DNA of 64,000 bases, taken from assembly GCF_000378305.1 (NCBI RefSeq), contig NZ_KB899539.1, forward strand, positions 219,854 through 283,853, given 5' to 3'. This stretch comes from Thioalkalivibrio sp. ALJ12. GTDB taxonomy: Bacteria > Pseudomonadota > Gammaproteobacteria > Ectothiorhodospirales > Ectothiorhodospiraceae. The number at the start of each line of letters is the position of its first letter. The first letter of the stretch is position 1. The notes below the pieces were generated by a model that worked only from the letters and a program-made list of their open reading frames with translations, was not told the DNA's origin and ran no database searches. Shown one piece after another: positions 1 to 64,000 of this stretch. The position numbers and the translations under genes were made by a program.

Positions 1-1653
1 TTGCTGGGAGATGCGCCCGGCGATCTGGCTAGTGGTGATATCCCCGGCGCCGAGCGCGATCAGCAGCTCGTCGAAGGTCTGGAACTTCATGGCCTCGGCG
101 AGCGCGGTGCGATCCAGGTTCGAGCCGCAGCCCAGACGCTGACATTCCCGGTCGATCAGGTGTTTGCCGGTGGCCAGGTGTTCGTCCTGGTGCTGCTGGC
201 GGAACCAGGTGCGTACCTTGGAGCGGGCGCGGGCGGTGTTCAGGTAGCCGAGATTGGGGTTGAGCCAGTCGCGGCTGGGGCCGCCCTCGCGGGTGGTCAG
301 CACCTCGACGCGTTCGCCGGATTTCAGCTTGTAGGTCAGCGGGACGATATGCCCGTCCACCTTGGCCCCCCGGCAGCGGTGGCCGACCTCGGTGTGCACG
401 GCGTAGGCGAAGTCCAGTGGCGTGGCGCCCTGGGTCAGGTCCATTACCTCGCCCTGGGGTGTGAGCACGAATACGCGCTGGTGTAGCGGCTCGCTCTGGA
501 TCTCGTCGAGCAGGTTCTGGTCGGAGTTGTCGGCGGCCTCCAGCAACTGGCGCAGACTGCTGATCGCTCGGTTCAGCGCCTGATCCTCGCGCCCACCTTC
601 CTTGTAGCGCCAGTGCGCGGCGACCCCGAGTTCGGCGAAGTCGTCCATCTCGCGGGTGCGGATCTGCACCTCGACGACCTTGCCCTCGGGGCCGACCACC
701 GCGGTGTGCAACGACTGGTAGCCGTTGTCCTTGGGATTGGCGATGTAGTCATCGAACTCGCTGGGCAGGTGGCGCCAGTCGTTGTGCACGATGCCGAGCA
801 CGGTGTAGCAGGTGGCGAGCTCATCGACGATCACGCGGGTGGCGCGCAGGTCGTAGAGCTCGTCCAGCGAGGTCTGCTTGCGCTGCATCTTCTTCCAGAT
901 GCTGTAGATGTGCTTGGGCCGCCCGAACACGCGCGCCTGGATGCCGGCTTCGGCCAGCCGGTCGCGCAGGGTATGGGCGAAGCGCTCTACATACGTCTCG
1001 CGCTCAGTGCGGTTCTCCTCCAGCCCCTTGGCGATCTCGCGGTAGGTCTCGGGTTCGAGGATGCGCAGCGCGAGGTCTTCCATCTCCCATTTCAGCTGGC
1101 CCACGCCCAGACGGTTCGCCAGCGGGGCGATCACGTCCAGGGTCTCCTGGGCGAGCACGCGCGCGCCGTCGTCCGGCTCCTTCACGGTCAGGCGCAGGTG
1201 CTGCACCCGGTAGGCGAGCTTGATCAGCACCGCGCGCACGTCGTCGACCATCGCCATCAGCATGCGGCGCAGGCGTTCGGCCTGTTCCGGTCGTCCGACC
1301 GGGGCCTCGAAGCGACGGCTGACCAGGGCCGCGACGTTGACGGTCAAGCGCGCAATCGAGTCGCCAAAGCGCTCCTTGAGGGCGCGCTCGTCGATCTGTC
1401 GGGCCAGATAGGCGCTGACCAGGAGCGCGGCGGTGATGGTCTGCCGGTCCACGTTCAGATGGCGCAGGACCTCGGCCACGTCCAGCGGATGAGACTCCAG
1501 GCCGGAGGCATCCACCGAAGCCAGCGCCAGGTCCAGCGCATCCGCCAGCGCGGTTGCCGACGCGGCATCGCCGTTGGGCCCGGCAAAGCGCGCGACCAGC
1601 TGGTCGCGGTCCAGGCCCTGCAGCTCGGTGTTGGTGAGTAGCGAATGGCGCAT
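1..1653 (-). CDS. relA: GTP pyrophosphokinase RelA (3' end beyond window)
   Basis: Makes (p)ppGpp from GTP/GDP and ATP on stalled ribosomes. The first 551 codons are visible; the gene runs off the left edge. The N-terminal HD hydrolase domain is degenerate: around residues 75-80 the sequence reads AALLVS where bifunctional SpoT/Rel enzymes have an HD pair, so hydrolysis is not expected. The synthetase domain follows (GRPKHIYSIWKKM, then EFDDYIANPKDNGYQSLHT near residue 300). The EFDD variant is typical of RelA; SpoT has a basic version. QIRTREMD and AAHWRYKEGG come next, then a TGS domain from about residue 390. The ATG at 1653 is chosen because residues from MRHSLL onward align with family starts. 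It is divergent from the hydrolase gene at 1772. Confidence 0.95.
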   Translation of the reverse strand, partial: MRHSLLTNTELQGLDRDQLVARFAGPNGDAASATALADALDLALASVDASGLESHPLDVAEVLRHLNVDRQTITAALLVSAYLARQIDERALKERFGDSIARLTVNVAALVSRRFEAPVGRPEQAERLRRMLMAMVDDVRAVLIKLAYRVQHLRLTVKEPDDGARVLAQETLDVIAPLANRLGVGQLKWEMEDLALRILEPETYREIAKGLEENRTERETYVERFAHTLRDRLAEAGIQARVFGRPKHIYSIWKKMQRKQTSLDELYDLRATRVIVDELATCYTVLGIVHNDWRHLPSEFDDYIANPKDNGYQSLHTAVVGPEGKVVEVQIRTREMDDFAELGVAAHWRYKEGGREDQALNRAISSLRQLLEAADNSDQNLLDEIQSEPLHQRVFVLTPQGEVMDLTQGATPLDFAYAVHTEVGHRCRGAKVDGHIVPLTYKLKSGERVEVLTTREGGPSRDWLNPNLGYLNTARARSKVRTWFRQQHQDEHLATGKHLIDRECQRLGCGSNLDRTALAEAMKFQTFDELLIALGAGDITTSQIAGRISQQ

Positions 1654-1664
1654 GATCGCTAGGT

Positions 1665-1692
1665 ATTGTACGTCAGCCGTCCGCCGGGCAAA
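1665..1692 (-). promoter_or_regulatory. Candidate sigma70 promoter of relA
   Basis: Read on the minus strand, -35 TTTGCC (1687-1692) and -10 TACAAT (1665-1670) are 16 bp apart. A start about 7 nt downstream of the -10 leaves only about 4-5 nt before the relA ATG, so either the leader is almost absent or a different promoter is used. Inferred by eye only. Confidence 0.4.
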
Positions 1693-1771
1693 GGCTTTGT
1701 CTGAAGGGGATTCATACGACGGCCTACCGCTTTGGCTTGCCATCGGACCCCTGCCGGGTCACGATCGGATC

Positions 1772-2629
1772 ATGCTGAACCTGTTCAAACTGGCGCTGAT
1801 TCTGGCGGTTGGGTACGCCCTGTTCGTGGGGCTGATCTACCTGACGCAGGACCGGCTGATCTACATGCCCAGCAGCAATGTGGTCGGCAGTCCCGCGAAC
1901 ATCGGGCTGGAATACGAGGATGTGGCGCTCGAGACCGAAGACGGCGTGCGGCTGCACGGGTGGTACCTGCCGGGTCCGGAGGATGATGCGCCGGTCTTGC
2001 TGTTCCTGCATGGCAATGCGGGGAATATCGGCCACCGCCTGGAGTCGCTCGAGCAGTTCCATCATCTGGGGCTCGCGGTGCTGATCATCGACTACCGTGG
2101 GTACGGCAACAGCCAGGGGCGACCTGACGAGGAGGGCACCTATGAAGATGCCCGTGCGGCGTGGAACTGGCTACGCGAGCATCTGGAGTACGAACCCGAG
2201 GAGATCGTACTGTTCGGCCGTTCCCTGGGCGCAGCCGTGGCGGCGCGGCTGGCCGAGACCAAGAGCCCTGCGGCCGTTATCCTGGAGGCGGCCTTCACCT
2301 CGGCAGCCGATCTCGGCGCGGAGGTCTACCCCTGGCTCCCGGTGCGTGCGTTGATCCGGCATGAATACGACGTGCTCGGACGGGTCGGGGCGATTGAGGC
2401 GCCGCTGCTGTTTGCCCATGCGCGCGACGACGAGATCGTGCCGTTTGCGCATGCCGAACGCCTGCTGGAGGCGGGCGGCGATGGGGCACAGTTGATGGAG
2501 ATGGACGGCGGGCACAATGACGCCTTTCGGGCGACCGGCTCGCGCTACATCGAGGGGCTGCGCGAGTTTCTGGAGGATGCAGGCCTGGAGCTGCGCCCGC
2601 GGGATGCGACGAATGGGGACGGGGAGTAG
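1772..2629 (+). CDS. Membrane-anchored alpha/beta hydrolase (BEM46/YfhR-like)
   Basis: Serine hydrolase of 285 residues. Residues 4-24 form one hydrophobic N-terminal anchor, so the catalytic domain probably sits at the periplasmic face of the inner membrane. HGNAGN at 80-85 is the oxyanion-hole loop of the BEM46/ABHD13 group. The nucleophile elbow GRSLG places Ser at 151; likely Asp 219/220 (ARDDEIVP) and His 248 (DGGHND) complete the triad. The ATG at 1772 is preferred over upstream in-frame starts because it opens directly into the anchor and upstream codons lie in the relA promoter region. The substrate is unknown; esterase or acyl-transferase-type activity is typical of the family. Confidence 0.85.
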   Translation: MLNLFKLALILAVGYALFVGLIYLTQDRLIYMPSSNVVGSPANIGLEYEDVALETEDGVRLHGWYLPGPEDDAPVLLFLHGNAGNIGHRLESLEQFHHLGLAVLIIDYRGYGNSQGRPDEEGTYEDARAAWNWLREHLEYEPEEIVLFGRSLGAAVAARLAETKSPAAVILEAAFTSAADLGAEVYPWLPVRALIRHEYDVLGRVGAIEAPLLFAHARDDEIVPFAHAERLLEAGGDGAQLMEMDGGHNDAFRATGSRYIEGLREFLEDAGLELRPRDATNGDGE

Positions 2630-2638
2630 GTGCGGTGC

Positions 2639-2644
2639 TAGAAT
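2639..2644 (+). promoter_or_regulatory. Extended -10 element upstream of the chorismatase gene
   Basis: TGCTAGAAT (the TG at 2636-2637, hexamer TAGAAT at 2639-2644) fits the extended -10 pattern TGnTATAAT. It lies just after the hydrolase stop and about 40 bp before the chorismatase ATG. No good -35 is visible, as expected for extended -10 promoters. Confidence 0.4.
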
Positions 2645-2685
2645 CGGCGTCTTTTGTGCCCGTCTTGAACGGCATGGACGCATGA

Positions 2686-3687
2686 ATGCCTCAGCTTGAA
2701 TTAGGCCCACCGGGGCTCGCGATCAGCCGGCAGGAAGGCCGGGGTGACGCACCGGTACTCACGCTGCGTTTCGGTCCCGTTACCGGGGCCACGTTGCGCC
2801 CGGACGGGATCGATATTGCCCTTGGCCTCGAGCCACTGGAGATCCCGGAAGGCCGCGAGGCGGCGCCCGAGCTCTGGTACGCAGCGGGTGCGGTGCGCAC
2901 CGAGCAGATCGATGACCTGATGCTGGCGCATGCGGGGGACCGGCTCGTGGGCTGCTGGTATCGGCCGCATGGCGCCGCCGAGGACCCCGGGGCCATCACC
3001 GAGCAGGCCTATCATGCGATCCTCGAGGCCTGCCAGGAGCGGGGGTTCGGACACCTGGTGCGGGCCTGGAACTACTTCCCTGCGATCAACCAGGAACTGA
3101 ACGGCCAGGAGCGCTACCGCAGTTTTTGTGCCGGGCGCGCCCGGGTGTTCGAGGCCCTGCCGGATTTCGAGCGGCACCTGCCGGCGGCGACGGCCATTGG
3201 CACGCATGCCGACGGCATGCTGATCTACTTCATCGCCATGCGCGAGGCCACGCTGCGGATCGAGAATCCGCGCCAGGTCAGCGCGTTTCGCTATCCGCGG
3301 CAGTACGGGCCGCGCAGCCCGTCGTTCGCGCGGGCGCGGATGAGCCAGGAGGCGTGCGGGGCCGCGGAACTGTTCATCTCCGGCACGGCCAGCATCGTGG
3401 GCCACGAAAGCCGGCACGCGGAGGATCTCGAGGCCCAGATCGACGAGAGCCTGCGCAATATCGGGGTGCTGCTGGCGGCGGCCTCCGAGGAGGGCGCTGT
3501 GGCTCTGCGCGATCCCGGCGACCTCTCGATGCTGAAGGTCTATCTGCGCCACCGAGCAGACGGTGCTCGCGCGCAGCGGCATCTGCGCGAGTGCCTGGGC
3601 GAAGACGTCGACATCCTGCTGTTGCATGGGGATATCTGCCGCAGCGAACTGTTAGTGGAAATCGAAGGGCTGTACCGCGAGGGCTAG
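2686..3687 (+). CDS. Chorismatase of the FkbO/Hyg5/XanB2 family
   Basis: Predicted to hydrolyse chorismate to a hydroxybenzoate or dihydroxycyclohexadiene carboxylate plus pyruvate. Family marks are RYRSFCAGR at 143-151, SFARARMS at 213-220 and ISGTASIVGHES at 231-242. Older annotation calls these proteins pteridine-dependent dioxygenases. XanB2 of Xanthomonas makes 3- and 4-hydroxybenzoate for aryl-polyene pigment and ubiquinone; FkbO and Hyg5 make other products. The sequence alone does not tell me which product is formed. The next gene is a UbiE-like methyltransferase, which fits a quinone or aryl-polyene role. The length of 333 residues is normal for the family. The start is the second of two nearby ATGs, the one in frame; no strong ribosome site is visible. 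Confidence 0.85.
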   Translation: MPQLELGPPGLAISRQEGRGDAPVLTLRFGPVTGATLRPDGIDIALGLEPLEIPEGREAAPELWYAAGAVRTEQIDDLMLAHAGDRLVGCWYRPHGAAEDPGAITEQAYHAILEACQERGFGHLVRAWNYFPAINQELNGQERYRSFCAGRARVFEALPDFERHLPAATAIGTHADGMLIYFIAMREATLRIENPRQVSAFRYPRQYGPRSPSFARARMSQEACGAAELFISGTASIVGHESRHAEDLEAQIDESLRNIGVLLAAASEEGAVALRDPGDLSMLKVYLRHRADGARAQRHLRECLGEDVDILLLHGDICRSELLVEIEGLYREG

Positions 3688-3759
3688 CCCGCAGGGCCCC
3701 GCCTCTCGCGGGCATTGAACTGGCATTGGGCGCGCGCGGCGCGCAGAAGGGGGAAGTGG

Positions 3760-4506
3760 ATGAATGATCCGGGGTACAAGCCGCATCCGGTATTGAAGGA
3801 CTATTACGGCGACGAGTCGGAAAAGCGGGCGTTTGTTGATGACCTGTTCGACCGGACGGCACCGCATTACGACCGCATCCTGCGCTGGGGCTTTCTGGGC
3901 ACCGGCCAGGCGTATCGCCGCTACGCGCTGAAGCAGTCCGGCCTGAAGCCCGGTATGGATGTCCTGGATGTCGCGACGGGCACGGGCCCGGTGGCGCGCG
4001 AGGTGCGCAAGGTGGTCGGTGACGAGAACATCACCTGTGTCGATCCCAGCCGCGGCATGATCGACGTGGCCCGGCGCTCGATCAAGGCGCGCTTCATCGA
4101 GGGTCTGGGCGAGCAGTTGCCGCTGCCGGACAAACAGTTCGACCGCGTGTACATGGGGTACGGCCTGCGCCATGTGCGCGACCTGCACGAGCTGTTTGGC
4201 GAGTACTTCCGTGTGCTCAAGCCGGGCGGTCGCTGCATGATCCTCGAGGTCTCGCGCCCCAGCACGGAGCGCCAGTTCAAGATGGCGCGGTTCTACTTCC
4301 GCGACTTCATCCCGTTTCTCAGCCGCCTGCTGACCCGTGACCCGGATGGACATCTGCTGATGCGCTATTTTTGGGACACGATCAACGAGTGCGTGCCGCC
4401 GGAGAAGATCATGGGCGTGCTGGAGGATGTCGGTTTCCGCGAGGTCGAGCGCGATGTGCAGCTCGGCGTATTCAGCGCCTACCTGGCGACGCGGCCGGCC
4501 GACTAG
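3760..4506 (+). CDS. UbiE/COQ5-like class I SAM methyltransferase
   Basis: SAM-dependent methyltransferase of 248 residues. Motif I is VLDVATGTGP at 68-77. A UbiE-like GLRHVRDL segment and post-motif FRVLKPGGR follow. It is clearly divergent from canonical UbiE in the N-terminus and substrate region, so I treat it as a paralogue of unknown substrate. The ATG at 3760 has a purine-rich GAAGGGGGAAG just upstream, better than the in-frame ATG at 3715. It lies 72 bp after the chorismatase gene in the same direction, so it may methylate a product derived from the hydroxybenzoate. An ordinary ubiquinone C-methylase is the main alternative. Confidence 0.75.
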   Translation: MNDPGYKPHPVLKDYYGDESEKRAFVDDLFDRTAPHYDRILRWGFLGTGQAYRRYALKQSGLKPGMDVLDVATGTGPVAREVRKVVGDENITCVDPSRGMIDVARRSIKARFIEGLGEQLPLPDKQFDRVYMGYGLRHVRDLHELFGEYFRVLKPGGRCMILEVSRPSTERQFKMARFYFRDFIPFLSRLLTRDPDGHLLMRYFWDTINECVPPEKIMGVLEDVGFREVERDVQLGVFSAYLATRPAD

Positions 4507-4511
4507 GCGGT

Positions 4512-4769
4512 TTGGCTCGCCTTAGGGTCCGCGTGGCGCCGGGCAGCAAGCGCGATGCGATTGGCCCCTGGATGGGGGATATCCTCAAGCTTCGCGTGCA
4601 GGCCCCACCAGAGAAAGGCCGGGCAAACGAGGCCGTTTGCGCCCTGCTGGCGAAGACGCTGGGCTGCCCGGCCCGTGACGTGACCGTCGTGGCGGGTGCG
4701 ACCGCGCGCGACAAGACCGTGGCGATCGAGGGTTACGGCGAGGAGCAAATCCGCCGCGCGTTATCCTGA
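4512..4769 (+). CDS. yggU: DUF167/YggU family protein
   Basis: Small protein of about 85 residues from the YggU family (PF02594), whose function is not established. Diagnostic features are RVAPGSKRDAIG near the N-terminus and LKLRVQAPPEKGRANEAV, the conserved PPxxGxAN core. The TTG at 4512 starts 5 bp after the preceding stop and gives the usual family length. The only purine-rich stretch (AGGCGG) ends 1 nt before it, which is too close, so translation may be coupled to the upstream gene and the exact start is uncertain. Confidence 0.75.
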   Translation: MARLRVRVAPGSKRDAIGPWMGDILKLRVQAPPEKGRANEAVCALLAKTLGCPARDVTVVAGATARDKTVAIEGYGEEQIRRALS

Positions 4770-4835
4770 TCGCCGGATACAATCAGCGTTTCCTCAATGG
4801 AGCCGCCAGGGCTCCCGCGACTCTTCCAGGATCCC

Positions 4836-5873
4836 ATGAACCGTCTGACGATTACCCGACCCGACGACTGGCACCTGCATCTGCGCGATGGCGATGTGCT
4901 CGGCAGCGTGCTGCCGGATACCGCCCGGCGTTTTCGCCGCGCGATCATCATGCCGAACCTCAAGCCGCCGGTGACGACGGTCGAGGCGGCGGCCGAGTAT
5001 CGCGAGCGCATCCTCGCGGCGCTTCCGGAGGAAGCGGACTTCGAGCCGCTGATGACGCTTTATCTGACCGAGGCGACCACGCCCGGGATGATCGAGGCGG
5101 CAAAGGCCAGCGGGTTCATTCACGGCGTGAAGCTGTACCCGGCGGGGGCGACGACCAACGCAGCCAGCGGCGTGTCGGATATCCGGCGTTGCTACCCCGT
5201 GTTCGAGGCGATGCAGCGGGTCGACCTGCCGCTCCTGGTGCATGGAGAGGTGACCGATCCGGAGGTCGACATCTTCGACCGCGAGGCGGTGTTTATCGAA
5301 CGCCACCTGCAGCCGCTGATTCGCGAGTTTCCGGACCTGCGGGTGGTGCTGGAGCACACCACGACCGAATCGGGGGTGGCGTTTGTCGAATCGGGCCCGG
5401 AGAACATCGCGGCGACCATCACCCCGCAGCACCTTCTGTACAACCGCAATGCGCTGTTCGTCGGCGGCATCCGGCCGCATCATTACTGCCTGCCGATCCT
5501 GAAGCGCGAGCGCCACCGCCAGGCCCTGTTGCGTGCTGCTACCAGCGGGCACCCACGCTTCTTCCTCGGGACCGACAGCGCCCCGCACCCGCGGCATGCG
5601 AAGGAGTCCGCCTGTGGCTGCGCGGGCATCTATTCAGCCCACGCGGCGATCGAGTTCTATGCCGAGGCCTTCGCCTCTGTGGATGCGCTGGACAAACTGG
5701 AGGGCTTCGCCAGCTTCCACGGCCCGGATTTCTACGGGCTGCCGCGCAACACGGACACCATCACGCTGGAGCGGGTGGACTGGACCGTGCCCGAAGCGGT
5801 GCTGTTCGGCCATGACCCGGGCGTACCCCTGCGTGCGGGCGAGACGGTCGCCTGGCAGCTGGCGCGCCACTGA
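4836..5873 (+). CDS. pyrC: Dihydroorotase PyrC
   Basis: Third step of de novo pyrimidine synthesis: reversible cyclisation of carbamoyl aspartate to dihydroorotate, in the cytoplasm. The 345 residues match E. coli PyrC (348). Zinc ligands of the HxH pair are in WHLHLRDG (His13, His15). [11 protein letters not shown] carries the carboxylated Lys near residue 101. LVHGEV and LEHTTT supply further His ligands, and GTDSAPH carries the catalytic Asp. The ATG at 4836 is chosen over 4797 because the protein starts at [15 protein letters not shown] like its homologues. Confidence 0.96.
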
Positions 5874-5887
5874 CCTCGCGGCGTGAC

Positions 5888-5914
5888 GGACCCGGCACCG
5901 ACGGTGGCGGGTCC
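5888..5914. terminator. Hairpin after pyrC
   Basis: Nearly perfect stem of 12 bp with one G-G mismatch (GGACCCGGCACC, loop GAC, GGTGGCGGGTCC). It has no T-run, so it could be a weak or Rho-aided terminator or an mRNA-stabilising hairpin. Confidence 0.4.
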
Positions 5915-5996
5915 GAACCTCGAGCCGTCCCCGTGGTCCCCGGTAGTACAGACATTGTTTGCATGACGTATCCAATTCCGACCCCAGGGAGGGCAC

Positions 5997-6461
5997 ATGA
6001 CCGAACCGGACGTACAACGCGGAACCCTGTGGTTCTGGCTGCTGATCAGTGTGGGGGTAGGCCTGCTGATCATCGCGCTGGGCGTGGGCCTGGAGCCGCA
6101 TGGCGCGGCTATCCTGCGCGCGCCGCTGGAGTCGCCGGCCGCAGGCGCGCTGGCGTTTGGCATGGTGATGGTCTGGGCCGCCTATGGCTACGCATTGACC
6201 GCGGGGCGTGCCGCCGGCTCGCAGGAGCTGGGCGTGGTGTTCCTGAATCTGGCGCTGCCGGTGGCCTTGATCGTGCTGTGGAGCAACGAGATCTTTGCAC
6301 TGGCGTTTTTCGTCGCCTTCGGCTGGGCCCTGACGCTCATCGGGATGGCCTTCCGCCTGTTCCGGCGCGAGGCGCTGGCCGGAGTCATGATGCTGCCGGT
6401 GATCGGCCTGAGCATGACGGCCATTCTGCTGTCACTGACCCTCTGGATGGTGCCGGCGTAG
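5997..6461 (+). CDS. Small integral membrane protein, unknown function
   Basis: Hypothetical protein of 154 residues with about five hydrophobic segments (near residues 10-30, 45-68, 74-92, 95-118 and 128-150). I recognise no family motif. The ATG follows a strong GGGAGGG ribosome site. It starts a tight same-strand run with the macrodomain gene (7-bp gap) and the DUF1992 gene (3-bp gap), so these are probably co-transcribed; this gives no clear clue to function. Confidence 0.7.
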
Positions 6462-6468
6462 GGCAGCC

Positions 6469-6960
6469 ATGATCTCGGTCGTACAGGGCGACATCACCAC
6501 CCTGGAGGTGGATGCGATCGTCAACGCCGCCAACGAGAGCCTGCTGGGCGGCGGCGGTGTCGACGGGGCCATTCATCGCGCCGCTGGCCCCGAGCTGCTG
6601 GAGGCGACCCGGGCCCTTGGTGGCTGCCCGACCGGCGAGGCGCGCATCACCCCCGGGTTTCGCCTGCCGGCCGAGTACGTGATCCACACCGTCGGCCCTG
6701 TGTGGCAGGGCGGCCAGGCGGGCGAGGACACGCTGCTGGCCTCCTGTTACCGCGCAAGCCTGGAACTGGCGATCGAATATGGCCTGCGCGAGGTGGCCTT
6801 TCCCCTGATCAGCACCGGCGTCTACCGCTTTCCCAAGGACCGCGCGGCCGGTATCGCGCTGAAACAGCTGCGGGCGCAGGAGGACCAGTTTCGCAGCTTG
6901 GTGGTCTGCGCATTCAGTGCGGCGGATGCGGATGTCTACCGCATCCGGCTCGAGCGGTGA
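6469..6960 (+). CDS. Macrodomain protein, probable O-acetyl-ADP-ribose deacetylase (YmdB-like)
   Basis: Single macrodomain of 163 residues. The N-terminus [20 protein letters not shown] is followed by [19 protein letters not shown], the ADP-ribose-binding loop with the Asn and Asp used by YmdB/MacroD enzymes. [12 protein letters not shown] is the second signature. Such enzymes remove acetyl from O-acetyl-ADP-ribose or ADP-ribose from acidic side chains. The exact substrate is not decided by sequence. No ADP-ribosyltransferase partner is visible nearby. Confidence 0.9.
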
Positions 6961-6963
6961 CGC

Positions 6964-7332
6964 ATGCTGCTCTCCGAGACACAAGTCGAGGCGAAGCTCG
7001 CCGAGGCCGCTCGGCGGGGCGAGTTCGATGATCTGCCCGGGGTCGGGCGGCCGCTGGAACTCGACGATGACCGCGATGTGCCACAGGAGCTGCGGCTGGC
7101 GTTTCGAGTGATGAAAAACGCAGGGTATGTGCCGGAGGCCGTGCGCCTGCGCGGCGATATCGCCTCGGCGGAGGCCTTGCTGCAAGCCGCTGACGACGCG
7201 GCCACCCGCGACCGGGCGGCGCGGCGCCTGCGGATGCTGCTGGATCGGCTGAACCAGTCGGAAGAGGGGCGCGGCCTGATCTCCGAATCCGGGTATTTTC
7301 GCCAGCTCTGCGAGCGGCTAGGGAAACACTGA
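6964..7332 (+). CDS. DUF1992 (DnaJ-homologue subfamily C28-like) protein
   Basis: Protein of 122 residues. The N-terminal motif AARRGEFDDLPGVGRPLEL and the following PQELRLAFRVMKNAGYVPE are the DUF1992 core, seen in DNAJC28 of eukaryotes without the J domain. The biochemical role is unknown. The last three residues (Gly-Lys-His) and the TGA stop are supplied by the terminal inverted repeat of the mobile element that begins at 7321, so the native C-terminus has been rewritten by the insertion. Confidence 0.8.
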   Translation: MLLSETQVEAKLAEAARRGEFDDLPGVGRPLELDDDRDVPQELRLAFRVMKNAGYVPEAVRLRGDIASAEALLQAADDAATRDRAARRLRMLLDRLNQSEEGRGLISESGYFRQLCERLGKH

Positions 7333-7603
7333 TCCATGTACACACTCGCGTTGGCACCCCAGGTTTTCCGAGACAGGGCGCGGTGCGTAGCCGGTAGTGG
7401 TTCTACCGACAAGGGACGCAACGCGGGATCGGGGAACCTGGGGTGCCAACCCCGAAGGGGCTCGGCCGCCCGTTGTTATCAAAAACGGGTGCGCGCACGG
7501 CGTTGCGGCTCCCTTGTGCAGAATGACTGCACGGCAGTCGCCGCGCCTTGTTCGCACGCTAAAGCGACTCGAGCGCGAGCGTGTACATGGATCAGTGCTT
7601 CCC
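7321..7603. mobile_element. MITE-like structured element, copy 1
   Basis: About 283 bp bounded by inverted ends (GGGAAACACTGATCC... and the complement ...GGATCAGTGCTTCCC). It is in opposite orientation to the copy at 18066-18331 and highly similar. Internal hairpins include a second inverted pair (TTGGCACCCCAGG / CCTGGGGTGCCAA), GGTAG-CTACC, GACTGC-GCAGTC and a CCCCTTCGGGG hairpin with a UUCG loop. This copy has about 18 extra bp forming CCCGTT...AACGGG. No open reading frame of recognisable function. No clear target duplication. Confidence 0.75.
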
Positions 7604-7619
7604 TTGACGGCCCGCGCCG

Positions 7620-8705
7620 ATGAACCAGCGTGATGGACCGGTTCGTGGCCGCGGCGCGACGATCCAGCCCCTCGCGCGCTTCGAAACCACCCACCGCGAA
7701 GCGTTTGACGATGGCTGGGTGGGCGACGACGAGGAGCCTCGGCCGCTGCGCACCGAGGTGACACCGGAGCACCCACGCAAGGCGCTGTCCTGGAACCAGT
7801 CGCCGGATGTCCCGTTCGAGCTGTCGCTGAACCCTTACCGGGGCTGTGAGCACGGCTGCGCGTACTGTTTCGCGCGACCGGCACATGCCTATGTCGGGCT
7901 GTCGCCGGGGCTGGATTTCGAGAGCCGATTATTCGCCAAGGTGGGCGCGGCCGACTGCCTGCGCCGCGAACTGGCACGCCCCGCGCACCGCGTGACCCCG
8001 TTGGCTCTGGGCATCAATACGGATGCCTATCAGCCCGTGGAGCGCGAGTGGCGTATTACGCGGGAGGTCCTGGAGGTGCTAGCCGAGGCGCGGCATCCGG
8101 TCTCGATCGTGACCAAGTCCGCGCTGGTTGAACGGGACCTCGACCTGCTGGGACCCATGGCGGAGGAGGGGCTGGTTCAGGTGGCGGTCTCCGTGACCAC
8201 GCTGGATCGGGCGCTGTCGCGCCATCTGGAACCCCGCGCGGCCGCGCCCCAGCGGCGTCTGGAAACCATGCGGCGACTGAGCGAGGCCGGGGTGCCGGTG
8301 GCGGTGCTGGTCGCGCCCCTGATCCCGGTGCTGACTGACGGCGAGCTCGAATCGTTGCTGGACGCAGCGCGCGAGGCCGGGGCGAGCAGCGCCGGCTATG
8401 TCCTGTTGCGCCTGCCGCGGGAGGTGGCGCCGTTGTTCGAGGACTGGCTGCGCACGTACCACCCGCTGAAAGCGGACCATGTGCTGCAGCGCTTGCGCGA
8501 GGCGCACGGGGGCCAGTTGTACGATTCGACCTTCGGCCACCGGATGGTCGGGGCGGGCCCCTATGCAACACTGCTGCGTCAGCGCTTTCGCCTGGCCCGG
8601 CGCCGTGCGGGTCTGGCCGGCCGCCTGGCGGAACTGGATACGACGCGCTTCTCCCCGCCGGCAGCACCGGAGGCCGACCGCGGCCCCCAGATGGATCTGT
8701 TTTAG
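7620..8705 (+). CDS. Radical SAM protein of the PA0069/SplB-like family
   Basis: Iron-sulfur radical SAM enzyme of 361 residues and unknown reaction. The cluster motif NPYRGCEHGCAYCFARP gives Cys76, Cys80 and Cys83 (CxxxCxxC); the Phe after the third Cys is typical of the spore photoproduct lyase-like group. AYVGLSPGLDFESRLFAK and NTDAYQPVE are further marks of the PA0069 family. Homologues start with a short GRGA.. segment as here, so ATG 7620 is right, but no Shine-Dalgarno is visible. The mobile element ends only 16 bp upstream and may have displaced the native leader. Confidence 0.85.
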   Translation: MNQRDGPVRGRGATIQPLARFETTHREAFDDGWVGDDEEPRPLRTEVTPEHPRKALSWNQSPDVPFELSLNPYRGCEHGCAYCFARPAHAYVGLSPGLDFESRLFAKVGAADCLRRELARPAHRVTPLALGINTDAYQPVEREWRITREVLEVLAEARHPVSIVTKSALVERDLDLLGPMAEEGLVQVAVSVTTLDRALSRHLEPRAAAPQRRLETMRRLSEAGVPVAVLVAPLIPVLTDGELESLLDAAREAGASSAGYVLLRLPREVAPLFEDWLRTYHPLKADHVLQRLREAHGGQLYDSTFGHRMVGAGPYATLLRQRFRLARRRAGLAGRLAELDTTRFSPPAAPEADRGPQMDLF

Positions 8706-8762
8706 GAGTGCGCTACAGTGGTCGTCGAGCACATCGGCAACGGACACAGGACACCACCAGGG

Positions 8763-9569
8763 ATGACCGACAAGGACAAGACAGGGAAGCGGCCGACCTG
8801 GTGGGGGCGCTGGTCGTTGCCACAGGGGCGTATCGGACGCTGGTCCGTCGGGCCGCTGGATATCTGGCTCGAACATACCCCGGCGGAATGGCGCCTGGGC
8901 CTGGATCGGCCGCGCGACGCCGCCGATGCGACGCTGGATATCGAGGTACCGACCGACGCCGAGTGGCCCGAGTCGCTCTCCGAGCGTCTGCGCTTCGCCG
9001 GTGCTACCGGCGACACCCAACCGGAACTGCGGATCGCTCTGGCCGACCGTCCGATGGTCAGTCGGCCGGAAAACCCGTTCTACGTGCCGGCTCAGGGCCG
9101 GGTCACGCTGTTTCTGAGTTCGCCCGCCTGGGTCCAGTTCTATCTGGGCGATGCGCGGGCACATGAATTCCCGGTCTATGTGCCTTCGGACACCTGGTTC
9201 GGTCCCAGTACGGTCGAGGGGGAGCTGTGCTACGCCACGCGCACCCAGGCGCGGCTGGCTCTGGAGGATGTCCCGGAGCGTCCGCACCGCGTGGTCACGC
9301 CGCTGACGATCCACAACAAGGCGCTCGATGCGCTGTTCCTGGAGCGCGTGAACCTGCCGGTGCCGCGTCTGCCGGTCTATGCCGATCGCCACAACCGCCT
9401 GTGGACCCCGGCGGTCCGCATGGAGCGCGAGGAAGACAAGGACATGGCGGCGATGAAGATCGATGCCGGGCCGCCCGCTGAGGCCGAGGGGGCCGAGCGG
9501 ATCGCCGAGCCGCGCGAGGTGGGCGGGCGGCATGTGATGGTGCGGGCGTTCAGCGCCCTGTTCCAATAG
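8763..9569 (+). CDS. DUF432 domain protein paired with mscS
   Basis: Protein of 268 residues, without signal peptide or clear membrane segment, matching the DUF432 type (unknown function). WGRWSLPQGRIGRWSVGPL opens the domain and HEFPVYVPSDTWFGPSTVEG lies in the middle. It is followed by an mscS-type channel gene 11 bp downstream, an arrangement that I recall for DUF432 genes elsewhere, which suggests a role with the channel. ATG 8763 gives a natural N-terminus. A GTG at 8718 with AGGAG 9 bp before it is a real alternative that would add 15 residues. Confidence 0.7.
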   Translation: MTDKDKTGKRPTWWGRWSLPQGRIGRWSVGPLDIWLEHTPAEWRLGLDRPRDAADATLDIEVPTDAEWPESLSERLRFAGATGDTQPELRIALADRPMVSRPENPFYVPAQGRVTLFLSSPAWVQFYLGDARAHEFPVYVPSDTWFGPSTVEGELCYATRTQARLALEDVPERPHRVVTPLTIHNKALDALFLERVNLPVPRLPVYADRHNRLWTPAVRMEREEDKDMAAMKIDAGPPAEAEGAERIAEPREVGGRHVMVRAFSALFQ

Positions 9570-9580
9570 GGAAACACTGA
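9567..9580 (+). repeat. Solo end-sequence of the MITE-like element before mscS
   Basis: TAGGGAAACACTGA is identical to 7319-7332, the left end of copy 1, and here lies between the DUF432 stop and the mscS ATG. No rest of the element is present. It may be a scar, a target site, or chance use as a leader (GGGAAA could serve as a ribosome site). Confidence 0.45.
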
Positions 9581-10519
9581 ATGGACGGCTGGATACAAGG
9601 CACCATGGACTTTCTGACCAGCGACGGCTTTCTGGCCGCGCTGCGGGCCTCGCTCTACATCGTCGTCGGGTTGATCGTGGCGCGACTGGTCTCGCGCAAC
9701 CTTACGCGTGCCTTCGGCCGGCATATGGATGCCCAGCAGATCATGCTGATGCGCCGCATCAGCTTCTACGTGATTATCGTCCTGGCGGTTGTGTCCGGGC
9801 TGCGCGAGCTGGGTTTCGATCTCACCGTGCTGCTGGGGGCGGCCGGCATCCTGACGGTCGCGCTGGGCTTTGCCTCGCAGACCTCGGCGTCCAACCTGAT
9901 CTCGGGGCTGTTCCTGATCGGGGAGCGGCCCTTCTCGGTGGGTGACATCATCAAGGTGGGGGACGCGACCGGGGAGGTGCTGTCCATCGACCTGCTGTCG
10001 GTGAAGCTGCGTACCTTCGACAACTTACTGGTGCGGGTTCCGAACGAGAGCCTGGTGAAGTCGCAGATCACCAATATGACGCGCTTCCCGATCCGCCGCC
10101 TGGACATGCAGATCGGGGTGGCCTATCGCACCGACCTGAAGGCGCTGCGCGACATCCTGATGGACGTGGCGGATCGCAATCCGGTCTGTCTGGAGGAACC
10201 CAAACCGCTGTTCATCTTCCTCGAGTACGGGGATTCCGCGCTGAAGATTCAGCTGTCCGTCTGGGCGCGGCGCGAGAAATTCCTGGATCTGCGCAACAGC
10301 ATGCACATGCAGGTGAAGGGCGCTCTGGACGAGGCGGGTATCGAGATCCCGTTCCCGCAGCGCACGCTGAGCCATATCGATGGCGGGCCGATCCCCGTGC
10401 GGCTTATCCAGGACAACCTGAGCGACGAGGAGACGGAGGCCGCCGAGAAGGTTGGGGAAAAAGCCACCGAGCCGGAGGCCGACGCAGGAGCGTCAGAACA
10501 ACTCCCGACCCGTGACTAG
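9581..10519 (+). CDS. mscS: MscS-family mechanosensitive channel
   Basis: Small-conductance mechanosensitive channel of 312 residues in the inner membrane, releasing solutes on hypo-osmotic shock. Three hydrophobic segments precede the pore helix, whose Gly/Ala-rich stretch is GAAGILTVALGFASQTSASN. The beta domain follows with GERPFSVGDIIKVG and VPNESLVKSQITN. The acidic C-terminal tail (from about residue 280) is dispensable-looking. It overlaps the convergent nuclease gene: the palindrome CTAG at 10516-10519 gives the stop codons of both genes. Confidence 0.92.
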   Translation: MDGWIQGTMDFLTSDGFLAALRASLYIVVGLIVARLVSRNLTRAFGRHMDAQQIMLMRRISFYVIIVLAVVSGLRELGFDLTVLLGAAGILTVALGFASQTSASNLISGLFLIGERPFSVGDIIKVGDATGEVLSIDLLSVKLRTFDNLLVRVPNESLVKSQITNMTRFPIRRLDMQIGVAYRTDLKALRDILMDVADRNPVCLEEPKPLFIFLEYGDSALKIQLSVWARREKFLDLRNSMHMQVKGALDEAGIEIPFPQRTLSHIDGGPIPVRLIQDNLSDEETEAAEKVGEKATEPEADAGASEQLPTRD

Positions 10520-12180
10520 TCGACCCGCAGGTCCAGCCAGACGGGGTCGTGGTCGGAGGCGCGCCATGGCCCGTCGACGGGCTGGCTCCCGTCAAATCCC
10601 AGAAAGGCCGGTTCGTCGGCGTTGATCGCCCAGGAGCCGGCGTCCCCGACGTGTTCAGCGATTCCCCCGGGGCCGAGCAAGTAGTCCAGTTGCCCGGACT
10701 GGCCGCGAAAGACATAGCTGTAGGCCCGGTCAGGCTCGGTATGGACCAGATCCCGTTTCCCCGCCTCGCGTAGCACACGGAGCGGGTCTTCCGCGGCGTA
10801 GGCGTTCAGGTCGCCGGCAATGATCACGGGCAGCCCGTCGCGACGCTCCTGTTTGATCCACTGTGCCAGGCGTTCGGCCTGGGCCGTGCGCCGCTCGTTC
10901 CAGCAGCCCTGGCCGTGATCGACGTCACCGCTGGACGGACATCCGGATTTGGCCTTGAAGTGCACCGCCACGACTCCGAACAGGGGTTCACCTTCCGGTG
11001 TGCCGAACCATGCAAGCAGCGGTGGACGGTGATGCACACGGTCTTCGTCGGCGACGACTTCCAGTAATTTCAGCCGATCGGGGCGGTAGGTTATGCCCAC
11101 CTTGATCGCGTCTGTCCCCGGCGCGGGATGCCGTACCGCCTCGTAGGTGAGGTCGCCGTGCTGATTCAGGCGCTCGATCAGGCGTTCGCGGGCGACGGGG
11201 CGGTTTTCCAGTTCGATGGCCGCAATCAGGTCGGCGTTCAGAGGGAGCAGGGCGGCATTCAGCTTGGCCTCCTGCCGCTGGCGTGCGGCGCGATTGGCCG
11301 CGCCACGCTCGCCCAGCGTGACAAAGTCATTCTCCATGTTGGCAGTAACGATGCGCAGTGCACCGCCTGTCGCCGGGTTCGGCGCCTCGGGTCGGGTGCC
11401 CCCCTCCCACTCAGGCGTTTCGGTCGGATGCAGGCGGTGGGCATCGAAGGCGTGGGTCAGGATGCCGGTCAGGCCCGTGACCTGGCTGCCGACGCGCCGC
11501 GTCCCCTGGTCGTCGAGATAGGGGATGGGGTCCGGACGGGCGCGGTAGCTGCCATCGTCCAGCACGATGCGGCGTTCGGCATGGTCGTGGTCGTCGAACG
11601 CGCCCGTTTGTCCCGGGTGCCACAGGCGCCCGCCGGCGGAGAGTTTCAGGTTGCCGTAGCGCTCGAGTTCATGGTGGCCCGATACGGTCAGCGTCTGATC
11701 AAAGCGCACGCGCACGTCCTCGAAGTCAGACAGTCGTTCGGCGTCGCGCGGGAGCTCGAGTGTCACCGGCTCGGGCAGCCGACCGTTTCCGCAGGTCTCG
11801 ATGCCGTCGATGCGGGCGAGCTGGGGACGGCCGTGGTGATGGCCAAAGCGGCCCTGTACGCGCAACCGATCACCCGGCGTAACCGGCTCTTGGCGCGGGG
11901 CATAGACGAACAGCCCGGTTGGCCTGTCGGACTCGTCGTTCTGCAGGTAGAAGCCGCCCAGTTGATCGTCGCCCATGAAGACGCCGGTCACGATGCCCTC
12001 CAGAACGACGGAGGCGTCGTCCGCCGGAGGTTCGGCCAGCAGTTCGTCGGTCGTGAGGCTGGCTCTGTCGGACGGGCAGGCGGGTGCCAGCGCAAGCGCA
12101 GGCGGTGCGGCAAGCGCAAGGGCCACAAGCAGCGGGGTTGCGGCCGATAGCGGTCGGCGGGAGGTCACGTGCCGATCCAT
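10516..12180 (-). CDS. ExeM/NucH-type extracellular endonuclease (endonuclease/exonuclease/phosphatase fold)
   Basis: Secreted nuclease of 554 residues. A signal peptide covers about residues 1-32 (hydrophobic LLVALALAAPPALA). An OB-fold domain of the YhcR type follows (VVLEGIVTGVF, GGFYLQNDE). The catalytic EEP domain starts near residue 275 with LRIVTANMENDF; it contains AAIELENR, VVAVHFKAKSG, IIAGDLNAY (catalytic Asp/Asn) and SDHDPVWLDL with the terminal catalytic His. Related Shewanella ExeM degrades extracellular DNA in biofilms. No lamin-tail or C-terminal anchor is seen. Gene end is shared with mscS; start lies 24 bp after the end of nsrR, so it may be co-transcribed with nsrR. Confidence 0.87.
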   Translation of the reverse strand: MDRHVTSRRPLSAATPLLVALALAAPPALALAPACPSDRASLTTDELLAEPPADDASVVLEGIVTGVFMGDDQLGGFYLQNDESDRPTGLFVYAPRQEPVTPGDRLRVQGRFGHHHGRPQLARIDGIETCGNGRLPEPVTLELPRDAERLSDFEDVRVRFDQTLTVSGHHELERYGNLKLSAGGRLWHPGQTGAFDDHDHAERRIVLDDGSYRARPDPIPYLDDQGTRRVGSQVTGLTGILTHAFDAHRLHPTETPEWEGGTRPEAPNPATGGALRIVTANMENDFVTLGERGAANRAARQRQEAKLNAALLPLNADLIAAIELENRPVARERLIERLNQHGDLTYEAVRHPAPGTDAIKVGITYRPDRLKLLEVVADEDRVHHRPPLLAWFGTPEGEPLFGVVAVHFKAKSGCPSSGDVDHGQGCWNERRTAQAERLAQWIKQERRDGLPVIIAGDLNAYAAEDPLRVLREAGKRDLVHTEPDRAYSYVFRGQSGQLDYLLGPGGIAEHVGDAGSWAINADEPAFLGFDGSQPVDGPWRASDHDPVWLDLRVD

Positions 12181-12204
12181 GGCGGCGTCCTCGGGGCAGT
12201 GGGG

Positions 12205-12636
12205 TCAGGCGCTATAGCGTAGCAGGGACCGCAGGTGCTCGGGTGACTGGGTGACATCGCGCACCGTGTATTGATCGAGCACCGCGAGGAAGGCATCGCG
12301 GGCGTCGTCCAGTACCCCGCGCAGCTGGCAGCCGGGCAGGATCGGGCACATCGGGCTCTCGCAATCGACGACCTTGAGGTTGGGCTCCATGTCGCGTACG
12401 ACGGCCCCGATATTGATCGACTCGGGTGCGCGAGCGAGCGAGATGCCGCCGCCCTTGCCACGGCGGGTGATCAGATACCCCTTCTGGCCCAGCTGGTGAA
12501 CGATCTTGACCAGGTGGTTGCGCGGAATGCCGAAGCGTTCGGAGATCTCGGTGACGGTGACGCGCTGGTCGTCGGGCTGGACCGTGAGGTACATCAGGAC
12601 GCGCAGGGAGAAATCAGTGAAGCGAGTTAGTTGCAT
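12205..12636 (-). CDS. nsrR: NO-sensing Rrf2-family repressor NsrR
   Basis: Rrf2-family regulator of 143 residues. The N-terminal winged helix starts MQLTRFTDFSLRVLMYL, close to E. coli NsrR, with recognition helix region GIPRNHLVKIVHQL and wing GKGGGISLA. Three cysteines at 92, 97 and 103 bind the Fe-S cluster that senses nitric oxide; their place in the chain and the start MQLTxFTD favour NsrR over IscR. No NO-detoxification gene is next to it; its targets must be elsewhere. Confidence 0.88.
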   Translation of the reverse strand: MQLTRFTDFSLRVLMYLTVQPDDQRVTVTEISERFGIPRNHLVKIVHQLGQKGYLITRRGKGGGISLARAPESINIGAVVRDMEPNLKVVDCESPMCPILPGCQLRGVLDDARDAFLAVLDQYTVRDVTQSPEHLRSLLRYSA

Positions 12637-12856
12637 GGGGTGACTCGTTGGCGGTTTGCAGGCCAGATCGGCGCTCGCCAGGTCCCGTACGTTCTCGCGG
12701 GTCGCACGGGTTCGGTTGGTCGGCTGCCAAATATACGGCTATGTGAATGTATAACGGCAAGATAAGGGTGTACTGGCGCAAAAACAAGTACGTTGGGTAT
12801 ATGAAAGCGAGTGCCGGGGCGCGAACCCGGTAACACCGTTTCCCGGGCCGTTTCCG

Positions 12857-12862
12857 TATACT
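12857..12862 (+). promoter_or_regulatory. Candidate -10 element of uppP
   Basis: TATACT at 12857-12862, 32 bp before the uppP ATG. No convincing -35 at 16-18 bp. The rest of the 258-bp gap between nsrR and uppP is AT-richer than its surroundings around 12730-12810 and presumably also holds the nsrR promoter. Confidence 0.35.
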
Positions 12863-12894
12863 GCGCCCGCCTTTGGGACAAAACCGGAATCGGA

Positions 12895-13776
12895 ATGACA
12901 GTTTGGGTTGCCACCCTGCTCGGCGTCGTGCAGGGCATCTTCATGTTCTTGCCGGTCAGTTCGACCGCGCACCTGGTGCTCACCCAGCACTGGCTGATTC
13001 TCAGTGGCGAGCCGCTGCCGCCGCCGGAAAGCCCGGAGATGATCCTGTTCGATCTGGTTGTGCATGTCGGCACGCTGGTATCGATTATCTACGTATTCCG
13101 CCAGAGTCTTTGGCGCCTGAGCGGCGGGATCGCCCGCGAGAGCTGGCAATGGGCGTCGGCCGGTGGCAGCGCGGGCCGAGAGATGCTGTTCCTGCGCCTC
13201 GCGCTGCTCTGCGGCTTGTCGGTTTTCGCCACCGCCGCAATCGGCTTTACGCTGAAGGCGAGCTTTGAGCACGTGTTCGCCAATCCGACGCTGATCGCCG
13301 GCACCCTCACGCTGACGGGCATCCTGCTGTGGTGGACGGATCGCCTGAGCCGACGTCCGCTGGGGCTGCGCAAGCTGGGGCCGAAGATCGCCACGGTGAT
13401 TGGCGTGGCCCAGGGCTTTGCGCTGGTCCCCGGGCTGAGCCGCAGCGGGATGACCATCACCTTCGCGCTGTTCTCGGGCCTCAAGCGGCGCTGGGCAGCC
13501 GAATACAGCTTTTTCCTTGCAATCCCGACGATCCTGGCGGCCACCGCCGTTCAGTCGCTGGATGTCTGGACGAATGGCAATGGGCTGGGGGATCTGACCT
13601 GGACGCCGCTGATCGTCGGGTTCGTGGTCTCCGCGGTGGTCGGGGTGGTCTCCCTCAAGATGGTGCTGTTCTTCCTCTATCGCGCGCGCCTGAAGGTCTT
13701 TTCCTTCTATGTCTGGGCGCTGGCGGCCCTGGTGCTGTTCGGCTTCCTCGACGTGGACATCATGTACGGCCACTGA
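12895..13776 (+). CDS. uppP: Undecaprenyl-diphosphatase UppP (BacA)
   Basis: Recycles undecaprenyl diphosphate to the monophosphate lipid carrier for cell-wall synthesis; inner membrane. The 293 residues have about eight hydrophobic segments. Signature regions are LGVVQGIFMFLPVSSTAHL at the N-terminus (family QGxxEFLPVSSxxHL; here Met replaces the usual Glu) and VIGVAQGFALVPGLSRSGMT in the second half (PGxSRSG with the catalytic-site Ser/Arg). The ATG at 12895 follows a GGAATCGGA stretch and matches family starts. The first-motif Glu to Met change removes a residue considered important in BacA and deserves a check. Confidence 0.88.
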   Translation: MTVWVATLLGVVQGIFMFLPVSSTAHLVLTQHWLILSGEPLPPPESPEMILFDLVVHVGTLVSIIYVFRQSLWRLSGGIARESWQWASAGGSAGREMLFLRLALLCGLSVFATAAIGFTLKASFEHVFANPTLIAGTLTLTGILLWWTDRLSRRPLGLRKLGPKIATVIGVAQGFALVPGLSRSGMTITFALFSGLKRRWAAEYSFFLAIPTILAATAVQSLDVWTNGNGLGDLTWTPLIVGFVVSAVVGVVSLKMVLFFLYRARLKVFSFYVWALAALVLFGFLDVDIMYGH

Positions 13777-13791
13777 TGGTCGTCGGGCGCA

Positions 13792-16314
13792 TCACTCGGG
13801 GCCGCGCAGGACCCCGAGTGGCGCCTGGCGCAGTACGCTGCGCGTCCCCAGCCATCCGGCCAGCGCGATCCCCAGGGTCCCGCCGACGATCCCGAAGACG
13901 AAGGTCATCGGATTGATCCGGTAGTCGAACTCGAACACCTGCCAGGCCAGCAGGGCCCCCACCGCGGTGGCGATGATGGCTGCCAGCAGACCCGCCAGAA
14001 AACCCAGGCTGCCGAACTCGGCCAGCAGTGCCCGTCGGATGTGGTGCCGCCGCGCCCCCAGCGTGCGCAGCAGTGCGGTCTCGCGGCGGCGGACGTCGCG
14101 CGTGGCCTGTACCGCCGCAAACAGCACGGTCAGGCCCGCGACCAGGGTAAACAGAAAGACGTACTCGACCGCGCGGGTGGCCTGGTCCATCACGTCGCGG
14201 ACCTGCTCGATGATCGCGCCGACGTCGATCGCGGAGACGGCCGGGAATTCGCGCAGCCAGCGGTTCTGCTCCGCTCCCATACCTTCCGGCACATGCAGCG
14301 CGGTGATATAGGTGCGCGGCTGCTCGCCCAGCAGGGCGGGCGGGCCGATCACAAAGAAATTGACCCGGAAGCTGTCCCAGTCGACCTCGCGTACGTTGGC
14401 GATGACCCCGCGCACGGGTTGCCCGCCCACCCGGAAGGTCAGGCTGTCGCCGATCTCCAGTCCAAAGCGTTCCATCAGCCCGGCCTCGACGGACCAGGCA
14501 CCGTCGGCCGCCTCGCCGGTCGGCCCGTGGTGGAACCAGTGGCCCTCCGTCACGCGGTTGTGCTCCGGCGGTTCCTCCGCGTAGGAGAGGTTGAACTCGC
14601 GATCCACCAGGCGCCGGGTCTGGTCGTCGTCAAAGTCATCGGGCTGGACCGGCTGGTCGTTGATCGCGATCAGGCGTCCGCGAATCATCGGGTCCATCTG
14701 CGGGCGTTCGAGCCCGGAGGCCTCGATCCGGTCGGCGAACGCCTCTTCCTGTCCGGGCTGGATATTGACGAAGAACTGGTTTGGTGCATCGGCGGGGATG
14801 CTGGCATCCCAGGCCGAGAGCAGGTCCACACGCACAATCGCCAGCAGCAATAGCGCAAGGATGCCGATGCTGAAGGCAACCAGTTGCACGGCGCTCAGCC
14901 CGCCGCGGCGGGAGAGGTTGGCCAGACCAAAGCGCATGGCCATGCCCCCGTGATTGCGCAGCGGGCGCAGGGCCAGCACCAGCAGCAGGCCCAGTGCGCC
15001 GAGTACGACCAGGGCGCCCGCGGTCCCCAGCAGGACCCAGGCGGCCAGGCGCGGGTCGGCCGCCTGCCAGTACAACAGCGCACCGAAGGCCAGAAGGGCC
15101 AGCAGCCCCGACAGCCAGACGGAGGCGGGCGGGAGCCCCAGATCACGGCGCAGTACGCGCAGGGGGGACACCTGGCCGATGCGCAGCAACGCGGGCAGGG
15201 CGAAGCCGATCGCGGTAATCAGGCCCACACCGAGGCCCGCCGCTACTGGGCGTAACCCTGGCGGCGGCAGGTCGCCCGCCAGCCACTCACCGAGCAGCGC
15301 GGAGAGCACGAACTGCGCCGCGAACCCAATGACCAGGCCCAGTGCACTGGCCAGCAGCGCAATGATCAGGACGTGGCCAAAATAAAGCCTGAGTACATGG
15401 CGTCCGCTGGCCCCCAGCGCGCGCATGACCGCGGCGGCGTCCGCACGGCGCTGGGCAAAATGATGGGCGGCCACCGCGATCGCCGCGCCGGCCAGCAGGA
15501 CCGCCATCAGAGAGGCCAGCCCGAGGAAGCGCTCGGCTCGCTCGATCGCGACCTGCAACTGCGGATTGGCGTCGTCCAGCCCGCGCAGTCGCTGGCCCGG
15601 CTCCAGGCGCTCCTCGATCCAGTCGCGGTAGCTTTCGATCGGGGCCGCCGGGCCGGTCACGAAGAGCTCGTAGCGCACGCGGCTGCCGGGTCCGATCAGG
15701 CCGCTGACCTCGAGATCCTCATAGGCGAGCATCAGCCGGGGTGCGATATCCAGCAGGGCGCTGCCGCGGTCCGGCTCCCGCGTGATCTCGCCGGCCACTT
15801 GCAGTTCCAGTTCGCCGACCTCGACGGTATCGCCGACCTCCAGTTCCAGCGCCTGCAGCAGGGCGCCCTCCAGCCAGGCCGTACCGGGTTCCGGTCCCTG
15901 GGTGCGTACCTCGGGGTCCGCGTCCGGGTCGGTTCGTACGAGGGCCTCGCCCAGCAGGGGCCAGTCACGATCCACCGCGCGCAGCGCGGACAGGCGGGAG
16001 TCGTCCTCGGGGGTGAACAGCACGCTGGGCAGGGCCGCGGTGCGGGCGGTCTGCAGGCCTCGACGTTCGGCCTCCGCGAGCCAGTCCTCCGGGATCGGCT
16101 GGTCGCCGACCACGGCCATGTCACCGCCCAGCAGCAGGGTCGCCTGCTGCGCCATGCCGCGATCCACCCGATCAGTGAAGAACCCGACCGCCGCGACCGC
16201 CGCCACCGCGACGACCAGGGCTGCGGCGAGCACACGCAGTTCGGCACTGCGCCATTCGCGCCAGGTGCCACGAATCCATTCGCGCGGACCGCCGCGCCTA
16301 GAAAGCCAGGTCAT
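13792..16314 (-). CDS. ybbP: FtsX-type ABC transporter permease (YbbP-like)
   Basis: Large permease of 840 residues with a single N-terminal helix, a big periplasmic domain, blocks of membrane helices near residues 265-385, 405-470 and 485-515, a second periplasmic domain, and three C-terminal helices (about 710-830), the FtsX/MacB-like double layout of YbbP. Two FtsX repeats are recognisable (VMRALGASGRHVLRLY and ALLRTLGARRHHIRRALLAE). Start at 16314 overlaps the ATPase stop by ATGA, so translation is coupled. The exporter substrate is unknown; in E. coli the ybbAP-tesA arrangement is the same. Confidence 0.88.
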   Translation of the reverse strand: MTWLSRRGGPREWIRGTWREWRSAELRVLAAALVVAVAAVAAVGFFTDRVDRGMAQQATLLLGGDMAVVGDQPIPEDWLAEAERRGLQTARTAALPSVLFTPEDDSRLSALRAVDRDWPLLGEALVRTDPDADPEVRTQGPEPGTAWLEGALLQALELEVGDTVEVGELELQVAGEITREPDRGSALLDIAPRLMLAYEDLEVSGLIGPGSRVRYELFVTGPAAPIESYRDWIEERLEPGQRLRGLDDANPQLQVAIERAERFLGLASLMAVLLAGAAIAVAAHHFAQRRADAAAVMRALGASGRHVLRLYFGHVLIIALLASALGLVIGFAAQFVLSALLGEWLAGDLPPPGLRPVAAGLGVGLITAIGFALPALLRIGQVSPLRVLRRDLGLPPASVWLSGLLALLAFGALLYWQAADPRLAAWVLLGTAGALVVLGALGLLLVLALRPLRNHGGMAMRFGLANLSRRGGLSAVQLVAFSIGILALLLLAIVRVDLLSAWDASIPADAPNQFFVNIQPGQEEAFADRIEASGLERPQMDPMIRGRLIAINDQPVQPDDFDDDQTRRLVDREFNLSYAEEPPEHNRVTEGHWFHHGPTGEAADGAWSVEAGLMERFGLEIGDSLTFRVGGQPVRGVIANVREVDWDSFRVNFFVIGPPALLGEQPRTYITALHVPEGMGAEQNRWLREFPAVSAIDVGAIIEQVRDVMDQATRAVEYVFLFTLVAGLTVLFAAVQATRDVRRRETALLRTLGARRHHIRRALLAEFGSLGFLAGLLAAIIATAVGALLAWQVFEFDYRINPMTFVFGIVGGTLGIALAGWLGTRSVLRQAPLGVLRGPE

Positions 16315-17021
16315 GCCAGCACGCCGTCCTCGATATGAAGGATGCGATCGCATTGCTGCGCGAGATCGGCGTCGTGTGTCACCAGGATCAGCGCCGTGCG
16401 CTGGCCCTGGTCATCCGGTTGGAGGGCCAGGCTGAACAGCAGTTCGATGATGCGGCTGCCGGTCTGGCCGTCGAGATTGCCGGTGGGCTCGTCCGCAAAC
16501 AACACGGCCGGGCGATCCACAATCGCGCGGGCGATGGCGACCCGCTGCTGCTCGCCTCCCGAGAGCTGGTGCGGGTAGTGGGCTTCGCGCTCGCTGAGCC
16601 CGACGCGCTTCAGCGCGTCGCGGGCCCAGCCGGAGATCTCGGTTTGCGAGCGCGCCTCGTGCTCGGGGTTAAGCTCCAGCGGCAGCAGCACGTTTTCAAA
16701 GGCCGTCAGTGCCGGGAGGAGCTGGAAAGACTGGAACACGAAGCCGACGCGCCCGGCGCGCAGGGCTGCCCGGCCATCTTCGTCCAGCTCACTGATCGTT
16801 TGGCCGAGCAAGCGAACTTCTCCGGCACTTGGGGCGTCCAGACCTGCAAGAAGTCCGAGCAATGTGGACTTGCCGGAGCCGGAGGCGCCGAGGATCGCGA
16901 CCGTCTCGCCGGCGTGCACCGCGAGCGAGACTCCGCGCAGAATATCCAGTACACCGCTGGGGCCGGCGATCCGCTGTTGCAGGTCGCGGGCTTCCAGAAC
17001 CGAAGATGAGGATGCATCCAT
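16311..17021 (-). CDS. ybbA: ABC transporter ATPase (YbbA-like)
   Basis: ATPase of 236 residues of the LolD/MacB class partnered with the downstream permease. Walker A is GASGSGKST at 45-53, the Q-loop GFVFQSFQLLPAL follows, signature LSGGEQQRVAIARA lies near 148-160, and Walker B VLFADEPTGNLD and the switch His (LVTHD) are intact. Start codon overlaps that of the divergent tesA: the palindrome CATG at 17019-17022 gives both ATGs. Confidence 0.93.
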   Translation of the reverse strand: MDASSSSVLEARDLQQRIAGPSGVLDILRGVSLAVHAGETVAILGASGSGKSTLLGLLAGLDAPSAGEVRLLGQTISELDEDGRAALRAGRVGFVFQSFQLLPALTAFENVLLPLELNPEHEARSQTEISGWARDALKRVGLSEREAHYPHQLSGGEQQRVAIARAIVDRPAVLFADEPTGNLDGQTGSRIIELLFSLALQPDDQGQRTALILVTHDADLAQQCDRILHIEDGVLA

Positions 17022-17787
17022 GTGGCGTTATTCCCTGGTCATTTTTGCGTGGCTCGCGTTGCTATGGAGTCCGCTTGGCCTTGCGAATTCCATCAGCTCG
17101 GAAAATTCAGGGGAAGAACCCGCGAAGGTGCTGGTGTTCGGTGATTCCCTGAGCGCGGCATTCGGGATGAACGATTCCGAAAGCTGGGTGGGGCTCCTGG
17201 AGGCGCGTCTGAGCGAGCGCAATCATCCCTGGCGTGTGGCCAATGCCTCGATCAGTGGCGAGACGACGGCCGGGGGGCGCGAACGGCTGCCGGAGGTCCT
17301 CGAACGCGAGAACCCTGACCTCGTGATCCTGGCCCTGGGAGGCAATGACGGCCTGCGCGGGCTCTCGCCACGGGCCATGCGCGAGAACCTGGAGGTGATG
17401 CTGGAGGCGATCGACTCGGCGGGCGCCCAGACGCTGTTGCTCGGGATTCGCATTCCGCCCAACTACGGCCCCCAGTACAGTCAGCGCTTCGAGGCCGTCT
17501 TCGCCGATCTGGCCCGGGAGCGTGGGCTGGTGTTCGAGCCCTTCTTCCTGCACGAGGTTGCTCTTCGCGACGGGATGATCATGGATGACGGGATCCACCC
17601 GACGCCCGAGGCGCAGCCCTACATGCTGGATGCCGTGTGGCCTCATTTGGAGCCCATGATGCGCGGGATAGAGGCTTGTCTGGACGACGGGGTTTCAGTT
17701 TCCGAGCGCGCGGCGCAGATCGGTCAGGACGTCCTCGGGGAGGAGCTGGCGCAGCACTGGATGGATATCGCGTTCGACCTCGGATAG
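17020..17787 (+). CDS. tesA: Acyl-CoA thioesterase I / GDSL lipase TesA, with extended tail
   Basis: Periplasmic SGNH hydrolase cleaving acyl-CoA, acyl esters or lysophospholipids. A signal peptide covers about residues 1-23. Catalytic Ser43 is in FGDSLSAAFG; block III GGND has Asn109; DDGIHP has Asp190 and His193. The family's usual end is near residue 214. Here about 40 further residues continue to 255, and most of that tail (17695-17787) is antisense to the end of the convergent gene. AGGA at 17009-17012 serves as ribosome site inside the ybbA start region. The divergent tesA-ybbA order is conserved from E. coli. Confidence 0.9.
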   Translation: MWRYSLVIFAWLALLWSPLGLANSISSENSGEEPAKVLVFGDSLSAAFGMNDSESWVGLLEARLSERNHPWRVANASISGETTAGGRERLPEVLERENPDLVILALGGNDGLRGLSPRAMRENLEVMLEAIDSAGAQTLLLGIRIPPNYGPQYSQRFEAVFADLARERGLVFEPFFLHEVALRDGMIMDDGIHPTPEAQPYMLDAVWPHLEPMMRGIEACLDDGVSVSERAAQIGQDVLGEELAQHWMDIAFDLG

Positions 17788-18021
17788 CAGCGGCAGGGTG
17801 CGAACCAGCGAGTGCCGCGAAAGTGGGTCGCCGTACTGATTCGTCTGAATCGGGCGGTCCAGGCCGGTCTCCATCAACGCGATACCCGGCTCGCCGCGGG
17901 GGCCCTCGTCGAGGACCTCGACCAGTTCCACCATGCGGCCATCCACTTCCCCCTGCACCCCGATCAGCGGTGCCAGGAGATCGACCAGTCGTTCGGCCTG
18001 TTCCGTGGTGAGCGTCTCCAT
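17695..18021 (-). CDS. Hypothetical protein, 108 residues
   Basis: Unrecognised small soluble protein, acidic and Leu-rich, mostly helical by eye (METLTTEQAERLVDLLAPL at the start, then a middle segment GPRGEPGIALMETGLDRPI). A TAAGG ribosome site sits 7 nt before the ATG at 18021. Its last 30 codons overlap the tail of tesA on the other strand. The 45-bp stretch upstream leads to the MITE-like copy 2. I cannot assign a function; the good ribosome site and coherent composition argue it is real. Confidence 0.55.
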   Translation of the reverse strand: METLTTEQAERLVDLLAPLIGVQGEVDGRMVELVEVLDEGPRGEPGIALMETGLDRPIQTNQYGDPLSRHSLVRTLPLLSEVERDIHPVLRQLLPEDVLTDLRRALGN

Positions 18022-18065
18022 TGGGGTACCTTACGGTGGATTTTCCGCCGACACCAGTTCGTTAA

Positions 18066-18331
18066 GGAAACACTGATCAACGTACACGCTCGCGCTCGAG
18101 TCGCTCTTGCATGCGAACAAGGCGCGGCGACTGCCGTGCAGTCATTCTGCACAAGGGAGTTGCAACGCCGTGCGCATGCAAAAGCGGCCGAGCCCCTTCG
18201 GGGTTGGCACCCCAGGTTCCCCGATCCTGCGTTGCGGCACTTGCTGGTAGAACCACTACCCGCTGCGCACCGCGCCTTGTCTCGGAAAACCTGGGGTGCC
18301 AACGCGAGCGTGTACGTTGATCAGTGTTTCC
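18066..18331. mobile_element. MITE-like structured element, copy 2
   Basis: About 266 bp between perfect inverted ends (GGAAACACTGATCAACG... and its complement), flanked on both sides by TTAA, which may be a target duplication or part of the ends. Same internal hairpins as copy 1: TTGCATGCG/CGCATGCAA, GACTGC-GCAGTC, CCCCTTCGGGG, the inner TTGGCACCCCAGG pair and GGTAG-CTACC. Two positions of the terminal arm differ from copy 1 and both are compensated in the opposite arm. Another end-like sequence, GGAAACACTAATGG, follows at 18336-18349. Confidence 0.75.
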
Positions 18332-18353
18332 TTAAGGAAACACTAATGGAAGG

Positions 18354-18430
18354 TGGTGTCCCCGGCAGGATTCGAACCTGCGACCTGCCCCTTAGGAGGG
18401 GGCTGCTCTATCCAGCTGAGCTACGGAGAC
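18354..18430 (-). tRNA. tRNA-Arg (anticodon CCU)
   Basis: Acceptor stem GTCTCCG pairs with CGGGGAC, D-arm GCTCAGCTGGATAGAGC, anticodon loop CTCCTAA (anticodon CCT, reads AGG), T-arm with GGTTCGAATCC, discriminator A and encoded CCA. The cloverleaf is complete, 77 nt with CCA. The second mobile-element copy ends 23 bp beyond its 3' end; no integrase is nearby. Confidence 0.96.
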
Positions 18431-18505
18431 AGCCGCGCCGCGAGTATAAGCATGTGTCGGGATTCGCGCCAAAGCGATGTGGCGGTTCCCAGGCTGTGGC
18501 GACGG

Positions 18506-19411
18506 TCACCCTTGAACGTCCAGGCGATGGTGGGCCCAGGCGACAAAGTCCATCACAGGGCAGCGACCTTCCTCGGGGACGCCTGCGCCGCTAATGACGC
18601 GATACGTGATCAGGTCGCCATCTCGCGCCAGGACCTTGCGCACGCTCCAGGCGTGGTCCGCGGCGCCGTTGCTGTAGCACTGTCCGGGACGAACATCCGC
18701 AGGATCGATCGCGTCCGGGTGCGCATGGTGGCGTCGTGCCAGGAGGTACAGGCGGGCCAGGTCGTCCTCCGTCATGTCGAGATACAGATTGAGATCGCGC
18801 ATCGCGTGTTCCAGGTCGGCCTGGCTGAGGCCGGCACGCTCCAGTGCACCGGATGGGCCGGCGGGCGAGGGCTCGCCCAGGCGCGCCAGGGCGGCCGGGT
18901 AGCGGCGCCATGGAAACGGGTAGTTGATCATGAAGGCGACCAGCAGCATGACGGCCACGCTGGAGAGAACGGGGTGCAGGATGAACAGCAACCCCAGCTC
19001 CTCGACCGAGGCGCCGCCCAGCACGGCATACAGCGCCGTGGCACCCCCGGGAGGGTGCAGGCAGCGCAGGTAGTACATCGCGTAGACGGTGAGGCCGACC
19101 GCGAGTGCGGCGGCCACCAGCGGGTGATCGACCAGGTGACGGACGGCGACCCCGACCATAGCCGCAATGGCATGCCCGCCGAGGACATTCCAGGGCTGCG
19201 ACAGCGCGGCCCGGGGTGCGGCAAAGAGCAGGACGGCGGTAGCGCCCAGGGAGGCGAGGATGAGCCCGTTGATCCCGCTTTCGGTGACCGAGGCCGCGAC
19301 CTCCAGTGACAGATACAGGCCGATCACGGCCCCGATCAGCGCGATCAGCTTGTCCTTGTGATTGGTGGTGTCGAGGAAGTCGCCGAGTAGGAGGCCGCGT
19401 CCTGTGCGCAT
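18506..19411 (-). CDS. HPP-family integral membrane protein
   Basis: Membrane protein of 301 residues. The N-terminal half has about five or six helices with the family signature CLHPPGGATAL near residues 118-128 that gives the HPP name. The C-terminal 120 residues are soluble and start after YPFPWRRYP; this part contains DLNLYLDMTEDDLARLY and may be a small regulatory domain. HPP proteins in cyanobacteria and chloroplasts have been reported as nitrite transporters, but the bacterial role in general is open. It stands alone between tRNA-Arg and motB. Confidence 0.82.
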   Translation of the reverse strand: MRTGRGLLLGDFLDTTNHKDKLIALIGAVIGLYLSLEVAASVTESGINGLILASLGATAVLLFAAPRAALSQPWNVLGGHAIAAMVGVAVRHLVDHPLVAAALAVGLTVYAMYYLRCLHPPGGATALYAVLGGASVEELGLLFILHPVLSSVAVMLLVAFMINYPFPWRRYPAALARLGEPSPAGPSGALERAGLSQADLEHAMRDLNLYLDMTEDDLARLYLLARRHHAHPDAIDPADVRPGQCYSNGAADHAWSVRKVLARDGDLITYRVISGAGVPEEGRCPVMDFVAWAHHRLDVQG

Positions 19412-19530
19412 GTCTGCCCGTTGCTCATAAGTTGAATAAAGTGCACAGCTTTAGGGGCGCAGGGCCCGTGGTCAAGTGGTGGGTTGCGTGCTGCGGGATT
19501 CCCGGGGAAGGCATGGGAATCCTTTGGGCG

Positions 19531-20349
19531 TCATGGATCCGCGGCGGTTGGAGACTCGAGGATCAGCGCGACGCGCCGATTCTCGGAACGGCCGCGTGCG
19601 GTGTCGTTGCTGGCCACAGGCTGGGTGTCGGCGCGGCCCACGGCGCGCAGTCGCTCGGCGTCGAGTCCCTGGTCCAGCAGGTAGCGGACCACGCCGCTGG
19701 CGCGGGCGGAGGAGAGCTCCCAGTTGGAGGGAAAGCGCTCCGTCCCAATCGGGATGTTGTCGGTGTGCCCCTCGACGGTAACCAGGCCGTCGTGCTCGTC
19801 CAGTAGGGTCTCCAGCTGCGCCAGTAGCGCCCGGCCTTCCGGTTGCAGGTCGGCCTGTCCGCTGGCGAACAGGATCTCGTCCTGGATGCGCAGCTCGGTG
19901 CGGCCGGGGTGCTCGACGACCTCGACGCCCTGAGGTGCCTGCTCGCGCATCCTGGATGCGGTCGTGGCCGTGCCCTCGGGATCGGGGTCGTCCACTTCCG
20001 GCAGCAGTTCATGGAGCCGGCCTTCGAGATCGCCCAGGTCTCCTGTTAGGGGCGCGACCAACGGGTCGAGGAGGGCCTGGTGATCGGGGTGGGCGAGCTG
20101 GATCGGTTGGGCCGCGCTGGCCAGTGGGCGGTCGTCGCGCGGGTCCATGAAGGTCAGCATGATCACGAATATGACGATGACCAGGGTGAGCACGTCGAGA
20201 TAGGTGAGGATCCAGGCGTGCTCGTCGTCGCGCTGGCGCTCGCCCGGATAGGAGCCGAGAAAGGCCTGTTCCGGTCGCGTGGCCGCCTGGGCATCCATCT
20301 CGGCCTGCATGGCCGCGCGGTTGGAGGTGGAGTATCCGGGGCTGGGCAT
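19531..20349 (-). CDS. motB: Flagellar motor stator protein MotB (OmpA-type peptidoglycan-binding)
   Basis: Stator B subunit of 272 residues. A single N-terminal membrane helix, AWILTYLDVLTLVIVIFVIM, holds the ion-channel Asp in YLD. A linker of about 80 residues leads to the OmpA/MotB domain (residues about 140-265) with VEGHTDNIPIG and SARASGVVRYLL. Gene order is motA then motB with a 2-bp gap, on the minus strand. No other flagellar gene is in the window, so this pair is detached from the main cluster. Ion type (H+ or Na+) cannot be told here. Confidence 0.85.
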   Translation of the reverse strand: MPSPGYSTSNRAAMQAEMDAQAATRPEQAFLGSYPGERQRDDEHAWILTYLDVLTLVIVIFVIMLTFMDPRDDRPLASAAQPIQLAHPDHQALLDPLVAPLTGDLGDLEGRLHELLPEVDDPDPEGTATTASRMREQAPQGVEVVEHPGRTELRIQDEILFASGQADLQPEGRALLAQLETLLDEHDGLVTVEGHTDNIPIGTERFPSNWELSSARASGVVRYLLDQGLDAERLRAVGRADTQPVASNDTARGRSENRRVALILESPTAADP

Positions 20350-20351
20350 GC

Positions 20352-21176
20352 TCAGGTGCGTTCCTGGCGTTCGGCTTCATCCGGATCGGGTTCGCCGTTG
20401 GGCTCGGTCTGGCGGATCTCGTCGCGGTGGTTCTCCATGAACGAACGCAGGGTCTCGCGGATGTACCCCGGGGTGCGGCCCTTGCGCATCAGCATGATGC
20501 CTTCGAGCACCATCGTCATCAGCACCACGCGGCCCTCGGTGCGCCGTTCCAGCTTGATCGCGATCGGGCGGAACACGAGGTTTGCCAGCAGGATGCCGTA
20601 GAACGTGGTGATCAGGGCGATCCCGAGGTTGACCGCGATGATGGTGAAGTCATCGGTCTCGGTGGTCAGCAACAGGTTAATCAGTCCGATCAGCGTCCCC
20701 AGCATGCCGAAGGCCGGGGCATAGGTGGCCATGGTGCGAAACATCTGCGCATCGGCCTGTTCGCGGGCGCGCAGGCGGGCCATGCGCCAGTTGAGCAGGT
20801 CCTGGATGTCGTCCATCGGGGTGTCATCGATCACCAGCTGGATGCCGGTGCGCAGGAACGGATTCTGGACCTGCTCCAGGCGCTGCTGGACGCCGCGCAG
20901 GTTCTGCGAGTACCAGTAGCGCGAGACCTGAACGATCTCTTCCAGGTCGCTGGCGATGTCGTAGCGCTCCTCGCGGATGGCATGCGCCCCCGCACGGAAG
21001 ACTCGCACCACCTCGTGAAAGGGATAGCTCATCAGGGTCGCGGCGATCGTACCGCCGAGCACGATACCCAGCCCCGGCAGGTTCAGGAAGGCATGCAGGT
21101 CCTGCGAGGAAAAGGCGATCACGCTGCCGAAAACCAGCAGGCTGCCGATGATGCCGAGAAGGGTCGAGAGATTCAT
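20352..21176 (-). CDS. motA: Flagellar motor stator protein MotA/PomA-type
   Basis: Stator A subunit of 274 residues with four membrane helices: 1 and 2 near the N-terminus (TLLGIIGSLLVFGSVIAF, GLGIVLGGTIAATLM) and 3 and 4 after the cytoplasmic loop (YAPAFGMLGTLIGLINLL, FYGILLANLVF). The loop has the charged residues that contact the rotor. The 274-residue length and the short loop resemble PomA and MotC more than E. coli MotA (295). Co-transcribed with motB. Confidence 0.87.
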   Translation of the reverse strand: MNLSTLLGIIGSLLVFGSVIAFSSQDLHAFLNLPGLGIVLGGTIAATLMSYPFHEVVRVFRAGAHAIREERYDIASDLEEIVQVSRYWYSQNLRGVQQRLEQVQNPFLRTGIQLVIDDTPMDDIQDLLNWRMARLRAREQADAQMFRTMATYAPAFGMLGTLIGLINLLLTTETDDFTIIAVNLGIALITTFYGILLANLVFRPIAIKLERRTEGRVVLMTMVLEGIMLMRKGRTPGYIRETLRSFMENHRDEIRQTEPNGEPDPDEAERQERT

Positions 21177-21315
21177 TCAGGAATCCGTAAGGCTCCGGGA
21201 TTGATGGGGGTCAGGGTATAGCACGGCCGCGCCGGGTTCACGCAGTCCCGGGCGTTCGCCGGCGGCGTCGTTCCTGCGTACACTCGGGGCTTTGTTTGCT
21301 GAGGGAGAGGCCGGC

Positions 21316-21900
21316 ATGGAATGGGTGCTGATCGCGATTGTGGTGCTGCTCGTGGTCTGGGCGGTCTGGACATACAACCGGCTGGTGACGGCGCGCAACC
21401 GCTACAAGAACGCGTTTGCCCAGATCGACGTCCAGCTGACCCGCCGCTACGACCTGATCCCGAACCTGGTGAAGGTCGCGGAACGCTACATGAGCCATGA
21501 GCGCGACACGCTGGAAGCAGTGATCCAGGCGCGCAATCAGGCGATGGACCGGCTGAAGCAGGTGGGCGGGGACCCCACGAACACCGAGGCCGTGCGCCAG
21601 CTGTCCGGGGCCGAGCAGGGGCTGTCCGGCGCCCTGGGACGCTTGTTCGCGCTGTCCGAGAACTATCCGGACCTGAAGGCGAACGAGAACATGATGCAGC
21701 TCTCCGAAGAGCTGACCAGCACCGAGAACCGGGTGGCCTTCGCGCGTCAGGGCTATAACGATGCGGTGATGCAGTACAACATCCTGCGCGAGATGTTCCC
21801 GAACACCCTGATCGCGAACAACTTCGCCTTCCGCCCGGCGCAATTGCTGGAGATCGAGGACCCGCAGAAGCGCGAGCCGGTCGAGGTCAACTTTTCCTAG
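21316..21900 (+). CDS. lemA: LemA family protein
   Basis: Membrane-anchored protein of 194 residues. One N-terminal helix (residues 2-20), then the helical LemA domain with the marks YNRLVTARNRYKNAFAQID, RRYDLIPNLV and YNDAVMQYN. Function not settled. ATG 21316 follows a GAGGGAGAGG ribosome site. It lies 9 bp before an M48 metalloprotease gene, an arrangement common to many bacteria, suggesting a LemA-protease pair in membrane protein quality control. Confidence 0.92.
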   Translation: MEWVLIAIVVLLVVWAVWTYNRLVTARNRYKNAFAQIDVQLTRRYDLIPNLVKVAERYMSHERDTLEAVIQARNQAMDRLKQVGGDPTNTEAVRQLSGAEQGLSGALGRLFALSENYPDLKANENMMQLSEELTSTENRVAFARQGYNDAVMQYNILREMFPNTLIANNFAFRPAQLLEIEDPQKREPVEVNFS

Positions 21901-21909
21901 GGACAGGGC

Positions 21910-23883
21910 ATGAATTTCTTTGAACATCAGGACCGTGCCCAGCGGCGCACGCGGGTGCTGCTGGGCCTGTTCATGCTGGCTGTGCTGGCGATTGTGGTGG
22001 TGATGAACCTGATCGCGCTGGTGCTGTTCGGCCAGGCGCAGGCGACCGCACCGGGCGAACCCTGGCTGACCCGGGCGTTTCTCCGCGACAACCTGGACGT
22101 GGTTGGCTGGACCAGTGCGTTCACCGTGGGGCTGATCGGTCTGGGCAGTCTCTATCGCATGCTGAGCCTGCGCGATGGCGGTGGCGCGGTTGCGCGCGAG
22201 CTTGGGGGCACGCGGATTGAAGGGGACACCCGTGATCCGTTGCGCCGCCGCCTGATGAACGTGGTGGAAGAGGTCGCGATCGCCTCGGGGGTTCCGGTGC
22301 CCGAGGTCTACGTGCTGGAGCAGGAGCCGGGCATCAATGCCTTCGCGGCCGGGTATTCGCCGTCCGATGCCGCGGTCGCGGTGACGCGCGGCGCGCTGGA
22401 ACACCTGAACCGGGACGAGCTGCAGGGCGTGGTCGCCCACGAGTTCGGGCACATCCTCAATGGCGATATGCGCATGAACATTCGCCTGGTGGGGATGCTG
22501 TTCGGGATTCTGGTGATGGCACTGATCGGGCAGCGTGTGCTGTTGGCGATGCGCTTTTCCCGCAACAACCGGAACGCCGGTGGGATCGTGGTCGCGGGCC
22601 TGGTGCTGATGATCGTGGGTTACATCGGTCTGTTCTTCGGGCGTTGGATCCGGGCATCGGTTTCGCGTCAGCGCGAATACCTGGCGGATGCCTCAGCCGT
22701 GCAGTTCACGCGCCAGCCGGAGGGTATTGCGGGGGCGCTGAAGAAGATCGGGGCCAGCTACTCCGGGCTCAACGCGGACAGCGAAGAGGTCGGACACATG
22801 CTGTTCGTCAATGGGGGGCTGGGCCGGATGTTTGCGACCCATCCGCCGCTGGAAGATCGTATCCGCAAGATCGAGCCGAGTTTTGATCCCTCGGAGCTGG
22901 AGGCTGTACAAAAGCGCATGCAGGACGATGCGCGGCGCCGGCGCGAGGAGCAGGAGGCCGAGGCCGCGCGCGAACAGGCCGAGCCGAAGGCCGGGGGTGG
23001 GCTGGCGTTGCACCCCGAGGCCCTGCTCGAAGCGATTGGCGACCCCGGCCTTGCGCATATCCTCGGCGCCGGCTTCCTGGTCGCCGCAGTGCCCAGCGCC
23101 CTGGAACGCTCGGTGCATTCCGATCGCTGGGCCGCCGAGGCCGTGCTGTATCTGTTGATCTCCAATGACGCGGAGGTGCGAGATGCCCAGCTGATGCGCA
23201 TCCTCGAGACGCGCGGCGAGGACAGCGAGAAGCGCGTGCGCGACCTGCTGCAGGCAGTACCGGAGCTCAGTCCCGATCTGCGCATCCCGGTGCTGGAGAT
23301 GGCCTTCCCCGTGCTCCGCCGTCACCCCCCACAGGAACGCGAGGTCTTGTCAGGGCTTGTAGATGAGCTGATTCAGGCCGATGGACGGGTGTCGGCCTTC
23401 GAGTACGCGCTCGGGCGCCTTGTACGGCGTCAGCTGCAGGATATCGAACGGCCGTCGCAGGCCCGTTCAGGTGGCCGCCGCCGGCTGGCCGACAACAGTG
23501 GACAGGCACGCTACGTGCTGGCGGTCCTGGCCCACCACGGGCACCCCGACGATCCCGATGCGGCCATCACGGCGTTCAATGCCGGCGTGGCGGCGCTGAC
23601 CGGCATCATGCCGCTGGAGTCGGAGGCCCCGCCCGAACTCGAGCAGGCCACCACCGGCAATGCCTGGGCAGCCGTGCTGGACAAGGCCCTGGAGCGGCTC
23701 GACGACCTGCGGGTCAAGGACAAGCGGACGCTGGTAGAGGCGATGCTGGCGACGGTTCAGCGCGGCGGTGGCGTCCAGGTAGCCGAGATCGAGTTGCTGC
23801 GCGCGATGGCCGCTGCGCTGCACATCCCGTTGCCCATCGCCGAGATGGCGGATGGCTCGCAGGGGAGCGGGTCAGCGGGATAA
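21910..23883 (+). CDS. M48 family zinc metalloprotease (HtpX-like) with long C-terminal domain
   Basis: Membrane protease of 657 residues. Helices near 15-40 and 65-82, then the catalytic domain with HEFGH (His177, Glu178, His181) inside VVAHEFGHILNGD. Two more helices follow around 195-235, and REYLADASAV carries the third zinc ligand (Glu about 258). Canonical HtpX ends near residue 290-300. Here about 330 further residues, with no helix-forming hydrophobic run except near 375-390, form an extra soluble domain with TerB-like helical segments (VDELIQADGRVSAFEYAL). It forms a pair with lemA. Confidence 0.88.
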   Translation: MNFFEHQDRAQRRTRVLLGLFMLAVLAIVVVMNLIALVLFGQAQATAPGEPWLTRAFLRDNLDVVGWTSAFTVGLIGLGSLYRMLSLRDGGGAVARELGGTRIEGDTRDPLRRRLMNVVEEVAIASGVPVPEVYVLEQEPGINAFAAGYSPSDAAVAVTRGALEHLNRDELQGVVAHEFGHILNGDMRMNIRLVGMLFGILVMALIGQRVLLAMRFSRNNRNAGGIVVAGLVLMIVGYIGLFFGRWIRASVSRQREYLADASAVQFTRQPEGIAGALKKIGASYSGLNADSEEVGHMLFVNGGLGRMFATHPPLEDRIRKIEPSFDPSELEAVQKRMQDDARRRREEQEAEAAREQAEPKAGGGLALHPEALLEAIGDPGLAHILGAGFLVAAVPSALERSVHSDRWAAEAVLYLLISNDAEVRDAQLMRILETRGEDSEKRVRDLLQAVPELSPDLRIPVLEMAFPVLRRHPPQEREVLSGLVDELIQADGRVSAFEYALGRLVRRQLQDIERPSQARSGGRRRLADNSGQARYVLAVLAHHGHPDDPDAAITAFNAGVAALTGIMPLESEAPPELEQATTGNAWAAVLDKALERLDDLRVKDKRTLVEAMLATVQRGGGVQVAEIELLRAMAAALHIPLPIAEMADGSQGSGSAG

Positions 23884-23926
23884 GGCTCCACACCCGGCTG
23901 GTGTAGCCGGTATGATGCGAGTCCCC

Positions 23927-24013
23927 GGGGGCGTGGCGGAACGGGTAGACGCAAGGCACTTAAAATGCCTCGGCCGCAAGGCTGTGCCGGTTCGAGTCCG
24001 GCCGCCCCCACCA
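23927..24013 (+). tRNA. tRNA-Leu (anticodon UAA)
   Basis: Acceptor stem GGGGGCG with CGCCCCC, anticodon loop CTTAAAA (anticodon TAA), long variable arm CTCGGCCGCAAGGCTGTG typical of class II tRNA-Leu, T-arm GGTTCGAGTCC and encoded CCA; 87 nt. A TATGAT hexamer at 23911-23916 could be its -10. Confidence 0.97.
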
Positions 24014-24080
24014 TTATCTTTCCTTGCACTTGAAGTGCCACGGCTAATCGTCACTTCCAAAAGCATATTTCTGCGCCTCG

Positions 24081-24148
24081 GGTGAGCAGCGATCTCACCG
24101 TTCACAGGGGGGTGTTTTAGGCGCATAGTGGGTACTACCGCTGGTAGT
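24081..24148. promoter_or_regulatory. Two hairpins in the leader of the CHASE-GGDEF gene
   Basis: GGTGAG-CTCACC (24081-24099, 7-nt loop) and ACTACC-GGTAGT (24134-24148, 3-nt loop). The second ends 13 nt before the start codon, where it could mask the ribosome site. The first may instead end transcription from the tRNA-Leu gene. Role not shown. Confidence 0.35.
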
Positions 24149-24161
24149 GACAGGTCTGGGC

Positions 24162-26438
24162 ATGGATGACAGCACCCACACGCGCACGGAAGCCCCGCAC
24201 GACGCGCCTCGGCACAGGGGCCGGGATTCGGGGTCCACGGCGGGCCCCTTTGCCCTGGGCCTGGTGGCCGCCCTGATATTCCTTGGGCTGTTTCTGCTGA
24301 TTGATCGCGCCTGGAAGATCGAGCTGGAAGATCGCCAGAGTGCCGCGGTGGCGAGCGAGCTCGCCAGTCTGCGCACGCAGGTGGAAAGCGTGATCAATGG
24401 GCTGGTGCATTCGACCATCGGGCTGGCGGCCTACGCCTATGTTCATCCGGACCTGGGGACCGACGAGTTCGAGCGCGTAGCCGAGCGCATTTACCGCGGG
24501 CATGAAGACCTCGTGATTTCCCTGACGCTGGCACGGGGGCCGATCGTCGAATTTGTCTATCCCCTTGAGGGGAACGAAGGCGTGGTCGGGCTCAACCTCG
24601 CCACTCACCCGGAACAGGCGGATTCCTTTCGCCGAGTCCTGAACGAACGAGAGGTGGTCGTAGCGGGCCCCTGGCCGCTGGTTCAGGGCGGTTATGGGCT
24701 CCTGGTGCGCGCCCCGGTCGACACGGAGCCCGTTCCAGACAGTCCTGCTCACCTCGCCGCTGACGAGCCTATGGACCAGCTGAGTATCAGCAGCATAGCG
24801 CTGGATTTTGAGGCCTTGCTCGAGCGTGCGGGCATCGGCGAACAACTGGGTACGCTGTTGCTTGCCCTGCGCGGCCGGGATGGTGTGGGTGAGGCTGGCC
24901 CGTTTTTCTACAATCCTCATGACCTCGCCGAGGAGGCGCCACACCGGCATCGGATTCGTTTCCCGGGGGGCGAATGGCAACTCCTGGCCGATGTAGATCC
25001 GGCGCACAGGGATACGGATCGTCCCATGGCCTGGTGGGCATTGGGGTTCGTGGGCGCACTGGCAGTGGGCGGCTACACCTATCGCGTCGGGACGGGCATG
25101 CAGGCACGTCGACGTGACCTTGATCGCTACCGGGGCCTGGTGAATCGCTTGGAAGACCCGACGCTCGTGGTGTCCGGGCGACGTATCCTCTGGGCAAACC
25201 CGGCGTTTGTTCGAATGCTGGGACAACAACCGCCTGTGAATACGGAGCTGGCACAGTTGGACCTTGTGCACCCGGATGATCTCGACCGGCTTCCACCCAA
25301 CCTCGATTTCACCGATTCACCGCCCGAGACGCATGGACGCGAGGTACGGATATGCGTGTTTCACGGGGGATGCCGCTTTTTCCTGTTGCGCTGGGTGCCT
25401 GTGGACTGGGAGCGAGGCCGTGCGTGGCTGCTGACCTTCGTCGACGTCAACGAAAACCGATTGCTGTTCGATGCCCTGACCGCCGCGCGGGATCTGCAGG
25501 ATGCGATGTTCGAGGCCATTCCGGGGTATGCCTTTGTGGTCGATTCGGAGGGCACGGTTCGACACGTGTTCGGGGAGGCTTGCCATCGACAGGAGATGGC
25601 CCCGGCCCTCCTTGGCGACACCCTGGATCAGTTGTTTCCCTCGGACGTGGCGGCGAACTTCCTCGAGATGGTGAACCGGGCGATCGATGAGGGGACGCTG
25701 CAGATGCACGAATACCGCCTGGATGTGGATCTGTTGAAGCGCCTGGGGATTCCCGAGCATGAAACCGGCGCGCGCTGGTTCGAGGCACGGATCCGGCCTC
25801 TGGCGCGCGCAATCAACGGCCTCCCCGCAGTCGTCTGGCACGCGCTTGATGTCACGGATCGGCGGGAGCTGGAGGTCAAGCTGAAGACCATGGCCTGGGA
25901 AGACCCCCTGACCGGGATGGCCAATCGGGCGGCACTGGATCGTGCGTTCCCGCGGCTTGTGGCGCGTGCCGAGCGTCAGGGGGGACGCCTCGCGCTGCTG
26001 TTCATCGATCTGGACCACTTCAAGCCGGTGAATGATCGCTATGGCCATGTCGTGGGCGATCAGCTCTTGCGCCGGGTCGCGGAAAGGCTGAAATCGCATC
26101 TGCGCCCGGACGACGTCCTCGTCCGTCTGGGCGGGGACGAGTTCATCGTCCTGACCGCGCCGCTGGAGGAGCGTGAAGAGGGCCTTCATCTAGCCCAGCG
26201 GGTGCAGCAGGATCTCGATAACGCGTTCGAGGTCCACACCGGTCCTGGCGAATTCGTGGAGCTAAAGGTCACATCCAGTATTGGTGTGGCCTTCTATCCG
26301 GATGTGGGCCGGCATCTGTCGGACCTGATGGTCGCAGCCGACCGGGCCATGTATCAGGTGAAGGCGCAGGGGCGCAATGATGTCGGCCTGGCCGGTGATG
26401 CCCCCCCTAACCATGGGCGCCCCACGCCGAGGGTGTAG
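24162..26438 (+). CDS. Membrane diguanylate cyclase with CHASE, PAS and GGDEF domains
   Basis: Makes c-di-GMP. 758 residues. An N-terminal helix (about 30-50) and a second (about 290-310) flank a periplasmic sensor of CHASE type (GLNLATHPEQADSFRRVL, LVQGGYGLLVRAPV). A first PAS region follows around 335-440 (NRLEDPTLVVSGRRILWANP), a second around 455-575. The GGDEF domain has RLGGDEFIV and an intact inhibitory RxxD (RPDD) five residues before it, so it should be active and product-inhibited. The ATG at 24162 is preferred to a GTG 15 bp upstream. No phosphodiesterase is fused. Confidence 0.9.
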   Translation: MDDSTHTRTEAPHDAPRHRGRDSGSTAGPFALGLVAALIFLGLFLLIDRAWKIELEDRQSAAVASELASLRTQVESVINGLVHSTIGLAAYAYVHPDLGTDEFERVAERIYRGHEDLVISLTLARGPIVEFVYPLEGNEGVVGLNLATHPEQADSFRRVLNEREVVVAGPWPLVQGGYGLLVRAPVDTEPVPDSPAHLAADEPMDQLSISSIALDFEALLERAGIGEQLGTLLLALRGRDGVGEAGPFFYNPHDLAEEAPHRHRIRFPGGEWQLLADVDPAHRDTDRPMAWWALGFVGALAVGGYTYRVGTGMQARRRDLDRYRGLVNRLEDPTLVVSGRRILWANPAFVRMLGQQPPVNTELAQLDLVHPDDLDRLPPNLDFTDSPPETHGREVRICVFHGGCRFFLLRWVPVDWERGRAWLLTFVDVNENRLLFDALTAARDLQDAMFEAIPGYAFVVDSEGTVRHVFGEACHRQEMAPALLGDTLDQLFPSDVAANFLEMVNRAIDEGTLQMHEYRLDVDLLKRLGIPEHETGARWFEARIRPLARAINGLPAVVWHALDVTDRRELEVKLKTMAWEDPLTGMANRAALDRAFPRLVARAERQGGRLALLFIDLDHFKPVNDRYGHVVGDQLLRRVAERLKSHLRPDDVLVRLGGDEFIVLTAPLEEREEGLHLAQRVQQDLDNAFEVHTGPGEFVELKVTSSIGVAFYPDVGRHLSDLMVAADRAMYQVKAQGRNDVGLAGDAPPNHGRPTPRV

Positions 26439-26464
26439 TCCACAACAACCGGCGAATGGGACGA

Positions 26465-28342
26465 CTAGGCGAGCGGGCGTTGCGGGTCGAGGCGGCCGGC
26501 GGTGCTGTCCAGCAAGGGCTCTGGCAGACCCAACAGGCGGTCGGCCACCAATTCCGCGGCCAGGGGTGCGTACAACAGCCCGCGCGAGCCGTGGGCCACA
26601 TTGAGCCAGACGCGGCGGCCGGGGTCGCGAAGACTCGCACCGGCCAGAGGCAAGCGATCACGTACCACGGCACGGTTACCCGCCCAGCGTTCCAGCGTCA
26701 CGACCTGGGTGGGGTCACCCAGACCGGGAACCCAGCTCAGGTGCTCGAGGTTGAGCTGGTCGTCCTCGCGGCGAGGCGTGGTGTCGGGTGCGGCTTCCAC
26801 TGCATCCGGCATCTGTGTCCGCCGATACGTAGCGCCAATCCAGGCCTCGCCCGGGCCTAGCGGGATGCAGTACCCCTGGCCCGTCGTGACCTGGCCACCC
26901 CAGTCTGGGAGCGGGGCACGGATCCGGGTCATTTGCCCCGACACGGTCGATACCTGTTCCAGTTCGGGGCACAGGGCGTGTAATCCGGGAGCCGCTGTCG
27001 CGACCACTACGTGATCCCATGGGAGAGAATCGGCGCTGGACCCGGCCGGTTGGCCTTCCAGTATCAGGCCCTCGTCGGTGAGGCGCAGGCCGGCGATCCG
27101 GCGGGTCTCCACAGGCGGGAGCGACTGCGCGAGGGCCGTACAAAGCCGGGCGAGATTGAGGCCGCAGCCCCCGGGATAGTACAGACGTGGCTCCGGACCC
27201 GAATCCGGTCCGCCCTCGAGGTCGAACAAAGCCCCGGTGTACTCCCGCCCAGCGCGCAGCAGGCGCTGCACCCGTTTGCGGCCGTGGGCGCTGACACCAT
27301 GAAAGGAGACCCCTTCCGCCAGCACGGGGTCAATGCCGGTTTGCGCGGTAATCTCGCCGAGCAGGCCCCGGGTCGAGCGCATGCCGGCCAGGGCCAGATG
27401 ATTCAACTCCGTGTCCCTGGGGTGGGGGTTCGGCAACAGGACCGCGGCCGGGTTTCCGGATGCGCCGCCCCCGGCGCCGGCAGGGTCGAACAGTCGAACC
27501 TCGCAGCCTCTGTTATGCAATGCAAATGCAGAGGCCAGCCCGGCAACGCCGGCACCGATGATCGCAACCCGGGGCCGCTTGAGCGCGTCGGGTACAGGTC
27601 CGCGATAGCTGCCTTCCAGGCGTTCACGCTTCTGGCCATGTCCCGGGGCACGTTGGACTTCAAATCCCACTGCCTCCAGATCCCGGCGTACCTGTCCGGC
27701 GGCGGTATAGGTGCCAAAGGTGGCGCCGGGGCGCGAAAGGCGCGCGATCTGGCGAAAGACCGCCGTGTTCCACAGGCCCGGGTTCGAGCGTGGCGCGAAA
27801 CCGTCCAGGAACCAGGCATCGATACCGCCGCGGATCTGCGCCAGCAGGGGAGCGGCATCGCCCAGGCCGAGCGTCAGGATTGCGCGGGCTCCGGGAAACA
27901 CAATCCGGTGCAGGCCACTGATCGGTGGGGGGTACTGCGCACGGAGGGCCCGGCTATCGGCGTCGTCCAGGTCCAGGTGCCGATGGACCTCCCGCAGATC
28001 GTCGAGTGACAATGGATGGGCTTCCAGACTCAGTATCGACAGGAAGGCCCCGGGCGGCGCGTGTTGCCGCCACTGTTGCAGCGTCAGCAGGACGTTGAGG
28101 CCTGTACCAAAACCAGTTTCCCCGATGGTGACCGTTCCGCCGGCGGCAAACCGACGCGGGAGGTCGTTGGCCTCGATGAAGACCTCGAAGGCCTCGGCCC
28201 CGGGGTCGTCCGAGCCGAAATAGGCGTCCTGGTATTCGGGTGCGTACGGTCGCCCGTCGCGCCAGACGAGGCGCGCGTGCGCCAGTGGTTCACATGGAAT
28301 AGCGGGAGAATGTGCGGGGGTCACAATCGAAGCGCGCCCCAC
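26465..28342 (-). CDS. mnmC: tRNA 5-methylaminomethyl-2-thiouridine biosynthesis bifunctional protein MnmC
   Basis: Final two steps of mnm5s2U34 modification in tRNAs for Lys, Glu and Gln. 625 residues. The N-terminal methyltransferase domain (about 1-240) shows YQDAYFGSDD and SAM motif VTIGETGFGTGLN, and DAWFLDGFAPRSNPGLWN. The C-terminal FAD oxidase domain starts near 255 with the dinucleotide motif VAIIGAGVAGLASAFAL, and ASGNPAAVLLPN follows. Both domains look intact, so it does both demodification of cmnm5U and methylation. Converges on the GGDEF gene with a 26-bp gap. Confidence 0.94.
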   Translation of the reverse strand: MGRASIVTPAHSPAIPCEPLAHARLVWRDGRPYAPEYQDAYFGSDDPGAEAFEVFIEANDLPRRFAAGGTVTIGETGFGTGLNVLLTLQQWRQHAPPGAFLSILSLEAHPLSLDDLREVHRHLDLDDADSRALRAQYPPPISGLHRIVFPGARAILTLGLGDAAPLLAQIRGGIDAWFLDGFAPRSNPGLWNTAVFRQIARLSRPGATFGTYTAAGQVRRDLEAVGFEVQRAPGHGQKRERLEGSYRGPVPDALKRPRVAIIGAGVAGLASAFALHNRGCEVRLFDPAGAGGGASGNPAAVLLPNPHPRDTELNHLALAGMRSTRGLLGEITAQTGIDPVLAEGVSFHGVSAHGRKRVQRLLRAGREYTGALFDLEGGPDSGPEPRLYYPGGCGLNLARLCTALAQSLPPVETRRIAGLRLTDEGLILEGQPAGSSADSLPWDHVVVATAAPGLHALCPELEQVSTVSGQMTRIRAPLPDWGGQVTTGQGYCIPLGPGEAWIGATYRRTQMPDAVEAAPDTTPRREDDQLNLEHLSWVPGLGDPTQVVTLERWAGNRAVVRDRLPLAGASLRDPGRRVWLNVAHGSRGLLYAPLAAELVADRLLGLPEPLLDSTAGRLDPQRPLA

Positions 28343-28384
28343 CTGTAAAGGGGTGGGGCGCCGACCTTTGGCAAAAGCAATGCG

Positions 28385-29908
28385 TTACTGGCTCAGCAAC
28401 TCGTCGTAGGGTGTGAACGCGACCTGCGTGTTGCGCACGCCGTTGTCGAGTTGCGCCAGGAGGGTCCGGCTCAAACTCTTGAACTTCTCCAGTTCCTCGC
28501 CCGCGAGCGACTCGCTTTCGGGGAGCTCCACACGCATCGGGTCGCGCGGCTGGTTGTTCACGTGGACCTCGTAGTGCAGGTGTGGCCCGGTCGAGCGGCC
28601 GGTGTTGCCGGACAGCGCGATACGGTCCCCGCGTTCCACGGTGTCTCCGACGCTGACCAGTTGCCGGTGCAGGTGGAGGTACCGGGTAGAGTAGCCCTGC
28701 CCGTGCTCGATCACGATAAAGCGGCCTGCGTAGGGATGGTTCTCCACACGGGTGACGCGGCCGTCAGCTGGCGCGTTCACCGGGGTGCCGATCGGCATGG
28801 CGAAATCCGTCCCGGAATGCGGTGCCACACGGCCCGTGACCGGATGCCGCCGACGCGGATCAAAACCGGAACTGATGCGGTAATTGCCCGAGAACGGACG
28901 ACGATCAAATGGTGGCAAAAGGCTTTCGCCGTCCGGCGTGTAGAAGCGGCCATTGGAGTTGCGGGCCGCGCGTACCGTGATGCGCTGTCCCTCGTAGTCG
29001 AAGGCAAGCAGGCGGAGATTGTGCGGGGTGTCGTCACCGACCAGGGTTTCCATCTCCAGCAGCAGAGTGAACTCGTCGCCGGTACGGGCGTGTGTGCGGA
29101 CCGGGAGGTAGCGGTCCAGCAGCACGGCGATGGCGCCGGCCGCGCGAGGCGAGAGGTCGGTGCGTTGTGCTAGCGCGGCGGACACATTGCCCTCAATCTC
29201 GGCACTGATCACCATGTGGCTGACTTCGCGCCCGTTCTCGACCTCACCGCGCTGGAAATCCCAGCCATCTTCCTCGCGGACCCATTCGTAGCCGCTTGCG
29301 CGGTCGGTCCAGAGACGCAGGTGGGTCAGGTAGCCGTCTTCGTCCACCTGCCACTCGATCTCCTGCCCCGGCCGTATGCGGTTGAGGATCGATGCGTTCT
29401 CGTCATCGTCCAGGAGTCGGTAGAGGGTTGCCAGCGGCAGGTCCCAGTCGCGTTGCCACAGGCTGGTCAGGCGCTCGCCGCTCTCGAGCTTGTGGTTGTT
29501 CCAGTCCGAGCGGTCCTCTTCGGCCACGCGGTCCTCGCCTTCGTCGAGGTCGAAGGTTTCGTATGAAGTGGGGTAGTCGGTCTCGTCGTCGAACCCGGAA
29601 TCATTAATCAGGTCGGTTGCGTAGGCGACCTTGGTGGCTTCGGCGTCGAAGTGCGAACCGGCAGATCCGGCCGCTCCCGGTCCATGCGGCTGGGAGAGTT
29701 GCTCGGCCTGGCCGTTCTGGCTATCGGGGGAAACGGTGGGGACCATCGGCGACATCTTGCCGTTGGCCCCGGCTTGCAACGCCGCGATATCGAGCGGTTG
29801 CGAGGTTTCTGCGGGCTGAGAAGCGAGAAGAAGACTGGCGCTGATTGCAACAGCGACCCCGGCTGCGCCGAGAAGAAAGACGGGTGGGATCTTTCGTTTG
29901 ACGCCCAT
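28385..29908 (-). CDS. M23 family murein DD-endopeptidase (MepM-like)
   Basis: Cell-wall hydrolase of 507 residues with a signal anchor at about 10-30 (PVFLLGAAGVAVAISASLLL). A low-complexity acidic region (to about 130) is followed by a LysM-like or OapA-like segment (LESGERLTSLWQRDWDLPLA), a Csd3-type N-domain and the LytM catalytic domain near 350-460. Zinc motifs HSGTDFAMP and HLHYEVHVN are intact. It probably cleaves peptide crosslinks to let new glycan strands in. Length is longer than E. coli MepM (440) because of the linker. Confidence 0.9.
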   Translation of the reverse strand: MGVKRKIPPVFLLGAAGVAVAISASLLLASQPAETSQPLDIAALQAGANGKMSPMVPTVSPDSQNGQAEQLSQPHGPGAAGSAGSHFDAEATKVAYATDLINDSGFDDETDYPTSYETFDLDEGEDRVAEEDRSDWNNHKLESGERLTSLWQRDWDLPLATLYRLLDDDENASILNRIRPGQEIEWQVDEDGYLTHLRLWTDRASGYEWVREEDGWDFQRGEVENGREVSHMVISAEIEGNVSAALAQRTDLSPRAAGAIAVLLDRYLPVRTHARTGDEFTLLLEMETLVGDDTPHNLRLLAFDYEGQRITVRAARNSNGRFYTPDGESLLPPFDRRPFSGNYRISSGFDPRRRHPVTGRVAPHSGTDFAMPIGTPVNAPADGRVTRVENHPYAGRFIVIEHGQGYSTRYLHLHRQLVSVGDTVERGDRIALSGNTGRSTGPHLHYEVHVNNQPRDPMRVELPESESLAGEELEKFKSLSRTLLAQLDNGVRNTQVAFTPYDELLSQ

Positions 29909-29920
29909 ATGGCCTCTGCC

Positions 29921-29963
29921 CGGAAAAGTTTCCGCTTTATACCACGTTTTTTCCGGTAATAAA
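29921..29963 (-). promoter_or_regulatory. Candidate promoter and operator palindrome of the M23 peptidase gene
   Basis: On the minus strand, -10 TATAAA (29936-29941) follows -35-like TTTATT (29958-29963) with a 16-bp spacer. Directly downstream is the perfect inverted repeat CGGAAAAGTTTCCG (29921-29934), placed to overlap the transcription start and leader, where a repressor or hairpin could act. The -35 is weak. Confidence 0.4.
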
Positions 29964-30019
29964 CCCCCTCTTGCCCACGTTGCGCGGTGTCGCAGGCAGG
30001 GTGGCGTTCTCGTGATGCA

Positions 30020-30802
30020 TCAGGACCGGATCCCGATGCCCTTGTTCAACAGTATCAGGGCCGCCGTGTACAGGGCCGCGATGAAGGCCACAATTACGGC
30101 AAACGAGACCATGATCGGGAAGTCGCTGGACCCGAGGCTGCCGTAGCGGAAGCCGTCCACCATGTAGAGGATCGGGTTGAGCATCGATACGCCCTGCCAG
30201 AACTCCGGGAGCAGGCTGACGGAATAGAACACCCCGCCGAGATAGGTCAGGGGCGTGAGCACGAAGGTGGGCACGATCGCGATGTCGTCAAAGGTACGCG
30301 CGAACACGCCGTTGATCAGCCCGGCCAGTGCGAACAGGATCGAGGTGAGCAGGACCACGATCAGCATCACGCCTGCGTTGTGGATACTCAGAGGGCTGAA
30401 GAACAACGAGACCAGCAGCACTGCCACGCCGACGCTGAGCCCGCGGGCGACACCCCCGAATACAAAGCCCAGGATGATCACGCTGTTGGGGATCGGCGAG
30501 ACCAGCATCTCCTCGATGTGGCGCTGGAACTTGGAGCCAAAAAAGGACGAGACGACGTTCGAGTAGCTGTTGGTGATTACCGCGAGCATGATCAGCCCGG
30601 GGACGATGAAGTCCATGTAGCGAAAGCCGTCCATGTCTCCGATGCGTTCGCCGATCAGCCCCCCGAAGATGATGAAGTACAGGGCGGTGGTAATCACCGG
30701 CGGCAGGATGGTCTGCACCCAGATACGCGCGAAGCGCAGCACCTCCTTGGTCACAATGGTGCGAAAGGCGACCCAGTAGTCATGCAGGTGGCGCTCGCTC
30801 AT
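30020..30802 (-). CDS. ABC-2 type transporter permease (YadH-like)
   Basis: Inner-membrane permease of 260 residues with six hydrophobic segments, beginning with RIWVQTILPPVITTALYFIIF and ending at residue 258. ABC-2 marks are YMDFIVPGLI and EEMLVSPIPNSVIILGFV. Close in form to E. coli YadH. Overlaps the ATPase stop by ATGA. Substrate unknown, most likely a lipid-linked or envelope molecule. Confidence 0.88.
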   Translation of the reverse strand: MSERHLHDYWVAFRTIVTKEVLRFARIWVQTILPPVITTALYFIIFGGLIGERIGDMDGFRYMDFIVPGLIMLAVITNSYSNVVSSFFGSKFQRHIEEMLVSPIPNSVIILGFVFGGVARGLSVGVAVLLVSLFFSPLSIHNAGVMLIVVLLTSILFALAGLINGVFARTFDDIAIVPTFVLTPLTYLGGVFYSVSLLPEFWQGVSMLNPILYMVDGFRYGSLGSSDFPIMVSFAVIVAFIAALYTAALILLNKGIGIRS

Positions 30803-31776
30803 TGCGGGTTCTCCGGCTGCTCGGCGGCGCCCGTGGCCCCCTGCGTCAGGTGGCTGGGGGCGGCGTCACTGCGGGTCATGCGCAGAAACAGCTCTTCCAG
30901 CCGGTTCGACTTGTTGCGCATGCTCTGAACCCGCAGCCCGGCATGGTCCAGGACACGGAAGAGGTCGTTCAGGTGCTGCCCGCGCTTGATGTCGGCCTCC
31001 AGGGTCAGTTCGTCGATTTGCCGCAACGGGATCTCGGAGTCGTGGGGCAGCTGCCGGACCGGCTCGCTCAGGTCCAGAACCATGGTCTCGGTCTCGAGCT
31101 TCGCGAGGAGCTGCTTCATCGTGGTGTTTTCGACGATCTGGCCGTCATCGATGATCGCGATGTTGCGGCAGAGGGACTCCGCCTCTTCCAGATAGTGCGT
31201 GGTCAGGATGATGCTGCGGCCATCGGTATTGATGCGACGGAGAAAATCCCACATCGAGCGACGCAGCTCGATGTCCACTCCGGCCGTGGGTTCGTCCAGG
31301 ATCAGCAGTTTCGGTTCGTGCACCAGGGCGCGGGCGATCATGAGCCGGCGTTTCATCCCGCCGGACAGGGTGCGTGCCATGTCCTTGCGCTTCTCCCACA
31401 GCCCCAGCTCGCGCAGGTAGTGCTCGGTGCGGCGCCAGGCCTCGTGGCGCGGGATGCCGTAGTAGCCGGCCTGGTTCACCACGATCTCGCCGATCGGCTC
31501 GAAGTTGTTGAAGTTGAACTCCTGCGGGACCAGGCCGATCGAGCGCTTCACGGACTGTTGATCACGGTCGAGGTCGTACCCGAACACGCGCACCTCACCG
31601 GCCGTCTTGTTGATCAGCGAGGTGATGATGCCGATGGTGGTCGACTTGCCCGCCCCATTGGGCCCGAGCAGGGCGAAGAAACTCCCGGGCGCCACCTCCA
31701 GGTCGATGCCCTTGAGGGCCTCGAATCCGTTCTTGTAGGTCTTGCGCAGGCCGCGAATTTCCAGCGCTGGTGTCAT
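30799..31776 (-). CDS. ABC transporter ATPase (YadG-like)
   Basis: ATPase of 325 residues. Walker A LLGPNGAGKST, Q-loop GLVPQEFNFNNFEP, signature LSGGMKRRLMIARA, Walker B LLILDEPTAGVD and switch LTTHYLEEAE. The C-terminal 90 residues form the extension common to YadG/CcmA-type proteins of ABC-2 exporters. The start at 31776 (MTPALEIRGLRK) is chosen over upstream in-frame ATGs, as upstream codons overlap the divergent promoter. Operon with the permease. Confidence 0.92.
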   Translation of the reverse strand: MTPALEIRGLRKTYKNGFEALKGIDLEVAPGSFFALLGPNGAGKSTTIGIITSLINKTAGEVRVFGYDLDRDQQSVKRSIGLVPQEFNFNNFEPIGEIVVNQAGYYGIPRHEAWRRTEHYLRELGLWEKRKDMARTLSGGMKRRLMIARALVHEPKLLILDEPTAGVDIELRRSMWDFLRRINTDGRSIILTTHYLEEAESLCRNIAIIDDGQIVENTTMKQLLAKLETETMVLDLSEPVRQLPHDSEIPLRQIDELTLEADIKRGQHLNDLFRVLDHAGLRVQSMRNKSNRLEELFLRMTRSDAAPSHLTQGATGAAEQPENPQ

Positions 31777-31864
31777 GCTCACATCCTGTGACGGTGGGTG
31801 TACCGGCCGGGGCGGCCGACGGGCGTTATTATGGCCGTTTTGACCGAACCGGGAGGAAAGCCGC

Positions 31865-33256
31865 GTGGATTCTGCCTTTGTTGAAGCCGCCGACGATGCC
31901 ATCGATCTGGTACCCGTCACCACCGACACCCTGGAGTCCCGTCTCGAGGCGGCCCCGCCAACGTGGCGCGCCTGGGCCGAGGCGGGGCGCTTCGAGGGCA
32001 AGGACGGGCAGGTCCTGCGTGTTCCCGGGGATCAGGGACAGCTTGCCGCGGTCCTGGTGGGATTCGATGCCGAGACACCCCTGTGGATGCTAGCCGCGGC
32101 GGCCGAGACCCTGGCGACGGGCCACTATCGCCTGGTCACGGCGGGTCTCGACCCGACCATTCAGGAGCAGGCCGCGATCGGCTGGGGGCTGGGGTGCTAC
32201 CGCTTCGACCGCTATCGGGCGGCCGAGGATCGGCCGGCGCCCAGGCTGGTCTGGCCCGAGGCGGTCCATCGCAAGCGAGTGATGGCCTATATCGACTCCA
32301 TCGCCATGACCCGGGACCTGATCAACACCCCGGCCGCCGACATGATGCCAGCGAACCTCGCCCTGACGGCGCGCGAGCTGGCCGAGGCCTTTGGCTGCAG
32401 CCTGCACGTGGTCAGCGACAGCGACGCGCTGGAGAAGTCGTTCCCCTGCGTGTACGCGGTGGGCGAGGCGAGTGCGCACGGCCCGCGGGTGATCGAACTC
32501 ACCTGGGGCCCCGCGGGTGCTCCGTCCGTCGTGCTGGTGGGCAAGGGCGTCTGTTTCGATTCCGGAGGCCTGAACCTGAAACCGGGCAACTCCATGCGCC
32601 AGATGAAAAAGGACATGGGCGGGGCTGCGATCGTGCTGGGGCTCGCGCGCCTGATCATGGCGACGGAACTGCCGGTTCGGCTGACAGTACTGATCGGCGC
32701 GGTCGAGAACGCGGTGGGTTCGCGTGCGTTCCGCCCCGGGGACGTGCTGACCGCGCGCAATGGCAAGACGATCGAGGTGGACAACACCGACGCGGAAGGA
32801 AGGCTGGTGCTCGCGGACCTGCTGGACCGGGCGGGCAGCTTCCACCCGGACCTGCTGGTCGACTTTGCCACCCTGACCGGCGCGGCCCGCGTCGCGGTGG
32901 GGACGGAGATCAGCGCTGTCTTTGCCAGCGATGAGAACTGGGCGAACGCGCTGGAAGCCCCGGCCAGAGCCTGGGACGACCCGGTCTGCCCGCTACCGCT
33001 GCATGCCCCGTATCGCTACATGCTGGACAGCGATGTCGCCGACATCGTCAACAGCTCGACCGGTGGCTACGCCGGCGCGATCACCGCAGGGCTGTTCCTG
33101 AAGGAGTTCGTGCCGGAAGACGTGCCGTGGCTGCACTTCGACATTATGGCGTTCAACGTGCGCGCCCGGCCGGGCCGCCCCAAGGGGGGCGAGGCGATGG
33201 GGCTGCGCGCGCTGCACGGGGCACTCGAAGAGCGCTACGCCAGCCAGAAAGCGTAA
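31865..33256 (+). CDS. Leucyl aminopeptidase family protein (M17)
   Basis: Metalloaminopeptidase of 463 residues, cytoplasmic. The GTG start has GGGAGG 8 nt upstream. The N-terminal domain is divergent; the catalytic domain has GKGVCFDSGGLNLKP, the MKKDMGGAA metal-ligand helix, and the M17 signature NTDAEGRLVLAD near residue 305 with the metal ligands Asp and Glu. STGGYAGAITAGLFL also belongs to the family. Closest in form to PepB-like M17 members of proteobacteria. Divergent from the YadGH pair. Confidence 0.92.
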   Translation: MDSAFVEAADDAIDLVPVTTDTLESRLEAAPPTWRAWAEAGRFEGKDGQVLRVPGDQGQLAAVLVGFDAETPLWMLAAAAETLATGHYRLVTAGLDPTIQEQAAIGWGLGCYRFDRYRAAEDRPAPRLVWPEAVHRKRVMAYIDSIAMTRDLINTPAADMMPANLALTARELAEAFGCSLHVVSDSDALEKSFPCVYAVGEASAHGPRVIELTWGPAGAPSVVLVGKGVCFDSGGLNLKPGNSMRQMKKDMGGAAIVLGLARLIMATELPVRLTVLIGAVENAVGSRAFRPGDVLTARNGKTIEVDNTDAEGRLVLADLLDRAGSFHPDLLVDFATLTGAARVAVGTEISAVFASDENWANALEAPARAWDDPVCPLPLHAPYRYMLDSDVADIVNSSTGGYAGAITAGLFLKEFVPEDVPWLHFDIMAFNVRARPGRPKGGEAMGLRALHGALEERYASQKA

Positions 33257-33264
33257 GCGGGGAT

Positions 33265-34068
33265 TCAGCGGGCGAGGCGTTCGATCGGGAAGGCGGCGGT
33301 ATCAGTGATCGCCTGGGCCAGCCCCTCGGCGTAGTGGTCGATCAGGGCCTGACCCAACTCGGGCGTGGCGCGGTCCGCGGCGCCTACGACGCCCTCTGGA
33401 TTGAGGTCATCCGCCATCCAGGCGAACGCAGTCTCGCCGGTGGGACCCAGGCGTCCGGTCGTGCCCTCGAGATCCTCGCCCAGCGAACGGGCGTCCGGCG
33501 CGCGGTCCATCTGGACGAGTGTCGGTGCCAGCACACGCATCATTGCGGTCTCGCTAAGACCACCGTGCAGGCCATGTCGGCACTCGCGTTCGGGGATGTC
33601 GATGGTGTCCGGCAGTGGCTGCAGGAAGTAGTGGTGCTTGGTGACCAGCAGTCCATGGTCCCGGCGCAGATCCAGTGCGGCGAGCTCCATGATCGCGGTG
33701 TTGCCCCCGTGGCTGTTGGCCAGCACCAGGCGGCGAAAGCCGGCGTGGGCGACGCCCGCGCCGATCTCGCGCAACACCGCGAGCGCCGTCTCCGGTGTGA
33801 GGCTCAGCGTCCCTGCGAAATGGGTGTGTTCGGCGCTGGTAGCGATCGCCAGCGGCGGCAGCACCAGCGGCTCGAGATCGCTCGGGAGTATCGTCGCCGC
33901 CGCGTCCAGCAGGCCCAGGCCGATGCGCAGGTCCGTTTCCAGCGGCAGGTGGGGGCCATGCTGCTCGATCGCGGCCATGGGCAGCACCACGACCGCGTCG
34001 CGACGGGCATGGTCGGCAATGGCCTCGGTGGTCAGGTCCTGCCAGCGGATCAGGGTGCGGGTGTCCAT
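33265..34068 (-). CDS. Creatininase-family amidohydrolase
   Basis: Protein of 267 residues in the creatininase family (PF02633). Metal ligands lie in AIEQHGPHLPLETD (Glu, His, Asp), in NSHGGN (His) and in HGGLSETAMM (Glu). Such proteins include creatininase, MftE peptidase and ArfB formamide hydrolase; substrate not decided here. Probably co-transcribed after the FkbM methyltransferase (32-bp gap). Confidence 0.87.
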   Translation of the reverse strand: MDTRTLIRWQDLTTEAIADHARRDAVVVLPMAAIEQHGPHLPLETDLRIGLGLLDAAATILPSDLEPLVLPPLAIATSAEHTHFAGTLSLTPETALAVLREIGAGVAHAGFRRLVLANSHGGNTAIMELAALDLRRDHGLLVTKHHYFLQPLPDTIDIPERECRHGLHGGLSETAMMRVLAPTLVQMDRAPDARSLGEDLEGTTGRLGPTGETAFAWMADDLNPEGVVGAADRATPELGQALIDHYAEGLAQAITDTAAFPIERLAR

Positions 34069-34100
34069 TCAGGCAGCGTTGTCCGCGAGCGCGGTCCGGG

Positions 34101-34889
34101 TCAAGCCCCGCGCAGCCGGGCGTAGATGTCGCCGGAACCTACACGCTCCACATGCTGTTCCAGCCAGGCGCGGATGGCATCCGCGCTCTGCCAGGTGTCG
34201 AACCGGAAGCGGCGCTGTTCACCCACGATCAGGTTGTACTCGTAGTCACCCAGGGCGGTCAGTTGCGCCAGGCACTCCTCGGTGACCTCGTCGGCGCCGG
34301 CGACGAACTCGAAGGACAACGCCGGGACGGGTTGGCTGAGTCCGCGCAGGACCTCGGCCTCCAGACCCTCGACATCGATCTTGCAGAAGGCCGGCAGGCC
34401 GTGATCGGCGATGAGCTGGTCCAGGGTGACCATGGGAACCGCGATCTGGTCGTCCCAGGTCACCTTGCGGAAGCTGCGATTGCGTTTCGCGATCTCGCTT
34501 GTGAAACGTCGCGAGACCGAGGAGACGGTCGGGGTGCTGCGACTGACCTCGAGCTGCGCGGTACCATTCTCGGGGCCTACGGCCTCGCGGCGGACCCGCA
34601 CGCCCGGGAGCCTGGCGGTGGCTCTGCGCAGCAGCCGCAGGATATGGGGCTGCGGCTCGAGCGCGATCACGTGCGCCCCGAGTGCGGCGAAGGCGCGGGT
34701 GCGATCTCCGATATGGGCGCCGATGTCGAACACGAGGTCACCGGGCCGCACGAACCCGGCGTAGAGGCGGCGCAGGCCGGCCTGGCGCCCGGGTCGCCAG
34801 TAGATCGCCATCGAGCGCAGGGTGCCCAGCCATGCCTGCAGGTGCTGGGGGAGCCGGTTGCGCGCGGCGGTGTCCTCGGGCGTGTCCAT
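34101..34889 (-). CDS. FkbM family SAM methyltransferase
   Basis: O-methyltransferase of 262 residues. SAM motif I VFDIGAHIGDRTRAFAALG and HVIALEPQPHILRLLRR follow the FkbM plan. CKIDVEGLEAEVLRGL is the family's post-motif region. FkbM-type enzymes methylate sugars, polyketides and peptides, so substrate is open. First gene of a two-gene minus-strand run with the creatininase homologue. Confidence 0.85.
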   Translation of the reverse strand: MDTPEDTAARNRLPQHLQAWLGTLRSMAIYWRPGRQAGLRRLYAGFVRPGDLVFDIGAHIGDRTRAFAALGAHVIALEPQPHILRLLRRATARLPGVRVRREAVGPENGTAQLEVSRSTPTVSSVSRRFTSEIAKRNRSFRKVTWDDQIAVPMVTLDQLIADHGLPAFCKIDVEGLEAEVLRGLSQPVPALSFEFVAGADEVTEECLAQLTALGDYEYNLIVGEQRRFRFDTWQSADAIRAWLEQHVERVGSGDIYARLRGA

Positions 34890-34982
34890 GTCGGCAGGCT
34901 ACCGGACGCGGAACGTGCCGGCCATCGGGGGGTCCGAGAGTAGGTCTACCACCGGGGATGGTGCCTCAAACAGGAGAATTGC

Positions 34983-36143
34983 ATGCAAGGCAGAGTAATC
35001 CGACGGCATGGCATGGGCGTGATGCTGGCCGCGATGCTGGCCGCGCCGCTGGTGCCCGGTGTGGCCAGCGCGGCGTGTCCGGCCCCGGGGCAATGGGCCA
35101 CGCCGGCCGGCGAGGAGCTGGATCGCGCGGAGCTGTTCGCCGAGTTGGCGCAGGCGGATGCGGTGCTCCTGGGCGAGCGCCACGATCGCATGGATCACCA
35201 TCGCTGGCAGTTGGGAACACTGGCTGCCCTGCACGGGCAGCGCCCGGACATGGTCATCGGCCTCGAGATGCTGCCGCGCTCCGTGCAACCGGTGCTGGAT
35301 CAGTGGGTGGCCGGCGAACTGGACGCGGATGCATTTCTGCGCGACAGCGACTGGTATACCCACTGGGGCTTCGACCCGGAGCTGTACTGGCCGATTCTCC
35401 ATTTTGCCCGTGTACATGATGTCCCGCTGGTGGCGCTGAACGCCGAACGTGCACTGGTTCAGCGGCTCGGACAGGAAGGCTGGGACGCGGTCCCGGAGGA
35501 TGAGCGCTACGGCGTCAGCCAGCCGGCCGATCCGCCCGAGGCCTACCGCGAGTATCTGGTGGAGGTGATGGAACGCCATCCGGCGGGCATGGAGCGCGAC
35601 TCCGACCGGTTCATCGGGTCGCAGCTGGCGTGGGACCGCATGATGGCCGCCGGCATCGCCGAGGTCCTGGAGGCTTCGGACGAGCCGCCACTGGTGGTCG
35701 GGATCATCGGTTCCGGCCACCTGCAATATGGCCATGGCGTGCCGCATCAGCTGGCCGATCTGGGCTATGAACAGGCCCCGGTCCTGCTGCCCCGCGAGTA
35801 CCGGGAGGACTGTTCCGCGGCCGATCCGGGCCTGGCCCGGGCGGTATTCGGCATCACGGATGGAGATCGCTTTGACCGCGCTTCACCGATGCTCGGCGTG
35901 CAGCTGCGCGGCGACGAGGACGGCGGAGTGACCATCCAGGGTGTGCAGTCGGGCTCCGTGGGTGAGGCCGCGGGCCTGGAGGGGGGCGACCGAGTCCTTC
36001 GTGCCGGCGACCAGCCAGTGGAGCGCCCGTCGGATCTGCAACGGATCGTCCAGCGCGTGACACCGGGCACCTGGCTGCCGCTGGAGATCGAGCGCAACGG
36101 CGAGGCCGAAGAGCGCGTAGCCCGATTCCCGTACGCCGATTAA
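34983..36143 (+). CDS. ChaN-family (Tiki-like) protein with C-terminal PDZ domain
   Basis: Exported protein of 386 residues; hydrophobic signal to about residue 30 ending at ASAA, with a possible lipobox-like AAC. ChaN domain (about 40-290): VLLGERHDRMDHH and IGLEMLPRSVQPVLDQW, then VVGIIGSGHLQYGHGVP near 240-255. ChaN/Tiki relatives bind haem or act as metalloproteases of the EreA/ChaN fold. The C-terminal PDZ (about 305-380) has MLGVQLRG and GSVGEAAGLEGGDRVLRAGD. AGGAGA lies 6 nt before the ATG. First of three genes with an M1 peptidase and a HIT protein. Confidence 0.82.
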   Translation: MQGRVIRRHGMGVMLAAMLAAPLVPGVASAACPAPGQWATPAGEELDRAELFAELAQADAVLLGERHDRMDHHRWQLGTLAALHGQRPDMVIGLEMLPRSVQPVLDQWVAGELDADAFLRDSDWYTHWGFDPELYWPILHFARVHDVPLVALNAERALVQRLGQEGWDAVPEDERYGVSQPADPPEAYREYLVEVMERHPAGMERDSDRFIGSQLAWDRMMAAGIAEVLEASDEPPLVVGIIGSGHLQYGHGVPHQLADLGYEQAPVLLPREYREDCSAADPGLARAVFGITDGDRFDRASPMLGVQLRGDEDGGVTIQGVQSGSVGEAAGLEGGDRVLRAGDQPVERPSDLQRIVQRVTPGTWLPLEIERNGEAEERVARFPYAD

Positions 36144-36156
36144 ACGAGGGGGCAAT

Positions 36157-38133
36157 ATGCGCGCGGCATGGTGGATCTCGATGGGCCTTATGGCGTTGCT
36201 GGGCTTCCCGGTCGCTTCGGCGGCCGGTAACGATTACGCCGAACCCGATTCCGACTTCCCGCTCGGCCTGAGCGTGCACCTGCACCCGGGCGAATCGACC
36301 TTCGACGGGCGTCTGGCGCTGGATCTGGAGCTCCTGGACCGGGACCCGCCGAGCCGATTGCGCCTTGATCCCGCCATGGGGATTGATGCCGTGACCCTGG
36401 ATGGTGAGCCCATCGAACACGAGCTGACCGAGTCGGGCTGGCTGGAACTGGGGAGTGTGCTGTCCGATCGCGATGCCGGGCTCCTGGTGATCGCGTATGG
36501 CGCTCGGTTGTCGCGGCCTGATCAGGCGCGTCCCGGCTCGGGATTCCTGGGCGAGGAAGCCGGGTTTCTGCCAGCGGGGGCGGGCTGGTATCCCGCGCTG
36601 GAGGACGAGCCCGTGCCCATGCGAATTCAACTGACGGTGGACGGTGGCCAGAAGGCTGTGGTCTCCGGCTCGCTGATCGATGACACGCGCGAGGGCGAGC
36701 GCTATCAGGCCCGTTACGAACACCCCGCTGCGCGCCACCTGGCGCTCGCCTCCGGCATTTGGGAGTTGGGCGTGATCGAGGGCGACGGGTGGCAGGTGCG
36801 TACCCTGTTCCCGCAGTCGCTGCATGAGGCCTTTGGCGAGACCTACCGCGAGAAGACCGTCGAGTACATCGAGCGTTTCGAATCGGAGATCGGGCCGTAT
36901 CCGTACAGCAGCCTGACCGTGGCGGCCTCGCCGCAGCCGGTGGGGCTGGCGTTCTCCGGTTTTACGCTCTTGGGCGAACAAGTCATCCCGCTCCCGTTCA
37001 TTCCGCATACCTCGCTGGGGCACGAGGTCCTGCACATGTGGTGGGGCACGGGGGTCTATGTCGATCGCTCGGGCGGCAACTGGTCGGAGGGGCTGACCAC
37101 CTACATGGCGGACTACCAGTTCAAGCGCGAGGCGGGTGAGGGGCGCGAGGAGCGAGCCCAGTGGCTGCGCGACTACGCGGCACTCCCGGCGGACGAGGAT
37201 CGCGCCCATGGGGAGTACCAGGGCGGCAACCAGGGCGCGTTGCGCATCGCCGGCTATCACCGGGGCGCGATGATCTGGCGGATGCTGGAGGACTGGATCG
37301 GGCGCGAGGCGTTTTTGGAGGGTGCTCGCACGCTCTACAACGACTGGAAGGGGCGTGAGGCGGACTGGGATGCGCTGATCGCGGCCTTCGATTCCGCCAC
37401 CGACGAGGATCTGGAACCGTTCTTCCGCCAGTGGGTTGATCGGCGCGGTGCGCCGGCACTCGAACTGGCCGCTCTTGCCGTCGAACAGGAGACGAATGGG
37501 TGGACGCTGTCGGGTACGTTGCGTCAGTCCCGTGATGACGACCCCTGGGATCTGCGTGTACCCCTCGTGGTCGAGACCGAACAGGGGGCGGAGACGTTCT
37601 GGATTGCGCTGGCCGACCGTGAAAAGGCGTTCGAGGTGGATCTGGATGCCAAGCCGCTGCGCGTCGCCGCCGATCCCGACTGGCGGCTATTTCGCCATCT
37701 GGCCGAAGGCGAATCCCCGGCGATCCTGCGCCGCGCCGCACTAGACCCGGACACACAGGTGATCGCATTGGGCTCGGCGCGGCCGGTCGAGGTGGCGCCC
37801 TGGCTGGGGCGCGCACCCGAGCAGAGCCAAAACATGGAAGGGACCCGCATCGTGCTCGGCGAGCCGGACTCGGTTCGCGACTGGCTGCGCGCCCGCGACT
37901 GGCCGGAATCGCCGGCGGCGATCGACAGCGACCTGCCCGAGTCCCCGGACGCCGCAGCCTGGGCCGTGCCCGGCGAGGATGTGATCGTGATTGCGGGCTC
38001 GGATGCGCAGCAACGCCGTGCGCTGGCGGGCGAGCTGCGCCACCGGGCGCATTACAGCTATGTCCTGCTGGAAGGCGAAGAGCGCCGCACGGGGCACTGG
38101 GCCACGCCGGGGATCTGGAAGGAACTGCAATGA
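36157..38133 (+). CDS. Secreted M1-family-like metallopeptidase
   Basis: Exported peptidase of 658 residues; signal peptide to about residue 23 (GFPVASA). The zinc site is HEVLHMWWG followed 17 residues on by Glu in GNWSEGLTTYMADY; M1 enzymes usually have 18, but this shorter spacing with GNW-EGL is a known envelope subgroup. The N-terminal domain is a beta-barrel-like shell; the last 200 residues lack a peptidase motif. Thirteen bp downstream of ChaN-PDZ and overlapping the HIT gene by ATGA, so the three probably act together at the envelope. Substrate unknown. Confidence 0.84.
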   Translation: MRAAWWISMGLMALLGFPVASAAGNDYAEPDSDFPLGLSVHLHPGESTFDGRLALDLELLDRDPPSRLRLDPAMGIDAVTLDGEPIEHELTESGWLELGSVLSDRDAGLLVIAYGARLSRPDQARPGSGFLGEEAGFLPAGAGWYPALEDEPVPMRIQLTVDGGQKAVVSGSLIDDTREGERYQARYEHPAARHLALASGIWELGVIEGDGWQVRTLFPQSLHEAFGETYREKTVEYIERFESEIGPYPYSSLTVAASPQPVGLAFSGFTLLGEQVIPLPFIPHTSLGHEVLHMWWGTGVYVDRSGGNWSEGLTTYMADYQFKREAGEGREERAQWLRDYAALPADEDRAHGEYQGGNQGALRIAGYHRGAMIWRMLEDWIGREAFLEGARTLYNDWKGREADWDALIAAFDSATDEDLEPFFRQWVDRRGAPALELAALAVEQETNGWTLSGTLRQSRDDDPWDLRVPLVVETEQGAETFWIALADREKAFEVDLDAKPLRVAADPDWRLFRHLAEGESPAILRRAALDPDTQVIALGSARPVEVAPWLGRAPEQSQNMEGTRIVLGEPDSVRDWLRARDWPESPAAIDSDLPESPDAAAWAVPGEDVIVIAGSDAQQRRALAGELRHRAHYSYVLLEGEERRTGHWATPGIWKELQ

Positions 38134-38549
38134 CGGAGGCGTTCGAGCTGGATAGGCGCCTGCACGCGGATACCTGGTTCGTCGCGGACTGGCCCCTGTC
38201 GACGCTGCTGATGATGGATCATGCGGCAATCCCGTGGTTCATCCTGGTCCCGCGCCGCGCAGGTTTACGCGAGTTGCATGACCTTGGGTCCGACGATGCG
38301 GCAATGCTGGCACGGGAGTCTTTGGTCCTGGCGCGGGCGATGCAGGCGGCCTTCGAGCCGCAGACGCTGAATGTGGCCAAGCTGGGCAATATCGTCGGGC
38401 AGCTGCACCTGCACCATATCGCCCGTCAGCCGGGCGATCCGGCCTGGCCGGGCCCGGTCTGGGGCGTCCCCGCCGAGCGGGGCCTGGAAAAGAACGAGGC
38501 CGAGGACCGCATGCAGCGGGTCCTCGGCCTCGTGGAACGACTGGGCTAG
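38130..38549 (+). CDS. HIT domain protein with incomplete His triad
   Basis: Histidine-triad-superfamily protein of 139 residues. The region KLGNIVGQLHLHHIARQPGD aligns with the HIT motif, but the first His position is Gln (QLHLHHIAR), as in a subgroup of proteobacterial HIT proteins whose activity is uncertain. PAWPGPVWG near residue 112 also belongs to that subgroup. Translationally coupled to the peptidase gene. Nucleotide hydrolase or transferase activity is possible but not safe to state. Confidence 0.82.
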   Translation: MTEAFELDRRLHADTWFVADWPLSTLLMMDHAAIPWFILVPRRAGLRELHDLGSDDAAMLARESLVLARAMQAAFEPQTLNVAKLGNIVGQLHLHHIARQPGDPAWPGPVWGVPAERGLEKNEAEDRMQRVLGLVERLG

Positions 38550-38555
38550 GCCGGC

Positions 38556-39206
38556 TTAGAAGCGGTAGCCGACGTTCATCCCGAAGGTCCACGGGTCGAT
38601 CTCGACCGTCCCGATACGCTGGCCGTCGAGACGCGCGGTGCTCTCGATGTCGATCCAGCGCACCTCGGTGTTCAGGAACCAGTTGTCATCCAGCGCGATG
38701 TCGATCCCGGCTTGCAGAGCGACACCCCAGGAGTCGTCGAGCCGCAGGCGGCTGTCGGACAGTGCACCGCGGGTGGTCGTGTCAAAGAAGTGGGTGTAGT
38801 TCACGCCCGCCCCCAGGTACGGGCGGAACGCCGAGCCGGTGTTGAAGTGGTACTGCAGGCTCAGGGTCGGCGGCAGGTGTCGGGTGTAGCCGACGTTGCC
38901 CAGACCTTCCAACGCGATGTCGTGCTTGAACGGGATCCCGACCAGCAGCTCCAGACCCAGGTTGTCAGTGAGCATGTAGGTCGCAGTGCCGGTCGGGCGC
39001 GTGCTGGAACCGACGTCCACGCTCAGGTCATCTCCCGTCAGTTCGCCGTTGTCGGACTTCGGCGAGATGTAGGTCAGGCCGCCGCGCAGCAGCCAGTCGC
39101 CGGCGGAGACATCCGCGCTGGCGGCGGCCGCTTGGGCCGGGATGAGGGCCGCCGGGGCCAGCAGGCCGGCCAGGGCTAGGGCACGAAAGGTCAGGGTACG
39201 GCGCAT
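38556..39206 (-). CDS. ompW: OmpW family outer-membrane protein
   Basis: Eight-stranded beta-barrel porin-like protein of 216 residues with signal peptide (to about residue 33, PAQAAAA). Family marks are GDWLLRGGLTYISPKSDNG, the middle PPTLSLQYHF with FRPYLGAGVNYTHFF, and a C-terminal aromatic residue after MNVGYR. GGAGGA lies 7 nt before ATG 39206. OmpW channels admit small hydrophobic molecules. An FNR-type site upstream (39270-39283) is placed for activation at low oxygen, as known for E. coli ompW. Confidence 0.92.
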   Translation of the reverse strand: MRRTLTFRALALAGLLAPAALIPAQAAAASADVSAGDWLLRGGLTYISPKSDNGELTGDDLSVDVGSSTRPTGTATYMLTDNLGLELLVGIPFKHDIALEGLGNVGYTRHLPPTLSLQYHFNTGSAFRPYLGAGVNYTHFFDTTTRGALSDSRLRLDDSWGVALQAGIDIALDDNWFLNTEVRWIDIESTARLDGQRIGTVEIDPWTFGMNVGYRF

Positions 39207-39241
39207 GTTCGGTTCCTCCGACAATGTGATGGTTCAGAGGT

Positions 39242-39283
39242 ACTATTGCCCGCCTGGTATTAGCACTTGTTGATGCAGATCAC
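39242..39283 (-). promoter_or_regulatory. FNR/Anr-like site and -10 of ompW
   Basis: TTGATGCAGATCAC (39270-39283) matches TTGAT-N4-ATCAA in 9 of 10 positions. A -10-like AATAGT on the minus strand (39242-39247) predicts a start near 39235, which puts the site centre at about -41.5, the class II position. A TAATAC at 39257-39262 is a competing -10. Confidence 0.5.
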
Positions 39284-39298
39284 GAGCGACAATAGTTT

Positions 39299-40003
39299 TC
39301 AGAACGGCAGCCGCTGGCCCTCGAAGTCGTAGAAGTTCCCGGAGTCCGATGCCTCCAGACGATCCAGCACCTTCAGGAGTTCGCCGGTGGCGTATTCCGG
39401 CGCGAGCACTTCCGGGGCGCGGGCCCGATAGGGCTCCGACAGGCGGGTCGCACAGGTCCCCGGCTGCAGGGCGATCACCGCGGCCTGGCGATGGCTGAAG
39501 CGCAGCTCCAGCGCCGTCGTGCGGACAATCTGGTTGAGCGCGGCCTTGGAAGCGCGGTAGCTCACCCATCCACCCAGCTGATTGTCCTCGATGGAGCCGA
39601 CTCGGGCCGATAGGGTCGCCAGGATGCCCTTGCGCTGACGCGGCAACAAAGGTGCCAGGTGTTTGAACAGCAGGGCCGGGCCGATGGCATTGATGGCAAA
39701 CGAGCGCGCCATGATCGCCGGATCGAGATCGCGCAGACGCTTCTCCGGGCCGTGGCCGTCGATGGTCAGGATGCCGGTGGCGTCCAGGATTAGATCCCAT
39801 TCGGGCGCTTGTTTGCGTAGCCAGCCAGCGGCGCGTTCGATGCTGGTTTCGTCGAGGAGATCGACGGGCGGTTCGCTGTGGCGGCCAAGTGCCACTACGC
39901 ACCCGCAGTTCGGGTCGTTTTCAAGATGCTCAGCAAACGCGGCGCCGAGCCCGCCCGTGGCACCGACGACCACGGCGCGATAGGGTATCTGCAGGGATTC
40001 CAT
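39299..40003 (-). CDS. Short-chain dehydrogenase/reductase
   Basis: SDR of 234 residues, C-factor/YciK-like. The nucleotide-binding motif AVVVGATGGLGAAFAEHL starts at about residue 9, DLILDATGIL covers the central beta strand, and the active site is LSARVGS (Ser) with YRASKAALNQ (Tyr-x-x-x-Lys). Start taken at 40003 (MESLQIPYRAVVVGATGG); an ATG 42 bp upstream is possible. Divergent from the DUF1538 operon. Substrate unknown. Confidence 0.85.
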   Translation of the reverse strand: MESLQIPYRAVVVGATGGLGAAFAEHLENDPNCGCVVALGRHSEPPVDLLDETSIERAAGWLRKQAPEWDLILDATGILTIDGHGPEKRLRDLDPAIMARSFAINAIGPALLFKHLAPLLPRQRKGILATLSARVGSIEDNQLGGWVSYRASKAALNQIVRTTALELRFSHRQAAVIALQPGTCATRLSEPYRARAPEVLAPEYATGELLKVLDRLEASDSGNFYDFEGQRLPF

Positions 40004-40063
40004 ACTGCCTGCGACCACGGCGCGGGGAATTGATTCCGGGGCCATGCCTCGGCAAGGGAGCGC

Positions 40064-41584
40064 ATGAACTTTCTCCACACGCTGGGCCATGCGGCGCGCA
40101 ATCTTGCGCCCATCGTGATCGTGGTTGCGGTGTTCCAGGCGCTGGTGCTGCGTACGGTGCCGGATGGCCTGCTGTCCATGGTGATCGGGCTGGCCATCGT
40201 GGTCTTTGGCGTGGCGCTGTTCCTGCAGGGCCTGGAGATGGGGATCTTCCCCATCGGCAAGAACCTGTCCAACGCGCTGGCCCGGCGCGGTTCGCTGCTC
40301 CTGCTGATGGCGTTCGGCTTTACCCTCGGCTTCGCTACCGTGATCGCGGAACCGGCCCTGATCGCTGTGGCGGAGCAGGCGGAGCTGATCAGCGAGGGAC
40401 GGATCGAGGGCTTGGTCCTGCGCCTGATTGTCGCGTTGTCCGTGGGTGCCGTGGTGGCGCTGGGCATCCTGCGCACGGTCATGGGCCATCCGCTGCACTG
40501 GTACATTCTGAGCGGCTACGTGCTGGTGGTGCTGGTGACCTTCTTTGCCCCCGAGGAGATCGTCGGTCTGGCCTATGACTCGGGCGGGGTCACCACAAAC
40601 ATCGTGACGGTGCCGCTGGTGGCGGCGCTGGGCCTCGGCCTGGCGGCCTCGATCAGCGGGCGCAATCCACTGCGCGACGGCTTTGGCCTGGTGGCGCTTG
40701 CCGTGATGGTGCCAATGATCACGGTGCAGCTCTACGGAATCATTGTGTTCGCCGGCGCGGAGGTCGACGCCCCGGGCAATGGCGAGACCGCGGCCATGGA
40801 TGCGGACACGGACCTTCCGGGTGCGGGCGAGGAACACTGGCTCTCCGCGATGGGGATGGACCTGCTACTGATGCTGCGCGATGTCGCACCGATCATCGCG
40901 GTGATTGTGGTATTCCAGTACTTCGTGCTGCGCAAGCGCATCCCGTATCTGCCGCGGGTGATCTTCGGCTTCGTGCTGGTCGTGCTGGGCCTGTACGCCT
41001 TCGTGGTCGGGCTCAAGCTGGGCCTGTTCCCGATCGGCGAGAGCATGGCCGAGCAGTTGATCACCAACGAACTGTTCCTGTGGGTCTACCTGTTCGCGTT
41101 TTCCATCGGATTTGCGACCACGATGGCGGAGCCCGCGCTCATCGCGATTGGCCAGAAGGCCGAGGAGGCGGCGCGCGGTTCATTACGCGGCAATGTAATC
41201 CGCATCCTGGTGGCGCTGGGGGTCGCAATCGGTATCACCATTGGCGTGCACCGCATCCTGGTGGGCGACTCCATCCATCAATACATCATGGCTGGCTACC
41301 TGCTGGTGATCGTGCTGACGATCCTCGCCCCCAAGCAGATCGTGGCGCTCGCCTTCGACTTGGGCGGGGTGACGACCTCCGAGGTGACCGTACCCCTGGT
41401 CACAGCCCTCGGGATCGGTCTGGCCACGCATCTGGAAGACCGTAATGTCCTGATCGACGGCTTCGGCCTGATCGCCTTCGCGTCGATCTTCCCCATCGTC
41501 ACCGTGATGGTCTACGCCATCCTGGTGGATATCTACGAGCGCTGGACCGGCAGGGGCCGCGCACAACAGGAGGATTCGCCATGA
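40064..41584 (+). CDS. Duplicated DUF1538 putative membrane transporter
   Basis: Integral membrane protein of 506 residues made of two homologous halves. Each half has the same ordered marks: GIFPIGKNL / GLFPIGESM, then GFATVIAEPALIA / GFATTMAEPALIA, a helix with GYVLVVLVTFFAPE / GYLLVIVLTILAPK, and DSGGVTTNIVTVPLVAALG / DLGGVTTSEVTVPLVTALG. About 12 helices total. DUF1538 has no established function that I know of; two inverted or repeated halves with conserved AEPAL and GGVTT loops look like a transporter core. The next genes encode a PII-like protein (ATGA overlap) and a CBS pair, both typical nucleotide-sensing regulators of transporters. Confidence 0.8.
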   Translation: MNFLHTLGHAARNLAPIVIVVAVFQALVLRTVPDGLLSMVIGLAIVVFGVALFLQGLEMGIFPIGKNLSNALARRGSLLLLMAFGFTLGFATVIAEPALIAVAEQAELISEGRIEGLVLRLIVALSVGAVVALGILRTVMGHPLHWYILSGYVLVVLVTFFAPEEIVGLAYDSGGVTTNIVTVPLVAALGLGLAASISGRNPLRDGFGLVALAVMVPMITVQLYGIIVFAGAEVDAPGNGETAAMDADTDLPGAGEEHWLSAMGMDLLLMLRDVAPIIAVIVVFQYFVLRKRIPYLPRVIFGFVLVVLGLYAFVVGLKLGLFPIGESMAEQLITNELFLWVYLFAFSIGFATTMAEPALIAIGQKAEEAARGSLRGNVIRILVALGVAIGITIGVHRILVGDSIHQYIMAGYLLVIVLTILAPKQIVALAFDLGGVTTSEVTVPLVTALGIGLATHLEDRNVLIDGFGLIAFASIFPIVTVMVYAILVDIYERWTGRGRAQQEDSP

Positions 41585-41928
41585 GATTTTCGGCATTGAT
41601 CGCCGTGCTTCCGGATGACCTCGAGCAGCGGGCCATCGAGACGGCCAAGGCCGCGGGCGCCGGCGGCGTCACGATCATGGATGCCCGCGGTATCGGCGCG
41701 GAGGCCCGCAAGACGTTTCTGGGCATGACCTACGAGGGCAGCCAGTCGGTGCTGATGTGGGTGCTGGAAAAGAAGGTCGCGCTGAACGTGCTCAAGGTCA
41801 TCAGTCAGGAGCTGGAACTCGAAGGAGACCCGCGCGGCGTTGCATTCACCGTGGATATTGCCCACCTGGCCGGGATCGGGCGCAAGCAGATCGAGCAGTT
41901 CCAGGAACACGTTAAGGAAGAGATCTGA
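41581..41928 (+). CDS. PII-like signalling protein
   Basis: Protein of 115 residues with the PII ferredoxin-like plan: a first strand RFSALIAVLP, helix to residue 25, GAGGVTIMDARGIG, a shortened T-loop (GAEARKTFLGMTYEG), a third strand SVLMWVLEKK, helix VALNVLKVISQEL and the B-loop-like GDPRGVAFTVDIAHLAGI. It lacks the GlnB uridylylation Tyr context, so it is a PII-like protein, not GlnB/GlnK. The start overlaps the transporter gene. A ligand such as ATP, ADP, AMP, cAMP or bicarbonate cannot be chosen from sequence. Confidence 0.78.
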   Translation: MRFSALIAVLPDDLEQRAIETAKAAGAGGVTIMDARGIGAEARKTFLGMTYEGSQSVLMWVLEKKVALNVLKVISQELELEGDPRGVAFTVDIAHLAGIGRKQIEQFQEHVKEEI

Positions 41929-41941
41929 GGAGGACTCGAGC

Positions 41942-42334
41942 ATGCTGGTAAGCGACATCCTGAAGCCCAATGTGATTACCGTGTCGCCGCTCGCGCCCTT
42001 GCGCGAGGCGATGCAGCTGATGCGGCGGCACAACGTGAAGTCCCTGGTGGTGGACAAGCAGCACGAGCACGACGCCTACGGGATCATCACCTACACAACA
42101 ATCCTGAAGACCATCGTGGCCGAGGAGGGCGATATCGACCTCTCCAACGTCTACGATGTCTGTGCGAAGCCGGTGATCACCGTGCCGGCCGAGATGGACG
42201 TGAAGTACGTGGCGCGGCTGATGGTCAATCAGGGCATCCGGCGCCTGGTCGTGCTGCGGGGCAATACCCTGGAAGGAATCGTTACCACCAGCGATATCGT
42301 GGGCTCGATTCTCGAAATGGCGGATATGGAATGA
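41942..42334 (+). CDS. CBS-domain pair protein
   Basis: Stand-alone Bateman module of 130 residues: CBS1 from residue 1 (VSDILKPNVITVSPLAPLREAMQ) to about 65, CBS2 from about 72 (AKPVITVPAEMDVKYVARLM) to 125. Usually such modules bind adenosyl nucleotides and act in trans. GAGGAG ribosome site 8 nt upstream of the ATG at 41942. Last gene of the DUF1538/PII/CBS operon. Confidence 0.88.
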   Translation: MLVSDILKPNVITVSPLAPLREAMQLMRRHNVKSLVVDKQHEHDAYGIITYTTILKTIVAEEGDIDLSNVYDVCAKPVITVPAEMDVKYVARLMVNQGIRRLVVLRGNTLEGIVTTSDIVGSILEMADME

Positions 42335-42356
42335 ACCTCCCCGCCGCGGGACACTC

Positions 42357-42375
42357 GGACCGGTAGTGCCGGTCC
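42357..42375. terminator. Hairpin between the CBS gene and the GGDEF gene
   Basis: Perfect 7-bp stem GGACCGG-TAGTG-CCGGTCC, no T-run. It may end or trim the DUF1538 operon transcript. Confidence 0.4.
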
Positions 42376-42402
42376 CAGGCTGATCCATTTCTAAGGAGTC
42401 CC

Positions 42403-43677
42403 GTGGCCACTGTCGCGTACATCGAGGGGTTCGAGAAACTCCGGCTGCTGGATGCAGCCATCGACCAGTCGAGCCACTCTGTTCTGATCACGGACGCGGA
42501 CCTGGACGACGGGCCACGCATCGTCTACGTGAATGCCGGCTTCGAACAGATGACCGGGTACGCGGCCGACGAGGTGCTGGGCAAGACCCCGCGCCTGCTG
42601 CAGGGGCCGCGGACATCACGGGTAATCCTCGACCGCCTGCGCGCCGCGCTGGATGCGGGCGAGATGTTTGACGGCGAGGCGATCAACTATCGCAAGGATG
42701 GCAGTACCTACGTGGTGCGCTGGCATATCTCGCCCGTGTATGCCGACGATGCGCCGGAACGGATTACGCATTACGTATCACTGCAGCAGGACGTGACCGC
42801 CGAACGGGAACGCGACGAGCAGTTAAGACTGCTGTCGACCGCGCTGGAAGTGTCGGGTGATCCGGTCCTGATCACCGATCCTGAAGGTACGATTACCTAC
42901 GTTAATGCCGCCTTCGAGGAGCTCATGGGCTATTCGCGCCGCGATGTCCTGGGCGCGAATCCGCGACGCTTCAGATCGGGCAGTCACGACGATGTCTTTT
43001 ATCGCGGGATGTGGGAGTCGCTGGAGCGCGGCGAGACCTTCCGGGGCGAGTTCGTGAATCGGCGTCGCGATGGATCCCTGATCCATCTGGAGCAGACGAT
43101 CACCCCGGTACTCGATGACCACGGCGAGATTTCGCATTACGTCGCCCTGGGCAAGGACGTGACCGACCGGGTGCGCATGGAGGACGAGATCCGGCGTGTG
43201 GCGAATACCGACTGGCTGACCGGCGTCGCGAATCGCCTGAGCCTCGGGAACACGCTGGAGGCGGAGATCGAGCGCAGCCAGCGCTATGGTCGTCCGCTGA
43301 GCCTGATCATGTTCGATCTGGATCACTTCAAGGCGGTGAATGACCGTTACGGCCACGATGCCGGCGACGAAGTCCTTAAAGCGCTGGCGAAGACCGTGAG
43401 TGCGGAACTGCGCGACGCGGATACCCTGGGTCGTTGGGGCGGAGAAGAGTTCATCATCTTGGTGCCCGAGACCCGGCTGGTGGGTGCGACGGCCATGGCC
43501 GAAAAGCTGCGCCAGGCGGTCGCTGCGATGAGCGTGCCCGGGGTGCCGGGCGTCACCGCCAGCTTCGGGGTCGCCGAACGGGCCTCCGGTGACAGCGCCA
43601 AGCTCCTCGCGCGGCGGGCTGACGAGGCGATGTACCAGGCCAAGCGGGCAGGGCGCGATCGTGTGGTCGCGCTCTAG
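42403..43677 (+). CDS. Diguanylate cyclase with two PAS domains
   Basis: Soluble c-di-GMP synthase of 424 residues. GTG start, AAGGAG 4 nt upstream. PAS1 (about 15-135) has IVYVNAGFEQMTGY and GKTPRLLQGP, which resembles the LOV motif GRNCRFLQG but lacks the photoactive Cys (Pro in its place). PAS2 (about 140-260) has YVNAAFEELMGY and GANPRRFRSG. The GGDEF domain has RWGGEEFIIL with an intact I-site RDAD five residues ahead. Active and feedback-inhibited enzyme expected; signal (redox, flavin or other) unknown. Confidence 0.9.
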   Translation: MATVAYIEGFEKLRLLDAAIDQSSHSVLITDADLDDGPRIVYVNAGFEQMTGYAADEVLGKTPRLLQGPRTSRVILDRLRAALDAGEMFDGEAINYRKDGSTYVVRWHISPVYADDAPERITHYVSLQQDVTAERERDEQLRLLSTALEVSGDPVLITDPEGTITYVNAAFEELMGYSRRDVLGANPRRFRSGSHDDVFYRGMWESLERGETFRGEFVNRRRDGSLIHLEQTITPVLDDHGEISHYVALGKDVTDRVRMEDEIRRVANTDWLTGVANRLSLGNTLEAEIERSQRYGRPLSLIMFDLDHFKAVNDRYGHDAGDEVLKALAKTVSAELRDADTLGRWGGEEFIILVPETRLVGATAMAEKLRQAVAAMSVPGVPGVTASFGVAERASGDSAKLLARRADEAMYQAKRAGRDRVVAL

Positions 43678-43697
43678 GTATCCGGTGACGGAGACAC

Positions 43698-43725
43698 AAA
43701 AAAGGCCGGCGAACGCCGGCCTTTT
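43698..43725. terminator. Bidirectional Rho-independent terminator
   Basis: A-run followed by the perfect stem GGCCGGCG-AA-CGCCGGCC and a T-run (43698-43725). It serves the GGDEF gene on the plus strand and the methyltransferase-like gene on the minus strand. Confidence 0.88.
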
Positions 43726-43755
43726 CCTTGATGCGCTGAAGGCGCCGGTAACGGC

Positions 43756-44517
43756 TTACCCGCGGCGACGCAGCACCCAGATTTCCAGCAGGGCCCAGTC
43801 TTCGCCGGGGTAGTTTTCCTGCTCCAGCGGCGACATACGACGGTGACGGGTTGCAGTACTGCCGACAAAGTCCAGACGATCCAGCAACAAACGCTTGGTG
43901 GCGTCCGCTTTTTCTAGTGCGAAGGGGTTGAGAAAATTCACCAGCATGTAGCCTTCGCCCTTGCCGCGCGCGAAGGCGTCCACCAGGCTCTCGATGGCCG
44001 GCGGGTCCAGATAGACCAGCGATGCGGTGGAGATGACGATGTCTGCCTCTTCCATCGACTGCTCGATCGCGTTGCGCGTGTCGGCGTCGGCCTGGTTCAG
44101 GTCAGCCTCGAAGGTCTGGTCGAACAGACCCGAGCTCTTGCCGTAGGCGAGGGCGTTGCCGGAGATGTCGATGCCGGTCGTTTTGATGGGCAGACGGCGC
44201 GGGGCAGCAACCGTCTTGCAGGCCTGCTCGTCGGCCCAGTTGGCGCGGATTGCCTCGACATCCATGCCGTGCACGGCCGCCATGGTGGTGTTGCCAAAGC
44301 AGCAGCACAGATCGACGTAATTCAGGGTCTTGCCTGCGTCAGCCTGTTGCTGCGCCCAGGGGAGAATCAGCCGGTCGAAGGTTTGCCGGTTGAAGTCGTC
44401 GGAGATGTAATCGAGCGCGTCGATGATGCGCTCCTTGAACGGCACCGGGGTCTCGGCGACGTAGATATCGTCGAAATGCTGCTTCTTCTCCTCGGTCTTC
44501 ACTTGCGGCTCACTCAT
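43756..44517 (-). CDS. Divergent SAM-methyltransferase-like protein with a triple Cys in motif I
   Basis: Protein of 253 residues with a class I methyltransferase plan: YVDLCCCFGNTTMAAVHG takes the place of the usual DxGxGxG motif I, TGIDISGNALAYGKS the acidic motif II, ADIVISTASLVYLD motif IV. The run Cys-Cys-Cys is unusual and may bind a metal or simply replace glycines. GAGGAGAAG ribosome site before ATG 44517. Stands alone, divergent from the GDP-mannose genes. I do not know its substrate; the assignment of fold is by motif only. Confidence 0.65.
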   Translation of the reverse strand: MSEPQVKTEEKKQHFDDIYVAETPVPFKERIIDALDYISDDFNRQTFDRLILPWAQQQADAGKTLNYVDLCCCFGNTTMAAVHGMDVEAIRANWADEQACKTVAAPRRLPIKTTGIDISGNALAYGKSSGLFDQTFEADLNQADADTRNAIEQSMEEADIVISTASLVYLDPPAIESLVDAFARGKGEGYMLVNFLNPFALEKADATKRLLLDRLDFVGSTATRHRRMSPLEQENYPGEDWALLEIWVLRRRG

Positions 44518-44700
44518 CGGCTTCTCCTCGTTGGATAAACCCACCATGTTCAGGGGCATGAGCCGCAAGCGTCAAGTAAACCTACTGAAGTCGTTGTAAC
44601 CTCCGTCGCATCATGCTGCGGCTCTGCTATGTATCATGAGGAGAAAGGAGTGCGCGCTGCCGGCGGTGCCGGGAGTCGGAGGGGGCCGGAAGGGAACTGC

Positions 44701-46047
44701 ATGAAGATCGATTGCTTCAAGGCGTACGACGTACGCGGCCGCGTGCCGGATCAACTCAACCCCGAGGTGGTATACGCCATCGGACGCGCCTTTGCCGAAG
44801 AGGTCCGGCCCGGCCGTACGGTGGTCGGACACGATATCCGCCTCTCCAGCCCGACACTGGCCCAGGCCCTGACCGAAGGACTCACCGCCGGCGGTAGCGA
44901 CGTGGCCGATATCGGTCTGTGCGGGACCGAAGAGGTCTACTTTGCGACTGCGCACTACGGGGCTGGTGGCGGGGTGATGGTTACCGCGAGCCACAACCCA
45001 CTGGATTACAACGGGCTCAAGCTCGTGCGCGGCGAGTCGCGACCGATCAGCGGGGACTCCGGGCTGCAGGCGATCCAGGCATGCGCAGAGCGCGGCGACT
45101 TCCGCCCCATGCCACAAGGCCAGGTACATCCGCTGGACCATCGGCCGGACTATATCGCCCGGCTGCTCGCATCGGTCGACCGGGAGGCGCTGCCGAAGCT
45201 GCGCGTAGTCGTAAACCCGGGCAATGGCGGTGCGGGCCCGGTGCTGGAGGCACTGGAGCCTCATCTGCCGTTCGAACTGATCCGCGTGAATTTCGAGCCG
45301 GACGGACATTTCCCCAATGGCATCCCCAACCCGCTGTTGCCGGAGAACCGTGCGGCCACGGCCGACGCCGTGCGCAAGCATGGCGCGGATCTGGGTGTGG
45401 CCTGGGATGGCGACTTCGATCGCTGCTTCCTGTTCGATGCAGTGGGGAATTTCATCGAGGGCTACTACATTGTGGGGCTTCTGGCTCAGGCCTGCCTGGA
45501 AGGCGGGCAACCCGGCGAGCGGATCGTCCACGACCCGCGGCTGACCTGGAACACCATCGAGATGGTGCGAGCGGCGAGTGGCGAGCCCGTCCAGTCCAAG
45601 ACCGGGCACGCATTCATGAAGGAGCGCCTGCGCCACGAGGACGCCATCTACGGCGGCGAGATGAGCGCGCATCACTACTTCCGGGACTTTTACTACTGCG
45701 ATAGCGGGATGCTGCCGTGGCTGCGGGTCGCCGAGTTGATGGGGCGCCGAGGTCAGTCGCTGGGCGAAATGGTGGCCGAGCGCATGGCGCGCTACCCCTG
45801 CAGCGGCGAGCTGAACTTCGAGGTCGCGGACGTCGAAGCCGCCACGGATCGCGTTCTCGCGGCCCTTGAGGGTCAGGGTGGCGAGGAAGATCGCACCGAC
45901 GGCGTCAGCCTCGAGTTCCCGGACTGGCGCTTCAACCTGCGCAGCTCCAACACCGAACCGCTGTTGCGGCTGAACGTCGAGACCCGCGCTGATCCGGCCC
46001 TGCTGGAGCGTCGCGTGGAAGAGCTTTCCCGCCTGATACGGGGATAA
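44701..46047 (+). CDS. manB: Phosphomannomutase/phosphoglucomutase (ManB/CpsG-type)
   Basis: Converts mannose-6-phosphate to mannose-1-phosphate. 448 residues. Active-site Ser loop TASHNPLDYNG, metal loop WDGDFDRCF, sugar loop GGEMSAHHYF and phosphate loop RSSNTEPLLRLN, all intact. AAGGGAACTGC precedes ATG 44701. CpsG and AlgC-type enzymes have this layout, so glucose phosphate may also be used. Directly followed (5-bp gap) by manC, forming a GDP-mannose unit for surface polysaccharide. Confidence 0.92.
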   Translation: MKIDCFKAYDVRGRVPDQLNPEVVYAIGRAFAEEVRPGRTVVGHDIRLSSPTLAQALTEGLTAGGSDVADIGLCGTEEVYFATAHYGAGGGVMVTASHNPLDYNGLKLVRGESRPISGDSGLQAIQACAERGDFRPMPQGQVHPLDHRPDYIARLLASVDREALPKLRVVVNPGNGGAGPVLEALEPHLPFELIRVNFEPDGHFPNGIPNPLLPENRAATADAVRKHGADLGVAWDGDFDRCFLFDAVGNFIEGYYIVGLLAQACLEGGQPGERIVHDPRLTWNTIEMVRAASGEPVQSKTGHAFMKERLRHEDAIYGGEMSAHHYFRDFYYCDSGMLPWLRVAELMGRRGQSLGEMVAERMARYPCSGELNFEVADVEAATDRVLAALEGQGGEEDRTDGVSLEFPDWRFNLRSSNTEPLLRLNVETRADPALLERRVEELSRLIRG

Positions 46048-46052
46048 CAACG

Positions 46053-47483
46053 ATGGCGCCTGCCGATACCCAGAACCAGCTGCAACCGGTGATCCTGGCC
46101 GGCGGTACCGGCACGCGGCTGTGGCCGGTGTCGCGCAGCCATTACCCGAAGCAGTTCCTGCCCCTGACTGGCGACCAGACGCTGCTGCAACAAACTGTCG
46201 CGCGCCTGGAGGGCCTGCATGCGGCGGCACCAATGGTGCTGGCCAACGTGGAGCACCGCTTCCTCGCCGCCGAGCAATTGCGCGCGATTGGTGTCGAACA
46301 GGCGCGCATCCTGCTGGAACCAGAGGGGCGCAACACGGCCCCGGCGATTGCCCTGGCGGCGCTGCAGGCCCGCGCGGAAGGCGACGACCCGTTGCTGCTG
46401 GTCCTGGCCGCGGATCACCACATCGGCGATGGCGATGCCTTCAAGGCTGCCGTGGGCCGCGCCGTGGCGCTGGCGGAGGCCGACTATCTGGTCACCTTTG
46501 GGATCGTGCCGGTGACACCGGAGACCGGTTATGGCTATATCCAGCAGGGCGAGTCGCTGGGCGAGGCCGGTGCGCGGGTCGCGCGTTTTGTCGAAAAGCC
46601 CGATGCTGCCACGGCGCGCGAGTACCTGAGCCAGGGGGGCTATCTCTGGAACAGCGGCATGTTCGTATTCCGTGCCTCGCAGTATATGCAGGAGCTGGAG
46701 CGCTTCGAGCCCGAGATCGTTACGGCCTGTCAGGCCGCGCTGGAGGGGGCGCGCGAGGACCTCGATTTCCTGCGCGTAGCCCCGGAGGCGTTTGCCCGGG
46801 CCCCGAACATCTCGGTGGACTACGCCGTGATGGAGCGCACCGACCGCGCGGCGGTCACGCCCCTGGCCGCGGGCTGGAGCGATATCGGGTCCTGGTCCGC
46901 GCTGGCCGGGGTGCGCGGGACCGACGCGCAGGGCAATACCCTGCGTGGCGATTGCCTGCTGGAGGACAGCGAGGGCTGCGTGGTCGATGCCGACGGCCTG
47001 CTGGTTGCGGGGATCGGCCTGCGCAACCTCGCGGTGGTCGCCACCCGCGATGCGGTGCTGGTGGCGGACCGCGACCGCGTGCAGGACGTCAAGCGCATCG
47101 TCGAGCGGCTGAAGTCGGACAACCGCAGCGAGCATGTGGACCACCCGGCGGTGTATCGCCCCTGGGGCTGCTACGAGTGCGTCGACGTCGGGCGGCGCTA
47201 TCAGGTCAAGCGCATTACCGTGAAACCCGGGGCGAAGCTCTCGCTGCAGATGCACCACCACCGCGCGGAACACTGGGTGGTCGTCAGCGGCACCGCGCGG
47301 GTGCGCAACGGCGAAGAGACCTATCTGGTGACGGAGAACCAGTCCACCTATGTGCCGATCGGGCAGATCCATTCGCTGGAGAACCCGGGCGCGATCCCGC
47401 TGGAGCTGATCGAAATCCAGTCCGGCAGCTATCTGGGCGAGGACGACATCGTGCGCCTGGAGGACCTCTACGGCCGCGTCTGA
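46053..47483 (+). CDS. manC: Mannose-1-phosphate guanylyltransferase / mannose-6-phosphate isomerase
   Basis: Bifunctional enzyme of 476 residues: nucleotidyltransferase domain (about 1-350) with VILAGGTGTRLWPVSRSHYP and FVEKPD, and a C-terminal type II phosphomannose isomerase cupin (about 355-476) with RPWGCYECVD, QMHHHRAEHWVVV (metal His), VPIGQIHSLENPG. Together with ManB it takes fructose-6-phosphate to GDP-mannose. Confidence 0.94.
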   Translation: MAPADTQNQLQPVILAGGTGTRLWPVSRSHYPKQFLPLTGDQTLLQQTVARLEGLHAAAPMVLANVEHRFLAAEQLRAIGVEQARILLEPEGRNTAPAIALAALQARAEGDDPLLLVLAADHHIGDGDAFKAAVGRAVALAEADYLVTFGIVPVTPETGYGYIQQGESLGEAGARVARFVEKPDAATAREYLSQGGYLWNSGMFVFRASQYMQELERFEPEIVTACQAALEGAREDLDFLRVAPEAFARAPNISVDYAVMERTDRAAVTPLAAGWSDIGSWSALAGVRGTDAQGNTLRGDCLLEDSEGCVVDADGLLVAGIGLRNLAVVATRDAVLVADRDRVQDVKRIVERLKSDNRSEHVDHPAVYRPWGCYECVDVGRRYQVKRITVKPGAKLSLQMHHHRAEHWVVVSGTARVRNGEETYLVTENQSTYVPIGQIHSLENPGAIPLELIEIQSGSYLGEDDIVRLEDLYGRV

Positions 47484-47504
47484 GCGTCGCCCGAGGCGCA
47501 ATCC

Positions 47505-50500
47505 CTATCCGAAGTCGCGGGAGCGGGTAGTCAGCTCGCCCAGCCAGGCGCTGCGATCGATCAGGCGCTGTACGATCAGGTGCCCAACCCCCTCGCTGTA
47601 CTGCCATTCCCCGTGGGCCTCCAGCAGGCGGCCGTGCAGTACCTCGGCGCGAAAGCGCTCCACCCGGTCCGGCCAGACGATCAGGTTCAGCGTGCCGCTC
47701 TCGTCCTCCAGGGTCAGGAACACTGTGCCGTTGGCCGAGCCCGGCCGCTGGCGGGTGATCACGAGCCCGGCATAGCGGGCACCGGGATGCCCGGGGCACT
47801 CCAGCAGCCGGGCGGCGGTGGGCAGCCGCCTGCGCTCCAGGAACGGGCGCATCAGCGCCAGTGGGTGCGGACCCAGGCTCAGGCCCTGGGTGGCGTAGTC
47901 CTGTACCAGGTCATCCACCGCATCCGGGCGCGGCAGCAGCGGGGTCACGTCGGCCTCGCGCACTGTGTCGGTCGGGGCCTCGGCGAACAGGGGCAGGGGT
48001 TCCTCCACCGCCTCGGTCGCCCAGCGCGCCTGGTGGCGGTTGCCGGCCAGTCCCTTCAGGGCGTCGGCGCGGGCCAGGCGGTTGGCCTGGGCACGGGTCA
48101 GGGCGGCGCGGGCGACCAGATCCGGCACGTCCGCGAACGGGCGCTCGGTGCGCGCGGCGACGACGCGCTCGGCCACGGCCCGCGCGAGCCCGCCGACCCG
48201 GTTCAGGCCCAGGCGCAGGGCCAGCGCGTCGCTCCCGGCCACCGGCTCCACCGTGCAGTCCCAGTCACTGCAGCGCACATCCACCGGGCGCACCTCCACG
48301 CCGTGGCGGCGCGCGTCGGCGACGATCTGTGCAGGGGCGTAGAAGCCCATCGGCTGGCTGTTCAGCAGCGCGCAGGCAAAGATCGCCGGTTCATGGCACT
48401 TGAGCCAGGACGAGACATAGGTGATCAGCGCAAAGCTGGCCGAGTGCGACTCGGGGAAGCCGTACTCGCCAAAGCCAAGGATCTGCTTGTACAGCTGCTC
48501 GGCGAACTTCTCCGGATAGCCGCGTTGCCGCATCCCGTCCATCAGGCGCTCGCGGTAGCGCGCGAGCTGGCCGGTACGGCGCCAGGCCCCGATCGCGCGG
48601 CGCAGCCCGTCCGCCTCGCCGGCGGAGAAGCCGGCCGCGACCATCGCCAGCTCGATCACCTGCTCCTGGAAGATCGGCACCCCCAGGGTGCGCCCCAGCA
48701 CCCGCCGGATCTCGGGATTCGGATAACGCACCCGCTCCGGGTGGGCACGGCGCTTCAGATATGGGTGCACCATCTCGCCCTGGATCGGGCCGGGGCGCAC
48801 GATGGCGATCTCGATCACCAGGTCGTAGAAGTTCGCGGGCTTCAGTCGCGGCAGCATGCTCATCTGCGCGCGCGACTCGATCTGGAACACGCCCAGGGTG
48901 TCGGCCTTCTGCAGCATGTGGTAGACCGCCGGATCCTCGGCGGGGATGTCGGCCAGACCCCAGTCGCGGCCCCGGTGGCGCGCCATCAGCTCCAGCGCGC
49001 GGCGCACGCAGGAGAGCATCCCCAGCGCCAGCACGTCGATCTTCAACAGCCCCACCGCGTCGAGGTCGTCCTTGTCCCACTGGATCACCGAGCGCTCCGG
49101 CATCGCCGCGTTCTCGATCGGCACCAGCTCGTCCAGCCGGCCCTCGGCGATCACGAAGCCGCCGGTGTGCTGCGACAGGTGGCGGGGGAAGCCCAGCAGC
49201 TCGGCGGTCAGCGCCTGCCACTGTCGGGCCAGGGCACCATCCGGATCCAGCCCGACCTCGCGCAGGCGCTCGGCAGGGATGCCGTCGTCCCACCAGGCGA
49301 GGTTGGCGGTCAGCGCATCCAGCCGCGCGCGCGAGATGCCCAGGGCGCGGCCGACGTCGCGCAGGGCGCTGCGCCGGCGGTAGCGGATCACCGTGCAGGC
49401 CAGCGCCGCGCGCTCGCGGCCGTAGCGCCGGTAGATGTACTGGATCACCTCCTCGCGGCGCTCGTGCTCGAAGTCGACATCGATATCCGGCGGCTCGCCA
49501 CGCTCGGCGGAGATGAAGCGCTCGAACAGCATGCTGGAGCGCGAGGGGTCCACCGCCGTGATGCCGAGGGCATAACAGACCGCGGAGTTCGCCGCCGAGC
49601 CCCGCCCCTGGCACAGGATCCCGCGACCGCGGGCAAAGCGCACGATGTCGTAGACCGTCAGGAAGTAGGGCTCGTAGCCGAGCTGCGCGATGATTCCGAG
49701 CTCGCGCTCGATCTGCTCCGTTACCTTCGGCGGGATGCCGTCGGGCCAACGTCCTCGCGCGCCCTTCAGGGTCTCCTTGCGCAGGTAGGCGGCCGGGCTC
49801 GTGTCCCGGGGCAGGGGATCGGTCGGGTAGCGGTAGGTGACCGCGTCCAGCGAGAAGTCGCAGTCCCGCGCGATCCGCACACTGGCCGCGAGCCAGGCGG
49901 CGGGATACAGCGCGGCCAGGTCGTCGCGCGGGCGCAGGCAGCGCTCGCCGTTGGGGAAGCGCGACGGGGCCGCCTCGGCAACTGTGGTGCGCAGGCGCAG
50001 CGCGGTCAGCACGTCCTGCAGGGCACGCCGGCCGCGAGAATGCATGTGCACATCGCCGCAAGCGACGATCGGGAGTCCCACCGTGTCGGCGAGCTGCTGT
50101 GTGCGGGTTGCCAGCGCGGCATCCTCCGGCGTGCGCAGCTGGCTGACCGCCAGATGGGCCTGCCCCGGCGCGGCCCACCCGGCCAGCCAGCGGGCCGCTT
50201 CGGCGAGCGTCGGCTCCGCGATCTCGGGCTCGATACGCAGCAGGACGTGCCAGCCGGCACGCGCCTCGGCGGGCAGGGCGTCGAGGTCCGCCTGTGTCAG
50301 GTGGTAGTGCCCCTTGTCCGCCGCCCCGCGTGCATGGGTGATCAGCCGGCACAGCGCGGCATAGCCCGCCGCATTGCGCACCAGCAGGGTCAGGGCGGGG
50401 CCGTGTGCCAGCTGGAAGGTCGCCCCCAGGATCAGGTGCAACCCGCAGTCCTTCGCCGCCGCGTGCGCGCGGACCACGCCGGCCAGCGAGGCGATATCGG

Positions 50501-50639
50501 TCAGCGCCAGCGCGCGATAGCCCAGCGCTCGGGCCCGCTCCACCAGCTCCTCCGGGTGCGAGGCCCCGCGCAGGAACGAGAAGTTGCTGACGGCCGTCAG
50601 CTCGGCGTACTCCGGTGGTTCGGGGGTAGTGGCATCCAT
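47505..50639 (-). CDS. dnaE2: Error-prone DNA polymerase DnaE2 (ImuC)
   Basis: Translesion polymerase III alpha paralogue of 1044 residues. N-terminal PHP domain (YAELTAVSNFSFLRGASHP), polymerase core with catalytic acidic motif PDIDVDFEHERREE, NTGG-like region (HTGGFVIAEG), helix-hairpin region and C-terminal OB domain (YAGLVITRQRPGSANGTVF). Length and absence of the C-terminal tau-binding part are typical of ImuC. A perfect LexA box covers the -10 and abuts the start codon. The usual imuA-imuB partners are not upstream here and may be elsewhere. Confidence 0.95.
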   Translation of the reverse strand: MDATTPEPPEYAELTAVSNFSFLRGASHPEELVERARALGYRALALTDIASLAGVVRAHAAAKDCGLHLILGATFQLAHGPALTLLVRNAAGYAALCRLITHARGAADKGHYHLTQADLDALPAEARAGWHVLLRIEPEIAEPTLAEAARWLAGWAAPGQAHLAVSQLRTPEDAALATRTQQLADTVGLPIVACGDVHMHSRGRRALQDVLTALRLRTTVAEAAPSRFPNGERCLRPRDDLAALYPAAWLAASVRIARDCDFSLDAVTYRYPTDPLPRDTSPAAYLRKETLKGARGRWPDGIPPKVTEQIERELGIIAQLGYEPYFLTVYDIVRFARGRGILCQGRGSAANSAVCYALGITAVDPSRSSMLFERFISAERGEPPDIDVDFEHERREEVIQYIYRRYGRERAALACTVIRYRRRSALRDVGRALGISRARLDALTANLAWWDDGIPAERLREVGLDPDGALARQWQALTAELLGFPRHLSQHTGGFVIAEGRLDELVPIENAAMPERSVIQWDKDDLDAVGLLKIDVLALGMLSCVRRALELMARHRGRDWGLADIPAEDPAVYHMLQKADTLGVFQIESRAQMSMLPRLKPANFYDLVIEIAIVRPGPIQGEMVHPYLKRRAHPERVRYPNPEIRRVLGRTLGVPIFQEQVIELAMVAAGFSAGEADGLRRAIGAWRRTGQLARYRERLMDGMRQRGYPEKFAEQLYKQILGFGEYGFPESHSASFALITYVSSWLKCHEPAIFACALLNSQPMGFYAPAQIVADARRHGVEVRPVDVRCSDWDCTVEPVAGSDALALRLGLNRVGGLARAVAERVVAARTERPFADVPDLVARAALTRAQANRLARADALKGLAGNRHQARWATEAVEEPLPLFAEAPTDTVREADVTPLLPRPDAVDDLVQDYATQGLSLGPHPLALMRPFLERRRLPTAARLLECPGHPGARYAGLVITRQRPGSANGTVFLTLEDESGTLNLIVWPDRVERFRAEVLHGRLLEAHGEWQYSEGVGHLIVQRLIDRSAWLGELTTRSRDFG

Positions 50640-50640
50640 A

Positions 50641-50674
50641 TACTGTTTATATAAACAGTATTACGGGCTGGCAA
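50641..50674 (-). promoter_or_regulatory. LexA (SOS) box and sigma70 promoter of dnaE2
   Basis: TACTGTTTATATAAACAGTA (50641-50660) is a perfect palindrome with the LexA core CTG-N10-CAG. On the minus strand -35 TTGCCA (50669-50674) and -10 TATAAA (50646-50651) are exactly 17 bp apart, and the -10 lies inside the box. The ATG begins 7 nt after the -10, so the transcript should start at or within a base of the AUG. Confidence 0.85.
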
Positions 50675-50752
50675 GAAACCCTGGCTTCGAGCCGGTGCGC
50701 CGGCTCCGGTATGGTAGGCCCGCTACCGGCCCATCCCAGTGACGAATCCCCT

Positions 50753-51364
50753 ATGCGCAGCGCCCTCTACAACCTGCTGATCCTGCGTCTTACCTCGCAG
50801 TGGTATGCCGAGGTCATGCGGCGGCTGCCGGACGGGACGGCTCTGCTGGACGTGGGCATTGGCACCGCCGGTGCGCTGCTCGCCAATGCCGCCACGGCAC
50901 GCGAGAAGGGGCTCGTCATCACGGGGATCGATATCGATGCCGACTACATCCAGCACGCCCGGCGAGCCCTGCGCGACTCGCCCCTGGCCGATAGAGCCGA
51001 GGCCCGACTCGAATCCATCTACGACCACACAGGTGGCCCGTACGACGCGATCTACTTCTCCGCCAGCTTCATGCTCCTGCCGGACCCCGAGGGCGCTCTG
51101 CGCCACTGCCGCAGCCTGCTGAAGCCGGAGGGGAAGGTCTTCTTCACCCAGACCTTCCAGACCCGCCCCTCCCGCTGGATGGAGCGCTTCAAGCCCCTGC
51201 TCAAGCGCATCACCACCATCGATTTCGGTCGCGTGACCTACGAAGAAGCGTTTCGGGAACAGGTGGCGGGGGCCGGGTTTGTGATCGACGAGTTCACCAC
51301 ACTCGGACGCCACGGGACGCGCGCCTCCGTCCTTGCCATCGCCCGACCCGCCAGCTCCGCCTGA
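50753..51364 (+). CDS. Class I SAM-dependent methyltransferase
   Basis: Protein of 203 residues. Motif I LLDVGIGTAGALL, motif II TGIDIDADYIQHARR, motif IV DAIYFSASFMLLPDPE, and LKPEGKVFFTQTF. Starts at ATG 50753 (MRSALYNLL). Similar to small-molecule methyltransferases; no substrate clue. Divergent from dnaE2 across about 110 bp; the first REPIN follows 40 bp after its stop. Confidence 0.8.
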   Translation: MRSALYNLLILRLTSQWYAEVMRRLPDGTALLDVGIGTAGALLANAATAREKGLVITGIDIDADYIQHARRALRDSPLADRAEARLESIYDHTGGPYDAIYFSASFMLLPDPEGALRHCRSLLKPEGKVFFTQTFQTRPSRWMERFKPLLKRITTIDFGRVTYEEAFREQVAGAGFVIDEFTTLGRHGTRASVLAIARPASSA

Positions 51365-51403
51365 AAGCACGCCGGTTCGCCGCCGAGGCTGGGACCTACC
51401 ACT

Positions 51404-51472
51404 GTAGGAGGCGAGCCCTCTCGCCGATCGGGCATGTCCAGCGCCCCATCGCCCAGAGGGCTGGGCTCCTAC
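51404..51472 (+). repeat. REPIN copy A
   Basis: 69-bp paired REP hairpins: left GTAG then GGCGAG-CCCT-CTCGCC, right GCCCAG-AGGG-CTGGGC ending in CTAC. Downstream tail with GGCTGTGGCGG and GGGTGTCCTCTTT (51508-51520). Confidence 0.85.
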
Positions 51473-51520
51473 GAGAGAAAGCGGCTGTGGCGGCGGGTGA
51501 ACAATATGGGTGTCCTCTTT

Positions 51521-51864
51521 CTCGCTTCTCGGGAAGAAGGCGGGTGTCCTTTATGTTGCTTCACCTTCAAAAAAGTACATCTGTGCCCGTCCTCGTCGCT
51601 GCTTGACCCATTGGCTGTTATTTCGCAGGCTCGATGTCCATGTCTCGCGCGGTCGGACCGCAAGGAACTGCGTGGGCTTTCAGTCGTGGGGGTGCTGGCC
51701 CGGGTTCGAGCGGAGTGTAGAGCAGGCGCCGTTCGCGAATGCTTTTGTGCAAGGGTCTCACGGGCGCTCGCTGCTCGGGATATCGCCCGGCCGAGCGACC
51801 AACCGCGTGACGCCCGCCAGGACAGTGCATGACAGAGATGATCTCGCGTAAAGAGGAGGTAACA
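51521..51864. other. Gene-free stretch before the NTF2-like gene
   Basis: About 340 bp with a second degenerate tail-like sequence at 51542 (GGGTGTCCTTTATG). Several short reading frames exist on both strands but none has a ribosome site or family motif. I see no RNA gene or promoter I would defend. Confidence 0.5.
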
Positions 51865-52428
51865 ATGAAGCACTCTTTTGGCTTCGCACTAGTCGCAACG
51901 ATCTCGTTGATCTCCGGCTCGGCGGCTGCGGAAGATGTCGTGGTGGTCGATCAATCGATTCTGAAGCAAGACGTTCTGGCGGCTCAGGACGCTTGGTGCG
52001 AGGCGCTTGTCGATATCAGTACCACCTATGCTGAAAGCGGGCATGAAGCCGCCAAGGCGCTCGCCGCAGACATCATCGACGAAGCATATGCCTACCAGAT
52101 GGGCACGGTTCTCTTCAAACCCACGCTGGCACAGAAACCGGACACGTTCCGCATGACCCGGGAAGGTGCATTGTCGTACTTCGTGGGGGGCGATTCCTCT
52201 TTTCCTGACGACTCCGGGTTTGCTCTCGAGGCCTGGAAGGAGTGCGAACCACAGAATGCCGGAATCTTCATCGATGGCAAGAGCGCGATCACGATGGGGA
52301 AGGTGCATTTCGCGGACCAGGATGGAGAGGTTACAACCGTCGACAAGACCTGGGGTTTTGTGCGCGATGACGCCGGTGCATTGCGCATCAATCTGCATCA
52401 CTCGTCGCTGGAGTATCAGCCGGATTAA
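51865..52428 (+). CDS. Secreted NTF2/SnoaL-like protein
   Basis: Exported protein of 187 residues with signal peptide (KHSFGFALVATISLISGSAAA) and AGAGGAGGT ribosome site. The mature part has DAWCEALVDISTTYAESG, TLYFKP-like VLFKPTLAQ, EGALSYFVGG and LRINLHHSSL; relatives are often labelled phosphoribosyl-AMP cyclohydrolase without support and look like an NTF2-fold. Base composition is visibly lower in GC than its neighbours. It sits between REPIN copies A and a solo tail, so it may be a recent arrival. Function unknown. Confidence 0.7.
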   Translation: MKHSFGFALVATISLISGSAAAEDVVVVDQSILKQDVLAAQDAWCEALVDISTTYAESGHEAAKALAADIIDEAYAYQMGTVLFKPTLAQKPDTFRMTREGALSYFVGGDSSFPDDSGFALEAWKECEPQNAGIFIDGKSAITMGKVHFADQDGEVTTVDKTWGFVRDDAGALRINLHHSSLEYQPD

Positions 52429-52453
52429 GGGACTACTGGCCCGATGGAAAAGT

Positions 52454-52466
52454 GGGTGTCCTCTTT
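52454..52466 (+). repeat. Solo REPIN tail
   Basis: GGGTGTCCTCTTT without a REPIN, 25 bp after the NTF2-like stop. The same 13-mer follows REPIN copies A, C, D and F and occurs alone again at 61627-61639. Confidence 0.55.
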
Positions 52467-52524
52467 CATGATCGTGTAACCCGGATGAGGGATCGGCGGA
52501 ATCGGCATACAGCGAACCCGTCCT

Positions 52525-53283
52525 TCAGGCTTCGGGCTTCCGTGCCAGCAACATGTAGTTGACGCTCATGGAGCGCGACAGCCACATCCGGCGGGAAAGC
52601 GGATTCACCTTGACTCCCGTCTGCGCCACGGGCTCCAGGCCGTCCCGCGCGAGCAGCGCCCTCGTTTCCCGCGGTGTGACAAAGCGCTTCCACTGATGGG
52701 TGCCCCGGGGCAGGATGCGGAACAGGTACTCGGCACCGACAATCGCCACCACGAACGAGACCGGATTGCGATTGATCGTGGCCACGAAGGTGTGGCCGCC
52801 GGCGCGCAGCATGCGGTTGACGCTCGCCATGAACGCGGGCAGGTCCGCCACATGCTCCACCACCTCCATGTTCAGGATCACGTCGAAGGTCTCGCCTCGT
52901 GCCGCGAGGGCTTCCGCGGTGTTCACTTCGTACTCGATATCCAGGCCCTGCTCCGCGGCATGAAGCCGAGCCGCGGCGATGTTCCGGTCGACGACGTCCA
53001 CGCCCAGTACATTCGCGCCCAGGCGGGCCATGGCCTCGCTCAGCAGCCCGCCGCCACAGCCAATATCGAGGATGCGCAGGCCGTCCAGGGGGCGCTCGGC
53101 CTCCGCGTCCCGCCCGAGCGAGTGGCAGAGTTGGTCGCGGATGTAGTCACTGCGCAGGCCGTTCAGCACGTGCAGGGGCCAGAGTCTTCCATCCGGTTCC
53201 CACCACATCTCGGCCAGGGCGCGGTAGCGTTCCACCTCGGCGGGATCAACGGTTCGGTCGTGTTCCACATTCGGAGAAGTCAT
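52525..53283 (-). CDS. ubiG: Ubiquinone biosynthesis O-methyltransferase UbiG
   Basis: Two O-methylations in ubiquinone synthesis. 252 residues: EVERYRALAEMWWEPDGRL and PLHVLNGLRSDYI at the N-terminus, SAM motif ILDIGCGGGLLSEAMARLG, GVDVVDRNIAAARLHA, and C-terminal NRNPVSFVVAIVGAEYLFR with GTHQWKRFVTP, all UbiG-specific. Start at 53283 (MTSPNVEHD) fits family length; an in-frame ATG 27 bp upstream is possible and neither has a strong ribosome site. Confidence 0.93.
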   Translation of the reverse strand: MTSPNVEHDRTVDPAEVERYRALAEMWWEPDGRLWPLHVLNGLRSDYIRDQLCHSLGRDAEAERPLDGLRILDIGCGGGLLSEAMARLGANVLGVDVVDRNIAAARLHAAEQGLDIEYEVNTAEALAARGETFDVILNMEVVEHVADLPAFMASVNRMLRAGGHTFVATINRNPVSFVVAIVGAEYLFRILPRGTHQWKRFVTPRETRALLARDGLEPVAQTGVKVNPLSRRMWLSRSMSVNYMLLARKPEA

Positions 53284-53705
53284 GGGCTGGGTCGCTCGCC
53301 ATCGGCACAAAGGTCTCTATCCGACCACACGCTGCCAGTTTCGATCGCAGCGGCGGGCGCACCGAACGATCATGTACCCCTGATCACTCGCCATAGGCCT
53401 GAGCGATTCTGGGCCCGGTAGGCGCCTGCAAGCAGGCTCCCTCAGGATGCTTTTGGTGTCCCGGGGCGACCGGCAACCGCGCAGCGGTAAACGGCCCTTG
53501 GAAACAGGCGAGGTGACGTCAGAGAGTCCGGCTCTCCGCGGTCGTATTGGCCGGTTACCGGGGTCCAACCCTGTCATTGATCAGCACAACGGTCGGAACT
53601 TGCTGTGCCGTCGGGTCAACCAACGAGTTGAGGAAATCGCCATGGTCACCTAAAACACGGGTTAGGTGCGATCGCTCAACAGGTTGTCCAGCAGGAGAAA
53701 GCGTC
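53284..53705. other. 422-bp gap between ubiG and the His-rich gene
   Basis: Contains a GCCTGC-AA-GCAGGC hairpin (53424-53437) and a degenerate ACCGC-GCA-GCGGT hairpin (about 53474-53486) resembling the core of the repeats around the second toxin module. It should hold the divergent promoters, but none is convincing by eye. Confidence 0.5.
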
Positions 53706-54062
53706 ATGAGTTGCCAGGAACATCCGAATCACGATCATGAACACGGACCCGGCTGCGGACACACCGCGGTGGAGCACAATGGACACGTGGATTACCTGCA
53801 TGATGGCCATCTCCACCACCCGCATGGCGACCATGTTGATGAGCATGTCATCGAGGTGAGCGAAACGAACCCCGATCACTGCACCCCGGACCATCAGTGC
53901 CAAGGTCACGACCCGAATCACGTGCACGGTCCCGGCTGCGGCCACGAGCCCGTTCCGCACGGGGACCACGTCGACTACCTGGTAGACGGCCACCTGCATC
54001 ACCCCCATGGTGACCACTGCGACGACCACGGACCCCTCAAGGTCGTCGCATCGGGGACCTGA
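53706..54062 (+). CDS. Histidine-rich metal-binding protein with internal duplication
   Basis: Protein of 118 residues, about a quarter His, cytoplasmic by absence of a signal. Two repeats: GPGCGHTAVEHNGHVDYLHD with GHLHHPHGDH (about 14-48) and GPGCGHEPVPHGDHVDYLVD with GHLHHPHGDH (about 74-108), separated by a less His-rich linker with NPDHCTPDHQCQG. Cys-His pairs and HxH clusters imply Zn, Ni or Co binding or storage. AGGAGA 6 nt before the ATG. No transporter or Zur gene nearby. Confidence 0.82.
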   Translation: MSCQEHPNHDHEHGPGCGHTAVEHNGHVDYLHDGHLHHPHGDHVDEHVIEVSETNPDHCTPDHQCQGHDPNHVHGPGCGHEPVPHGDHVDYLVDGHLHHPHGDHCDDHGPLKVVASGT

Positions 54063-54433
54063 CTCGCGCCATCCGGGCCACCTTCGCGATGCGGCACCGC
54101 GTCGCCGTGCATGCGTTTGACCTTACCTTGGTCCGGCCCCGTCATGCCCGCGATATTCCGTCATTGCGAGGTCTCGCAGAGACCGCGGCAATCTGCCGGA
54201 CCGTTCCGAGAGGTAGCTGTTCGCTCGGTACCGTAGGTGGCCCTTGTGACCGACCGCAATGATCGACGAGCCAAGGCACAAGGTCAGATCCTGGTTTTCG
54301 TCCCCGTGTGGCCGGAACAGAGCCCCTCGGAATCCGAGCCCCCCTTTGCGCCAAAGTTGGCCGGGCAGGGCAACAGGCAAGGTCTGACCCCGTGTCCGCG
54401 CCGGTTCGTCGCCGAGGCTGGGGCCTGCCCACA
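54063..54433. repeat. Repeat-derived gap before REPIN B
   Basis: Contains a nested palindrome at 54163-54192 (ATTGC, GGTCTC-GCA-GAGACC, GCAAT) of the widespread CGTCATTGCGAG type, and GGCAAGGTCTGACC (54376-54389), which recurs with one change at about 59596-59609 before REPIN F. No gene seen. Confidence 0.5.
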
Positions 54434-54502
54434 GTAGGAGGCGAGCCCTCTCGCCGATCGGGTGTGTCCGGCTCACCATCGCCCAGAGGGCTGGGCTCCT
54501 AC
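54434..54502 (+). repeat. REPIN copy B
   Basis: 69 bp, same paired-hairpin plan as copy A; loop region TGTGTCCGGCTC is divergent. Its tail is degenerate (GGGCTGGGGCGG..., GGGCGACCTCTTCC). Confidence 0.82.
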
Positions 54503-54635
54503 AAGAAAAACAAGAAAAAGGGCTGGGGCGGTGTGCGCGCAAGATGGGCGACCTCTTCCGCTAACGCGGCGGTCTGCTCAATCTGAAGGCAGACCCCGGG
54601 CCCTCCTGCGACTGAAGACACCACCGCACCGTGCG

Positions 54636-57023
54636 CTAGAACTCGATGTCGTAGCGCAGCTCTTCGTCCGGCTGACGCAGGAAGTTGCCCTGCACCAGGT
54701 CGATCTGCGATTGCCACAGCAGGGCCAGGCCGTCCACATCCTCCACATAGGCCGCCATGGTGCGTGCGCCGCTGGCCCGGGCGATGTTCAGCAGCGGCTC
54801 CAGGCGCGCGAGCTTGTCGGCGGCATCGTGCAGCCCGTGGGTCAGTGGACGCGCGACCTTCACGTAGTCGGGCTGCAGGCTGCGCAGTAGCTGCGCCGGC
54901 TGTTCGCTGGAGAGTCCGAAGTGCTCCACGGCCACTCCGACATGGATATCGCGCAGTGTCCCAATGACCCGTTCGGCCTGCTGTAGGTCCGCCACGATGT
55001 CTTCCTCCGCCAGCTGCAGTACCAGCGCTCGGGCTGGCAAGGCCGCCTGGGCGAGGATGCGCCCGAGCCAACCTGCCAGGTCCTTGTCGCGCAGCGACCC
55101 GCGCGACAGTTTGACGAAGAACACCGAGTCCGGATGGGTGCGCAGTCGTGCGCCCAGGATGTCCACTGCGTTGGCCAGCACCCAGCGGTCCAGCGCCCGG
55201 TCGAGGTCCAGGTGTCCGGCCATGTTGACGAACGGGCCGGGTAATTGGGTGTGGCCTTCCGGATCGCGAATCCGGAGCAGCACTTCGTAGCGCTCCGTGT
55301 TGTCGGAGCCGGCGATGTTGGCGATCGGCTGATACACCAGAAAAAGGCGGTGCTCGTGAATCGCCCGAGTGATCACCTGGCGCCAGTGCTGCTGCTGGGC
55401 GGCACCGCACTCCGGCGTGATCAGCGCCGGGTCCAGCTGGATACGGTTTCCGCCCTCCCGGCGGGCCTGCGCACAAAGCGCCAGAGACTGGTCCACTGCA
55501 TCTGCCGCGGGTATGTCGGCCAGTGCCGTGATCCCGATGCTCAGGCCCGGGTACGGCGCGTGGCTCGGGGCACCATGCGGCGCCGGGACCTTCGCATAAA
55601 GGGCATCGCCCCAGCCTGACAGGGCTTCCGCGTCGGCTCGGTTCAGCAGCACGAGGGTCGCGTTCTCGCTGAATCGGGTGATGCGCTCGCCCGCGGCCAG
55701 GCCTGACGCGATTCGCCCCAGCAGGCGACGCTGAAGCAGCGAGAAACCGGCCACTCCCTGTTCCCGGATCAGACTTGAGGCCTCGTCCCATTCGACGCAG
55801 GCGAGGGCGACGATTCCGGGCTGAGTGGCCAGCCCCGCTCGCCAGTGGTCCAGCAGGGGCGCCAGGTCGCCGGAGCGCAGGGTGGCGGGGGCCCGCCCGG
55901 CCCGACGACGTCGGCGGCAGAGGCGCGCCTCGGCGCGGACACGCGCGGGCGCCGCCTCCGGCGATATGTGCGCAAGCCGAGGGCCCGGCTCGGCTCCAGG
56001 GCCTTCTGGTGGCGTCAGCAGAACGCGCGGGATGTCGAACAGCGATGGGTCCTGATCAAGGGAGCGGGACAGGGCCGCGGCCTGACCGGGCGTGATGTCC
56101 ACGTCGATCACAATGGCCTCGGGCAGGCTCTCCAGGGCTTGGCCCGGCACATCGTCCTCCGGCAAGAGACGCTGGATGTCGAGTGCCGGGGCCTCCTGCA
56201 GGGCGCGGGTCGGGGAGACCGACTGCCCGGTGGTGACCAGCATGATCCGCAGCGGATCCCATGGGCTGGAGTCGACCAGGCCCTCCAGTGTCGCGGCGAT
56301 CTCGGAGGGAATCGTGGGCATCGACAGGACCGCGTCCCAGTCATCGATCGTGGTTGGCTGTTCCCCGACCTGGGAAGCTTGCAGGATCAGGATATTGGGC
56401 AACGCTGCATCGTCATCCGGTGTTGGCGGGCCCGGCGGCGCCGCCAGGACGACGCGTGCATGAGGAGTCGCTGTCGATTCGGCATGCACCGCCTCCTGCA
56501 GGCTGGCGAAGGCGTCCACCCGAAAGCCACAGGCCACCAGTTGCAGTGCCAGTTCGTCGCGTTCCGCGCCGGCCGGCCCGAGCAACTGGACCCGCAGTCG
56601 GTCGGGAACCGGAGTCGGCATACTGTCGGGCTCCGGAGCCGCCGGGAGCCCCTCCGACGCGGCGAGATCGTCCGGAAGCGTCCCCTGCAGGCGCAGGATC
56701 AGGGCGCCAATGGTCTCCTGCTCGTTGGAGTTGGGAGGCAGCGGGCTTTGCAGATGCTGGGCCACACGCTCGTCAATGCGCCGTGCGGTGTTCAGCGCTT
56801 CCTTCAGCGCCGTCCCGGCCAGCCCTCCGGCGATCACCCGGGTCAGCGCGCGGATCTCCCCCAGGTCCACATGGCGGCAGCCACGCTGCCGGATCATGTA
56901 CCACCGGTCGGCCAGGTCGGCGACCATCCGTGGCAGGCCCCGGACAAACTCCCGGCTGGTGGTGTTATCGGATGGAGTTGGAGAGGACTTCGCCTGCGGG
57001 GTGCTGCCGGAAACATCGGCCAT
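54636..57023 (-). CDS. Degenerate GGDEF-EAL protein, FimX-like c-di-GMP receptor candidate
   Basis: Protein of 795 residues. N-terminal part (to about 380) has two receiver-like stretches without the phospho-Asp set (LRVQLLGPAGAERDE; PLRIMLVTTGQ). Pseudo-GGDEF around 400-530: RFSENATLVLL replaces GGDEF. EAL-like domain from about 545: YEVLLRIRD (EVL for EAL), FFVKLSRGSL (Lys for the metal Asn), EHFGLSSEQPAQLLR for the catalytic DDFG, and YVEDVDG lacking the usual EGVE. Ends QGNFLRQPDEELRYDI, as in FimX. Hence no enzyme activity is expected; binding of c-di-GMP and control of type IV pili or twitching is likely. ATG 57023 chosen over 57164. Confidence 0.85.
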   Translation of the reverse strand: MADVSGSTPQAKSSPTPSDNTTSREFVRGLPRMVADLADRWYMIRQRGCRHVDLGEIRALTRVIAGGLAGTALKEALNTARRIDERVAQHLQSPLPPNSNEQETIGALILRLQGTLPDDLAASEGLPAAPEPDSMPTPVPDRLRVQLLGPAGAERDELALQLVACGFRVDAFASLQEAVHAESTATPHARVVLAAPPGPPTPDDDAALPNILILQASQVGEQPTTIDDWDAVLSMPTIPSEIAATLEGLVDSSPWDPLRIMLVTTGQSVSPTRALQEAPALDIQRLLPEDDVPGQALESLPEAIVIDVDITPGQAAALSRSLDQDPSLFDIPRVLLTPPEGPGAEPGPRLAHISPEAAPARVRAEARLCRRRRRAGRAPATLRSGDLAPLLDHWRAGLATQPGIVALACVEWDEASSLIREQGVAGFSLLQRRLLGRIASGLAAGERITRFSENATLVLLNRADAEALSGWGDALYAKVPAPHGAPSHAPYPGLSIGITALADIPAADAVDQSLALCAQARREGGNRIQLDPALITPECGAAQQQHWRQVITRAIHEHRLFLVYQPIANIAGSDNTERYEVLLRIRDPEGHTQLPGPFVNMAGHLDLDRALDRWVLANAVDILGARLRTHPDSVFFVKLSRGSLRDKDLAGWLGRILAQAALPARALVLQLAEEDIVADLQQAERVIGTLRDIHVGVAVEHFGLSSEQPAQLLRSLQPDYVKVARPLTHGLHDAADKLARLEPLLNIARASGARTMAAYVEDVDGLALLWQSQIDLVQGNFLRQPDEELRYDIEF

Positions 57024-57207
57024 GTGATTCGAAGTCCTCTTGGAATGTGTCTTGTGAACTATAGACAACCCTTGCACGCATGGTTGAGTTTTTTGGTACT
57101 GCCTCGACCCATTAGCGGCCTGCGCCGGAATCCAGCCTCCAGCGAAACGGCGATACCGCCCCAAAGCGCTTGCGCCTGTGCGTCATCGAGGCTGGGGTTT
57201 ACCCACT

Positions 57208-57276
57208 GTAGGAGGCGAGCCCTCTCGCCGAGCGGGCATGTCCAATGCCACATCGCCCAGAGGGCTGGGCTCCTAC
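57208..57276 (+). repeat. REPIN copy C
   Basis: 69 bp; first of three in tandem. Left hairpin intact; right hairpin GCCCAG-AGGG-CTGGGC intact. Confidence 0.88.
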
Positions 57277-57396
57277 AAGAGAAAAGGGCTGTGGCGCCAT
57301 GTGAACAAGACGGGTGTCCTCTTTCTCGTCCTCAAGCGGCGATACCGCCCCAAAGCGCTTGCGCCTGTGCGTCATCGAGGCTGGGGCTTACCCACT

Positions 57397-57465
57397 GTAG
57401 GAGCCGAGCCCTCTCGCCGAGCGGGCATGTCCAGTGCCCCATCGCCCAGAGGGCTGGGCTCCTAC
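57397..57465 (+). repeat. REPIN copy D
   Basis: 69 bp; second of three. Left stem has GCCGAG in place of GGCGAG, which breaks one pair. Confidence 0.88.
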
Positions 57466-57585
57466 AAGAGAAAAGGGCTGTGGCGCCATGTGAACAAGAC
57501 GGGTGTCCTCTTTCTCGTCCTCAAGCGGCGATACCGCCCCAAAGCGCTTGCGCCTGTGCGTCATCGAGGCTGGGGTTTACCCACT

Positions 57586-57654
57586 GTAGGAGGCGAGCCC
57601 TCTCGCCGATCGGGCGTGTCCAGTGCCGCATCGCCCAGAGGGCTGAGCTACTAC
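57586..57654 (+). repeat. REPIN copy E
   Basis: 69 bp; third of three. Right side reads GGCTGAGCTACTAC, damaging the outer stem. Confidence 0.85.
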
Positions 57655-57728
57655 GAGAGAAAGGGGCTGTGGCGGCATGTGAACAAGATGGGTGTCCACT
57701 TTCGCATGCTTCCAGCCATGTTTGGCGA

Positions 57729-57779
57729 TTGAATCACCCCCAATAATTGGTCTATTCTCGTACTGAATTACCGTACGGT
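57729..57779 (+). promoter_or_regulatory. Promoter and operator of the first yefM-yoeB module
   Basis: -35 TTGAAT (57729-57734), 18-bp spacer, -10 TATTCT (57753-57758). The perfect palindrome ACCGTACGGT (57770-57779) covers the predicted start and lies 11 bp before the yefM ATG, with another GTAC at about 57760. The same CCGTACGG occurs upstream of the second module. Confidence 0.55.
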
Positions 57780-57790
57780 TCGGAGCGACC

Positions 57791-58069
57791 ATGGAAACAG
57801 TAAGCGTCAACCGGTTTCGTGAGAACCTGAAGGCCTTTGTCGAGGAAGCGGTATCCACGCACACCCCGCTCAAGGTGACGCGGCGCGCGGGTGAAGCCTT
57901 CGTAGTGATGAGCGCGGATGACTGGGAGCGGGAGCAGGAAACGCTCTATGTGCTTCAGAACTCCAGCTTGATGCAGCAGATTGCGGACTCCGCCGCCACC
58001 CATCGGAAGGGAGACGGTTATCGACCCACGGAAGGGGAGATCGATGAGATCACTGGTATTCGAGGGTAA
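57791..58069 (+). CDS. yefM: Antitoxin YefM (Phd/YefM family)
   Basis: Antitoxin of 92 residues. N-terminal dimer/DNA-binding fold METVSVNRFRENLKAFVEEA with PLKVTRRAGEAFVVMSADDW; C-terminal acidic segment for toxin binding (EGEIDEITGIRG). The toxin ATG lies 26 bp inside its end. It should bind the ACCGTACGGT operator and repress its own operon together with YoeB. Confidence 0.9.
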   Translation: METVSVNRFRENLKAFVEEAVSTHTPLKVTRRAGEAFVVMSADDWEREQETLYVLQNSSLMQQIADSAATHRKGDGYRPTEGEIDEITGIRG

Positions 58070-58313
58070 TACCTGGGCCGCGTACGAAACGCTCCGGGAG
58101 CGCGACCCAAAGCTGCATCGAGCCCTGCGCCGGATCCTGAAGGAGATGCTCCGGAACGACCCGGCCACCGGAACCGGGAAGCCGGAACCCCTCCGGCATT
58201 CGCTCTCGGGCTTCTGGTCCCGACGTCTCTCCGCCCGGGACCGACTGATCTACCGCTTCGACGATCAAGCCATCTATATCTTCGCGATCGGGGGCCATTA
58301 CGACGCGTTGTGA
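58044..58313 (+). CDS. yoeB: Toxin YoeB (Txe family mRNA interferase)
   Basis: Ribosome-dependent endoribonuclease of 89 residues. GKPEPLRHSLSGFWSRRL followed by RDRLIYRFDDQ and a C-terminal GHYDAL match YoeB (GKPEPLKHNLSGFWSRR, HRLVY, HYH end). Catalytic Arg, Glu/His-like and C-terminal Tyr positions are retained. AAGGGGAGA lies 4 nt before ATG. Overlap with yefM links their translation. Confidence 0.92.
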   Translation: MRSLVFEGNTWAAYETLRERDPKLHRALRRILKEMLRNDPATGTGKPEPLRHSLSGFWSRRLSARDRLIYRFDDQAIYIFAIGGHYDAL

Positions 58314-58350
58314 TTCTTGCCCAGGTTGCCCTTCCCCGGAGGCCGAGGGA

Positions 58351-59316
58351 TTACGGGTGTTCGTGCTCTGCTCCGGAGCCCAGCCAGAAGTCCAGGCGTT
58401 TGGCCAGAAACTCCTGCCCGCTCATGTAGTGGGACCCGTCACAGGAGAAGTTGAGGCCAACCATGCCGTTGAAGATATTGAGGGAGCCGGAGCGCAGGTA
58501 GATCGTGTCGTCCATGAAGCGCAGCTCACGGAAGGTACGGAACACCGCTGCTACCTGCTCCGTGGAGAGTAATGCCTCCTCGGGGTAGGACCGCTGAGGA
58601 TAGGCGAGACAGATCCCGGGATCCGTGAGGTCCTCGTAGTCCAGCAAGCGGTAGCGGAATGGATCGTCGCGCAGCCACAAGGTGGCCCGGGAACTGGAGA
58701 AATGCAGCTTGCCGTGGAATACACCGTGGGCGGCCACCAGCTCAGTCAGGAGGTCCAGTACCTCGTCGATACGGGTGTCGAGCGGGCTGTCCACCCGATG
58801 CTGGTTGAACAGGCCCCCGCGGATCGCTGGATCCCCCTTGAGCTGCATCCATTGGTCCGGCTGCTGATAGAGGTCGCGGGTCAGGGGCAGCTCCCGCAGG
58901 TCGAAGTCCGCCCCCAGGAACCCCAGCAGTGTGCCGTCGCTTTGAGTCAGCCGTTGCACGGCCGTCAGGGTAGGGCGGCGCCGGTTGCGGCTGATATAGG
59001 CCGACGACATGGAGAACTCGGCACCGGCCAGGGCATCGGCCACGTAGGGCCGGGCGCTGCGATCCCGCCCGGCCTGGTCTGGCAAGGGGCCTTCCGGGGA
59101 TACGTTGGCGGTCACCTGGTGAGCGCGATGATCGAGCACATAGAGGTACTTGCAGGACGGCAGCGCGCCCAGAGCCACCGCGAGTCGCTGCTCCAGGGCC
59201 TCGCGATCACCCCATCTCTCGGCACAGGGGGTCACCAGCCGCGCCAGTGCGGTCGACAGTTGCCCCTGGAGCAGCAGTCGCTGCCGGGCCACCGCCGTCA
59301 TTGTCGCTTCACTCAT
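58351..59316 (-). CDS. Cache (PDC) sensor-domain protein
   Basis: Protein of 321 residues with a PDC/Cache-type ligand-binding domain (about 45-190): YLYVLDHRAHQVTANVS, RDRSARPYVADALAG, AYISRNRRRPTLTAVQRL and LLGFLGADFDLRELPL. No transmembrane helix or signal peptide is clear and no output domain (kinase, MCP, GGDEF) is fused; the C-terminal 130 residues (LNIFNGMVGLNFSCDGSHY) are unassigned. Start set at 59316 (MSEATMTA). A stand-alone cytoplasmic sensor is unusual. Confidence 0.7.
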   Translation of the reverse strand: MSEATMTAVARQRLLLQGQLSTALARLVTPCAERWGDREALEQRLAVALGALPSCKYLYVLDHRAHQVTANVSPEGPLPDQAGRDRSARPYVADALAGAEFSMSSAYISRNRRRPTLTAVQRLTQSDGTLLGFLGADFDLRELPLTRDLYQQPDQWMQLKGDPAIRGGLFNQHRVDSPLDTRIDEVLDLLTELVAAHGVFHGKLHFSSSRATLWLRDDPFRYRLLDYEDLTDPGICLAYPQRSYPEEALLSTEQVAAVFRTFRELRFMDDTIYLRSGSLNIFNGMVGLNFSCDGSHYMSGQEFLAKRLDFWLGSGAEHEHP

Positions 59317-59621
59317 GGCCTTCGCTCGGAGGATACCGTTGGGAACGCGCCCGCCAGGCGCGGAAGTCTCGCGAGGGTGCCGCAGGACCGGCGGTGGCGC
59401 AACAACCGACTCGATGCATCCTGTGGTCGGATAGCGCCAGGCCGTTGGGTGTGTCGCCATTAAGGCCTTTCAGTGGCGTCTTGATGGGAATGCTCGTCGA
59501 GACAGCTACCACAACGCGGCGCGCGTTCAACAGCTCCAGGCCCGCCCTCTGGCCGAGACAGCGGCAAAAGACAAGCGCTGACCCTATGGACAAAAGGCAA
59601 GGCCTGACCGCGGAGCCCCTT
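59317..59621. other. Gap between Cache gene and REPIN F
   Basis: About 300 bp. Two AAG-CTGACC-type short repeats (about 59568-59584 and 59596-59609) resemble the one before REPIN B. No gene seen. Confidence 0.45.
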
Positions 59622-59690
59622 GTAGGAGGCGAGCCCCCTCGCCGATCAGACGTGCCCAATGCCCCATCGCCCAGAGGGCTGGGCTCCTAC
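59622..59690 (+). repeat. REPIN copy F
   Basis: 69 bp with intact right hairpin; left loop CCCC for CCCT. Tail GGGTGTCCTCTTT at 59725-59737. Confidence 0.86.
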
Positions 59691-59758
59691 GAGAGAAGGG
59701 GCTGTGGCGGCATTTGAACAAGGCGGGTGTCCTCTTTTCCGGTGTTCCGGATGGGCGA

Positions 59759-59792
59759 TCATCTCGAAACCGCGCAGGGGCTATCCGGGATC
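59759..59792 (+). repeat. Direct repeat left of the second toxin module
   Basis: TCATCTCG, AAACCGCGCA, two variable bases, GG, then TATCCGGGATC; partner at 60452-60486 in the same orientation, 693 bp away. The centre forms an ACCG-CGGT-like hairpin in the partner. Confidence 0.55.
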
Positions 59793-59803
59793 GTGTAGCC
59801 GGG

Positions 59804-60067
59804 TTACTCGTAGTGGCTCCATAAACGAATCACCTTGACGACTCCCTCGTCTTCAAGCACCTGGTACACAAGCCGGTGTTGAATATTGATGCGCCGCGAG
59901 TACGCGCCGGAGAGATCACCCACCAGCTTCTCGAATGGTGGGGGCTTTCGATACGGATCTTCCGCGATCAACGTCAGCAGTTCCTGTGCTTTCGGCTTCA
60001 GGCCGCTGGCCGCCAGCTTCTTCGCATCCTTTTGGGCCTGCCGGGTGTAGACCAACTTCCATGTCAC
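59804..60067 (-). CDS. Toxin YoeB/Txe family, second module
   Basis: Toxin of 87 residues, begin at GTG 60067 which overlaps the yefM stop (GTGA). Family features: WKLVYTRQAQKDAKKLAASG, the PPFEKLVGDLSGAYSRRI core and INIQHRLVYQVL, then a WSHYE end. Less similar to E. coli YoeB than the first toxin. Product pairs with the upstream antitoxin; cross-neutralisation with the other module is unknown. Confidence 0.88.
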   Translation of the reverse strand: MTWKLVYTRQAQKDAKKLAASGLKPKAQELLTLIAEDPYRKPPPFEKLVGDLSGAYSRRINIQHRLVYQVLEDEGVVKVIRLWSHYE

Positions 60068-60306
60068 CAATCCAGCTCCTCGTGGCATTCATCCGCCGGA
60101 GTATCCATCCCCTCGCGGATCGACTCGCGCATACCCGGCACCGATAGCAGGTACAGGGTCTCCTGAATGGCCGACCAGTCCGACTCGGATAGCAGGACCG
60201 CGTTGTTCCGCTTGCCGGTGATCACAATCGGCTCGTGGGATTCCGCCGTTTCGTCGATCAGCCGGTAGAGGTTGCTGCGCGCCTCTGTAGCCGTAATTCC
60301 CGTCAT
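60064..60306 (-). CDS. Antitoxin YefM/Phd, second module
   Basis: Antitoxin of 80 residues: MTGITATEARSNLYRLIDET, EPIVITGKRNNAVLLSESDW, then ETLYLLSVPGMRESIREGM. The start ATG 60306 fits family length. Promoter region upstream has several GTAC palindromes (60342-60375), one shared with the first module. Confidence 0.9.
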   Translation of the reverse strand: MTGITATEARSNLYRLIDETAESHEPIVITGKRNNAVLLSESDWSAIQETLYLLSVPGMRESIREGMDTPADECHEELDW

Positions 60307-60341
60307 GGCGCACCTCGCAAGTGTGTGGGCTTCGACCAAGA

Positions 60342-60375
60342 GTACGCCTTGGCGTACGTCCCGTAAACCGTACGG
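60342..60375 (-). promoter_or_regulatory. Operator region of the second yefM-yoeB module
   Basis: Perfect inverted repeat GTACGCC-TT-GGCGTAC (60342-60357) and CCGTACGG (60368-60375). On the minus strand, GAATACCCGTACGGTT reads almost the same as GAATTACCGTACGGTT of the first module. Known YefM operators have a GTAC core. Confidence 0.6.
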
Positions 60376-60451
60376 GTATTCCGTCACCGCCAGCAACCGC
60401 AGCAACCGTTCGGATCGTTCCAGGAATTGTCATTTCGCCCAGCTTGGAAGG

Positions 60452-60486
60452 TCATCCCGGAAACCGCGCAACGGTTATCCGGGATC
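60452..60486 (+). repeat. Direct repeat right of the second toxin module
   Basis: TCATCCCGG, AAACCGCGCA, ACGG, TTATCCGGGATC; partner of 59759-59792. Contains AACCG-CGCAA-CGGTT. Confidence 0.55.
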
Positions 60487-60597
60487 TCGGACACCGAGGC
60501 AGGAGCGGACGCCGGCTCTCCCCTTGCTGCGGCCGGGATGACGAGGGGCTCCCACAGGGGGAGACGGGCAACAGTGGAGTGATGTATTTGGGTGGGG

Positions 60598-61500
60598 TTA
60601 GTGGGTTGGGAGGCAGTCGGGCAGGGATTGTTCGAACGAGTGAGGGGTGATGCCGAGGTCGGCGAAGGCGCCGAGGGTGGGGTTGGCGATGTTGTCCTGT
60701 TGCATCAGGTAGAGCTGATCGCGCGTCAGGGGTGGGTTGGGGAGTAGCGATCCCACGGCGGCTAGGGCGTGCCAGAGGATGAATGGAATGGGCAGCATGG
60801 GGCGTTTGCGGCCCAGGTGCGTGAGGACCAGGCTCACGATCTGGCGATAGTTGAGGATGTCCGGGCCGCCGAGTTCGTAGATGGGGTGTGTGGGCGGCTC
60901 GTCTGCGCACAGGCGGGCGAGGGCGCGGGCGATGTCGCTGACGTGTACCGGTTGCAGGCGGGTGGTGCCGCGGCCGAACAGGGGTATTACGGGCAGGGGC
61001 GCGAGGCCGGCGAGGTTGCGCACAAAGGCGTCGCCCGGGCCGAAGAGTACGCTGGGGCGCACGACGATGGCGTTGGGGAATTCGCGGAGGACGGCGGCTT
61101 CGCCTTGCGCTCGGGCGCGGATGTACGACGAGGGCGAGCGGCTGTCGGCGCCGATGCCGGAGACCTGCACGACGCGCTCCAGGGCCGCGTTCCGGGCGGC
61201 ACGGGCGAGGCGCGCGGCGCCTTCGACGTGGATGGAGGTGAAGCGCAGGTCGCGTTGCTCCACGTACAGGCTGACGGCGTTGATAACACCCTTGGCATCT
61301 TCCACGGCGCGGGCGACATCGGCATCGTCCCGGATGTCGGCGCGGCAGTGCTCCACTCGGGGGTGATCTTGCAGAGAATCGGGTAGTACGGGGCGGCGCG
61401 AGGCGATGCGCACGGTGTGCCCGGCGTCGAGCAGTGCGTGCACCGTGGCGCGGCCGAGAAAGCCGGTGCCGCCGAATACCGTGATCAGGTTCGGGCGCAT
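60598..61500 (-). CDS. NAD(P)-binding protein, complex I NDUFA9-like / epimerase family
   Basis: Extended-SDR-like protein of 300 residues. Dinucleotide motif ITVFGGTGFLGRATVHAL at residue 6, CRADIRDDADVARAV, VVQVSGIGADSRSPSSYIRAR and VVRPSVLFGPGDAFV, the last a mark of the NDUFA9-like group. It lacks the Tyr-x-x-x-Lys catalytic pair in standard form, so it may be a non-enzymatic NAD(P)-binding protein or reductase linked to quinone metabolism. Stands alone. Confidence 0.83.
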   Translation of the reverse strand: MRPNLITVFGGTGFLGRATVHALLDAGHTVRIASRRPVLPDSLQDHPRVEHCRADIRDDADVARAVEDAKGVINAVSLYVEQRDLRFTSIHVEGAARLARAARNAALERVVQVSGIGADSRSPSSYIRARAQGEAAVLREFPNAIVVRPSVLFGPGDAFVRNLAGLAPLPVIPLFGRGTTRLQPVHVSDIARALARLCADEPPTHPIYELGGPDILNYRQIVSLVLTHLGRKRPMLPIPFILWHALAAVGSLLPNPPLTRDQLYLMQQDNIANPTLGAFADLGITPHSFEQSLPDCLPTH

Positions 61501-61626
61501 GATGAGCCCCCTCCAGGCAAATCCGATCGTTACGGGGTGTGGATGCTTGTCGATCCGACTGACAGATGGCCTATAGGTAAGACTGGCGTGTAGGGAGAAT
61601 GATCCCGGTGGGGTATGGAAGAAGAG

Positions 61627-61639
61627 GGGTGTCCTCTTT
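61627..61639 (+). repeat. Solo REPIN tail upstream of the EVE-HNH gene
   Basis: GGGTGTCCTCTTT preceded here by AAGAGG, so AAGAGG-GGTGT-CCTCTT forms a hairpin followed by a short T-run, terminator-like. Confidence 0.5.
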
Positions 61640-61734
61640 CCTGTTCAAGAGCCTTCTGCTCACCCCCGGAAGTCAGGTTCGCTTACCCATACGCTGGTGT
61701 TGGTCCGCACACTGCAGGAGTAGGGAGTGACTGG

Positions 61735-62520
61735 ATGAAGACGATTCTTTTTGCCTGGAACCCAAGAAAGTGGGTCTGGGATGAGCTTCCCCGGGCGGTT
61801 GTTCGGGCGAACCAGGAAGGTTCTTACAGAGATGAATGGAGCTGTGGAGTAACCAAGAACGTTCAGCCTGGAGACCGCGCGTTTCTGATTCGGCTGGGTG
61901 AGTCACCCAAGGGTTTGATCGGGTCGGGTATCGTGCTGTCGAGTCCGCGCGAAAGGCATCACTGGGATGCAGAGCGGCGTGCGAAAGGCGATACCGCCAA
62001 CGTTGTGGAGATCGAGTTTGATGTTCTGAGTGAACAGCCTGTGGTGGACGAGGCTGAACTCCGCTCAAAACCGCTTGATGCTCAGGACTGGTTTCCCCAG
62101 GCCTCCGGCGTGACGATAGCGAGCGACGTGGCTGAGGTGCTGGAAGCTCGCTGGGCAGAGCGCGCGCAGCGCCCTGCATATTCGGCATCGATGGGCGTGG
62201 TGGAAGGGAAGAGGCTATTGACCGTGGCGACGCGGTACGAGCGTAACCCAGAAGCGCGGCGGAAATGTCTGGAGCACTATGGGCTGACTTGCCAGGCCTG
62301 TGGGATGTCCTTCGAAGAGCGATATGGGCCCATCGCAAAGGACCTAATTGAGGTTCACCACAACGTTCGCCTGTCCGACATCGGGAAGGAATATACCGTC
62401 GATCCTGTCCATGACCTCATTCCGCTGTGCCCTAACTGTCACGCGGTGGTGCATAGGCAAGTACCGCCGCTTGCCGTGGACGAACTGAAGAAGCTCATCA
62501 AGGCGCGGATGGGTGCGTAG
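61735..62520 (+). CDS. EVE-HNH endonuclease, probable modified-DNA (type IV) restriction enzyme
   Basis: Protein of 261 residues with two domains. N-terminal EVE (PUA-like) domain, residues about 1-140: KTILFAWNPRKWVWDEL, EWSCGVTKNVQPGDRAFLIR and GLIGSGIVLSSPRER; such domains flip and read modified cytosines. C-terminal HNH about 180-250: CQACGMSFEERYG, DLIEVHHNVRLSDI and LIPLCPNCHAVVHR. EVE-HNH enzymes such as VcaM4I cut DNA with 5-methyl- or hydroxymethylcytosine. GGGAG ribosome site. Adjacent to a type I restriction system, in a defence patch. Confidence 0.88.
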   Translation: MKTILFAWNPRKWVWDELPRAVVRANQEGSYRDEWSCGVTKNVQPGDRAFLIRLGESPKGLIGSGIVLSSPRERHHWDAERRAKGDTANVVEIEFDVLSEQPVVDEAELRSKPLDAQDWFPQASGVTIASDVAEVLEARWAERAQRPAYSASMGVVEGKRLLTVATRYERNPEARRKCLEHYGLTCQACGMSFEERYGPIAKDLIEVHHNVRLSDIGKEYTVDPVHDLIPLCPNCHAVVHRQVPPLAVDELKKLIKARMGA

Positions 62521-62697
62521 CCTGACGGGCGCTCTTGGGCCTGCGGCCGCAATTGTTACCGTCACATAGCAGGGTTGTGGGTGGCCGATAAGGCGGCTGT
62601 CGTTCCTCTGTTCGCCGCGTGCCTTCGTTTGCTGCAACAATGTCCCCATCACTGGGGCTTGGTGCCCGGCATGGAAGAACGAACAGGGGAGCAGGGC

Positions 62698-64000
62698 TTG
62701 AACACGGAGAATCATTCAGAGACCGCCGCGTGGATCTGGTCGGTGGCGGATCTGCTGCGCGGTGACTTCAAGCAGTCGCAGTACGGGCGGGTGATCCTGC
62801 CGTTCACGCTGCTGCGACGGCTGGAATGCGTGCTGGAGCCGACCAAGGATGGCGTGCTGGCTGCTGCCAAGGAGCACGAGAACAAGTCGGAGACGGTCCG
62901 CGAGCAGTTTCTGCTGCGCGAGGCGGATCAGCCGTTTTTCAACACCTCGCCGCTGTCGCTCGCGAGTCTGTCGGACACGCAGACGGCCGAGGACCTGATG
63001 AGCTACATCGAGTCCTTCAGCAAGGACGCCCGCGAGATCTTCGACCACTTCCACTTCGAGGACTACGTCGAGCAGCTCGCCAGCAACAACCTGCTGTACC
63101 AGGTGGTGCAACGCTTCTCCGCCATCGACCTGCGCCCGGCTCGGATCTCCAACTTCGGTATGGGGCTGGTGTTCGAGGAGCTGATCCGCAAGTTCGCGGA
63201 GAGCTCCAACGAGACCGCCGGGGAGCACTTCACCCCGCGTGACGTGGTTCACCTGACCACCTCGCTGGTGCTCACCGGGCAGGACCACAAGCTCCAGCCG
63301 CACGGCATCGTCACCGTCTACGACCCGACCTGCGGAACCGGCGGCTTCCTGTCCGAGAGCGAGGAGTATATCCAGCAGATCAGCCAGGATGTCAGCGTGT
63401 CCCTGCACGGGCAGGAGCTGAACCCCGAGTCCTACGCCATCTGCAAGGCGGACATGCTCATCAAGGGCCAGGACGTCGAGAACATCAAGCTCGGCAACAC
63501 CCTGTCGGACGACCAGCACGCGGACGAGCACTTCGACTACATGCTCGCCAATCCGCCGTTCGGCGTGGAGTGGAAGAAGGTCCAGAAGCAGGTGGTGGAC
63601 GAGCACCAGCACAACGGCTTCAACGGCCGCTTCGGCCCCGGCCTGCCGCGCGTGTCCGACGGTTCGCTGCTGTTCCTGCTGCACCTGGTCAGCAAGATGC
63701 GGGACCCGCGCGAGGGTGGCTCGCGCATCGGCATCATCCTCAACGGCTCTCCGCTGTTCACCGGCGGGGCCGGTAGTGGCGAGTCCGAGATCCGCCGCTA
63801 CCTGCTGCAGCACGACATGGTGGAGGCCATCATCGGTCTGCCCACCGACATGTTCTACAACACCGGCATCGCCACCTACATCTGGGTGCTGAACAACAAC
63901 AAGTCGGCCGAGCGCCGCGGCCGCGTACAGCTCATCGACGCCACCGAGCGCTACGCCAAGATGCGCAAGTCGCTCGGCTCCAAACGCCAGTTCATCGACG
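62698..64000 (+). CDS. hsdM: Type I restriction-modification methyltransferase subunit HsdM (3' end beyond window)
   Basis: N6-adenine methyltransferase subunit; 434 codons visible. N-terminal helical domain ([35 protein letters not shown]), then [21 protein letters not shown] motif [13 protein letters not shown] and catalytic NPPFG in [12 protein letters not shown]. Start chosen as TTG 62698 because AGGGGAG sits 6 nt ahead and family members begin MNTENHS-like; ATG 62671 in frame is the alternative. HsdS and HsdR genes should follow beyond the window. Confidence 0.92.

Follow-up and report, generated by a model that had tools for sequence, protein, structure and literature searches.

The locus studied here, a chorismatase gene (CHw) followed by the gene of a UbiE-like methyltransferase (MTw), raises the question of whether it serves ubiquinone or an aryl-polyene pigment. 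The window, that is, the whole stretch of 64,000 nucleotides that was analyzed (G000:C2:219854-283853), lies in a 2.78-Mb genome of Thioalkalivibrio sp. ALJ12 that is 99.97% complete. Its named relatives were all Thioalkalivibrio, namely T. thiocyanoxidans ARh2 (89%) and strains ALJ7, ALE14, and AKL19 (61-62%), the genus that an earlier note on this DNA had guessed from the letters alone.

MTw starts 72 bp beyond CHw on the same strand (Table 1), and 12 of the 30 genus genomes had the pair, with invariant order and on a single strand. The pyrC gene was found without the pair in G026, G012, G010, and G016. Because the alpha/beta hydrolase gene is kept in G026, it is not thought to be part of the pathway, and a pigment role is not suggested for the YggU/DUF167 gene. 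A consensus scan for promoters and terminators gave chance-level matches only. Genes outside the window were called with a simple script.

Table 1. Features of the window (plain coordinates) and of other contigs of the same genome (G000).
Feature	Position	Strand	Assignment and basis
Alpha/beta hydrolase	1772-2629	+	Constant upstream neighbor of CHw
CHw, chorismatase, 333 aa	2686-3687	+	Proposed pigment-dedicated hydroxybenzoate synthase; PF21168, Hyg5 and FkbO matches, Cys318/Glu325/Gly233, co-occurrence and co-loss with the operon
MTw, UbiE-superfamily SAM methyltransferase, 248 aa	3760-4506	+	Proposed aryl-polyene methyltransferase; PF01209, co-occurrence in the class, own clade, homologs within clusters
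YggU/DUF167 gene	4512-4769	+	Between MTw and pyrC; PF02594, 85.7 bits; TTG start at 4512 is our reading
pyrC, dihydroorotase	4797-5873	+	Downstream boundary of the insert; TIGR00856, 479.7 bits
Small SAM-dependent methyltransferase	50753-51364		Methyltransf_23, not UbiE-like
Presumed UbiG-like methyltransferase, ubiquinone pathway	52525-53268	-	Methyltransferase domains and a motif that we take to be that of UbiG
Two pairs of small adjoining genes	57791-58313, 59804-60306		Presumably antitoxin-toxin-like, by sequence
Second chorismatase	G000:C3:354743-355102		PF21168; between an EAL-type gene and mutM
UbiE	G000:C1:581963-582649		Canonical; 315 bits
Aryl-polyene operon	G000:C1, about 958.5-968.8 kb	-	ACP, 204-aa protein, AMP ligase, FabA-like dehydratase, acyltransferase, LolA-like, MMPL, ketosynthase, PF13723 protein, weak ApeP-like match, SDR reductase, glycosyltransferase
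PF13723 protein of the operon	C1:960628-961092		Single match in the genome

CHw was matched by Pfam PF21168 (FkbO_Hyg5-like_N; 111.6 bits, E 3.2e-32) and by NCBIfam TIGR04444 (chori_FkbO_Hyg5) at 244.9 bits, below the curated cut-off of 325 of a model that appears to have been built on actinobacterial enzymes; its best solved relatives were Hyg5 (5ag3, 1.5e-47) and FkbO (4bps, 4.7e-38). At Hyg5 positions 173/240/327/334, CHw has Ala170/Gly233/Cys318/Glu325, with Gly/Gly/Cys/Glu in Hyg5 and Gly/Ala/Ala/Glu in FkbO, and the PF21168 domain together with the alignment of the catalytic Glu (Hyg5 Glu334) as Glu325 places it in the chorismatase superfamily. At the 3 published subfamily residues, Ala occupied the first in 133 of 138 rows and the other 2 were invariant wherever a residue was present; being so nearly uniform, these residues do not tell 3-HBA makers from 4-HBA makers, or CH-III, the XanB2 subfamily with both 3-HBA and 4-HBA as products, from CH-IV, the subfamily that forms 4-HBA alone. 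The authors of the ArcB study likewise state, in the available part of their paper, that the reaction type is not predictable by alignment alone (PMC3949708).

Two subfamily assignments were rejected. Membership in CH-I/FkbO, with FkbO-type chemistry, is contradicted by Gly233 and Cys318, where FkbO has Ala at both positions, and the tree position, whose examination the earlier note had proposed, agrees in setting CHw apart from FkbO. CH-II/Hyg5 is contradicted by Ala170/Gly233/Cys318 in place of Gly/Gly/Cys at Hyg5 173/240/327 (Nat-hyg5 Gly164/Gly231/Cys318; subfamily residues after the accessible text of PMC7170507), and the trees agree here also, with the proteobacterial chorismatases, CHw among them, separated from both Hyg5 and FkbO. 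In the best tree, CHw was sister to the second, mutM-linked chorismatase of the genus (support 92/94), and 3 alternatives were not rejected, grouping CHw with the Competibacteraceae type (p-AU 0.145), CHw with the mutM-linked set of the family (p-AU 0.115), or the 2 mutM-linked sets together (p-AU 0.291); a larger quick tree, in which duplicate loci were skipped, did not resolve the position of CHw. Further, CHw carries Asn135/Arg145 like the methyltransferase-linked pigment chorismatases, as against His135/Gln145 in 45 of 53 mutM-linked rows, a contrast that mirrors the phylogeny and is no proof of function.

MTw was matched by PF01209 (107.3 bits), which, with the PF21168 match of CHw, confirmed the first reading of the locus as an FkbO/XanB2-type chorismatase followed by a divergent UbiE-like methyltransferase. 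We retain the wording "divergent UbiE-like" because the TIGR01934 score fell under its cut-off (138 vs 158 bits); the UbiE equivalog score was 146.3 bits vs 216. The methyltransferase tree excludes duplicates and part of the near-identical genus rows, and the start of its row L223 was mis-set; 42 of its rows formed the MTw clade (100/98), to which none of the 10 UbiE rows belonged. MTw was therefore rejected as the UbiE/MenG of the cell, given the scores below cut-off, its own clade, and the true UbiE elsewhere in the genome. A second UbiE-like methyltransferase with 35-37% identity to MTw was observed in sister genera (G037:C5:123739, G035:C19:40902, G044:C1:1737073); it falls into neither the UbiE nor the MTw clade.

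The earlier note had reported no UbiC in the window and proposed a genome-wide search for ubiC and aryl-polyene genes; the absence held for the whole genome, in which PF04345 had no match. PF21168 identified 2 chorismatases in this genome, CHw and the copy beside mutM, and UbiA was present (229 bits). At least 1 chorismatase was identified in 25 of the 30 genus genomes, with 2 in 12 of them, and the 5 genomes without any are at most 80% complete. The mutM-linked copy was present in all 25, and in the sister genera exactly 1 chorismatase, beside mutM, was found in 17 of 17 genomes. Among the 30 genus genomes only 2, G012 and G015, had ubiC, and none of the 17 sister-genus genomes did. Since the sister genera have the mutM-linked copy alone and no ubiC, this copy probably feeds ubiquinone, and we consider it the likely supplier of that pathway. 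In G012 and G015, ubiC (G012:C1:902426-902950, G015:C123:2300-2791) occurs in genomes that also have the mutM-linked chorismatase and no aryl-polyene marker, and the 2 routes to 4-HBA seem redundant.

As a marker of aryl-polyene clusters we took the chain-length-factor model PF13723, which we assume to be diagnostic of them; other aryl-polyene genes adjoined it in the several-kb stretches examined. The same genome-wide search recovered an aryl-polyene operon on a different contig from the window pair, with the gene content of the xanthomonadin type, including ACP, AMP ligase, ketosynthase and chain-length factor, reductase, dehydratase, and LolA/MMPL proteins. No chorismatase or relative of MTw was found within this operon; CHw and MTw lie on the other contig, at pyrC, whereas homologs in other genera lie inside the cluster.

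The pair and the operon occur together across the genus. PF13723 was identified in 15 of 30 genomes, and MTw orthologs (at least 75% identity) were present in 14 of these 15 against 0 of the other 15, the sole marker genome without MTw being G019, which is 66% complete. CHw was present in 12 of 15 marker genomes and in none of the others. The association of MTw with the marker gave a Fisher p of 2e-7, but on a mutM tree, built from the 42 family genomes (of 47) whose locus was retrieved, the pigment trait changes only twice, MTw changing the same way both times, and with only 2 independent changes in the genus significance is out of reach. In a class-wide sample of 369 genomes, a relative of MTw (E ≤ 1e-40) was found in 22, all of which had PF13723, as compared with 87 of 369 overall (hypergeometric p = 1.6e-15, not corrected for relatedness).

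Genome G026 is nested in the clade with 2 chorismatases yet has neither CHw, MTw, nor the operon. Its pyrC comes 238 bp after the hydrolase gene, and the gene that flanks the far side of the operon in G000 follows valS, showing loss of the pair and of the operon at 2 unlinked loci. The mutM-linked chorismatase and a UbiE remain in G026, which has no ubiC; the pair thus seems unnecessary for ubiquinone and accompanies the pigment. In G007 and G013 the operon and the MTw-yggU-pyrC arrangement are present, and both CHw and ubiC are absent. CHw is thus not needed everywhere, and the one mutM-linked enzyme of these 2 genomes has to supply both pathways if a different acid is not the starter of their pigment; CHw either was acquired later or has disappeared from G007 and G013.

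Linkage in other bacteria points the same way. Among 80 loci found with the chorismatase profile, an MTw-type gene was identified in 21, with 4 of these belonging to Thioalkalivibrio. At 9 loci outside the genus, of Candidatus Competibacteraceae (L122, L127, L139, L149, L153, and others), the MTw homolog (45-50% identity) has the same orientation as the chorismatase and follows 50-62 bp past its match, and there the pair lies within the cluster, whereas in Thioalkalivibrio it lies outside. The gap was 608 bp in L118, and in the remaining 7 loci the methyltransferase was more distant or on the opposite strand. Outside the genus, 20 class genomes had MTw, and G047 and 8 others were examined over wide stretches; an aryl-polyene cluster surrounded the MTw homolog in G047 and 6 of the 8, and not in L249 and L250. 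G047, which belongs to another family and has ubiC, carries both a chorismatase and an MTw homolog (44% identity) within its cluster. In L249 and L250 (G117 and G147), the MTw homolog had no aryl-polyene genes within 15-18 kb and PF13723 was on another contig, which may mean that Thioalkalivibrio is not alone in having a detached arrangement.

The arrangement can be compared with 3 described systems, each known to us from part of the cited text. The arcuflavin (arc) genes of Azoarcus sp. BH72 form 2 clusters with a XanB2-type chorismatase (ArcB), a methyltransferase (ArcM), an AMP ligase (ArcT), ACP, exporter, LolA, and halogenase; there the chorismatase lies inside the pigment cluster and dialkylresorcinol is also made, whereas in Thioalkalivibrio the pair stands alone at pyrC, and methylation in Azoarcus is believed to come after 3-HBA has been activated (PMC3949708). 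In Xanthomonas, as here, a chorismatase (XanB2) takes the place of UbiC and supplies the pathway of an aryl polyene, xanthomonadin, but through 1 bifunctional enzyme, in contrast to the 2 chorismatases of 12 of 30 Thioalkalivibrio genomes (PMC5069965, PMC3949708). The ape cluster of Escherichia coli is alike in its ACP, its ApeG-, ApeH-, ApeI-, ApeO-, ApeC-, ApeP-, and ApeQ-type steps, and its SAM methyltransferase for the head group, for which ApeB is the precedent; it takes 4-HBA from UbiC and has its methyltransferase in the cluster, whereas here a chorismatase is used and the methyltransferase is unlinked (PMC8253772).

From the gene content, co-occurrence, co-loss, and linkage we infer a product, a methyl position, an order of steps, and the name natronochrome, and we hold it very probable that CHw and MTw form a detached head-group module of the aryl-polyene pathway, most likely that of natronochrome, a yellow membrane pigment. 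CHw would split chorismate into pyruvate and a hydroxybenzoate, probably 3-HBA and perhaps 4-HBA with it, which would be loaded by the AMP ligase and acyl-carrier protein that the operon encodes. Ketosynthase, chain-length factor, ketoreductase, and dehydratases would then build the polyene, and the LolA- and MMPL-type proteins would carry it to the outer membrane. MTw would use SAM to methylate a position that we presume to be the aryl end but that may be a different one. The mutM-linked chorismatase would supply 4-HBA for ubiquinone in place of UbiC.

Strain K90mix makes much natronochrome, and the available text of its 2011 genome paper states that the genes were still to be identified (PMC3368412). 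The operon marker, CHw, and MTw were all present in G029, which we took as K90mix, so that this reported producer appears to have all parts; no link of these genes to natronochrome was found in the literature searched, which covers few subscription journals. Of the 15 marker genomes, 8 had a gene of the halogenase type, with a length of 452 aa in G025, at a distance of 8-9 kb from PF13723, and none was near PF13723 in G000, G001, G005, G007, G013, G021, and G029; hits of the halogenase model at 17-24 bits throughout were disregarded. The genomes with it formed one group in the mutM tree (86/93, not starred), in which G019 has no row. The operon-side halogenase could be the basis of chloronatronochrome, and with none in G000, the strain of the window is predicted to make the nonchlorinated form. 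At L098:1263-2621 (minus strand), a gene of this flavoprotein type was observed at the ACP end of the operon, and likewise in 7 other genus genomes.

The first reading had offered quinone or pigment as the fate of the hydroxybenzoate, and of these the pigment half is supported by the operon in the same genome. The quinone half, with CHw replacing UbiC and MTw acting as an extra UbiE, could appeal to the missing ubiC, to the UbiE superfamily of MTw, and to XanB2, which gives 4-HBA for ubiquinone in Xanthomonas (available part of PMC5069965). We rejected it as very improbable in view of the second chorismatase, the true UbiE at 315 bits, the distance of MTw from UbiE in the tree, and the 13 genus genomes, G026 with its loss among them, that have the mutM-linked copy only, lack the marker, and manage without the pair.

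An intermediate reading, in which CHw is bifunctional like XanB2 and feeds both pigment and ubiquinone, redundantly with the mutM-linked copy, agrees with the Ala/Gly/Cys set common to CHw and to the Xanthomonadaceae-type and mutM-linked chorismatases, with ArcB, a XanB2-type enzyme making both acids (accessible text of PMC3949708), and with G007 and G013, which run both pathways on 1 enzyme. We regard it as unlikely, as the loss of the pigment operon was accompanied by that of CHw and spared the mutM-linked copy, and Asn135/Arg145 is shared with pigment chorismatases, although this contrast follows the tree. That CHw makes a diffusible hydroxybenzoate signal modified by MTw, with an indirect link to pigment, would recall 3-HBA as the diffusible factor of Xanthomonas (same source) and leaves unexplained the co-occurrence and co-loss with an operon lacking its own starter enzyme; this is extremely improbable.

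Given a head-group module for the pigment, we suggest, more tentatively, that a shared chorismatase role has been split, with the mutM-linked enzyme serving ubiquinone and the second copy the pigment, that MTw is diagnostic of methylated aryl polyenes, that the halogenase sets chloronatronochrome producers apart from strains with natronochrome only, and that G007 and G013 possibly show the state before the division. The enzyme families are ordinary, and it is the arrangement that is informative, with its detached module, its second chorismatase, and a plausible assignment of genes to natronochrome. If true, soda-lake bacteria would allow direct tests of the pathway, of the unlinked starter module, and of the chlorination marker, the MTw family could be used as a flag for aryl-polyene tailoring, and the genus would offer a natural case of a bifunctional step perhaps divided between 2 genes.
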